NCBI GenBank assembly: GCA_009937405.1 | Contig: JAACCU010000006.1 | Location: 1 to 42,333, forward strand | DNA: 42,333 nt | Direction: 5' to 3' | Origin: Actinomycetota bacterium | Lineage (GTDB): Bacteria; Actinomycetota; Acidimicrobiia; Acidimicrobiales; Aldehydirespiratoraceae | Shown here: piece by piece, positions 1-42,333 of the stretch | Layout: each line of letters opens with the position of its first letter | Position numbering within the stretch: position 1 is the stretch's first letter | Notes under the pieces: model-generated | Database searches by the model: none | Told to the model about the DNA's origin: nothing | What the model saw: only the letters and a program-made list of their open reading frames with translations | Made by a program: the position numbers and the translations under genes

Positions 1-1353
1 ATGCTCAGCCATCGCGTGGTGACGTTGCACCCGCGAATTCATGGTGGAATTCTCGCCAACCGGGAGGACCCTGAGCATCACGCCGATCTGGCCGCCAACA
101 ACATCGACCCCATCGATCTTGTGGTCGGCAACCTCTACCCGTTCCGCCGCGAACCGGGTATCGAGATGATCGACATTGGTGGTCCGACGATGGTTCGCGG
201 TGCGGCCAAGAATCATGCCCATGTTGGTGTTGCCGTCGACCCGGCCGACTACGACGGCATTCTCGAGGAGCTTCGGCTCAACGGATGGTTGAGCGCCACG
301 ACTCGGCGCCGTCTCGCCCGTGCCGCGTTTGCTCACACCGCGGCCTACGACGCAGCGATCGTCGACTGGCTCGATGCCACCGACGACACGCCAACCGCAC
401 TGCCGCCCACCGTGCATCTTGCGCTCGAGCGAGCTGCCGTTCTCCGCTACGGCGAAAATCCCCATCAGGGGGGTGCTCGCTACCGGCGTATTGGCGAGCC
501 GAGCATGTGGGACTCGGTTGAGCAGCACAGTGGGGTGGCGCTGAGCTATCTCAATCTCTTCGATGCCGATGCTGCGTGGCGACTCGCGCACGACCTCGGC
601 ACCGATCCCGTGGTTGCCATCGTTAAGCACGCCAACCCATGCGGTGTAGCCATCGCCGACACGCTCGCCGCCGCGTACCAGCAGGCGTTCGACTGCGACG
701 CCCGAAGTGCATTCGGGGGAATCGTGGCTACCAACCAGATCATCGACCTCAACACCGTCGAGGCAATGGAGGTTGCAGCTCAGGCCGACGTTGTGATCGC
801 CCCGGGCTATGCCGACGGTGTCGTTGAACGCTTGATCGCCAAACGAAAAAACACGCGACTACTTACCGCGGTTGCACCTGTGCCCTCAGCCAGCGAGTCG
901 ATCGAGTTGCGCCAAATCCACGGTGGGTTCCTGGCTCAAGAGGCGCACCACTTCAGCTCGACGGTCGCCGACTGGCAGGTCGTGAGTGAGCGGCATCCAA
1001 CGGAACAAGAGTTGACTGACGCGGCATTCGCCTGGCGAGTTTGTGGCCACGTCAACTCAAACGCCATCGTGCTCGCCAAGACCGGGGTTGCGGGGGGGAT
1101 TGCGGCCGGGCAGCAGAACCGGGTCGAGTCGGGCGAAATCGCGGCCGCTAAGGCGGCCGGGCGTGCCGAGGGAGGCGCCTGTGCCAGCGACGCCTTCTAC
1201 CCATTCCCCGACGGGATCTATGCTGCCGCCGACGCCGGTGCCTCGATCATTGTCCAGCCTGGCGGCTCGATCGGTGACGATGCCACGATTGCCGCAGCCG
1301 ACGAGCGAGGTGTCGCCATGGTGTTCACCGGCGAACGTCACTTTCTGCACTAG
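1..1353 (+). CDS. purH: Bifunctional AICAR formyltransferase/IMP cyclohydrolase PurH, 5'-truncated by the window edge
   Basis: Motifs [42 protein letters not shown]; ends in FTGERHFLH. The ORF begins mid-protein at base 1. Confidence 0.97.
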
Positions 1354-1373
1354 GCGCGGGTCAGAGGGGGGCG

Positions 1374-2039
1374 ATGACGAGCGAACCGAAGTCACAAGAG
1401 TGGGCAATGAAGGTCCACGGCACCCGCCGGGGTTCGGCGTTTTATGTCGTGGTTCGTCTGCTGATTCGCCAGATCCTCGCGCCCTGGCTTCGTTTGCAGA
1501 CTGCGGGCACCGAGCATCTGGCGACTCCGGGACCGGTGATCCTTGCACCGGTTCATCGGTCGAATCTTGATGGTCCCTTGGTTGCGGGCGTCGCGAGGCG
1601 ACGCGTGCGCGCACTCGGGAAAGAGTCGTTGTTCGATTCTGCGCTGAGCGCATGGGTCAACTCGGCGCTCGGGGCTATCCCGGTTCGACGAGGCGGCGCC
1701 GATCGTGAGGCAATGCGAGCTGCTCGTGAGGTGATCTCAACCGGCGAGATGATGATGGTATTCCCTGAGGGACCCCGCCAGAGCGGCCCGACCATCGATG
1801 GCGTTTTTGACGGCACGGCGTATCTGGCCAGCAAAACGAATGCGCCGATTATCCCGATCGGGATAGCAGGCACCGAGGCGGCAATGGGCAGTGGCACCAG
1901 GGGCATCAGACGGGTACGATGCGCCGTTGTGGTCGGCGAACCGATCGAGCCGCCTGAGGGCCGTATGAGTCGGCCGGCACTGGCTGAGTTCAGCGCCGAG
2001 GTGGCTGAGGCGCTGCAAACCGTGTTCGACGCAGCGTAA
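1374..2039 (+). CDS. 1-acyl-sn-glycerol-3-phosphate acyltransferase (PlsC-like)
   Basis: HRSNLD (HX4D) and FPEGPRQSG acyltransferase motifs; GGGGGG Shine-Dalgarno-like tract before ATG. Confidence 0.85.
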
Positions 2040-2108
2040 GCGCTCGCCGACTCTTGACACCGGTCGAACCCAGCCGGGTCGGGCCGGGTCAGGTCGCTTT
2101 TTGGGCGA

Positions 2109-2114
2109 TACGAT
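2109..2114 (+). promoter_or_regulatory. Putative leaderless -10 box (TACGAT) for icd
   Basis: TANNNT, 7 nt before ATG 2122. Confidence 0.5.
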
Positions 2115-2121
2115 CGCCGTC

Positions 2122-3318
2122 ATGGCTGAAAAGATCACGATGCAAGAAGACGGCACGCTTGCTGTCCCAGACAACCCCATCATTCCGTTCATTGAAGGTG
2201 ATGGCACCGGAGTCGATATCTGGCCAGCCGCCAAGCTCGTGCTGGATGCCGCGGCACACAAGCACGGCAAGAACATCGAGTGGACGGAAGTCCTGGCCGG
2301 TGAGAAGGCCTTCAACGAGACGGGCGACTGGCTCCCGCAGGCGACCATCGACAAGTTTGAGCAGTACCTGATCGGTATCAAGGGCCCGCTGACTACACCG
2401 ATTGGCGGCGGTTTTCGCAGCCTCAACGTGGCTATCCGGCAGATCATGGATCTGTATGTCTGTCTTCGTCCGGTGCGCTGGTTCAGTGGTGTGCCCTCGC
2501 CGGTCAAGGAGCCGCAAAACGTCGACATGGTGATTTTCCGTGAGAACACCGAAGATATTTACGCCGGCATGGAGGTCGAAGCAGGCACGCCTGAGGCGCT
2601 CAAGATGATCGAGCTACTTCACGACCATTTCGGTTGGGAGATCAAGGAAGGCTCCGGTATTGGTGTAAAGCCGATCTCCAAGAACGGTTCGCAGCGCCTG
2701 CAGCGCGCATCGCTTGAGTACGCGGTCAAGAGCGGCCGCAAGCGTGTGCACTGGGTCCACAAGGGCAACATCATGAAGTTCACCGAGGGTGCCTTCCAGA
2801 AATGGGGCTACGAGCTGGTTCGCGAGGAGTTCAGCGACGTGGCCGTCGGTTGGGACGACTGTAATGGCGACCCTGGCGACAAGATTCTCGTCCAGGACGC
2901 CATCGCCGACATTGCCCTTCAGCAGGTGCTCACCCGCCCTAAGGAGTTCGACATTATTGGCACGATGAACCTCAACGGCGACTACCTATCTGACGCGTTG
3001 GCCGCTCAGGTTGGTGGCATCGGCATTGCTCCGGGCGCCAACATCAACTACGTCACCGGTCACGGCGTATTCGAGGCCACCCACGGCACGGCCCCGAAGT
3101 ATGCGGGCCAAGACAAGGTCAATCCGTCTTCGGTTTTGCTCTCCGGCGTCATGATGTTCGAGCACCTCGGTTGGAAAGAAGCAGCCGACGATATTGTCGC
3201 CGCTGTCGAGACTGCCATCGCTGACAAGGTCGTCACATACGACTTCGCTCGCCTCATGGAGGGCGCCACCGAGGTCAAGTGCTCGGAGTTCGCCTCCGCA
3301 GTCGTCGACCGTCTCTGA
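2122..3318 (+). CDS. icd: NADP-dependent isocitrate dehydrogenase (E. coli type)
   Basis: [62 protein letters not shown]. Start chosen at ATG 2122 (not TTG 2101), 7 nt after TACGAT. Confidence 0.95.
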
Positions 3319-3604
3319 CAACGCATACCTGGGGTTTATCCCCGGTGTGACTTGCAAGATCGGTTCAAGATTGTTGAGGGATCTGGGGCGGTCAGACGGG
3401 TAGTCCTAGGCCTGATCACCGCGAAGGTCGTGCTTGTAGACTCGTTGGACAGAGTTTTGCACGGCGTTGAGAATGAAGCCTTTATGGCTGTCCCGGCACG
3501 GGCTCTGCTCGAATCGGCATATTGAGTGACGTCGTGTGCCACAGGACCATGGCCGTCTGCGTGATTCCCGAGAATTCGCCTCCGGTTGGCCGGGGGCCGC
3601 CGGG

Positions 3605-3610
3605 TAGGTT
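3605..3610 (+). promoter_or_regulatory. Putative leaderless -10 box (TAGGTT) for the ABC exporter operon
   Basis: TANNNT, 6 nt before GTG 3617. Confidence 0.5.
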
Positions 3611-3616
3611 GGATCG

Positions 3617-5377
3617 GTGAGAAACCGGGGCGAGCAGATCGATCACATGTGGCGGCGCGGTGGCCGGCTCATCATGCGTTCGTTACGCGCCCATCCTCGC
3701 CTCCATGCCACCGCCATGATCGGAGCAGTGGCGTTCGTGTTCGCCTCAATCGGTGGAGCGTGGGTCCTCGGCCGAGTGACTGACGATGTGGTGGTGGCTG
3801 CGTTCGAGGATGGCAGGGTCGACGGTAGCGATGTCTGGTTGGGCATGGTGGCGCTCGTGGTGATTTCGCTGCTCCGTGGTGGCAGCGTGGTTGTTCGCCG
3901 CTGGTTTCTAGCCAAGGCTGAGCTCCGCACCCAGCGGGACTGGAGACGGTCCCTGGTTCATCACTATTTGGATGTACCGCTGCGTTTCCACCGCACACGC
4001 CCAGCGGGCGAACTTCTTGCTCACGCCGACCTTGATCTCACGAACGCCACGATGGTGCTGAAGCCGCTCGCGTTCGCTTTGAGCGTGGTGCTCCTGGTGA
4101 TCGTGGCGCTGGCCTCGCTGTTGCTGATTCACCCACTCCTTGCGTTGCTCGGCGGGGTGGTGTTTCCATTACTGGTGGTGATGAGCCAGGTCTACACCTC
4201 GCGGGTCGAGGCGCCGTCGGCTCGAGCCCAGCAACGAGTCGGCGATGTGTCGTCAGTTGCCTACGAGAGCTTCGAGGGCGCCCTCGTGGTGAAAACCCTG
4301 GGCCGGGAGAAGGCAGAGGTCGAGCGGATGAGGGAAGCATCGGCTCGTTTGCGTGACGAACGAATTCATGTCGGGCGGATGCGCGCCGTCTTCGAACCGG
4401 CGATCGATGCCCTTCCCAACGTCGGCGTCGTCTTGCTGCTTCTGGTTGGCGCCAACCTGGTTTCTCAGGGCGAGGCCACCCCCGGCGATCTCGTCCTGGC
4501 CGCCACGCTATTCGGCCTGCTTTCCACACCGTTGCGAGTGTTTGGCTTCTTCCTCGAGGAGATGCCGCGATCGGTCGTTTCGCTTGACCGCGTCGATCGG
4601 GTGATGGAGGCCGAGGCCGAGGATCGTGTTGGTAGTCGCACGCTTCCGGCCGGAGCACTCGGTCTGGTGGTGCGCGATCTCTCAGTGGTTCACGACAATC
4701 AGAGGGTCCTTCGAGATGTCGACCTTGATGTGGCGGCGGGTGAGACGATTGCCATCGTCGGCCCTACCGGGTCAGGCAAGTCGACACTTGTCGAAGCGGT
4801 AGCCGGGCTCCTGGATCGCACATCGGGCGACGTTCGGCTTGGCGATGTTTCTGTCGACGATGTTTCTGCCGAAGATTGGTCTGCTGCGGTGGCCCTGGCG
4901 TTCCAGGAGAGCTTCCTGTTTGCCGATTCCGTTCGCGAGAACGTGAGCCTCGGCATAGTGACCGATAGCGATGCACGCCATGCCCTTGTCACGGCGCAAG
5001 CCTCCACGTTTGTCGATGAGTTGGAGTCTGGCTTCGACACGGTGGTGGGAGAACGTGGCACCACGCTCTCGGGCGGTCAGCGCCAGCGTGTAGCCCTTGC
5101 TCGAGCGATCGCTCGCCGCCCCCGACTGCTGTTGCTCGACGATGCCACGTCCGCTGTGGACGCAACGGTCGAATCCCAGATCCTCGACGGATTACGAACC
5201 GATCTCGACGTCACGTTGATCGTGGTCGCTCACCGTATATCCACGATTCTGCTGGCCGATCGAGTCGTTTATCTAGACGACGGCCAGGTGATGGCTGTTG
5301 GTACGCACGACGAGCTACTCGCCCGTGCGGATTACAACGCGCTAGTAACCGCCTACGAACAGGCGGACGACGTATGA
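3617..5377 (+). CDS. ABC exporter half-transporter 1 (TMD-NBD, degenerate Walker B)
   Basis: N-terminal TM helices; Walker A GPTGSGKST, signature LSGGQ, Walker B LLLLDDATS, AHRIST. Confidence 0.93.
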   Translation: MRNRGEQIDHMWRRGGRLIMRSLRAHPRLHATAMIGAVAFVFASIGGAWVLGRVTDDVVVAAFEDGRVDGSDVWLGMVALVVISLLRGGSVVVRRWFLAKAELRTQRDWRRSLVHHYLDVPLRFHRTRPAGELLAHADLDLTNATMVLKPLAFALSVVLLVIVALASLLLIHPLLALLGGVVFPLLVVMSQVYTSRVEAPSARAQQRVGDVSSVAYESFEGALVVKTLGREKAEVERMREASARLRDERIHVGRMRAVFEPAIDALPNVGVVLLLLVGANLVSQGEATPGDLVLAATLFGLLSTPLRVFGFFLEEMPRSVVSLDRVDRVMEAEAEDRVGSRTLPAGALGLVVRDLSVVHDNQRVLRDVDLDVAAGETIAIVGPTGSGKSTLVEAVAGLLDRTSGDVRLGDVSVDDVSAEDWSAAVALAFQESFLFADSVRENVSLGIVTDSDARHALVTAQASTFVDELESGFDTVVGERGTTLSGGQRQRVALARAIARRPRLLLLDDATSAVDATVESQILDGLRTDLDVTLIVVAHRISTILLADRVVYLDDGQVMAVGTHDELLARADYNALVTAYEQADDV

Positions 5378-7209
5378 CCGCGGTCAATGAGCCCATCGTG
5401 CCGGCGGCTACCGCCGCCTCCTTGATCGATGACGACTCAGCGCCCGATATCGGGGCGTGGCAGGTTCTTCGTCGCGGTATCGCCACTTCGCCTGAGCTCA
5501 AGACCGGGCTGGCTGTGACCGTGATGCTGGCAGTGATGGCGGCCGCTGGTCGTCTCGTGATCCCAATTCTCGTGCAGCAGATTCTCGACCACGGGATCCT
5601 TGGCCAAGACGGGTACCGAGAGGGGTTTGTGGCGAAGGCTGCGATTGCTGCCATGATCACTGTTGTCGTCGTCGCGATAGCAAGCCGAATTGCATTCGTG
5701 CGGCTGGTGACGATGACCGAGTCGGTTCTGCTTGACCTGCGGGTGCGAGTGTTCGAACACATCCACAAGCTCAGCCTCGCTGACCACACAGAGTCCCGAA
5801 GCGGTGTGCTCGTGGCTCGAGTTACCTCCGACATCGAAACACTCGTGCGCTTTACGCAGTGGGGAATGATCAGCTGGATCATCGACACAGCGATCATCAT
5901 CGGCACGCTCGTGGTGATGGCGGTGTACAGCTGGCAGTTGACTCTGGTGGCTGTTGCCGTGCACCTGCCGTTGTTACCGTTCTTGCGGTGGGTTCAGGAA
6001 AAGCAGTTCGTGGCGTACGGACTTGTCCGCACTCGTGTGGCGGAGACACTTGGGCACACTGCCGAAGCAGTGAGTGGTGCTCCCGTGATCCGGGCGTACG
6101 ACTACGGCGACCCGGTTCGAGCTCGGCTTGACGACTCGATCGATCGTCAGTACCAACCACAGCTTCGGAGCTCAATCTGGTTCGCGGGTCTTTTGCCGGT
6201 GGTGGATTTCGTTTCGTCGGTTTCGCTTGCTGTCGCCATGGGCATCGGTGTCTGGTGGCGGGCGGATCTTGGCGTCGAGGTGGGCGAACTTGTCGCCTTT
6301 ATTTTCCTTGTCAACCTGATCCTGCAGCCGATCTCCCAGCTTGGTGAGGTGCTCGACCAAACCCAGACAGCGCTGGCTGGCTGGTGGAAGATCTTGCGGG
6401 TTCTGGACGTGCCAATCGCGGTTGTCGAACCTGAGGATGGTCAAGAATTGCCGACGGGACCGCTCGGCGTAGAGCTCGAGGACGTGTCGTTTCGTTATCG
6501 AACGGGTCCGATGGTGTTGCGCAATATTTCCTTGACGATTCCTCCGGAGACCAATGTTGCCGTCGTTGGTGAAACGGGTTCCGGAAAGACCACGACTGCG
6601 CGTCTCTTTGCCCGGCTCGCTGATCCGATCGGTGGCGTTGTCCGCATCGGGGGGATCGATCTTCGTGACATTCACCCCGACTCCCGCCACCGTTCGATCC
6701 GCATGGTGCCCCAGGACGGCTTCTTGTTCGATCGATCGGTCCGCGACAATATTCGGTTTGGTCGTGGTGATGCCACCGATGATGACGTCGAGCTTTCGAT
6801 CGACGAACTGGGCTTGCGCCAATGGGTGGAGTCACTGCCCGAGGGACTCGACACTGTTGTTGGCGAGCGAGGTGGCCGTCTTTCTGTTGGTGAACGCCAG
6901 CTCGTCGCTTTGGCCCGTGCCCAGGTGGCTGACCCCGGTCTACTGCTGCTCGATGAGGCTACGTCAGCGGTCGATCCCGAGACGGAAGAAGCATTGGCTG
7001 CGGCCCTTGGCCGCCTCGCTGCTGGTCGAACAACGATCTCTGTTGCCCACCGCCTGTCGACCGCGGAACGTGCCGATCTTGTGCTGGTCTTCGACGCTGG
7101 GAAACTTGTCCAGCAGGGTTCGCATTCGGAGCTGGTCGAGATCCCGGGGATCTACCGTGGGCTCTACGAATCCTGGATCGGTAACACCCGCTCGTCGGCC
7201 ATCGACTGA
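5374..7209 (+). CDS. ABC exporter half-transporter 2 (TMD-NBD, degenerate signature motif)
   Basis: ATGA overlap with the upstream gene; Walker A GETGSGKTT, signature LSVGE, Walker B LLLLDEATS, AHRLST. Confidence 0.93.
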   Translation: MTAVNEPIVPAATAASLIDDDSAPDIGAWQVLRRGIATSPELKTGLAVTVMLAVMAAAGRLVIPILVQQILDHGILGQDGYREGFVAKAAIAAMITVVVVAIASRIAFVRLVTMTESVLLDLRVRVFEHIHKLSLADHTESRSGVLVARVTSDIETLVRFTQWGMISWIIDTAIIIGTLVVMAVYSWQLTLVAVAVHLPLLPFLRWVQEKQFVAYGLVRTRVAETLGHTAEAVSGAPVIRAYDYGDPVRARLDDSIDRQYQPQLRSSIWFAGLLPVVDFVSSVSLAVAMGIGVWWRADLGVEVGELVAFIFLVNLILQPISQLGEVLDQTQTALAGWWKILRVLDVPIAVVEPEDGQELPTGPLGVELEDVSFRYRTGPMVLRNISLTIPPETNVAVVGETGSGKTTTARLFARLADPIGGVVRIGGIDLRDIHPDSRHRSIRMVPQDGFLFDRSVRDNIRFGRGDATDDDVELSIDELGLRQWVESLPEGLDTVVGERGGRLSVGERQLVALARAQVADPGLLLLDEATSAVDPETEEALAAALGRLAAGRTTISVAHRLSTAERADLVLVFDAGKLVQQGSHSELVEIPGIYRGLYESWIGNTRSSAID

Positions 7210-8366
7210 GCAAGCCATAGGCGGTTCAGGATTAGGGCAAACAGGGCGAGGACGACTGGTGCAAGTGGGCTCATCCCAAGAGGCTCTTTGAAGAGCTGGA
7301 TCAAACCGACGACCCAGATCGCCATTGTGGTCCGAACGTCGATGAGTTGACGGTCGAGCATGATCAGCACCGCGAACAAGGCGAGGCTCGAGTCGTAGTA
7401 GATGGTATGGAAGCCAAGAAGCATCAGGCCTGCCGCGGTGACGGCGAAGCGGCTGTCGAGGTCAAGCCGCTGCTTCCCCCAGAGCCATGACAGGGCGAGG
7501 CCGATACCGACGGAGATTGCGCCGCCGACGATCATCGCCATGGTGGAGTCGGCGCCGAGAACGGCGTGGAGGAAGCCCACGGGCGCGATTTCGTTGGCGG
7601 CGTTGACCTCAGCATCGGCTTTAAGAAGAGGTCGGACGCCAGTGATCCAGGTTGAGATCCAACCCGGACCCGCCATGGCGGCGTTAATGGCGTAGACGAT
7701 GGTGGCACCGATGCACGCAGTGCCGACTGCCCGCCAGTGGCGGCCGAGGAACAGCAACCCGAGCATCGGTAGGGCGTACTGGGGCCGAAAAAGGAGGAGG
7801 GCAACAGCGACGCCGGCCCATTCTTCGTGGTCCTCGGCGAGGGCTCGCCAGATTGCTGCCAGAAGGAGAAGGGTGAGGGCTGTGTTTTGCCCGCCGCTCG
7901 TGCCAACGAAGATCGGATAGGCGGTGGCGGTGGCACCGAGGATGAGAGAGAACCAGCGATCTAGGAGGCTGATCATGGGACGAATCAATATGAGCGCCCC
8001 AACGAGCGCCGCCACCATGAGTGCCGTGTGGATGACATACGCAGTGCGATAGGGGAGGCCGGAGAACGCCGAGTATGCGCCGGCTACGTAGGGGGCGTAG
8101 GGGTACATGATGAACCCGTCTTCGCCGCCGAGTAGGTCGATCTGAGCGGCGGCTTGAACCGCTGGTTCGTAGAGGCCATCGATGTTGCCTTCGGCGACGA
8201 TGGTGCCGGCTGAGTAGAAGGCAGGGAAGTCGCCTCCGACGCGACCAGTGGCAGTGTCTGATCCGCTGCCTGCGGTGATGACGATTACGAATGCGGCCGC
8301 TATTGCGATGAGGATCAGCCGTGGATATAGGGTGAGTCGCCGCTGCCAGGCTGCATCAAGTCTCAT
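7164..8366 (-). CDS. Multi-pass membrane protein, DUF2029/GT87-like
   Basis: Many hydrophobic helices; DFPAFYSAGTIV and LLLFRPQYALPMLGLL resemble GT87/DUF2029 proteins. Confidence 0.75.
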   Translation of the reverse strand: MRLDAAWQRRLTLYPRLILIAIAAAFVIVITAGSGSDTATGRVGGDFPAFYSAGTIVAEGNIDGLYEPAVQAAAQIDLLGGEDGFIMYPYAPYVAGAYSAFSGLPYRTAYVIHTALMVAALVGALILIRPMISLLDRWFSLILGATATAYPIFVGTSGGQNTALTLLLLAAIWRALAEDHEEWAGVAVALLLFRPQYALPMLGLLFLGRHWRAVGTACIGATIVYAINAAMAGPGWISTWITGVRPLLKADAEVNAANEIAPVGFLHAVLGADSTMAMIVGGAISVGIGLALSWLWGKQRLDLDSRFAVTAAGLMLLGFHTIYYDSSLALFAVLIMLDRQLIDVRTTMAIWVVGLIQLFKEPLGMSPLAPVVLALFALILNRLWLAQSMADERVLPIQDS

Positions 8367-8410
8367 TGCGGTGACCAGGGTACCAATCGACTGACGGCCA
8401 GGCGGCTGAG

Positions 8411-9643
8411 CTAGGTCTGGGCCGCTTTGCTGCTGTTGCGATGCCGTTTTACGGCGTACATGGCTTCATCAGCGGTGGCCAGCAGTTGCTCAGCGGTTAG
8501 TCGACCGACTGCGACAGATGTACCGATACTCACATCGATCTTGATGACCAGCCCATCGACATCGATGGGCATGATAATGGCATCGCGGATACGGGTCGCG
8601 ATGGATTTGGCCAGCACCAGACCTGAGTGGGGGAGTGCGACAACAAACTCGTCGCCGCCGAGACGACCGACCAGATCATCGGGACGGATCACTTGTTCGA
8701 TTCGGTGAGCAACTTCAATGAGAACTTCGTCACCGGTCGCATGACCGAACTGGTCGTTGACCGGTTTGAAGCCATCGAGGTCACAGAAGAGAACCACAAT
8801 TTCGTGGTCGGAAGAGACGCGGGCCATATTGTCGAGTTCGACTAGCAGCGCCCGTCGATTGAGAACGCCGGTAAGAGCGTCGTGATCGGCCATGTGACGA
8901 AGTTTGTTCTGCGTCGCTTTGTGGTCGCTGATGTCTGTACCGCTCACGACGAAGCCATTGATGAGCGGATCGGTTCGTAGATCTGTGACCGTCAGATCTA
9001 GCACGATCTGGTGTCCATCGGCGTGGACGAACGTGTATGCGGCTGAGAACGATTTGTCGATCGATGTGAGGGCGTCGCGAAAAGCAGATTGGTCGGAGGC
9101 GTGGACGAATGCGAAGAGTTCGTTACCGGAGACAACGCCGAGGTCGTAACCCAAGAGGCGGGTGAGTTCGGCATTTGCCGAAGTAACGCAGCCGTCCTCG
9201 TCGAGCTTGATTAGTAGCGAGGTGGCGTGGTGGACGAGCGCTCGGAGTAAATCAGTGTGACCGGATCCGAACTCGAGGCCTTGACGGTCAGCCGTGTCAC
9301 GGATCCCGACGATGATGCTGGGGTCGCCGCCATCTTCTGCATCGATGGACCGGCCGCGAATCTCGCAATGACGCCATCGGTTCTCGGCGTCTTGGATTCG
9401 CACGTCGATGAGACGGCCGACTTCTTTTCCGGTGACGGAAGTGAGCGCTGTGGCGGTGAGGGCATGGTCGTCGGGATGGAGGAGTTCGAAGACTGAGATC
9501 CCCGTTAACTCCGATGCCTCCCTGCCTGCGAAATGGGCAGCTGCGTGATTGACCCACTGGATATCCCCGTTGCGGTGAACGACCACCACGGGATCAGGAA
9601 GCATCTCGAGAACCCGGGCGAGGTCCTTGGGGTGTGTGGGCAT
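8411..9643 (-). CDS. PAS-PAS-GGDEF diguanylate cyclase
   Basis: Two PAS-like segments; [18 protein letters not shown]-site five residues before intact GGDEF. Confidence 0.92.
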
Positions 9644-9802
9644 CGGTTTCTATCGGTAGTCGCCTCCATGATCAAAGCACATTGGCCTGCAGATCACTTC
9701 ATTCTTTCGGTTTTTGTCGGTTCGTGCATTGCTGGACGTCACTGCCGCGAAGCCGCGCTGGTAACGTTTGCTCCGTTCGCGTATCCGCTATCGGAGAAGT
9801 CC

Positions 9803-10789
9803 ATGAAGACCCCAGTTCGCGTCACTGTCACCGGTGCCGCCGGCCAGATCGGCTACAGCCTCCTCTTCCGCATTGCCAGCGGATCGTTGCTCGGCCCTGA
9901 CCAGCCGATCATCCTCCAGCTTCTTGAGATCCCGCCGGCGATGGGTGCACTCGAAGGCGTTGCGATGGAACTCAACGATGGGGCCTTCCCCCTGCTCGCC
10001 GGCATTACCCAGAGCGACGACCCGAATAGGGCCTTCGCAGGGGCCAACATCGCCATGTTGGTCGGTTCTCGTCCCCGCTCCAAGGGCATGGAACGCAAGG
10101 ATCTTCTTGAAGCCAATGGCGCCATTTTCACCGTTCAGGGCCGTGCGCTCAACGCCAACGCTGCTGACGACATCAAGGTGCTTGTGGTCGGCAATCCGGC
10201 CAACACCAACTCGCTTATCGCCATGAACAACGCGGCCGACATTCCTGATGCCCGCTTCACGGCGATGACTCGCCTTGATCACAATCGTGCGAAGGCGCAG
10301 CTGGCTCAGAGGCTTGACGTCACCGTCAACGACATCGCCAAGATGACGATCTGGGGCAATCATTCGGCCACCCAGTACCCCGACCTCTTCCACTGTGAGG
10401 TCAATGGTGAAAACGCTGCCGCTGCCGTTGACGACCAGGACTGGCTTGAGAACAGCTTCATTCCTACCGTTCAGCAGCGTGGTGCCGCCATCATCGAAGC
10501 ACGCGGTCTCTCGTCGGCGGCGTCGGCGGCGTCGGCTGCCGTAGACCACGTGCACGACTGGGTGCTTGGCACCGATGAGGGCGACTGGGTTTCCATGGCC
10601 ATCCCGTCCGACGGCAGCTATGGCGTGCCTGAGGGATTGATGTCGTCGTTCCCGGTGACCTGCTCAGATGGTGAGTATTCCATCGTTCAAGGTCTCGACA
10701 TCAACGAATTTTCCAGGGGCCGTATTGATGCCACGGTGGCAGAGTTGGCCGAAGAGCGCGACACCGTCCGCGAGCTTGGCCTGATCTGA
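9803..10789 (+). CDS. mdh: Malate dehydrogenase
   Basis: [56 protein letters not shown]. Start at ATG 9803 with GGAGAAG SD-like sequence; the ORF-track start at 9533 is too far upstream. Confidence 0.96.
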
Positions 10790-10880
10790 TTTCTTGTTGA
10801 CCCAGTTGGCGCCTGTGGCTTGGCCTCTTGGTAGGCGGGCACTGCCAATGCGCGTCGAGGCTAGACCCCGAACTACACGG

Positions 10881-11228
10881 TCAGGGGGTGAACAGTGTCA
10901 GCCCCGCGAGGGCTTCCCGGGCGGCCATGAGGGCGTTGAGGTCGCCGCCGATCTGGAGTTCTCCATCCAGGAATGCTCGCTGGGCGGAGACTGTGCCGTC
11001 GTTGATTCCTTTGGCGGTGGCCAGATTGGTGACGAGTCGGACGTCGGCGGTAGCGGCTTCTCCGCGCACGATCTGGACCGTGCCGCCGGCGATGATTGTG
11101 TGCCAGACGACGGTCGAATCGGTCGTGACGGTTTGCTGAAGCGTCATGGTGATGACGGGGGAGGCAATGGTGCCGGCCGCCCGTTCGATCATTGCATCAA
11201 ACCATTCATCGGTCAGGAAGTTGGCCAC
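10881..11228 (-). CDS. SCP2 sterol-binding-domain protein
   Basis: 115 aa with SCP2-like pattern (VVWHTIIAGGTVQIVRGEA..ADVRLVTNLATAKGINDGTVSAQRAFLDGELQIGGDL). GTG start at 11228. Confidence 0.75.
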   Translation of the reverse strand: MANFLTDEWFDAMIERAAGTIASPVITMTLQQTVTTDSTVVWHTIIAGGTVQIVRGEAATADVRLVTNLATAKGINDGTVSAQRAFLDGELQIGGDLNALMAAREALAGLTLFTP

Positions 11229-11234
11229 AGGGGA

Positions 11235-11240
11235 AGGCTA
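11235..11240 (-). promoter_or_regulatory. Putative leaderless -10 box (TAGCCT, minus strand) for the SCP2 gene
   Basis: TANNNT, 6 nt before GTG 11228. Confidence 0.45.
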
Positions 11241-11270
11241 CGGCCTCGCGCTCTAGCCTCGGTCGGTGCC

Positions 11271-11351
11271 ATGTTGTTGTACGCCCCTATATTTTTGGGT
11301 GTCTGTGCGTTTGCAGGGTTCGTTGTGGCGCTCCTGCGAGACGAACCGTGA
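11271..11351 (+). CDS. 26-aa single-TM small protein (MLLYAPIFLGVCAFAGFVVALLRDEP)
   Basis: Hydrophobic helix with charged C-terminus; stop overlaps the next gene's GTG (GTGA, 11348-11351); TAGCCT at 11254-11259 upstream. Confidence 0.5.
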   Translation: MLLYAPIFLGVCAFAGFVVALLRDEP

Positions 11352-12004
11352 TTGACCTCGCCATGGTCGACGGCGACGGCCCGTTCCGAGACGCCGTTGA
11401 TCTGATCGACATCGAATGGGTCGATCCACGACTGGGCATGGCGGGTTTGCTGCGCACAGTTGCGCAACCTGAGTCCGGCTGCACCTGGTTTCTTTCGACG
11501 GTGTGCCAGCGAGAAAAAGAGCCGGTGGTTGTGCTCGCCTACGACCTGCCACTGGTGACACATGCCTTTGAGTTTCGGGGGCCTGGGATTTGGGCGGACA
11601 TTGCTTGTGAGGAAGCGGCGGAGCGCTGGACGGTCGGGCTTGAGGCGTTTGGGCTCGCCGTTGACCCCAGTGAAGTCGTGACCCCGAACACTTTTGGTGA
11701 CCGCGTTGCCTTGGGCCTTGATCTCGACGTCGAAACTTCGAGTGGGGTTGAGTTGGATGGCGGTGGATTCATGCATGAGGTTGTTGTTGCCGGCGAAGTC
11801 CTCGTCGGCTCCGACGCGTTCGAGATCGACGCGGTGGGCGTGCGCCGCCGTCGATGGGACGATTGCGTGCCCGTGCTTACCGCGCCCACCCCAGGCATCG
11901 AGGTGGTGGGCCGACTCGCGGTGCGATGGCCTGGGCTGGCGTCTGCGGAGATCCGCGGCTGGGTCCTCGGTAACCGACCCGGGTGGGTGGGGCTGGCGGC
12001 CTAG
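11348..12004 (+). CDS. Hypothetical protein, 218 aa
   Basis: Open frame from GTG 11348 (GTGA overlap with the 26-aa ORF). No family recognised. Confidence 0.65.
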   Translation: MIDLAMVDGDGPFRDAVDLIDIEWVDPRLGMAGLLRTVAQPESGCTWFLSTVCQREKEPVVVLAYDLPLVTHAFEFRGPGIWADIACEEAAERWTVGLEAFGLAVDPSEVVTPNTFGDRVALGLDLDVETSSGVELDGGGFMHEVVVAGEVLVGSDAFEIDAVGVRRRRWDDCVPVLTAPTPGIEVVGRLAVRWPGLASAEIRGWVLGNRPGWVGLAA

Positions 12005-12919
12005 TCAGTGCGATGCGCTGAAACGCTCGCTGATCCTGGCGATGGCCATGACGAGTGCGGCCGCCGCGATGGCGAGCACAAGTGGGCCAGCAATCTGATC
12101 GATTTCTGGCCACTCGAGGCCGGTGCCATCGATGACTTCGGTCGCGTCCTCACTGATCACGCCTACGCCGTTGGGCCACGGCCAGACAACGCGCAGCGAG
12201 CCGACCATGAGCCCGATGAGAGCGGCCATCACGAGGTCGAAGGCCCGTTCGAGAATCCATCCGAGCACCGACGAGAATAGGGCGAGTCCGATGGTTGCGC
12301 CGATGGCCACGAAGATCAGATCGGCGAACGCTCGGTCATCGACGGCTCCGAGGACTGGGGCATACATCCCCATCATGAGGAGGATGAATGAGCCACTGAT
12401 GCCAGGCAAAATCATGGCGCAGATGGCAAGACTTCCTGCCCCGACAAAGACGAGTGCAGAGGGGTCCTGTACCGGCCCGGATTGATATCCGAGCAGGAAG
12501 CACACAACGACCGCTACGACTGCCATGACCAGGACATGGGTGAACATTCGCTTTCTCAGCATCCCCCATGCCACGAAGACCGATGCCACAACGAGCCCAA
12601 AGAAGAGGCCGGCCATCTCCTCGGGGTTGTCATGAAGTTGTGTCTCTATCAGGTGTGCCAGCGAGGCGACAGCCACCAGGATGCCGAACAGCAGTGGGAT
12701 GAGGAAGAGAAAGTCGAGCGCTACGACTCGACGCCGGAAGCCTTTGATGTCTCCCGTGGCCAGGGTGCCAAGGGCGCGAGCGCCGTCACGGATGCTGTCG
12801 ATCAGCTTCTGATAGATGCCGAAAACGAGGGCGATAGTGCCGCCGGATACACCGGGAACAACATCGGCGGCTCCCATCACGAATCCGCGGGCGACTTGGG
12901 CGAGGATCTTGGGGATCAC
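12005..12919 (-). CDS. DUF368 membrane protein (PopT-type polyprenyl-phosphate transporter family)
   Basis: FVMGAADVVPGVSGGTIALVFGIYQKLI and ICAMILPGISGSFILLMMGMY are the paired DUF368 repeat motifs. GTG start. Confidence 0.9.
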   Translation of the reverse strand: MIPKILAQVARGFVMGAADVVPGVSGGTIALVFGIYQKLIDSIRDGARALGTLATGDIKGFRRRVVALDFLFLIPLLFGILVAVASLAHLIETQLHDNPEEMAGLFFGLVVASVFVAWGMLRKRMFTHVLVMAVVAVVVCFLLGYQSGPVQDPSALVFVGAGSLAICAMILPGISGSFILLMMGMYAPVLGAVDDRAFADLIFVAIGATIGLALFSSVLGWILERAFDLVMAALIGLMVGSLRVVWPWPNGVGVISEDATEVIDGTGLEWPEIDQIAGPLVLAIAAAALVMAIARISERFSASH

Positions 12920-12927
12920 GGTCGCTG

Positions 12928-12937
12928 AGGGTACCGT
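12928..12937. promoter_or_regulatory. Overlapping divergent -10 boxes: TACCCT (minus, 12928-12933) and TACCGT (plus, 12932-12937)
   Basis: Each hexamer is followed by exactly 8 nt and then a start codon (GTG 12919 minus, ATG 12946 plus). Confidence 0.55.
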
Positions 12938-12945
12938 CGCTGCTC

Positions 12946-13827
12946 ATGATGAACGCGGCACACGACGCAGCGCGAGGAAACCTTGTCCGGGTGGGTGACG
13001 TCGATCTTTGGGTTGACGTCGACGGTCCTGACGGTGGTGACACTGTCGTGCTCATTGCCGGGGCCGACACCCCCGGCTTTCGTTGGACCCGCGCAATCGT
13101 GGATCGACTGATCGGCGACGGCTATCGGGTGGTGCGGTTTGATCACCGAGATTGTGGGCGCTCGACCCGTTTTGGCTCGTCGGATGCGTATCGGCTCGAC
13201 GATTTGGCCGCCGACATCGTTGGCCTTCTCGATGAGTTGGGGGTCGGCGCCGCTCATCTTGTCGGACGGTCCATGGGTGGCATGGTTGCCCAGGTGCTGG
13301 CGCTCGACCACCCCCAAAGGGTGCGATCACTCAGCTTGTTCGGCACCACGCCCGGTATCGGCGACGAGCGTCTCCCTGGCCCCGATGAGGACTTCATCGA
13401 GAAGATGACCTTCCGGCTTTTCGAAGGTCCGCCACGTGAAGCCGAAGATCAAGTCACCTGGATAGCGGAGCTTGCTGAGTTGATGAACGGCACGCTCTAC
13501 CCGATCGACGTCGAGGCCGAGACAGCGTTGGCACTTGCCGAGGTCGAGACGGGCTGGGTTGCCGAGACCGGGCACGGGGTTGCTGCGTTTTCCTCGAAGT
13601 CGCGTCTTGATCGGTTGGTCGAGATCGCAGCACCGACGCTTGTTGTGCACGGGTCCGCTGACGTTGTGCTGCCGATTGAGCACGGCCAGGCGTTGGCCGA
13701 GGGTATTCCTGGCGCGGTGTACATCGAGGTCGATGGTCTCGGTCACGAAGTTCCGGACGGACTTATCGCAGAGATGTGGCCGGTCCTGCAGCACCATCTG
13801 CGATCCTCGACCGACTGGACCGGGTGA
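12946..13827 (+). CDS. Alpha/beta hydrolase
   Basis: GRSMGGMVAQVLALDHPQRVRSLSLF nucleophile-elbow motif; TLVVHGSADVVLPIEHG; GLGHEVP. Confidence 0.92.
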   Translation: MMNAAHDAARGNLVRVGDVDLWVDVDGPDGGDTVVLIAGADTPGFRWTRAIVDRLIGDGYRVVRFDHRDCGRSTRFGSSDAYRLDDLAADIVGLLDELGVGAAHLVGRSMGGMVAQVLALDHPQRVRSLSLFGTTPGIGDERLPGPDEDFIEKMTFRLFEGPPREAEDQVTWIAELAELMNGTLYPIDVEAETALALAEVETGWVAETGHGVAAFSSKSRLDRLVEIAAPTLVVHGSADVVLPIEHGQALAEGIPGAVYIEVDGLGHEVPDGLIAEMWPVLQHHLRSSTDWTG

Positions 13828-13837
13828 TGACGCGAAA

Positions 13838-13865
13838 CGAGACATCCCGGGGCGGGGATGTCTCG
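13838..13865. terminator. Strong hairpin between convergent genes, probable bidirectional terminator
   Basis: CGAGACATCCC-(ggggcg)-GGGATGTCTCG: 11-bp perfect stem, 6-nt loop. No clear T-tract. Confidence 0.6.
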
Positions 13866-14063
13866 CTCGGAGGGACGTTGTAGCCCGCTGATGCTGGGTC
13901 TGAGGCTCGTCCATAGAGCGCTTCTCTGGCTGCCTCTTGAGCAGAGCGGGTGCTTCGAACGGATGAAATCCCGTCGGTGGATTCCGAATAACGGAACGTG
14001 TGACGTATGTCACCGTCGCGCCGTCCGGGCCGCGCGTCAAGGGGAATTTTGGCGTGGTTCGAG

Positions 14064-14834
14064 CTACTGGCTTGAGAGCGACCGGTTCTTGGTTTTCGAC
14101 TTGATGTAGTCCCGGTTCATCATGGCGATGAAATCCAGGGGAATCTCCTTCGGGCATGCCTCATGGCATTCGCCATGGTTGGTGCAGGAGCCGAAGAAGT
14201 CCTCCATGGTCTCGACCATATTTTCCGTGCGCTTCCACCGTTCGGGTTGGCCCTGAGGCAACACGTTGAGGTGGGCGAGTTTGGCCGAGGTGAAAAGTTG
14301 GGCTGCCGAATTGGGGCATGCCGCGACGCAGGCGCCGCAGCCGATGCATGCGGCCGCGTCCATCGCCATATCGGCGACTTCCTTCGGGACAGGGATGTCG
14401 TTGGCATCGGGGGCAGTGCCCGTCGGCGCCGAGATGTAGCCGCCGGCCTCCACGATGCGGTCGAAGGCCCGGCGGTCCACCATGAGGTCTTTGAGCACCG
14501 GAAAGGATTGCGCCTTCCAGGGCTCGATGACGATCTCGTCGCCGTCGTTAAACTTTCGCATATGGAGCTGACAGGTCGCCGTGGCTTTCTCGGGACCGTG
14601 GGCCTGCCCATTGATCATCACACCACAGGTGCCACAGATGCCCTCGCGGCAATCGTGGGCGAATGTGACGGGTTCGAGGTCGTCGCCGATTAAGCGTTCG
14701 TTGACGACGTCGAGCATCTCGAGGAACGAGGCGTCCTCAGGGATGTCGTTGGCGTCGACCTTGAGGAATGCACCTTGGGCGTGCGGTCCGTCCTGGCGCC
14801 AGATCTTGAGCTTGAGGTTCAGCATTTTGCTCAT
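14064..14834 (-). CDS. sdhB: Succinate dehydrogenase iron-sulfur subunit
   Basis: [22 protein letters not shown] and [12 protein letters not shown] cluster motifs. Confidence 0.96.
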
Positions 14835-14846
14835 TCTTCGCTCCCT

Positions 14847-16769
14847 CTACTTGTACGAGCGCTGTGTCAGCGCCACGTTCTCGAAGTTCAGTTCTTCCTT
14901 GTGCACGGTTGGCTCGGTATCTGCGCCGTTCCATTCCCAGGCCCCGACGTAGGCAAAGTTTTCGTCGTCGCGTAGGGCCTCGCCTTCTGGCGTCTGTGAC
15001 TCTTCGCGGAAGTGACCGCCACAACTTTCTCGGCGATGCAGGGCATCGCGCACCTTGAGTTCGGCAAACTCCATGAAGTCATCGACCCGGTTGACCTTTT
15101 CGAGCATGGTGTTGATGCCGTCGGGGCTGCCGAGGACCTTGACGTTCTTGCGGAAGTCTTCGCGCAAAGCGGGGATCTCAGAAAGTGCCGTTTGGAGGCC
15201 GGCCTCGTTGCGAGCCATGCCGCAGTACTCCCAGACGATCTTGCCGAGTTCGCGATGGTAGTGCTCGACCCCGTGGGTGCCGCCTGTCTTGGAGGTCCAC
15301 TGCCGGGTGCGGTCGTCGACCTGCTGCACCGCTTCGGTGAATACTGGGTCGTCGGTGGGGACCGCACCATCACCGAGCTTTGGAGCCAGATAATCGCCGA
15401 TCGTGTAGGGCAGAACGAAGTAGCCATCGGCCAAACCCTGCATCAGCGCCGAGGCGCCGAGCCGGTTGGCGCCGTGGTCGGAGAAGTTGGCTTCACCGAG
15501 GGCGTAGAGGCCGGGCACCGTGGTCATCAGGTTGTAGTCAACCCAGAGGCCACCCATCGTGTAGTGCGTGGCTGGGTAGATGCGCATCGGTTCGCGGTAT
15601 GGATCTTCACCGGTGATCCGCTCGTACATGTCGAACAGGTTTCCGTAGCGCTCCTTCACTGCTTCGACGCCGTCGCGGCCGATGGCGGCCGCGAAGTCGA
15701 GGTAGACGCCGTTTTTCAGTGGACCGACGCCGCGACCCTCATCGACGACCGTCTTGGCGTTGCGGCTGGCAACGTCGCGAGGGACGAGGTTGCCGAACGC
15801 CGGATATTTCTCTTCGAGGTAGTAGTAGCGCTCGTCCTCGGGCACCTGATCGGCACCGCGAGCCTCATCGGCGTTGCGAGGGACCCAGATGCGTCCATCG
15901 TTGCGCAGCGACTCTGACATCAGCGTCAGCTTTGATTGGACCTCGTCCGAGGCTGGGATGCAGGTTGGGTGAATTTGCGTGTAGCACGGGTTGGCGAATA
16001 AGGCGCCTTTGCGGTGCGCCCGCCAGCTGGCTGACACATTGCACATCATGGCGTTGGTCGACAAGTAGTAGACGTTGCCGTAGCCGCCGGTGGCAAGCAC
16101 CACGGCGTGGCCGCTATGAGCGCTGACCTCACCAGTGAGCATGTCGCGGGTGACGATGCCGACGGCCTCGCCATCCTTCTTCACAATGTCGAGCACATCG
16201 GAGCGGTTGTAGAGCGTGACTTTGCCGAGCGCGATTTGTGCGGCCAGTGCCTGGTACGCGCCGATCAATAGCTGCTGCCCTGTCTGGCCTCGGGCGTAGA
16301 AGGTGCGGCTGACCTGGGCGCCACCGAACGAGCGGTTTGCGAGCAAGCCTCCGTACTCGCGAGCGAAGGGGACACCCTGGGCCGCGCATTGGTCGATGAT
16401 GTCAACGGATACTTGCGCCAGGCGATGGACGTTGGCTTCGCGGGAGCGATAGTCGCCACCCTTCACCGTGTCGTAGAAGAGTCGGTGAACGGAGTCGCCG
16501 TCGTTGCGATAGTTTTTCGCCGCATTGATGCCACCCTGAGCGGCGATCGAGTGCGCTCGACGAGGCGAGTCGTGGTAGGTGAAAACCTTGACGTTGTAGC
16601 CGAGTTCAGCAAGCGAGGCGGCAGCCGAAGCACCGGCCAGACCGGTGCCGACGACAATGACGTCGAACTTGCGTTTGTTGGCCGGGTTGACGAGCTTGAC
16701 CGAGAACTTGTGGTTGTCCCACTTCTCAGCGATCGGACCGTCCGGAATCTTTGCGTCGAGCATGACCAT
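14847..16769 (-). CDS. sdhA: Succinate dehydrogenase flavoprotein subunit
   Basis: [65 protein letters not shown]. Confidence 0.97.
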
Positions 16770-17581
16770 CAGCCCTCCTCCCCATGGTTGTCAGAATCGA
16801 GTTTGTCGAATCCCCCGACCTCGACGGACCGGTTGTCCTCGTCTATGAGGCCGGCCTGAACGGCGATCGGGAAGCTCAGGTTGCCCACCAGGATGAGACC
16901 GGCGATGCCCGTGGCGAAGCCGCGGCGAAGGCTGTTATAGGTGGGGTTGTTAATGCCAAGCGTTTGAAACATGGACCAGGCGCCGTGATAGATGTGAACT
17001 GCGAGAGCGACGTTGGCGACGATGTAGATGATGGCCACTGGCAGAGCACTCATCGAGTCGTAAACGTTGTGGTAGACGTCGCCACGGACCCAGTCGTCGC
17101 TGAACCAGCCCCAGGTCAGGTCGGCCAGGTGGTACAGCGTGTAGAGCAAGATGATGGGGCCGGTCATGCGCATGGTGCGGCTGGCGAAGTTGGCGGCGAC
17201 ATAGTCGCGCTTGCCGACATAGCTCGAGTCGGCCTTGGCACTGAGCTTGGTGAGGGAAACGGCCGAGTGGATGTGAGCAGCGAACATGCCAATCAGGCCA
17301 AGACGCATCGCCCAAAGGATGAATGTACGTGGCACGAGGTGTCCGCCGAGATCGCGCAGCGCTTCGGCGTAGTGATGGATCTGTGACGGGCCCTCATAGA
17401 GGTGCATGTTGCCGATCATGTGAACGACAACGAAGCCGATCAGTCCGATCCCGGTGAGGGCCATGACATACTTTTTGCCGATGGCCGTCTGGTAAATATT
17501 CAGCGGCCACGGCAGTTGTTGTGGTCGCCGTCGAATCGGCGGGACCGAGTGGTCAGCGCCACTCGAGATGGTTTGCGCCAT
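16769..17581 (-). CDS. sdhC: Succinate dehydrogenase cytochrome b subunit (b558-type)
   Basis: Five-helix pattern; [29 protein letters not shown]. Start placed at ATG 17581; stop overlaps the sdhA start. Confidence 0.92.
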
Positions 17582-17672
17582 TGCGAAACGATCCTTATCT
17601 CGTGAGCTGCGTGCTTTCCGGCTCATGTTGAACGGGATTGACGGTACCTGTCCGCTGGTTGTAAGGCCTAGT

Positions 17673-19762
17673 TCAGCCCACGGAAGTGCGATAGGTATTG
17701 GCGACGGCAAGATCGATGGCATTGATTTCGAGATCGAGGCGGAGTTCGCCGGGCGTGCTTAGTGGCGTGAATTTGAGATCGGCGATGAACTCGCAATGGT
17801 CGCCGCTGACATCGCCCCCCCACCGTGAACTCTGCGTTCTGCCGTCGGGGAACGTGAGGGTGGCGCGTATTTCGGCGCCGGAAATCGGCTTGTGGAGATC
17901 TGAAACCACATGGATGGCAACGCTGTGCGCAACATTGGCTCGAAGGACCCGGGGCAGAGGGTCGGCCACAATGATCACGGGTCGACACGCATCGATCAGG
18001 GCGTCCCAGCCGGGCTTGGATCGGCGCTCGTGGTCGAGTACGCCGAAGCCTCCGGCGCTCGATTGGTCGGCGAGATAATGCAGGCAGAAACCGCCGGTCG
18101 GTCGGTATTTGAGTCGTCGGAGCGTCTCGATGGTGGTTCGGATCACCTGGGCTTGGGCCTGTTGCGTCATCAGGGCCCAGGTCTGGCCGTCGTCGACTGC
18201 GGCGGGGGGCACAAGATGATGAAGCGACCGGGCTGGTCCGCCGATTGCGCCGGCGATGGCTTCCCAGTTGAGTGCCGGCCACCGAGGGCTCAACAGTTCC
18301 GGGAGTGAAGGATTGACCGTGGCGGCACCGAACGCTGTCACGAATCGACCCATCCGCGGGACGCGGGCGAGCGCAGAGCCGAGATCGGCGGCCGTTCGGT
18401 CGTGCCAACCGAACCACAGGTGGCTGGTGGTGCCGTCGAGTTTGGGCAGGTGAGGAGGCACATCGGTGTGGTCGACCACGGGCCGGGAGCCATCGGTGCG
18501 CTGGAGCACGCGACGGATTGAGGTGTCGAGGACGGCTCGGTTCCAGGACGGCCGTTGCTGACCGACGACCGGCGGCGTGGCGAGGCGGACGACGGGCTGT
18601 CGACGCGGTTCGTCGTGGGCGCACCACAGGGCGATCGATGGGTGATGACCGAGGAGGTCGACGGCTTCGCGGGCTTGGCGGACTGCCTGGCCTCGTACAC
18701 CGCGCGCCATCACCCCTCGGATTGGGAGATCTTGCCAGATGAGCAGGCCAAGTTCGTCGGCCGCCTCGTAGACCTCGGGCCGAGCAATGTGGGCCACGAG
18801 TCGCACCAGATCGAGTCCGGCGTCGCGTGCGGCCCGAAGATCAGCGATCACTTCGATAGGAGAGGCGTCGGCGAGGCGCGGTTGGGTCGGGAGGTGGTTG
18901 ATGCCTTTGACGAAGAGCCGAGTGTTGTTGACGTGAAACGTCCACTTGTTCATGCGAACGGAGCGGAACCCGATCCGGCGCTCGCGATGATCATAGACCT
19001 CGCCGTCGACCTCGAGTTCACAACGCAGATCGTGCAAGGGCTGCTCGCCGAGCGCATGGGGCCACCACAGCTCGGGTTCGGGAACGTCGATTGTCCATTC
19101 GACTCGGTTTTCGCCGGCGGCTGCGGAGTGGTGGAGTTCTTCGGTGTGGCCGGCGACAGTGGCGCGGAGGGTGACCATGCCGCCTTCGGGGTGATCGATC
19201 ACGCAGCGAAGGGCTAGACGGGCGCGGGCGGCGTTGGCGTCGATACAGATCGCCCGAAAGTGTTTGATGGCCGACGGACCAGATTCGAGTAGTGACACGC
19301 TTCGCCAGATACCGCCCGGGTTCATGCCCGCTGCGCCGCTCAGCTCAGGGTCGAGGATGGCTCCCATGAGGTTGGTGCGTTCGTCGGGATTCCCAAATCT
19401 GGGGCAGCTGACATCGACGGCAAGTAGGTGCGTATCGCGGTCGGCCATCAGGTCGGTGACCTCAAAACGTGGGGTACGAAGTAGCCGTCGGTGTCGCCGA
19501 CGTAGCCGCCGTTGAGCCAGATATCACCTTGCTGGGAGATGCCGTCGAAGCGGAGCCAGCGGCGACGCTCATCGTCGGGTTTGGGTGCGTGGAATCGGGT
19601 GCGATGCAGCATCGCTCGCTCGCTGGCCATCTCTGGGACGTGGGCCCAGTGGCCGGGAACTTCGATTGGATGCCAACTGCGATCGTCGAGTTCGGGCTCG
19701 TGGAAGGTGCGTCGCAGCTCCTCAGACGGGGGTGTTGCTCGCCACGTCCCCGACAGGTCCAT
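17673..19762 (-). pseudogene. Glycoside hydrolase family 2-like protein, split by a 1-nt frameshift (or expressed as two coupled ORFs, 19448-19762 and 17673-19448)
   Basis: N-terminal ORF (MDLSGTWRATPP...DIWLNGGYVGDTDGYFVPHVL) is the GH2 sugar-binding domain. Downstream ORF (DTHLLAVDVSCP...NPGGIWRSVSL...HPSIALWCAHDEP...IETLRRLKYRPTGGFC) is the rest of GH2. One extra T in GTTTTGAG would restore VFEVTDLMADRDTH. Confidence 0.85.
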
Positions 19763-19768
19763 CCCTAA

Positions 19769-19774
19769 ACGCTA
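19769..19774 (-). promoter_or_regulatory. Putative leaderless -10 box (TAGCGT, minus strand) for the GH2 gene
   Basis: TANNNT, 6 nt before ATG 19762. Confidence 0.45.
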
Positions 19775-19843
19775 GCTCCCCGGGTGACGGTGCCACGCCT
19801 GGGAGTGCGCTTGGGCCGTCTGGGATGGGCTGGTGGCCGCGTG

Positions 19844-19849
19844 TAGGGT
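19844..19849 (+). promoter_or_regulatory. Putative leaderless -10 box (TAGGGT) for the MoxR gene
   Basis: TANNNT, 7 nt before ATG 19857. Confidence 0.5.
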
Positions 19850-19856
19850 CGCCGCC

Positions 19857-21269
19857 ATGTCGAGACCTGAGACACTTAGTGCCCTGCGCGACAGCGGGTG
19901 GGAGTCGATCCCAATCCGTGAGGAAATCCGCCGCAACGCCGTCGCCAAGATCCGAAACGACGAGCCGATGGTTCCGTCGATCCTCGGCTACGAGAATACG
20001 GTTAACCCGCAGCTAGAAAACGCGCTTCTTGCCGGGCACGACATTGTTTTCCTGGGTGAGCGTGGACAGGCCAAGACCCGGATCATCCGCGGTCTGACCG
20101 CCATGCTCGACGAGTGGATGCCGATCGTGGCCGGCTCTGAGATCAATGATGATCCGTATGCGCCGGTTTCTCGTCATGGCCGCGACCTCGTCGCGGAGAT
20201 GGGTGACGACACGCCGATCGCGTGGGTCCACCGAGACGATCGCTACAGCGAGAAACTCGCCACCCCGGATACGTCGATTGCTGACCTCATCGGCGAAGTC
20301 GACCCTATCCGTGTTGCCGAAGGCCGCTATCTCAGCGATGAACTCACACTGCATTACGGATTGGTGCCGCGCACCAATCGTGGCATCTTCGCGATGAACG
20401 AATTACCTGACCTCGCCGAGCGGATCCAGGTCGGTCTACTCAACGTGCTTGAGGAACGCGATGTGCAGATCCGCGGTCACAAGGTTCGCCTTCCGCTCGA
20501 TGTGATCCTGGTCGCTTCAGCCAACCCAGAGGACTACACGAACCGGGGCCGGTTGATCACCCCGCTGAAGGACCGCTTCGGTTCGCAAATCCGCACCCAT
20601 TACCCGCTTGACATCGATACCGAGGTCGCGATCATTGAGCAGGAGGCCGACTTGTCGGTCAGCGCCGATCTCGACCTCACGGTTCCGGCCTTCATGACTG
20701 AGATCGTGGCAACGGTCACTCATGCGGCACGGGCCAGCCAGCACATCTCTCAACGCTCTGGAGTGTCGGTCCGTTTGTCGATTGCGAACGAAGAGATTCT
20801 TGTGGCCAACGCGGTGCGCCGTTCGCTTCGGTCGGGTTCGTCGCGGGTTGTGCCGCGCATCGTCGATCTCGAAGCACTGCCGGCATCGACCTCCGGCAAG
20901 GTTGAGATCGAGACTCTCGAGGAGGGCCGCGACGGCGAGATTCTCGCCAGTCTGGTCAGCAAGGCGGTGCTGGCCGTGTTCAAGGACCATGTTCCCCCTG
21001 ACACCCATCGTGGCGTCGTCGATGCCTTCGAAGAGGATCTCGTGGTCGATATTGGCGAGGACGTCACCGACGATGCCTACGTCCGACTACTGAAGCGGAT
21101 CCCAGCGCTCGAAGCGCCGGTTCAAGCTTTGTTGGCCAGCGAAGACGACGCCGAGTCTCCGGCAATGATCGCAAGCGCCTGCGAATTGGTGCTCGAAGGG
21201 CTGCACCTGGCCAAGCGTCTCAACAAGGATGCTGCTGCAGGTCGCGCCCAGTTCCGCGGCCGCGGCTGA
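19857..21269 (+). CDS. MoxR/Mg-chelatase-like AAA+ ATPase
   Basis: FLGERGQAKTRIIRG Walker A, GIFAMNELPDLAERIQVGLLNVLEERDVQIRG, LVASANPEDYTNRGRLITPLKDRFGSQI. Confidence 0.92.
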   Translation: MSRPETLSALRDSGWESIPIREEIRRNAVAKIRNDEPMVPSILGYENTVNPQLENALLAGHDIVFLGERGQAKTRIIRGLTAMLDEWMPIVAGSEINDDPYAPVSRHGRDLVAEMGDDTPIAWVHRDDRYSEKLATPDTSIADLIGEVDPIRVAEGRYLSDELTLHYGLVPRTNRGIFAMNELPDLAERIQVGLLNVLEERDVQIRGHKVRLPLDVILVASANPEDYTNRGRLITPLKDRFGSQIRTHYPLDIDTEVAIIEQEADLSVSADLDLTVPAFMTEIVATVTHAARASQHISQRSGVSVRLSIANEEILVANAVRRSLRSGSSRVVPRIVDLEALPASTSGKVEIETLEEGRDGEILASLVSKAVLAVFKDHVPPDTHRGVVDAFEEDLVVDIGEDVTDDAYVRLLKRIPALEAPVQALLASEDDAESPAMIASACELVLEGLHLAKRLNKDAAAGRAQFRGRG

Positions 21270-21301
21270 GATTGACTTTCGCGGCTTCAGGGGGAGGTCA
21301 T

Positions 21302-21781
21302 GTGGGCGGAGTCAGCGCTACTAGTGTTTCAGTCATAGATTTGACGGCCGATGCTGGTGCGACCCCATCAGACATCTACGGCACCCACCTGATGCTGCAG
21401 TTGAGTGACGTCGAGGATGTCTCGGCGTTGGATGATCCAGAACAGATCGGATCGTTTCTGTCCCGGCTCGTCACCGGGATCGGGATGAGAATTCTCGATG
21501 GCCCGCACACCAAGACCGAGGTGGTGGATGACGCCCGATACGGTCATTCGGGAGTGGTTCTGCTCTACGAGTCGCACGCCGCGATTCACACGTACCCAGC
21601 GCTGCGGTCGCTCTTTCTCGACGTCTTCTCATGCAAGTTGTTCGATGTCCGCTCTGTCGTCGAGATCTCTCACGAGGCCTTTGGCGACTTCAACATCGCC
21701 GAGTCCAATGTGCTCGACCGAGGTCACCATTGGGCGTCCGATGCCGAGATCGAACTCGGACGGTGGCTGGAGTCGCGCTAG
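21302..21781 (+). CDS. S-adenosylmethionine decarboxylase (SpeD) family, pyruvoyl-type
   Basis: LLYESHAAIHTYPALRSLFLDVFSCK retains the ESH self-cleavage site, IHT His and the Cys. GTG 21302 preceded by GGGGGAGG. Confidence 0.85.
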   Translation: MGGVSATSVSVIDLTADAGATPSDIYGTHLMLQLSDVEDVSALDDPEQIGSFLSRLVTGIGMRILDGPHTKTEVVDDARYGHSGVVLLYESHAAIHTYPALRSLFLDVFSCKLFDVRSVVEISHEAFGDFNIAESNVLDRGHHWASDAEIELGRWLESR

Positions 21782-21817
21782 GCGTCGAAACGCGCTGAGC
21801 CGACACGTTGGATCGGG

Positions 21818-23023
21818 TCAGAGGGCAGCGAACGTGTGGGCGGCGGTGCGGGGGGTCCGGTCGCGGCGGAGGAGGCCTCGCGGGGCGGTGAAGCCCTTCT
21901 TCCATTCGTAGCCGTCGATGCCTGCGTCGTGGAAGTACCCGGCCAAGCCGAATTCGTCTCGGGCGTCTCGTACATGCTCGAGGCAGCGAGCGAGTTGGTG
22001 GTCTTGCCATGCATCGTCGTCGGTGGGGATGCCGTGACCGGCGACGACGAGCCGATGGTCGGGGAGTGCCTCGTGTGCGCGGTGGATGGCTTCGCCAAGT
22101 TCATCGGGCTCTGGCACGAAGCCGCTGGCGTCGCGTCGTCCGCCCGTGGGCCATGCGCCCAGGTTTCCTTCCACATCGACCCCAACCGGATGGTCGTGGA
22201 CGATTCCGACATAGTCGACGCCGGTGACAAACTCTGGCACGTCGATCGCGGCATGGCCATCGACTTCGAGCATGCCGTTCGCATGGGCACGGAGCCAGGT
22301 GCCCCAGAGCAGGTCGTCCCAGCGTCGAGTGGCCTGCCGGGCCTCGGGCGCGATGCGTCCATCCTCCAAGGCGATCGCATGGAGTGGATCGGCGCGCCAC
22401 GCAGTCATCACTGGCTGCCGTCCCGAGCTCAAAAGTCGCACCGCCTCGTGGGTTGCGAGCACGCTGGCGATGACGGCCGCTCGGAGCACATCGGGGTCCT
22501 GCTTCCCGGGTGGTCGTGAGCCGAGTCCGTAGCCGCGGAGCGCCCAGCCGATGGGGTCGTCAATGGGCACGAATCCGTCAGCGAATTCGTCGAGTTCGCC
22601 TGCTACTTGGTCGACGTATCGAGACCAGAATCGTCCTCGGGCTGAGGCGTCGAGATGTCCGCCTTCATCTTCGGAGTACCAGCCCGGCAGGGAGGTGGAC
22701 TGCAGGGTGAGCCAGTTTCGCAGTCCGACGTCCCGGCCGAATGAGAGGATGTCGCGGTACCGATCGAGCGCGTCGTTGTCGATGCGGCCGGGTTCGGGTT
22801 CGACGCGCGCCCATTCGATTGTGAGTCGCCAGTCAGTGCATCCCAGTGCGGCGTATTGCTGGAGGTCGTCGCGATAGTCGGTGTGAAGGCCGAAGCCGTC
22901 GCCTGATTGGGGAGCGCGGCGATCATGTTCCCAGGTTGACCAGTCCGCTGCAGGAGCCACCCCCTCGGCTGAAACCGAGGATGAAGTGACTCCACGCAGG
23001 AACTCAGCATTGGGTGAAGACAC
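21818..23023 (-). CDS. GH1-fold protein with degenerate catalytic motifs
   Basis: EFLRGVTSSSVSAEG...YRDDLQQYAALGCTDWRLTIEWARVEPEPG is the GH1 N-terminal pattern. The NEP position reads DDP and TENG reads AGHG. GTG start inferred at 23023. Confidence 0.82.
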   Translation of the reverse strand: MSSPNAEFLRGVTSSSVSAEGVAPAADWSTWEHDRRAPQSGDGFGLHTDYRDDLQQYAALGCTDWRLTIEWARVEPEPGRIDNDALDRYRDILSFGRDVGLRNWLTLQSTSLPGWYSEDEGGHLDASARGRFWSRYVDQVAGELDEFADGFVPIDDPIGWALRGYGLGSRPPGKQDPDVLRAAVIASVLATHEAVRLLSSGRQPVMTAWRADPLHAIALEDGRIAPEARQATRRWDDLLWGTWLRAHANGMLEVDGHAAIDVPEFVTGVDYVGIVHDHPVGVDVEGNLGAWPTGGRRDASGFVPEPDELGEAIHRAHEALPDHRLVVAGHGIPTDDDAWQDHQLARCLEHVRDARDEFGLAGYFHDAGIDGYEWKKGFTAPRGLLRRDRTPRTAAHTFAAL

Positions 23024-23843
23024 CGGCGTCAAATACCACGCGGTCGCCCACGCGGGTCTGGAACAGGGTTTGGTCGCCCTCATGCCACAGGTGAATGTCG
23101 AGTCGTTCGCCGGGCAGGACCGGCGATTTGAAGCGCCCACCTATCGATCCGAATTTGTCTGGGTCACTGTTGCATACTGTGTGTAGCAGGGCTCGACCGG
23201 TGACACCGAAGGTGCACAGTCCATGCAGGATGGGGGTATCGAAGCCGGCGAGCGCGGCGAACGATGGGTCGGAGTGGAGCGGGTTGCGGTCACCGTTGAG
23301 TCGGTAGAGCAGGGCTTGGTCGGTGCGAGTGTCATAGCCGGCAAGTTCATCGGCGGTTCGTGTGGGCAACGTCCAAGTTGATGCGGGGCCACGTTCGCCG
23401 CCCCAACCGCCTTCGCCACCGATGAACAGGCCGGCGCTGGTGGTCCAAAGCGGGTTGCCTTCGGTATCTCGTGCGTGGGTTTCGAGGACGACGAGGGCGG
23501 CTTTGCCTTTGTCGTACATCGCGGCAACCTTGCCGTGGACGATGGCGGTGCCGGCTGTGGGCAGGGTTTGATGCAGTGTGACTGATTGCTCGCCGTGGAG
23601 CAGATGCGCCTTATTGAATTCGCCATAGTCGATGCCGCCTCCACCGCCGAGCACGACGACCTGCGTTGGGAACGCTTTCTGGACGAGATCCTTGCTGTTT
23701 TCGGTGGTGAACTCGAGTTCGAACCCGGTTGGGTCAGTGGCTCCCGCTCCGACCCCGAGGGCGTAGAGGAGGCTGTCCTTGGAGGTCCAGGTGATCTCGT
23801 TTTCGGGACCGACTGAGCCAACGGCATCTGGGTTTACGGGCAT
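23004..23843 (-). CDS. MaoC-like (hydratase 2, double hot-dog) dehydratase
   Basis: YRLNGDRNPLHSDPSFAALAGFDTPILHGLCTFGVTGRAL hydratase-2 motif; GAGATDP N-terminal pattern; AAGGAG SD-like sequence. Confidence 0.92.
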   Translation of the reverse strand: MPVNPDAVGSVGPENEITWTSKDSLLYALGVGAGATDPTGFELEFTTENSKDLVQKAFPTQVVVLGGGGGIDYGEFNKAHLLHGEQSVTLHQTLPTAGTAIVHGKVAAMYDKGKAALVVLETHARDTEGNPLWTTSAGLFIGGEGGWGGERGPASTWTLPTRTADELAGYDTRTDQALLYRLNGDRNPLHSDPSFAALAGFDTPILHGLCTFGVTGRALLHTVCNSDPDKFGSIGGRFKSPVLPGERLDIHLWHEGDQTLFQTRVGDRVVFDAGVFTQC

Positions 23844-23852
23844 GGGAGCTCC

Positions 23853-24455
23853 TTAAAGGGGGGTGTCGAGGGTGGCGAGTGCCATGGCGGTGATGGTGGC
23901 GGACAGTTGGGCTCGTCCCAGCGACCCGTCGTCGTTGGTGGCGAGGCTGGTGATCAGACCGATGGCACCGCCGACGAGCACCCGCGCCTGTTCTGTGCTG
24001 AGTTCGGGACGGGTGGCGGTGAGGGCCTCGACCCATTCGTTCGACCATGACCGTAGGCGCCGGCTCATGGGTGAGCGCCGCTCTGACGACAGGTGGCGGG
24101 CTTCGCTCATCCACACAGCGATCAATGCCGACCGGTTGAGCGCGCAGGCAACGTAGGCGCCGATGTATGCCGCGAGCAGAGCCCGCGGGTCGCTGGTTGA
24201 GTTGCGGGCCGCTCCGTTTGCGGCATGAACTTCGTCGGCTGCGAGCTGGATCGCTTCGAGCAGGATCTCTTCTTTGGAAGAGAAGTGGCGGTAAATGGCA
24301 GGACCGCTGACGTCGACGGCTTTCCCGATGTCGTCGACGCTGGTGGCGGGATATCCGCGTTCGCGAAAGAGGCCGATGGCGGCATCGAGAATGAGTGCTC
24401 GACGGTTCGAGGGACGCGTTGCAGGTCCTTCGGAGGTGAGCTGATCGGCAGTCAT
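23853..24455 (-). CDS. TetR-family transcriptional regulator
   Basis: ILDAAIGLFRERGYPATSVDDIGKAVDVSGPAIYRHFSSKEEILLEAI helix-turn-helix. Confidence 0.95.
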   Translation of the reverse strand: MTADQLTSEGPATRPSNRRALILDAAIGLFRERGYPATSVDDIGKAVDVSGPAIYRHFSSKEEILLEAIQLAADEVHAANGAARNSTSDPRALLAAYIGAYVACALNRSALIAVWMSEARHLSSERRSPMSRRLRSWSNEWVEALTATRPELSTEQARVLVGGAIGLITSLATNDDGSLGRAQLSATITAMALATLDTPL

Positions 24456-24456
24456 G

Positions 24457-24472
24457 GTTAGCGAACGTTAAC
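24457..24472. promoter_or_regulatory. Candidate TetR operator GTTAGCGAACGTTAAC
   Basis: 16-bp imperfect palindrome GTTAnCGnnCGnTAAC immediately upstream of the TetR ATG. Confidence 0.45.
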
Positions 24473-24516
24473 AACTTTGACGGGTCCGCGTCTGAACGCA
24501 CGAAGAGAGGTCGGGC

Positions 24517-24522
24517 TAGGTT
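24517..24522 (+). promoter_or_regulatory. Putative leaderless -10 box (TAGGTT) for the VWA gene
   Basis: TANNNT, 6 nt before ATG 24529. Confidence 0.5.
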
Positions 24523-24528
24523 GCCGGG

Positions 24529-26565
24529 ATGGCCTTCCGCCGCGGTAACCGCACTCGTCGCGAGGTGCCTCACTTCAGCTATTCGCGCTGGGATGGCACC
24601 CAGACGGGGTTTGACGTTGATGCCGACCATCTGTTTTCCGAAATGGCTGATGATCTGCTTTACCACGGCGATGTCAACAGCGCGCTTCGCCAGATGATGC
24701 AGGGCGGAATGACCGATCGTGATGGCCGTAAAATGGAGGGCATCCGCGACATGATGGATCGGCTCCGTGAACGGCGGCGCGACATTCTTGAAAACCACGA
24801 CCTCGGCGGCGTCTTCGACGATATCGCCAACGAACTCCGCGAGTTGGTCGACGACGAACGCAAGTCGTTGGAAGAGATGGTCGACCAGGCCGGTCAATCC
24901 GGTGATGATCGTCGCCAGGAACTGGCCAGCGATACGTCGGCCATGAAGAACATGGAGCTCTACATGCTGCCGCCCGACCTTGCCGGTCAGGTGAAGGGCT
25001 TGCAGAGCTATGACTTCGAGTCTGACGAAGCCCAGCAGCGATTCAACGAGTTGATCGACAAACTGCGTGAGCAGATCATGCAGCAACAGCTTGATCAGAT
25101 GGCCGAGGGCATCAACGAGATGCCGCCCGAAGAGATGCAGCGGGTCAAGGACATGCTCGCCGAACTCAACCACGTGCTTGAGCAGCGTGCCGCAGGAGAG
25201 GAGCCCGACTTCGGCGGGTTCATGGCCCGCTTCGGCGACCTTTTTCCGGAGAACCCGCAGACGCTCGACGAACTGCTCGAGATCATGGCGCAGCGCATGG
25301 CGCAGATGCAGCAGATGATGAACTCGATGTCGCCGGAGCAGCGTCAGCAACTCCAGGAACTCAGCAATCAGCTGATGGAGGACATGGACCTTCAGTTCCA
25401 GATGAGCCAACTCTCCGATAATTTGCGTGAGCAGTTCCCGCAGATGGGCTGGGGCCAGTCCTATGACTTTGAGGGCATCGACCCACTCGACATGCCGCAG
25501 GCCATGGAGATGATGGGCGAACTTGGCGACATCGATCAGCTCGACAATCTGCTCCGCGGGGCCACCAACCCCGGGGCCTTGGCCGAGGTCGACATCGATC
25601 GAGCCCGAGATCTGCTGGGCGAGGAGTCGGCTGAGAGCCTTGAGCGCATGGCGGAGATCGCCCGAATGCTCGAGGAGTCGGGTCTGATCGAAAACAAGGA
25701 AGGCCGTTACGAGCTAAGGCCACGGGCGATCCGACGCATGGGCAACGGTGCCTTGGATGAGATCTTCAAGCGCATGTCGCCTGACATGCTCGGCAAGCAT
25801 CAGCTCGAGCGAACCGGGCAGGGTCATGAGCGAGATTTTGACACCAAGCCCTACGAGTACGGCGATCGTTTCAACCTTCATATCGAGAAGACGCTGCGCA
25901 ACGCGGTGGCTCGGACTGGTGGCGGTATTCCTATCCAGCTTCATGCCGATGACTTCGAGATCGAACGCACTGAGCAGCTGACCCGGTCAAGCACGGTTTT
26001 GATGCTTGACGTCTCGATGTCGATGGCCATGCGAGACAACTTTTTGCCGGCTAAGAAGGTCACGATGGCGCTTCACTCGCTGATCTCGAGCCAGTACCCC
26101 CGTGATTTCCTGGGCATGGTCTCGTTCAGCGAAGTTGCTCGCGAGTTCAACGCGGCAACGTTGCCCGAACTGTCGTGGGACTATGTCTACGGCACCAACA
26201 TGCAGCACGCGTTCCAGGTCGCTCGTCAGATGCTCTCGAAGCAGACTGGCACCAAGCAGATCATCATGATCACTGATGGTGAACCGACAGCCCACATCTC
26301 CAAGAGCGGGCAGCCGTACTTCAATTATCCACCATCTCAAGAGACGGTGGATCTCACGTTGGCCGAGGTGGCGAAAGCCACCCGTGAAGACATCCGGATC
26401 AACACATTCGTTCTCGACGTGACGCACTATCTCCAAAACTTTGTGGAGCAGATTTCCCGAATGAACGGCGGGCGGGCGTTCTTCACCACTAACGAGGATC
26501 TTGGCGATTATCTTCTGATGGACTTTGTCGATCAGAAACAAAGCGTGCTGCGGGGCCGAAGGTAG
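24529..26565 (+). CDS. von Willebrand factor A-domain protein
   Basis: VLMLDVSMSMAMRDN (DxSxS MIDAS) and IIMITDGEPT; long Met/Gln/Glu-rich N-terminal region. Confidence 0.9.
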   Translation: MAFRRGNRTRREVPHFSYSRWDGTQTGFDVDADHLFSEMADDLLYHGDVNSALRQMMQGGMTDRDGRKMEGIRDMMDRLRERRRDILENHDLGGVFDDIANELRELVDDERKSLEEMVDQAGQSGDDRRQELASDTSAMKNMELYMLPPDLAGQVKGLQSYDFESDEAQQRFNELIDKLREQIMQQQLDQMAEGINEMPPEEMQRVKDMLAELNHVLEQRAAGEEPDFGGFMARFGDLFPENPQTLDELLEIMAQRMAQMQQMMNSMSPEQRQQLQELSNQLMEDMDLQFQMSQLSDNLREQFPQMGWGQSYDFEGIDPLDMPQAMEMMGELGDIDQLDNLLRGATNPGALAEVDIDRARDLLGEESAESLERMAEIARMLEESGLIENKEGRYELRPRAIRRMGNGALDEIFKRMSPDMLGKHQLERTGQGHERDFDTKPYEYGDRFNLHIEKTLRNAVARTGGGIPIQLHADDFEIERTEQLTRSSTVLMLDVSMSMAMRDNFLPAKKVTMALHSLISSQYPRDFLGMVSFSEVAREFNAATLPELSWDYVYGTNMQHAFQVARQMLSKQTGTKQIIMITDGEPTAHISKSGQPYFNYPPSQETVDLTLAEVAKATREDIRINTFVLDVTHYLQNFVEQISRMNGGRAFFTTNEDLGDYLLMDFVDQKQSVLRGRR

Positions 26566-26577
26566 GGATTAGACGGA

Positions 26578-29500
26578 ATGACGCCTCAATATCGCCGCCA
26601 ATCAGCCGATAAACGGGATGTGAGAAGCTTTGGATCGCGTCGGCATGAGCCGGAAGAATATTCGTCGGCCTGGCACCGAGAAGCGCTGGCGTTAATTGAG
26701 AAGTCGATAGAACGCCTCGAAAATCTCGATAGCGCCGACTTCGAGGCAGAGTTGACCAGCATCCTTCAGGAGTTCTCCGAAACAATCGGGGTCACTGCCA
26801 TGGTCGAATGCAATGGCACGGTCGGCGACGGTGTGCTCTGGTTTGATCCAGAGTCGACCAGCATCGACGAACTTCGTGCCTGGGTCGAAATGTTTGACGC
26901 CCTCCCGCAGGTCAACGCTATGACAACGCAGACGTCAGCCAACGGTCGCACGGCCGCCATCGTGCCGAACCCGCCTGGCTCGTTCGCTCGCTTCATGATG
27001 ATCCTCGCCTCCGAGAAGGACGGCATGACGGCGGACGCGGCCGGCCTCTGCGAATTGATGTCGCTGGCGGTGTCTTCGGCTCGCTGGCGTGCCGGTTCCT
27101 CTCGTGAGCCCGCCCCGGGGCGCGGCTTTTCAGAGCTTGTGACCTCAATCCTGAGAATCGAAGGCAATGGTGGCGATGATTCTGAGGCGCTTCGAGAAAT
27201 CTGCGAACTTGCGCGATCGTCCTTTGCCCTCGGCGTAGTCTCCTACTGGAGTGCTGACGGATCCATGTTCACGCTTCTGACGAAGGGTGTGAGGACTGCT
27301 GCCGGGTCCATCGACGACAATGCTCCCTCTGTCGAAGTTGATCTGGGCGCCAGCCGCGAACTGCTTGAAGCTGGGCACATGCTCGTCCCGCTGAGTTTCT
27401 TCGGTTCGAAGAACACGTTAGATCACCCCGCTGATGCGGTGGCGTTAATCGTGCCGACCTATGGGCCAGGTGGCGTGGAAGGCGTCGTCTCCTTGAGTAG
27501 CCCCAGTCATCGAGAGTGGAGCGACGTTGAGTTGAGGGTTGTGCATGCGATCGTGCCAAGCATCCAAAAGGTAGCGCGACGCGTTCACCCCCCTGTTAAC
27601 TCGTCGACTCTCGATGCTTTTAATCATGCGACGCGGCGTATTGGTGTGGCGGCCATGCAGATGGACTTCCAGGACGAGGAGGCCTTCCTAGGCGAGGTCA
27701 CGTCCACCATGATCGAGCTCTTCGGGCTCCGTGCCGCATCTGTATGGAAACAACGCGACGGCGAGATCGAGCGAACATATGCACGAGACGCTAATGGGCA
27801 CAAGAAAACCGGTGAGCGGCGGGTAAAGATTGATCTTGAATGGGTCGGCGGCATGTACGACCGTGGCTATGGGTTCGCAGACAAGGTCATATTCGCGGAA
27901 TCTGTAGACGTTCACATTGAGAATGGGCAGATACTGACCGTCCCGCTCACCGCGGACCGCAATGACCTCTGTTTGCTTGCCTTCGTCGGCGGAGGGCGCC
28001 AAGAATGGGGAAGCGTCGAAATTGATGGTGTAGTAGCGCTGGCGGCGGTTGTAGCGCAGACTCTCGTTCGGTTCGCGATAGGGCGGGCGGCTGCCGAACG
28101 CCTCCGGCTTGAGACGCTCTCGCACGAGATCGCCAACATGGCCGTCGCGGCGCAACGCGAAGACATCGATGACGTTTACCGCAAAATATTGGTTCGTATC
28201 ACCGACTTCTTTGGACTTTCCGAAGCGCAAGCATGGAGTTACCTAGACAACGGAGCCATCCTTCGTTCGGTGTACCGGCCCGATGGTCGAGGGCAGGTTG
28301 AGCCCGGGTTCTCGGCTCCAAACCCTATGCACATGCCTGAAAGAGGGTGGGCGGTCATTCGTCTGGGGCAACTCACCTACCCGTATCGACTGGACCCGCC
28401 CGATACGAAAATCCTTATGGTGTCGTATCGCCCTGGGCTTGCACCGCATGGCGTGTTGGTGTTCGTGGATCCACAAAATCGCGTCTGGAACGACGACGAG
28501 ATCAGCTATATGCAAGGCATTGCCGCCACGATTGGGCAACTCTGGGACCGAATGACGCTGGTCGAAGTCCTTAGTAGCCGCCTGCTCGAGCATCAGCGTC
28601 GGTCACAACAGATCCTGCACCAAATCACGGCGACCTTTATCGACTCGGCGACGCTCAACGTCAGCGAGGCAATGGTGGCTTCTTTGGAGCAAGTTCGCTC
28701 GTTCATCGATTGCGATTCGCTTGCTTTGTTCGAACTCGACCATGTAACGCTCCAAATCGAGTGCTCGCACGAGTCCACTCGCGACGGCCAGATGTTGCAG
28801 TCGCAGTACGCCCCGCTCAACCGTGACGACCCCGTCATTGCACGCGTTCTCGACCCTGCAGATGGCCCGAATTGGTCTATCGGTGAGCTATTCGGAACAG
28901 ATCACAACAGCGTTAACCTGCACGTCGCTCCGGTTGTGGCTGGTCGAGACATTCTTGCGCTGTCGGCGCTAGACCTCCAAGGCAACTCGTTGGATGAAGA
29001 GTCCGCTCGGATGTTGGCCTCGTTCACGGACATTCTCTCCCAGTTTCGCGCTCGCCTCGTGGTCGAGACAAATGTTCGTCTGAGGACTGAGGGCGACCGT
29101 CTGCTGAGAGAGGTTGCTAGCGATTTTGTAGCCCGTTCTGTTGAGAACGCCGACGAGGGCATCTATGAAGCCATGGAGAGAGTCGGTCAGCTTCATGCGT
29201 GTCGCTCAGTGGGACTGTGGGAGTTTAACGATGAGACAGGTGCAACCCGGCGGTTGGTTTGGATGGCCGACGGGATCGACGATTCTGAAGCCTCACCCGG
29301 CCGAGTAGAGGTTGACAATCCTGCGCTTAAATTTGCTAAGACCATCGAAACTGCGAAGTGGTTCGAGTCGCCTGCCGAACATTGGGGGGACTACACCGAT
29401 ACGGCGCGATTTCTTTGTGTCGCCCCGATACGCGAGGATGGGGAGGTCGTCGGCTGCTTCTCGAGCGAGACGTTTAGAGAGTCTGTCTCGACCGAGATGT

Positions 29501-31764
29501 GGAACGAGTCTGAGAGGTTGGGCGATCTCACCGTTCAGGAAGATCTGTTCGCTTCGCTCTCCGCGCTGGTCAGACAACTCTGGAAGCGCCTCGACGCCGA
29601 CCGGGCGCTGGGCATCGAGTTGGCGATGGCCGATCTTCTTCGCCAGTTGGCCACGTTCCTCACCGCTATCCCGGCCGAGGATTTTGGTGGCGACGAGCGG
29701 GCCCTTGGTTGGCTTGCCGACAAACTCGGCCTTGAGCACCTCTCTTTGTGGACGGGGGTTCTCGACCATGCGAACGTCACTGTGAGCCTGGCCGGCGCCT
29801 ATAGCTCAACGGGAGCGGTGATTTCAGATGATTTGAAACGCTTCGTTATCGGCATCGATGACCTCGAACTCAGCAGGTTGAAAAGCCCCGGAGTATGGGC
29901 GCCCGGTGAGGCTTGGTCCCGAGCCCAAGCCATGATCGAGTCGTTGGGCTATCGGGGTGACCGCCAAGCCGGGCTGGCTCGAAGCGAACAGTCCGAATCG
30001 GACAGCAACTATTTTATCTTTTCTCGCGACGGGTTCGAACCAATCACCGATTTCACGGTGTCGGTCCTCGATTCTGCGTTGGCGCTTGTGAGTCAGTATC
30101 TGGCTCGAGCGAGAGCGGAGCGTTCGCTGTTGACCTCGTTCGCTGCCGCGCCGATCGCTGTCAGTTTCCGTACCATGGAAATGACGTTCATCTCCTGCAA
30201 CGCCGCCTATGAACAACTCACCGGCCGCACGGCGAAGGAGATGGTGGGGACAGGCCTCGACCGTGTGGTGGTCCCCGAAGAGGTCGGCCCCATTCTCATC
30301 GAACTCGATCGTGACCTGGCCTCCGGCAAGATAGAGCGAGAGTCGAATTTCAAACGGCCTGACGGAACGACGCTTTGGGTCGATGTTCTGTCGACGGTGA
30401 CCACGGTCCCAGGTCAGACTGAGCCAGTCGTGATCACCTACGCCCAGGACAGGACCGAGCGGCGCCGCAGCCGGCAGCTCCTCGAATACCAGGCAAGCCA
30501 CGACGAACTGACCGGTCTGCCCAATCGCCGAGCCTTCGTCGACCAGACCAACACTGAACTCGCTCGGTCCAGCAAGTGCGCCGTGATCATGCTCGACCTC
30601 GACCGCTTCAAAGACGTCAACGATTTGCTCGGTCATAGTGCTGGCGATCAATTGCTGATCGCGTGTTCTGACCGCATCCGGCTTTCGCTGCGCCCGGGCG
30701 ATGCTGTAGCCCGGCTCGGCGGCGACGAATTCGCGGTCTTGTTGCGAGGGCCCGTCGATCCTGGTTCTGCCGGAGTCGTCGCAGAACGGTTGTTGCGTCT
30801 GCTGCGTGAGCCTGTCCGTATCGACAACGAAGAGGTACGCCCGTCCGCCAGTGTTGGCATCGCCATCCGTGAAGAGGGCGACAAGGTTGAGGATCTCCTA
30901 CGCTACGCCGACGCCGCCATGTACGAGGCAAAGGGTCTCGGCCGTGACCAGTGGGTTTGCTTCGATCAGCGGATGCGTGAAGCAGCCATTGTGCGCCTCC
31001 AGACGGAAACCGATCTTGGCCGAGCGGTCGAAAACGGCCAACTCGAAGTGTACTACCAGCCTGAATTCGATCTGAGAACAGGCGCCATCGTCGGCGCTGA
31101 AGCACTCCTCCGCTGGATCCACCCGGAACAGGGGGTCGTGCCCGCCAGCGGTTTCCTCAGTATCGCTGAGGAAACCGGACTCATTGTCAGCCTTGGCCGC
31201 TGGGCACTCGGTCAAGCCACTATGCAAGCCGCGGAGTGGCTCGCTCAGGGTCACGACATGGTTATACGTGTCAACATTTCTGCTCGCCAGCTCCGCAATG
31301 CATTGGTCGGGGAGGTGCAGGAGGCGCTCGCCGCAGCGAACCTGCCCACCCACCGACTATGCCTGGAGTTGACCGAGACCACGATCATGGATGATGTGGA
31401 CGGGTCCGCTCAGGTTCTCCAGCAGCTCCGTAAAATGGGCGTGAAGATCGCCGTCGACGATTTCGGCACCGGATACTCGTCCCTCCCATCTCTGAAGCGG
31501 TTACCTCTCGACATCTTGAAGATTGATCGAGCAATCGTCGCTGGTGTCAGCGTCGACCTCGACAACACCGACATCATGCGCTCAATTGTTGGGCTTGCGG
31601 AGATCTTGGGCCTTGACGTTGTGGCCGAAGGCATCGAGAATGAGAGCCAATTAGCTGAGCTTGTTCGGCTCGGTTGCCACCGTGGACAGGGCTTCCATGC
31701 GGGCCGCCCCGCTCCGGCTAACGAGATCGACCTGCTTCTCGGGATGGCCGGTCGGTTGGAATAG
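26578..31764 (+). CDS. 1728-aa multi-GAF/PAS/GGDEF/EAL signalling protein
   Basis: Repeated GAF-like modules; PAS; RPGD I-site plus RLGGDEF (30712-30732); EAL (31099-31107) with NISARQL, ELTETTI, DDFGTGYSSL, LKIDR, EGIE and GQGF conserved. Confidence 0.93.
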   Translation: MTPQYRRQSADKRDVRSFGSRRHEPEEYSSAWHREALALIEKSIERLENLDSADFEAELTSILQEFSETIGVTAMVECNGTVGDGVLWFDPESTSIDELRAWVEMFDALPQVNAMTTQTSANGRTAAIVPNPPGSFARFMMILASEKDGMTADAAGLCELMSLAVSSARWRAGSSREPAPGRGFSELVTSILRIEGNGGDDSEALREICELARSSFALGVVSYWSADGSMFTLLTKGVRTAAGSIDDNAPSVEVDLGASRELLEAGHMLVPLSFFGSKNTLDHPADAVALIVPTYGPGGVEGVVSLSSPSHREWSDVELRVVHAIVPSIQKVARRVHPPVNSSTLDAFNHATRRIGVAAMQMDFQDEEAFLGEVTSTMIELFGLRAASVWKQRDGEIERTYARDANGHKKTGERRVKIDLEWVGGMYDRGYGFADKVIFAESVDVHIENGQILTVPLTADRNDLCLLAFVGGGRQEWGSVEIDGVVALAAVVAQTLVRFAIGRAAAERLRLETLSHEIANMAVAAQREDIDDVYRKILVRITDFFGLSEAQAWSYLDNGAILRSVYRPDGRGQVEPGFSAPNPMHMPERGWAVIRLGQLTYPYRLDPPDTKILMVSYRPGLAPHGVLVFVDPQNRVWNDDEISYMQGIAATIGQLWDRMTLVEVLSSRLLEHQRRSQQILHQITATFIDSATLNVSEAMVASLEQVRSFIDCDSLALFELDHVTLQIECSHESTRDGQMLQSQYAPLNRDDPVIARVLDPADGPNWSIGELFGTDHNSVNLHVAPVVAGRDILALSALDLQGNSLDEESARMLASFTDILSQFRARLVVETNVRLRTEGDRLLREVASDFVARSVENADEGIYEAMERVGQLHACRSVGLWEFNDETGATRRLVWMADGIDDSEASPGRVEVDNPALKFAKTIETAKWFESPAEHWGDYTDTARFLCVAPIREDGEVVGCFSSETFRESVSTEMWNESERLGDLTVQEDLFASLSALVRQLWKRLDADRALGIELAMADLLRQLATFLTAIPAEDFGGDERALGWLADKLGLEHLSLWTGVLDHANVTVSLAGAYSSTGAVISDDLKRFVIGIDDLELSRLKSPGVWAPGEAWSRAQAMIESLGYRGDRQAGLARSEQSESDSNYFIFSRDGFEPITDFTVSVLDSALALVSQYLARARAERSLLTSFAAAPIAVSFRTMEMTFISCNAAYEQLTGRTAKEMVGTGLDRVVVPEEVGPILIELDRDLASGKIERESNFKRPDGTTLWVDVLSTVTTVPGQTEPVVITYAQDRTERRRSRQLLEYQASHDELTGLPNRRAFVDQTNTELARSSKCAVIMLDLDRFKDVNDLLGHSAGDQLLIACSDRIRLSLRPGDAVARLGGDEFAVLLRGPVDPGSAGVVAERLLRLLREPVRIDNEEVRPSASVGIAIREEGDKVEDLLRYADAAMYEAKGLGRDQWVCFDQRMREAAIVRLQTETDLGRAVENGQLEVYYQPEFDLRTGAIVGAEALLRWIHPEQGVVPASGFLSIAEETGLIVSLGRWALGQATMQAAEWLAQGHDMVIRVNISARQLRNALVGEVQEALAAANLPTHRLCLELTETTIMDDVDGSAQVLQQLRKMGVKIAVDDFGTGYSSLPSLKRLPLDILKIDRAIVAGVSVDLDNTDIMRSIVGLAEILGLDVVAEGIENESQLAELVRLGCHRGQGFHAGRPAPANEIDLLLGMAGRLE

Positions 31765-31808
31765 CTCGTCTTCGTTGAAAAATAAGGGGTCCCGCCCTTT
31801 ACAACATG

Positions 31809-31831
31809 GTGATTACAGTGGTGTAATTACA
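31809..31831. promoter_or_regulatory. Candidate operator upstream of whiB: repeated GTRATTACA containing palindrome TGTAATTACA
   Basis: GTGATTACA (31809-31817) and GTAATTACA (31823-31831); TGTAATTACA (31822-31831) is a perfect 10-bp palindrome. Confidence 0.4.
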
Positions 31832-31895
31832 TAAGTGGCAACGGGCGGAGGAGATTCGGGTTCGGATCTCTTGCGTTGCTATTTGGAGGACTCAC

Positions 31896-32189
31896 ATGGC
31901 CATTTATCACGAAACCGATAGCGAAGAGAAGTCCTGGCAGGACTACGCCAACTGTCTCGGCGTTGACCCTGACCTGTTCTTCCCCGAGCGGGGGGCCTCT
32001 ACTCGAGAGGCGAAAGAGGTGTGTCGCGGCTGTGTCGTGCGTGAAGACTGCCTTGAATATGCGCTGCAAAACGGCGAGAAGTTTGGCATTTGGGGTGGGA
32101 TGAGCGAGCGTGAACGCCGCCGCATCCGCCGCCAGCGTGCCCTCGCTCGTGTCGCTGCGGCTGCCCAGGTCGACACATTCTCCGCATAG
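31896..32189 (+). CDS. WhiB-family Fe-S transcriptional regulator (WhiB2/WhmD-like)
   Basis: NCLGVDPDLFFPE, CRGCVVREDCLEYAL, GIWGGMSERERRR; TTGGAGGA SD. Confidence 0.95.
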   Translation: MAIYHETDSEEKSWQDYANCLGVDPDLFFPERGASTREAKEVCRGCVVREDCLEYALQNGEKFGIWGGMSERERRRIRRQRALARVAAAAQVDTFSA

Positions 32190-32204
32190 GTGAAACTGGC
32201 TATA

Positions 32205-32220
32205 CGGACTGAAGAGTCCG
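32205..32220. terminator. Short hairpin CGGACT-GAAG-AGTCCG between whiB and tatA
   Basis: 6-bp perfect stem with GAAG tetraloop; no T-tract, so function uncertain. Confidence 0.35.
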
Positions 32221-32251
32221 GGCCTCATGCGACCTTTATAAAGCTTGCGCT

Positions 32252-32458
32252 ATGATCGCGTTCATGGGCAGCCTTTCCAGCAGTGAACTTCTTATTATTC
32301 TTCTGATCATTTTGCTGATCTTCGGCGGTGCGAAGCTGCCGAAGCTGGCTCGATCACTTGGCCAAGCACAGAAGGAATTCAAGACCGGCCTTAGCGAAAG
32401 CCAGTCTGACGAGAACGCGTCTGACAAGGGCGCGTCTGACAAGGCCGGCGACGCCTGA
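32252..32458 (+). CDS. tatA: Sec-independent translocase TatA/TatE family protein
   Basis: Single TM, LLIFGGAKLPKLARSLGQAQKEFKTGL. The start could be ATG 32264. Confidence 0.92.
   Translation: MIAFMGSLSSSELLIILLIILLIFGGAKLPKLARSLGQAQKEFKTGLSESQSDENASDKGASDKAGDA
32402..32446 (+). repeat. Three tandem 15-bp units in the tatA 3' end
   Basis: CAGTCTGACGAGAAC / GCGTCTGACAAGGGC / GCGTCTGACAAGGCC. Confidence 0.7.
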
Positions 32459-32506
32459 TCGTCGGCACTGCATATAAGTCCGATAGTCCCTGCCGGCGCT
32501 GAACTG

Positions 32507-33028
32507 ATGGCTGACAAGGCAGGCCGAATCCCAGAACCCGGTGTCCCGACATGGGACGGGATCGCCCGCGATCACCTCGGATTTATGTATTCCGTCGCCT
32601 ATCGGCTGGCGGGGAACCAATCCGACGCCGAAGACGTTGTGCAAGAAGCGCTCCTCCGCGTGAAACGTGGTTTGGAGAGCTACACCCCCGGCTCTCTTCA
32701 GGGATGGCTTGCCCGCATCGTGACGAACGTATTCCTCGACGAAACCCGGCGCAGAAAGCGCCGGCCCCAGACTCACCTCCCGGATGATCCGGATCGTGTG
32801 CTCGCCGGCGCGCCTGGCGCCGATGAAGCACTGGCGATGGAAACGTTGCCTGATCATCTCCAGAGAGCGATCGCGTCGCTCCCCGAAGAATTCCGTACCG
32901 CAGTCGTACTTTGCGATGTTGCCGGGCTCAGCTACGCAGAGATCGCCGAACAGCGCGGTGTCCCCGTCGGGACTGTGCGCTCCCGAATCCATCGAGGAAG
33001 GCTCCAACTTCGGGAGGTGTTGTCGTGA
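32507..33028 (+). CDS. ECF sigma factor, SigE-like
   Basis: YRLAGNQSDAEDVVQEALLRV (region 2) and LPEEFRTAVVLCDVAGLSYAEIAEQRGVPVGTVRSRIHRGR (region 4). Confidence 0.95.
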   Translation: MADKAGRIPEPGVPTWDGIARDHLGFMYSVAYRLAGNQSDAEDVVQEALLRVKRGLESYTPGSLQGWLARIVTNVFLDETRRRKRRPQTHLPDDPDRVLAGAPGADEALAMETLPDHLQRAIASLPEEFRTAVVLCDVAGLSYAEIAEQRGVPVGTVRSRIHRGRLQLREVLS

Positions 33029-33864
33029 ACATTGACGACGACCGCCTGAGCGCCTACCTCGACGACGAGCTCGCCTCCGCTGAACGGGACGAGGTCGATA
33101 CCGCGCTCGCTTCCGATCCGGCCGTGCAATCGCTGCTCGCCGAACTCGCCGAGATGAAGGCGGTGTTCGGTAGTTCGATGATCGAGCCTTCAAGAACGTC
33201 CATCAATCGCATGATCGGGGCCGTCGAACGAGCTGACGAGCCAAATCCGTTGGCCCCCTCATCAGTTGTCGACAGCGCCTCTCGCCGACGGGTGCCGACC
33301 TTCGCCGCTATCGCAGCGTCAGTCGTGATCATCGCCAGCGTGGTTGGTGGCGTCGGCGGGACCGCCTCGATCCCTGCGATTGGTGACCTTGTCGCCCGTC
33401 ACGAAGCAGCAGCATCAGTTCTTGACTCGGGGGCAGAGTTGGCGATGAACGACGATGCGATGCACGAGATGATGGACGAAGGTCCATCAATACCGGACGT
33501 GCTTGATCTGACCTACGCCGATCAAGATGGCTCGCTCGTGCACGCTGTCTTCGAATCGCCCGACGGTGTACTGCTCTCGCTCTTCCGCCAAGACGGTGAC
33601 GCTGACCTCAATGAGATCGGCACCGAAATGGGGACCGGGGAGATCATCGACATGGGTGGCCATGAGATGTGGGCCAGCGATATGGGTGAAACCCATGTCG
33701 CCGTCATCGACGGCGACGGTTTCACCTGGACCATCATTGGTAATGCCGAGGCCGATCACATGATGATCATGATGTCGGACCTGCCGGGGCGCTCGCCCAG
33801 TATTGGTGAGCGCATCGGCGACGTTGCCGACGCGATCATCCGTCCTTTCCGTCTCGGAAACTGA
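33025..33864 (+). CDS. Putative membrane anti-sigma factor, cysteine-free
   Basis: GTGA overlap with the sigma stop; LSAYLDDELASAERDEVDTALASDPAVQSLLAEL anti-sigma-like N-terminus; one TM segment (FAAIAASVVIIASVVGGVGG). Confidence 0.82.
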   Translation: MNIDDDRLSAYLDDELASAERDEVDTALASDPAVQSLLAELAEMKAVFGSSMIEPSRTSINRMIGAVERADEPNPLAPSSVVDSASRRRVPTFAAIAASVVIIASVVGGVGGTASIPAIGDLVARHEAAASVLDSGAELAMNDDAMHEMMDEGPSIPDVLDLTYADQDGSLVHAVFESPDGVLLSLFRQDGDADLNEIGTEMGTGEIIDMGGHEMWASDMGETHVAVIDGDGFTWTIIGNAEADHMMIMMSDLPGRSPSIGERIGDVADAIIRPFRLGN

Positions 33865-33876
33865 TTTTCGCAGAGG

Positions 33877-34113
33877 CTACGCAGCAGTCGCCAGCCGGCG
33901 CGCCCGCAGAATGCGGCGCCTCTGACGCTCAGAGCAGCCGCCCCACACGCCATGATCGATGCGGTTTCGCAACGCGTATTCCAGGCAGCGTTCCTGCATC
34001 GGGCATCCGTCGCAAATCTTCTTTGCAACTTCGACACCGACCCCATCAGAGGGGAAGAAGGTGTCAGGGTGTTGAGCGGCGCAGTTGCCTTTTGCCATCC
34101 ATTTGGTGTCCAT
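33877..34113 (-). CDS. WhiB-family Fe-S transcriptional regulator (second copy)
   Basis: NCAAQHPDTFFPSDG, CDGCPMQERCLEYAL, GVWGGCSERQRRRIL; AAGGAG SD. Confidence 0.95.
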   Translation of the reverse strand: MDTKWMAKGNCAAQHPDTFFPSDGVGVEVAKKICDGCPMQERCLEYALRNRIDHGVWGGCSERQRRRILRARRLATAA

Positions 34114-34295
34114 TCGGATCTCCTTGGTTGGGCCGCCGCCCAGCGGCCCGCTTCGTGCGTGGTAGTAGTACGCCCAGATCTGGGGTAAAGTTCCCGTAAA
34201 GCGTCTATCGGCTCATTCGCTTCACAATCCTGAGAACCCTTTCCCGACAATTCCACGACCCCGAGATCGTCGGTATCAAGCGGAATCCAGAGCAC

Positions 34296-34301
34296 TACAC
34301 T
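34296..34301 (+). promoter_or_regulatory. Putative leaderless -10 box (TACACT) for the small-protein/ROK/ppk operon
   Basis: TANNNT, 8 nt before ATG 34310. Confidence 0.5.
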
Positions 34302-34309
34302 TGGATTTC

Positions 34310-34594
34310 ATGACGGATACCCCAGAAGTCGCAGTCGAGGAACCCCCGATCGGGCAGGCAACTATCGTCTACCTCGGCCCCTCGGCCCCCCATTGGGAAA
34401 TTCGCCCGGTTTTCGGCGAACGAGCGGTCATGGACTCGTTCCGTGACCGAATAAATGCGCGTCTTTTGCTGCTGCCGCCCCACGATCCCCAATTTCGACG
34501 CAATCGTGAACGTGTTAACCGCGATGGTGAACGCGAAAATATTCTTGTCGAATGGGACCTCGGCTACCCCGAGGACGATGGGTCCCAAGGCTGA
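34310..34594 (+). CDS. Hypothetical protein, 94 aa, first gene of the ROK/ppk1 operon
   Basis: MTDTPEVAVEEPPIGQATIVYLGPSAPHWEIRPVFGERAV...; start placed at ATG 34310 by the leaderless -10. Confidence 0.65.
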   Translation: MTDTPEVAVEEPPIGQATIVYLGPSAPHWEIRPVFGERAVMDSFRDRINARLLLLPPHDPQFRRNRERVNRDGERENILVEWDLGYPEDDGSQG

Positions 34595-34603
34595 ACTTCG
34601 GCT

Positions 34604-35539
34604 ATGGCGACCATCGGTGTCGACCTTGGTGGAACAAAAACGATGGCGGTCCTTGTTGATGATGGCGTCGTGCAAGCCAAAGCCAAGAGGGCCACACCGG
34701 TCTCCGGTGGACCCGACGGGGTGATCGACACGATCGTCCGCGCTGTCACCAAGATTGATCCCGATGGTCGCGCCTCGGCGATCGGCATCGGTGTGCCCGG
34801 GCCCGTCATCCCCGGCACTGGGGTGCTTCCTGCCGCGCCAAACCTTCCCGGATGGGACCACGACGTACCAGTTGGCGACCTGTTGACTGAACGGCTCGGC
34901 CGGCGACCCATTGTGGTCGACAACGATGTCAACGTCGCCACGCTGGCGGAGCACCGTTTGGGAGCGGGGGTGGGTGTGGACAACCTGCTGGGTGTCTTCG
35001 CGGGCACGGGAGTCGGCGCCGGTCTGATCCTCGACGGGGTCCTCCGCCGCGGGCCCCGAGGTCTGACCGGTGAGATTGGGCACTCCTTCGTGGCCTTTCG
35101 TGACTTGACGTCAAATGGCCCCGGCCGGGGCGAACTCGACGACTACGCCGGACGACGATCCATGGAACAGAAAGCCCGTTGGCTGGTCGAACAGGGCGAA
35201 GACACCGTGCTCTTTGATCTCGCCGAAGGTGGGCGACTCAAGTCGCGGATCTGGGCCGAGGCGATGGATGCTAGTGATGCACTCTGCGCAAGGATTCTCG
35301 ACGAAGCGGCCGCCGCTCTCGCCGCGGCGATTGCATCAGCGATCGTCTTGATCGATCTCGAGCTTGTCGTGCTCGGCGGGGGACTGGTCGAACGTTTGGG
35401 TGAATCTTTCCGCAAACGGGTCGAAGAAAAACTCATGGAGCGTTCATTCGCCGGCATCGCCACTCCGATTTGTGCCCCAAAAATGGGTGACACTGGCGGC
35501 GCTATCGGCGCCGCCCTTCTTGTCGAGAGCTACGGCTGA
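34604..35539 (+). CDS. ROK-family sugar kinase (probable glucokinase), lacking the ROK zinc-binding Cys motif
   Basis: IGVDLGGTKTMAVLVDD, VVDNDVNVATLAEHRLGAG, GVFAGTGVGAGLILDG, GEIGHSF. Confidence 0.9.
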   Translation: MATIGVDLGGTKTMAVLVDDGVVQAKAKRATPVSGGPDGVIDTIVRAVTKIDPDGRASAIGIGVPGPVIPGTGVLPAAPNLPGWDHDVPVGDLLTERLGRRPIVVDNDVNVATLAEHRLGAGVGVDNLLGVFAGTGVGAGLILDGVLRRGPRGLTGEIGHSFVAFRDLTSNGPGRGELDDYAGRRSMEQKARWLVEQGEDTVLFDLAEGGRLKSRIWAEAMDASDALCARILDEAAAALAAAIASAIVLIDLELVVLGGGLVERLGESFRKRVEEKLMERSFAGIATPICAPKMGDTGGAIGAALLVESYG

Positions 35540-37641
35540 TGGTTGCCGTCGATCCGGTGGCGCGACCAGCTCGTGTCGCCCCAGTCCGTGTTGGAGGCTG
35601 GGATCAAAACGACACCCCTGTCTTCAACCGAGAGCTGAGTTGGTTGGCCTTCAACGCCCGGGTCCTTGAGCTTGTCGCCGATCCGGCGGTCCCGCTGTTG
35701 GAGCGAGCGGCATTCCTCGCGATTTTCTCTGGCAACCTCGACGAGTTTTTCCAAGTTCGGGTTTCGGGTCTTCATGATCAGGTAGCGGCCGGCATCACCA
35801 AGCCCACGTCCGATGGCCGACTACCGGGTCAACAAATTGAAGAAATTCGTGAGGTTGTCGGCCAGCTGACCGCACAACATCAGAGTGCGTTCGTCGACGA
35901 CGTCCGCCCAGCCCTTCATCGTGAAGGAATCAGTCTGGTCGACTACGCCGATCTTGACGAACAGCAACGCGAGGACACAGCGGTGCAGTTCCGCCAGCGG
36001 ATCTTCCCCGTTCTCACTCCGCTCGCCGTCGACCCCGGTCACCGGTTCCCCTACATCTCGGATCTCTCACTCAACCTTGCGGTGCTGGTCTGTGATCCGA
36101 CGGACGGTCGTCGGCTCTTCGCTCGAGTCAAGGTTCCCAACACGCTTGCCCGATGGGTCCACATTGGCGACTCCTATGTGCCTCTTGAGCAGGTGATAGC
36201 GGCGCACCTTGGGCTGCTTTTTCCGGGGATGGAAATTCTCGAACACTACGCTTTTCGAGTTACGCGCAACGCTGACCTCACACTCGAAGAGGAAGACGCC
36301 GACGACCTCCTCGTCGCGGTCGAGTACGAATTGCGGCGTCAGCGGTTCGGGCGAGCCGTCCGACTAGAGATCTCAGCATCGATGTCCGAGGAGGTGCTCG
36401 ATCTTCTTTTGCGGGAGCTTGACCTCGACCCGACCGATGTCTACGCCAGTGTTGCGCCACTCGATGCCCGCTCTCTATTCGAGATCGTCGACATCAAGCG
36501 GCCAGATCTGCGTTGGCCCAGATGGCAAGGGGTTACTGAGCCGGCGCTTCTCGTCGACGATGACGAACCCGCGGACTTCTTCTCGGTCTTGCGGGGCGGT
36601 GACGTGATGGTTCATCACCCGTATTCGTCGTTCAGCACGTCGGTCATCGAGTTCATTCGCCAGGCCGCCCTCGACCCTCACGTGCTGGCCATCAAGCTCA
36701 CCCTCTACCGCACCTCCGGTGACAGCCCGATCATCGACGAACTCATCGGCGCCGCGGAGCGGGGCAAACAGGTGGCGGTGCTGGTAGAGCTCAAAGCTCG
36801 CTTCGACGAGGCGGCAAACATCGGGTGGGCGCGCCGACTAGAGCAAGCGGGTGTTCACGTGGCCTACGGGTTGGCGGGGCTGAAGATCCATACAAAGACT
36901 GCGATGGTGGTGCGAGAAGAGGCCGATGGCATCAGGCGCTACTGCCATCTCGGCACCGGCAACTACAACCATCGCACCGCCCGGATTTATGAGGATCTCG
37001 GACTACTCACCGCCGACCCTGTGATCGGTGATGATCTCGCCGATTTGTTCAACTATCTCACAGGCTACGGCCGCGACATCGGGTATGAACGGCTGTTGGT
37101 TGCGCCCGAAGGGTTGCGGGCCGATCTCACCGACCTGATCGATCAGGAGATCGCCTCAGGTCGCGGCCGGATCGTGATGAAGATGAACGGCCTCGTCGAT
37201 GCACCGATGATCTCGAAGCTCTATGAGGCTTCACAGGCAGGCGTCGATATTGACCTCATCGTCCGTGGTGCGTGTTGCCTACGACCGGGCGTAGCCGGAA
37301 TGAGCGAACGAATCCGAGTCCGTTCGGTGATCGGTCGGTTCCTTGAACACAGCCGGATCTTCCAGTTTGGGAACGGACGAGGGCCCGGTCAGCCGATCAC
37401 CTACATCGGCTCGGCGGACCTGATGAGCCGAAACCTGAACCGGCGAGTTGAAGTGCTGGTACGTATCGATGACCCCGTCCTTACGGGTCGGCTTCAGGAG
37501 GTTATCGATATCGGCCTCACCGATGACCAGCTGGCATGGACCCTTGATGGAGATGGTGTGTGGACGCGTCGCTTGGGCCCTGCCGGCATCAACTCACACG
37601 TACGACTCCAACACCTCGCTACCGCTCGATCTCGTGTCTAA
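35539..37641 (+). CDS. ppk: Polyphosphate kinase PPK1
   Basis: RELSWLAFNARVLELV, FSGNLDEFFQVRVSGLHDQV, GLAGLKIHTKTAMVVREE, YCHLGTGNYNHRTARIYEDLGLLT. Confidence 0.97.
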   Translation: MVAVDPVARPARVAPVRVGGWDQNDTPVFNRELSWLAFNARVLELVADPAVPLLERAAFLAIFSGNLDEFFQVRVSGLHDQVAAGITKPTSDGRLPGQQIEEIREVVGQLTAQHQSAFVDDVRPALHREGISLVDYADLDEQQREDTAVQFRQRIFPVLTPLAVDPGHRFPYISDLSLNLAVLVCDPTDGRRLFARVKVPNTLARWVHIGDSYVPLEQVIAAHLGLLFPGMEILEHYAFRVTRNADLTLEEEDADDLLVAVEYELRRQRFGRAVRLEISASMSEEVLDLLLRELDLDPTDVYASVAPLDARSLFEIVDIKRPDLRWPRWQGVTEPALLVDDDEPADFFSVLRGGDVMVHHPYSSFSTSVIEFIRQAALDPHVLAIKLTLYRTSGDSPIIDELIGAAERGKQVAVLVELKARFDEAANIGWARRLEQAGVHVAYGLAGLKIHTKTAMVVREEADGIRRYCHLGTGNYNHRTARIYEDLGLLTADPVIGDDLADLFNYLTGYGRDIGYERLLVAPEGLRADLTDLIDQEIASGRGRIVMKMNGLVDAPMISKLYEASQAGVDIDLIVRGACCLRPGVAGMSERIRVRSVIGRFLEHSRIFQFGNGRGPGQPITYIGSADLMSRNLNRRVEVLVRIDDPVLTGRLQEVIDIGLTDDQLAWTLDGDGVWTRRLGPAGINSHVRLQHLATARSRV

Positions 37642-38089
37642 GGCCACTGATCAGCTCCGCGCTGACTACCCACATGTCGAAGTTTGGGCCGCGGGCGGAC
37701 TTATCGGCCGGCTCGCTGCCGCCCAGATCGAGGTTTTGCTCGCTCACCGTGCCAACCATCGTGACTGGACGTTCCCCAAAGGGAAGCTCGATGAGGGGGA
37801 GACACTGAGCCGTTGTGCCCTACGCGAGGTGCAAGAAGAAACGGGTATGGCCTGCACAAGCCATGACCGCCTACCGCCAGTCTTCTACCGAGATGCGCGA
37901 AATCGTGACAAGGCCGTCGTCTACTGGACCATGACGGTCGATGCCGGTGCCTATGTGTCCAACGACGAGGTCGATGCGATTGGTTGGTTCGATCTGAACT
38001 CCGCTGATGCAGTCTTGACCTACGCCCACGACCGCGCCTTGTTGCAAGGAGTAGACGTCGAGCGATTCCGCTCTACGATGCAGAAGTGA
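37634..38089 (+). CDS. Nudix hydrolase (single domain)
   Basis: Intact Nudix box GKLDEGETLSRCALREVQEETGM; GTG 37634 overlaps the ppk 3' end. Confidence 0.92.
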   Translation: MSKATDQLRADYPHVEVWAAGGLIGRLAAAQIEVLLAHRANHRDWTFPKGKLDEGETLSRCALREVQEETGMACTSHDRLPPVFYRDARNRDKAVVYWTMTVDAGAYVSNDEVDAIGWFDLNSADAVLTYAHDRALLQGVDVERFRSTMQK

Positions 38090-39657
38090 CTGCCGAAGGC
38101 TGGCGCCCCCTGCGACCTCCGAGTCCTGACCAGAGAGGCTCAGGCGCGTTCGTCGTTTCGCCGTTCATGCGGCTCGCCCGAGTGCACGCCTTTGGCGCTG
38201 CGTCCGATGCGGCAATCGCCGTCACACTCGCAGGCAGTGTCTTCTTCTCCATTAGCCCCGACGATTCGCGCGGACGGGTGGCCCTATACCTGCTCCTCAC
38301 TATGGCGCCCTTCGCCGTAGTGGCACCGCTCATTGGACCAGTCATCGATCGGGTTCGAGGGGGCCGGCGAATGATGATCATCGCCACGGCATTCGGTCGT
38401 GGGGTCATTGCCTTCTTGATGATCGGTGACGTTGGCACGCTGTGGCTGTTCCCTGAGGCATTTGCCCTTCTCGTTCTCCAGAAGAGCTACTCGATCGCCA
38501 AGAGCGCAGTCGTCCCAGAGTTGGTTCGCGCGGATCAAGACCTTGTGTCGGCCAACAGTCGACTGGCGCTCATCAGCGCGGTGTCGGGTATCGCCGGTGT
38601 GGCTATTGCCGGCGTCTTCTCACTGATCGGTGGCCCGAGTTACTCGGCCGCCATCGCCATGTGCGGGTTCATCATCACCACAGTGATGGCGTTCCAGACT
38701 GCACCGATCGTGGTTGCGGCTGAGCCAACCGCCCGTCTGGAACGAGAAGAGCTTCGCGACGCGACGGTTCTACTTGCGGCCTCAGCCACCGCGATCCTGC
38801 GCGGTCTCGTTGGTTTCGTGACGTTCCTGCTGGCGTTCGAGTTTCGTGGCGGTAAGGACGGGTTGGATGTCAGCACTCTCGGTTCGGCCGCCGGCGGCGC
38901 CACCGCGTCGGCACGCGATATCGATATCGCCGGTGACCCTGCCGCGCCCGTATGGCACTTCGGAGTGGTGCTGGTGGCTGCAGGAATCGGTGCGCTCGTC
39001 GGGGCGAAGATCGCCCCATCGGTTCGGCAGCGGATTCCCGAGGAACGGATGCTGGTCACCGCGCTCGGGGTTGTATTCTTTGCGGCGCTCTTCGCCACAT
39101 TCTCCGGCAACCTGTCCGGGGCCACTGTGCTGTCGTTCGCTATTGCGTCGTGCGCCGCCACCGGAAAGCTTGCGTTCGATTCACTGGTTCAACGCGCTGC
39201 GCCTGATGCCAACTACGGTCGATCGTTCGCCCGTTTCGAAGCCCGTTTCCAGTTCGCATGGGTGGTCGGGGCATTCATACCGGCGGTCATTCCGCTGAAC
39301 ATTGTTGTTGGCGGTATCGGCGTCGCCGTCGCGTCCGGGTTCGCCATCGTGTCCTATGTGCTCGGCCGACCGGGTCGTGCGATGTTGTCGTGGCGGCCGA
39401 ACCAGACGAAATCGGCGGAGCCGTCTGATGAAGAGGTCGCCTTGGTGCCCCTGGAGGAACCTTCTGCCGAGTTTGAGGAGTTCACCGACGACGATCTCCG
39501 TCCGTCACAGCCTCAGGCGCCGGCGGGCACGTCGGAGTGGGCGGGCAGTTGGGACGCGGCAGCGCCGATCGTGTCATCTGTTGAAGGTGTATACGTCGAG
39601 CCGCCCACGGGCAACGCAGCAAAATCGGGAGACGAGACCGGTCCGCCGACTATTTAG
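38086..39657 (+). CDS. MFS-type membrane transporter with an acidic C-terminal tail
   Basis: About 12 hydrophobic segments; MAPFAVVAPLIGPVIDRVRGGRRMMI; GTGA overlap with the Nudix gene. Confidence 0.85.
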   Translation: MTAEGWRPLRPPSPDQRGSGAFVVSPFMRLARVHAFGAASDAAIAVTLAGSVFFSISPDDSRGRVALYLLLTMAPFAVVAPLIGPVIDRVRGGRRMMIIATAFGRGVIAFLMIGDVGTLWLFPEAFALLVLQKSYSIAKSAVVPELVRADQDLVSANSRLALISAVSGIAGVAIAGVFSLIGGPSYSAAIAMCGFIITTVMAFQTAPIVVAAEPTARLEREELRDATVLLAASATAILRGLVGFVTFLLAFEFRGGKDGLDVSTLGSAAGGATASARDIDIAGDPAAPVWHFGVVLVAAGIGALVGAKIAPSVRQRIPEERMLVTALGVVFFAALFATFSGNLSGATVLSFAIASCAATGKLAFDSLVQRAAPDANYGRSFARFEARFQFAWVVGAFIPAVIPLNIVVGGIGVAVASGFAIVSYVLGRPGRAMLSWRPNQTKSAEPSDEEVALVPLEEPSAEFEEFTDDDLRPSQPQAPAGTSEWAGSWDAAAPIVSSVEGVYVEPPTGNAAKSGDETGPPTI

Positions 39658-40844
39658 GATTCGCTCGGTAGATCGATTCGGGCCAACCACAAACCGGGAG
39701 CATCGACTTCTGTGGTGGTTGGCATGTGGGCTGGATTTGACCAAAGGCGGCTGAGGCCCTCCGGGCCGGCTCGCTCAACGACGCCTGCCGCGAATGTGGC
39801 ACCGCGGTCGTACTGCGCGGCATCGAGTTCGAGGCCGAGTATCCGCTCAACGAATCGGTCGTTCGTGTTGGCCTCTGCGCGGCGGCGACGCAGCGCTTCT
39901 GACAGCATGTCGTAGGAACTAATCAAGGTGGCGCCGATGGTGTCCATCACATGGTCGACATAGCCGGTGATGGCAGCGATCAGAGCGGTGAGTTCAGGCT
40001 GAAGGGTCTGCTGGGCGGGCGAGCGAACGGCGCGCAGCACCGCCTCAGGGTCTGACATCATGGATTGGAGTTCGGCCAGACCTTCGGGCCCGTTGGAAAG
40101 ATCGACAGACCCGAGCTGCTTTTCGAGCGCTTCAGGGTTGGTCTCGAAGGCACTTGCGTGACGGATCAACAGATTGTCTAATCGGTCCCGCACATGGGGG
40201 ACGCCGAGCACGGCATGGTGAGCGACCTCGTGCAGGCAAACCCACAGCCGAAGGTCTTCTCGGTTGAGAGACCAGTCGTCGCCGAAGGCATCGACGTTGC
40301 GAAGCAGTATCAGCAAGGGCTGGTCGGCCGGCCGCGGAACCGGAAGCTCATAGCCGCCAAGTGCTCGTTGGGCGATGTTGCCGACCATCGAACCGGTCGT
40401 CATGCTGAGCATCATCGGACCGATCATCTTGCTCAGCCCTTCGAGCATCGATGCCATTGGGTCGCCACTCGGGATGTCGTTGGGTGCAGTCATCCCTGCT
40501 GCCATCGATTCCGAGAGCGCAGCAAACAAGGTTTTGTAGTCGCTCACTGTGCGATCAGCCCACTGTGACCGGTTGCCGACATCGACCTGAAGGGCGCCCC
40601 CTCGTGCCACCGGGAGGTCTGTCACTTGTGCGACATGCAGCTCGGCCACTCGAACGAGCTGCTCAACCGCGATGCGGTCGCTGGGGGCGATATTGGGTTC
40701 GGTCTGTCCGTCGTTGGCGATCGACCGGGCCAATTGCCGGGCCGCCTCGGGGCCGCCAGACCCGGCACCTTGCAGCATGCGCATGAACTCGCCGAGGAAC
40801 GGCACACCCCCAAATGGGTCGTCGGGTAGCGGTCCGTTGGTCAT
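39654..40844 (-). CDS. DUF2342-type zinc-dependent metalloprotease
   Basis: WVCLHEVAHHAVLGVPHVRDRL (HExxH). Start chosen at ATG 40844 (MTNGPLPDDPFGG), 7 nt after TACGAT. Confidence 0.87.
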   Translation of the reverse strand: MTNGPLPDDPFGGVPFLGEFMRMLQGAGSGGPEAARQLARSIANDGQTEPNIAPSDRIAVEQLVRVAELHVAQVTDLPVARGGALQVDVGNRSQWADRTVSDYKTLFAALSESMAAGMTAPNDIPSGDPMASMLEGLSKMIGPMMLSMTTGSMVGNIAQRALGGYELPVPRPADQPLLILLRNVDAFGDDWSLNREDLRLWVCLHEVAHHAVLGVPHVRDRLDNLLIRHASAFETNPEALEKQLGSVDLSNGPEGLAELQSMMSDPEAVLRAVRSPAQQTLQPELTALIAAITGYVDHVMDTIGATLISSYDMLSEALRRRRAEANTNDRFVERILGLELDAAQYDRGATFAAGVVERAGPEGLSRLWSNPAHMPTTTEVDAPGLWLARIDLPSES

Positions 40845-40851
40845 AGCAGGC

Positions 40852-40857
40852 ATCGTA
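40852..40857 (-). promoter_or_regulatory. Putative leaderless -10 box (TACGAT, minus strand) for the DUF2342 gene
   Basis: TANNNT, 7 nt before ATG 40844. Confidence 0.45.
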
Positions 40858-40921
40858 GATGGGTGATCTCAACAATTCCCAGCGGCTTCGGCCGACCCAC
40901 TCGATCGATGGAGGTGGTGTG

Positions 40922-41983
40922 GTGACTCGTCGCGTCGCTGTGACCGGAGCCGCAGGTTCGGTGGGAACACGAGTGGTTGCGCTGCTCTCGGAGTTGTCCG
41001 ACTGCGATGTGCTGGCCATCGACCTCGTCGAGCTTGATGCCCCCCCGATGGTTGAGACGAAGCGGCTTGATCTGACGTCGGCGAATCTTGTCTCGGCATT
41101 CACTGGGATCGATGCTGTGGTTCATCTGGCCACCACAGTGACGCCGGGCGAGATCGATGCCGCCGGCGAAGCGCTCGAGATGACGATTCTTCGCCGGGTG
41201 CTCGATGCCGCCACGGAGACGGATGTGGCTCAGATGGTGGCGCTCTCGACGGCCATGGTCTACGGAGCGTGGGTCGGCAATCCAGTCCCGATCACTGAAG
41301 ATGCCGCCACTCGACCGAACCCAGACTTCAGTTGGGCAGTCCTGCGCGGGGAAGTAGAGAACGCCACGCTGGAGTGGGCGACGGGCCGGGATGTGGCGGC
41401 TGCGGTTCTCCGGCCGACGGCAGTCGTTGCCCAAGACCATCTTGGACAGCTGGCCCGAGTCCTGCACACCGCCCGGATCGGCATTGCCGCGGTGGGCGAC
41501 CCCCCGGTCCAATACCTCCACGTCGATGACCTGGCGGCGGCCATTGTTACGGCGGTCGAGCGCCAGTTTGACGGTGTCGTGAACGTGGCTCCGGATGGCT
41601 GGATTCCGCCCGACGCCTTACACGACCTCGAAGGCCCCCAAGCGCGTGTTCGTGTGCCGGCAGTTGCAGCCCGATGGATAGCGGCGCTTCGCTGGAGGGC
41701 TGGGCTCTCGCCGATCCCGCCGGGGATCGTTCCCTATACGTCGCATTCGTGGGTCGTGGCCAACGATCGGATGCGCGAGCTTGGGTGGAAACCGCGTTGG
41801 ACGAATGAGGAGGCTTGGGTGGTATCACATCACCCCGGGCCCCTCGACCGGTTCCCGGCCCGCAAGCAGCAGGAACTGGCCCTCGCGGCAGCCGGCGTTG
41901 GGTTAGCGCTCACCCTGGGTGGACTTGGGTTTCTGGTCCGTCGCCTGCGGCGAAAGACGTCAGGTGCCGTTGTAGATAGTTGA
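40922..41983 (+). CDS. NAD-dependent epimerase/dehydratase (extended SDR) with C-terminal TM helix
   Basis: VTRRVAVTGAAGSVGTRVV, DAVVHLATTV, YLHVDDLAAAIV; GGAGG SD before GTG 40919/40922. Confidence 0.88.
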   Translation: MTRRVAVTGAAGSVGTRVVALLSELSDCDVLAIDLVELDAPPMVETKRLDLTSANLVSAFTGIDAVVHLATTVTPGEIDAAGEALEMTILRRVLDAATETDVAQMVALSTAMVYGAWVGNPVPITEDAATRPNPDFSWAVLRGEVENATLEWATGRDVAAAVLRPTAVVAQDHLGQLARVLHTARIGIAAVGDPPVQYLHVDDLAAAIVTAVERQFDGVVNVAPDGWIPPDALHDLEGPQARVRVPAVAARWIAALRWRAGLSPIPPGIVPYTSHSWVVANDRMRELGWKPRWTNEEAWVVSHHPGPLDRFPARKQQELALAAAGVGLALTLGGLGFLVRRLRRKTSGAVVDS

Positions 41984-42333
41984 TCCAACTACGACAGGGC
42001 AGGTGACGTGCCTTTGGCCACGATCGACCATGATGTTCGCTGAGTGGCCAACGTCGTAAGTCCGAAGCAGGGCGACCATCTCAGTGGTCGAGGTGATGGG
42101 CTGATCGCCGATTCCGACGATCACGTCGCCGGGATAGAGGCCACCGGCATCAGCCGGTCCGTCTTGGACCATGGCAGTGACTGCCGAGCCGAATCCGCCA
42201 TCCTCTGGGTCTCGGGTAGTGACGCCGATACCGATATGGGTGGTGGTGTCATCGGCGATGATCTTGGCAGCGACTGCAACGACAGGTCGGGGGGCCTGGC
42301 GGGCCTCCCATGCGACTTCGGCGGGATGGCGCC
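41960..42333 (-). CDS. PDZ-domain C-terminus of an HtrA/trypsin-like protein, 5' end beyond the window
   Basis: VQDGPADAGGLYPGDVIVGIGDQPITSTTEMVALLRTYDVG; the frame stays open to the window edge. Confidence 0.85.
   Translation of the reverse strand, partial: RHPAEVAWEARQAPRPVVAVAAKIIADDTTTHIGIGVTTRDPEDGGFGSAVTAMVQDGPADAGGLYPGDVIVGIGDQPITSTTEMVALLRTYDVGHSANIMVDRGQRHVTCPVVVGSTIYNGT

Follow-up and report, generated by a model that had tools for sequence, protein, structure and literature searches.

Among actinobacterial c-di-GMP enzymes, a GAF sensor placed on a GGDEF-EAL pair is known from MSDGC-1 and MtbDGC (Rv1354c), which are reported to be bifunctional in vitro (PMC2994820). A much longer row of GAF domains is present in PtxD (NpF2164) of Nostoc punctiforme, a seven-GAF cyanobacteriochrome which controls phototaxis and in which at least six of the GAF domains bind bilin (PMC5812497). 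Sensor and output domains can be connected by conserved stretches of helix, which have been described as signalling helix linkers (PMC1592074).

The window analysed here, a stretch of 42,333 nucleotides from an uncultured member of the Acidimicrobiales (family Aldehydirespiratoraceae), encodes a protein which resembles both types. Like MSDGC-1 and MtbDGC, it is an actinobacterial GGDEF-EAL protein with a GAF sensor, although those proteins possess one GAF domain in about 620 residues (numbering to 623, PMC2994820), compared with seven GAF modules and a PAS domain in 1728 residues here. As in PtxD, a single signalling protein carries seven GAF domains; it differs from PtxD by its GGDEF-EAL output and in that no invariant cysteine was seen. 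Among solved structures, the output half is most closely related to the GGDEF-EAL proteins RbdA and MucR (PDB 4rnh, 5m3c), whose chains contain nothing like the GAF array, and the output halves alone were compared. The phytochrome-linked diguanylyl cyclase of Idiomarina sp. A28L (PDB 5llw), which was among the top Foldseek matches of the array, also carries its sensors in line with GGDEF, but it is a bilin-binding PAS-GAF-PHY protein without a tandem GAF array and without EAL. A very long sensor array was noticed in another genome of the same class (G341:C28, L176, positions 2857–8553, minus strand), where a protein of 1899 amino acids contains ten PAS stretches, one GAF, GGDEF and EAL; its repeats are of the PAS and not of the GAF type. 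A literature search, which was far from complete, did not turn up a publication describing a GGDEF-EAL protein with seven GAF domains. The array is real and conserved, its parts are familiar, and long sensor arrays as such are already known.

Domain architecture and evidence for seven GAF modules

The coding region is one unbroken open reading frame, in which seven GAF modules (M1–M7, together residues 32–1180) are followed by PAS, GGDEF and EAL domains (Table 1). The seven positions, about 500 nt apart, at which equivalent linker helices had been proposed from the nucleotide sequence correspond to residues 32, 185, 347, 514, 680, 842 and 1019, with spacings of 153, 162, 167, 166, 162 and 177 amino acids. 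The source assembly is fragmented (381 contigs). An assembly artefact as the source of the array was rejected, because seven further complete orthologs exist.

Table 1. Positions in the window of the array gene, its predicted domains and the upstream neighbour gene.
Feature	Position (nt)	Strand	Basis
Open reading frame, 1728 aa	26578..31764	+	single ORF; full-length orthologs
M1, GAF module, residues 32-178	26671..27111	+	profile-profile with M3/M5/M6; AF2 topology
M2, GAF module, residues 180-338	27115..27591	+	Pfam GAF 203-325, profile-profile, AF2
M3, GAF module, residues 342-506	27601..28095	+	Pfam GAF_2/GAF_3, profile-profile, AF2
M4, GAF module, residues 508-672	28099..28593	+	hhalign to M3 E 1e-31; AF2
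M5, GAF module, residues 674-834	28597..29079	+	AF2 of M5 alone; Foldseek
M6, GAF module, residues 836-1010	29083..29607	+	hhalign to M5 E 4e-16; AF2
M7, GAF module, residues 1013-1180	29614..30117	+	hhalign to M5 E 9e-9; AF2
PAS domain, residues 1194-1297	30157..30468	+	Pfam PAS_3/PAS_4/PAS_9
GGDEF domain, residues 1306-1457	30493..30948	+	Pfam 9e-42
EAL domain, residues 1479-1711, complete catalytic set	31012..31710	+	Pfam 2e-67
vWA-domain protein, neighbour gene	24529..26565	+	Pfam VWA_2

The Pfam GAF cut-off was exceeded for the window protein as a whole and was reached by 11 of 12 array members. The best stretches in the window protein were weak matches, located solely at about residues 203–325 (M2) and 366–496 (M3); none fell into M1 or M4–M7, and M1, the most diverged module, was without any Pfam match. 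Sensitive self-BLAST of the single sequence detected no repeats within the protein, so that the repetition is invisible at the plain sequence level. One profile per module was then built from the orthologs and compared pairwise by hhalign, with the PAS, GGDEF and EAL segments as controls. All seven profiles aligned end to end, with about 10–19% identity, and formed a connected graph; E values were 1e-31 for M3-M4, 5e-27 for M2-M3, 4e-24 for M2-M4, 4e-16 for M5-M6, 9e-9 for M5-M7 and 2e-7 for M1-M3, and none of the control segments aligned to any module profile. The direct pairs M1-M2, M1-M7 and M6-M7 were weak or absent, and M1 and M7 are therefore connected mainly via M3 and M5.

An AlphaFold model of the array, computed from an alignment of 12 rows, contained seven complete units (mean pLDDT 76.4), each with the order helix-helix-sheet-helix, and long helices between units at residues 316–361, 479–524, 639–689, 807–852, 984–1030 and 1158–1184. 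The arrangement of the units relative to each other was predicted without confidence and is not reliable, since the pTM was 0.38. The fold search covered M5 and the whole array. M5 modelled alone reached a pLDDT of 90.9, and its best Foldseek matches in the PDB were GAF or GAF-containing structures (TMq 0.52–0.74). In these models the modules thus show the predicted GAF fold, i.e., N-terminal helices, an antiparallel sheet and a C-terminal helix. With the whole array, multi-domain phytochromes and the phytochrome-linked diguanylyl cyclase ranked first, and a structural resemblance to PDE2A, of the cNMP-binding tandem GAF class (PDE2/CyaB2 type), was also apparent; at the sequence level, the array matched no PDB entry.

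The original prediction of about seven GAF-like modules on one PAS-GGDEF-EAL protein is borne out by the profile-profile comparison, the seven-unit model and the Foldseek result for M5, although a domain search by Pfam would have counted M2 and M3 only. Likewise, the repeat expected from a self-comparison of the protein was missed by self-BLAST, but ortholog profiles linked all seven modules.

In the output half, the PAS domain directly precedes GGDEF (PAS_4, residues 1194–1297, E 6e-6, above the curated cut-off). The GGDEF motif is found at residues 1381–1385 (nt 30718–30732) and the I-site RPGD at residues 1372–1375 (nt 30691–30702); the EAL catalytic residues E1508, N1566, E1597, D1627, D1628, K1648, E1684 and Q1704 are present. 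All three sets were conserved in nine of nine aligned proteins, in agreement with the earlier view that the output domains look intact. Both catalytic motif sets are intact as read from the alignment and the enzyme activities are predicted from them, although intactness of motifs does not prove both activities.

Conservation, module order and distribution

Identities to the window protein were 17–67% for the modules, 64–83% for GGDEF and 63–71% for EAL; outside the genus, the modules showed 17–39% compared with 63–74% for the outputs. The modules thus evolve fast and the enzyme domains slowly, with the sensor cores as the fastest-evolving part of the protein. Of the inter-module linker positions, 13% were conserved at a level of ≥85%, versus 8% for the cores. 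Measured from the last helix of one module to the second helix of the next, the helical segments are 65–67 residues long with few exceptions among modules and orthologs, and core lengths vary by up to 17 residues. Exceptions were an extension of five residues between M4 and M5 in the window protein and in L039, and a shortening by four between M3 and M4 in L040, neither corresponding to a heptad. Indels affected 5 of 404 linker residues and 31 of 682 core residues (Fisher p 0.0026); when core helices and strands alone were considered (11 of 335), the difference was suggestive only (p 0.07), and both p-values are rough, since related sequences are not independent.

Complete seven-module orthologs were found in seven further genomes, which represent three genera (G001–G003, which belong to the genus of the window genome, G012, G010, G022 and G032), and a further genome (G036) has both ends of the gene on separate contigs. 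The order of modules is the same in the eight complete proteins. With held-out profiles, every module of the window protein picked its positional counterpart; in more distant proteins, M2–M4 were sometimes confused with one another. In the module tree, modules clustered by position and not by genome, and the seven position labels required six changes, which is the minimum. M1, M4, M6 and M7 each formed a single group with strong support and M2 one with weaker support; M3 and M5 were not recovered as single groups, and M2–M4 together constituted one group (93/95). A recent tandem duplication was thus rejected, and from the clustering by position it follows that the array existed before these genera separated and that its modules have escaped homogenisation; it is old and of fixed order in related genera.

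The number of modules is variable at this locus. A fourth genus (G011, G023) has six modules beside the vWA gene; M1 is missing, because the gene begins just before M2. In G011 the vWA stop codon lies less than 20 nt upstream of the array gene, which leaves no room for M1; in G023 the upstream flank is cut by a contig end. A fifth genus (G009) has four modules at the same locus beside the vWA gene, scoring best as M1, M3/M4, M5 and M7. M2–M4 may have a single ancestral module, perhaps one like the second of G009, which was unplaced beside M2–M4 in the module tree; the places of G009 and L046 in the output-domain tree were not settled.

Two further loci contain frame-broken remnants with large internal deletions, located between the vWA and ECF genes. 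One (G027:C10, L054) retains the N-terminal part of M1, followed by late GGDEF-EAL in another frame, and the other (G071:C186, L120) retains fragments of the N-terminus, of M2 and of the EAL end. At 31 other vWA loci of the family, no module or GGDEF-EAL reading frame was present in downstream stretches of 1.7–9.1 kb. These remnants and absences, together with the fast divergence of the modules, could suggest that the array is only weakly constrained, drifts and is disappearing from the family. Such a decaying gene is very improbable, however, considering that eight genomes have intact reading frames of some 1700 codons in which the catalytic motifs are complete, and that module order and linker length are fixed.

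Altogether the array is confined to five of ten genera among 51 genomes of the family, and a sample of 248 genomes of the order contained only shorter relatives with open frames of at most 1116 amino acids. The designation "unusual", which had been given to such an array, would appear justified to this extent, although PtxD with its seven GAF domains and the ten-PAS protein of the same class were precedents for long arrays. No relative was detected in the public genome contigs scanned with the array. A class-wide scan with Pfam GAF_2 gives no frequency of arrays, since it returned mostly single matches and the model misses most modules of the window protein. A paralog of 1572 amino acids with GGDEF-EAL and perhaps five or six diverged similar modules was noticed at another locus (G017:C84, L137, 10214–14932, minus strand), and paralogs of 1231–1266 amino acids occur in G001, G002 and G012.

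Candidate sensing residues and a proposed model of signal transmission

The modules were not found to have any ligand motif in common. No cysteine was invariant across the orthologs, the best one being C729 in M5 (9 of 11), and a conserved bilin-binding cysteine was thus lacking among them. Few non-linker residues are invariant, namely H267 (M2) and E732 (M5), and several tryptophans are invariant in the array orthologs. This pattern argues against a bilin-binding array of the cyanobacteriochrome or phytochrome type, which was rejected for want of an invariant cysteine. A cluster in M5, C729-x-(H/C)731-E732-x-T734 (nt 28762–28779), reads CxC in roughly every second ortholog and has E732 in all; residues 729–734 might possibly form a metal or redox site.

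The original prediction went further and suggested a multi-ligand integrator. On this reading, most of the seven modules would each bind their own small molecule, with the inputs summed at GGDEF-EAL. Seven positionally distinct modules have been kept since before several genera diverged, and this long retention suggests non-redundant roles; there are also module-specific invariant residues in M2 (H267) and M5 (E732, T734). On the other hand, a common ligand signature and an invariant cysteine are absent, the cores are the part that diverges most outside the genus, invariant residues beyond the linkers are few, and the module number changes, with six (M1 missing in G011/G023) or four (G009). 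The integrator is thus to be considered as a possibility and not as a finding, since the sequence data name no ligand, and we regard it as unlikely.

The reading which we prefer, with a probability of about 60%, is a c-di-GMP enzyme with an old seven-GAF array of fixed order, a dimeric helical spine and one or a few sensing modules. It starts from features which were observed directly, i.e., the conservation and fixed order of seven GAF-like modules, the intact catalytic motifs and the near-constant length of the linkers. The enzyme would probably be located in the cytosol and its chain would dimerise in parallel; many of the phytochrome-type proteins that headed the Foldseek ranking of the array are parallel dimers. 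The spine would be formed by the last helix of each module as it continues into the initial helices of the following one, and the linkers are likened to the signalling helix (PMC1592074) by description. A ligand or partner at one or a few modules, with M2 and M5 as the best candidates, could change the geometry of the spine, and this change could, via the PAS domain, shift the balance between synthesis at the GGDEF site and hydrolysis at the EAL site; the direction of control and the dominant activity, like dimerisation, sensing and location, are parts of the model that we infer. The other modules may be mostly spacers, dimerising struts or degenerate sensors.

A more specific form of this model is rather doubtful. 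It takes the array as a stacked GAF rod, in which the length of the spine is nearly constant across genera, the cores vary and modules are gained or lost at one locus; the rod could then change its length in either direction and still transmit the signal, and M2 (H267) and/or M5 (CxC-E-x-T in many orthologs) would sense possibly a metal or redox signal.

If the preferred reading is true, nature provides versions of different length at one genomic position, with seven, six or four modules, besides decayed copies. It could then be asked how far a signal travels along stacked GAF modules, and whether the number of modules tunes a c-di-GMP enzyme. Otherwise, the protein would be an unusually long sensor assembled from known parts, in an order of actinobacteria that has received little study, the Acidimicrobiales.

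Genomic neighbourhood

On the same strand, 12 nt separate the end of the vWA gene from the array gene, and the vWA gene was also directly upstream in the array-bearing genomes whose upstream flank was covered. The two genes are probably co-transcribed. The array might be mainly a length-setting, dimerising stalk or a dock for a partner such as the adjacent vWA protein, without sensing of small molecules; the nearly constant linker length, the degenerate GAF modules, mostly missed by Pfam, and the neighbouring, likely co-transcribed vWA gene would be consistent with this. However, the vWA gene is far more conserved than the array, occurs in 47 of the 51 genomes of the family, often without the array, and is therefore independent of it; any functional link between the two proteins is putative. 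Furthermore, the length of the array is not fixed across genera, because the module number varies, and a specific site is hinted at by the invariance of H267 and E732. A mere scaffold is thus quite unlikely.

Downstream genes for an ECF sigma factor, an anti-sigma-like protein, ROK and PPK1 are largely common to the array-bearing genomes. The first two lie in overlapping frames at positions 32507–33864 (plus strand), the anti-sigma match of the second being weak, with a zf-HC2 zinc finger just under the cut-off. Upstream, a MoxR/Mg-chelatase-like AAA gene (19833–21269, plus strand) and the vWA gene are reminiscent of MoxR-vWA pairs, although GH1-like, MaoC-like and TetR genes separate them. 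A second GGDEF gene, coding for 410 amino acids with one or more PAS regions and GGDEF, is located at positions 8411–9643 on the minus strand.
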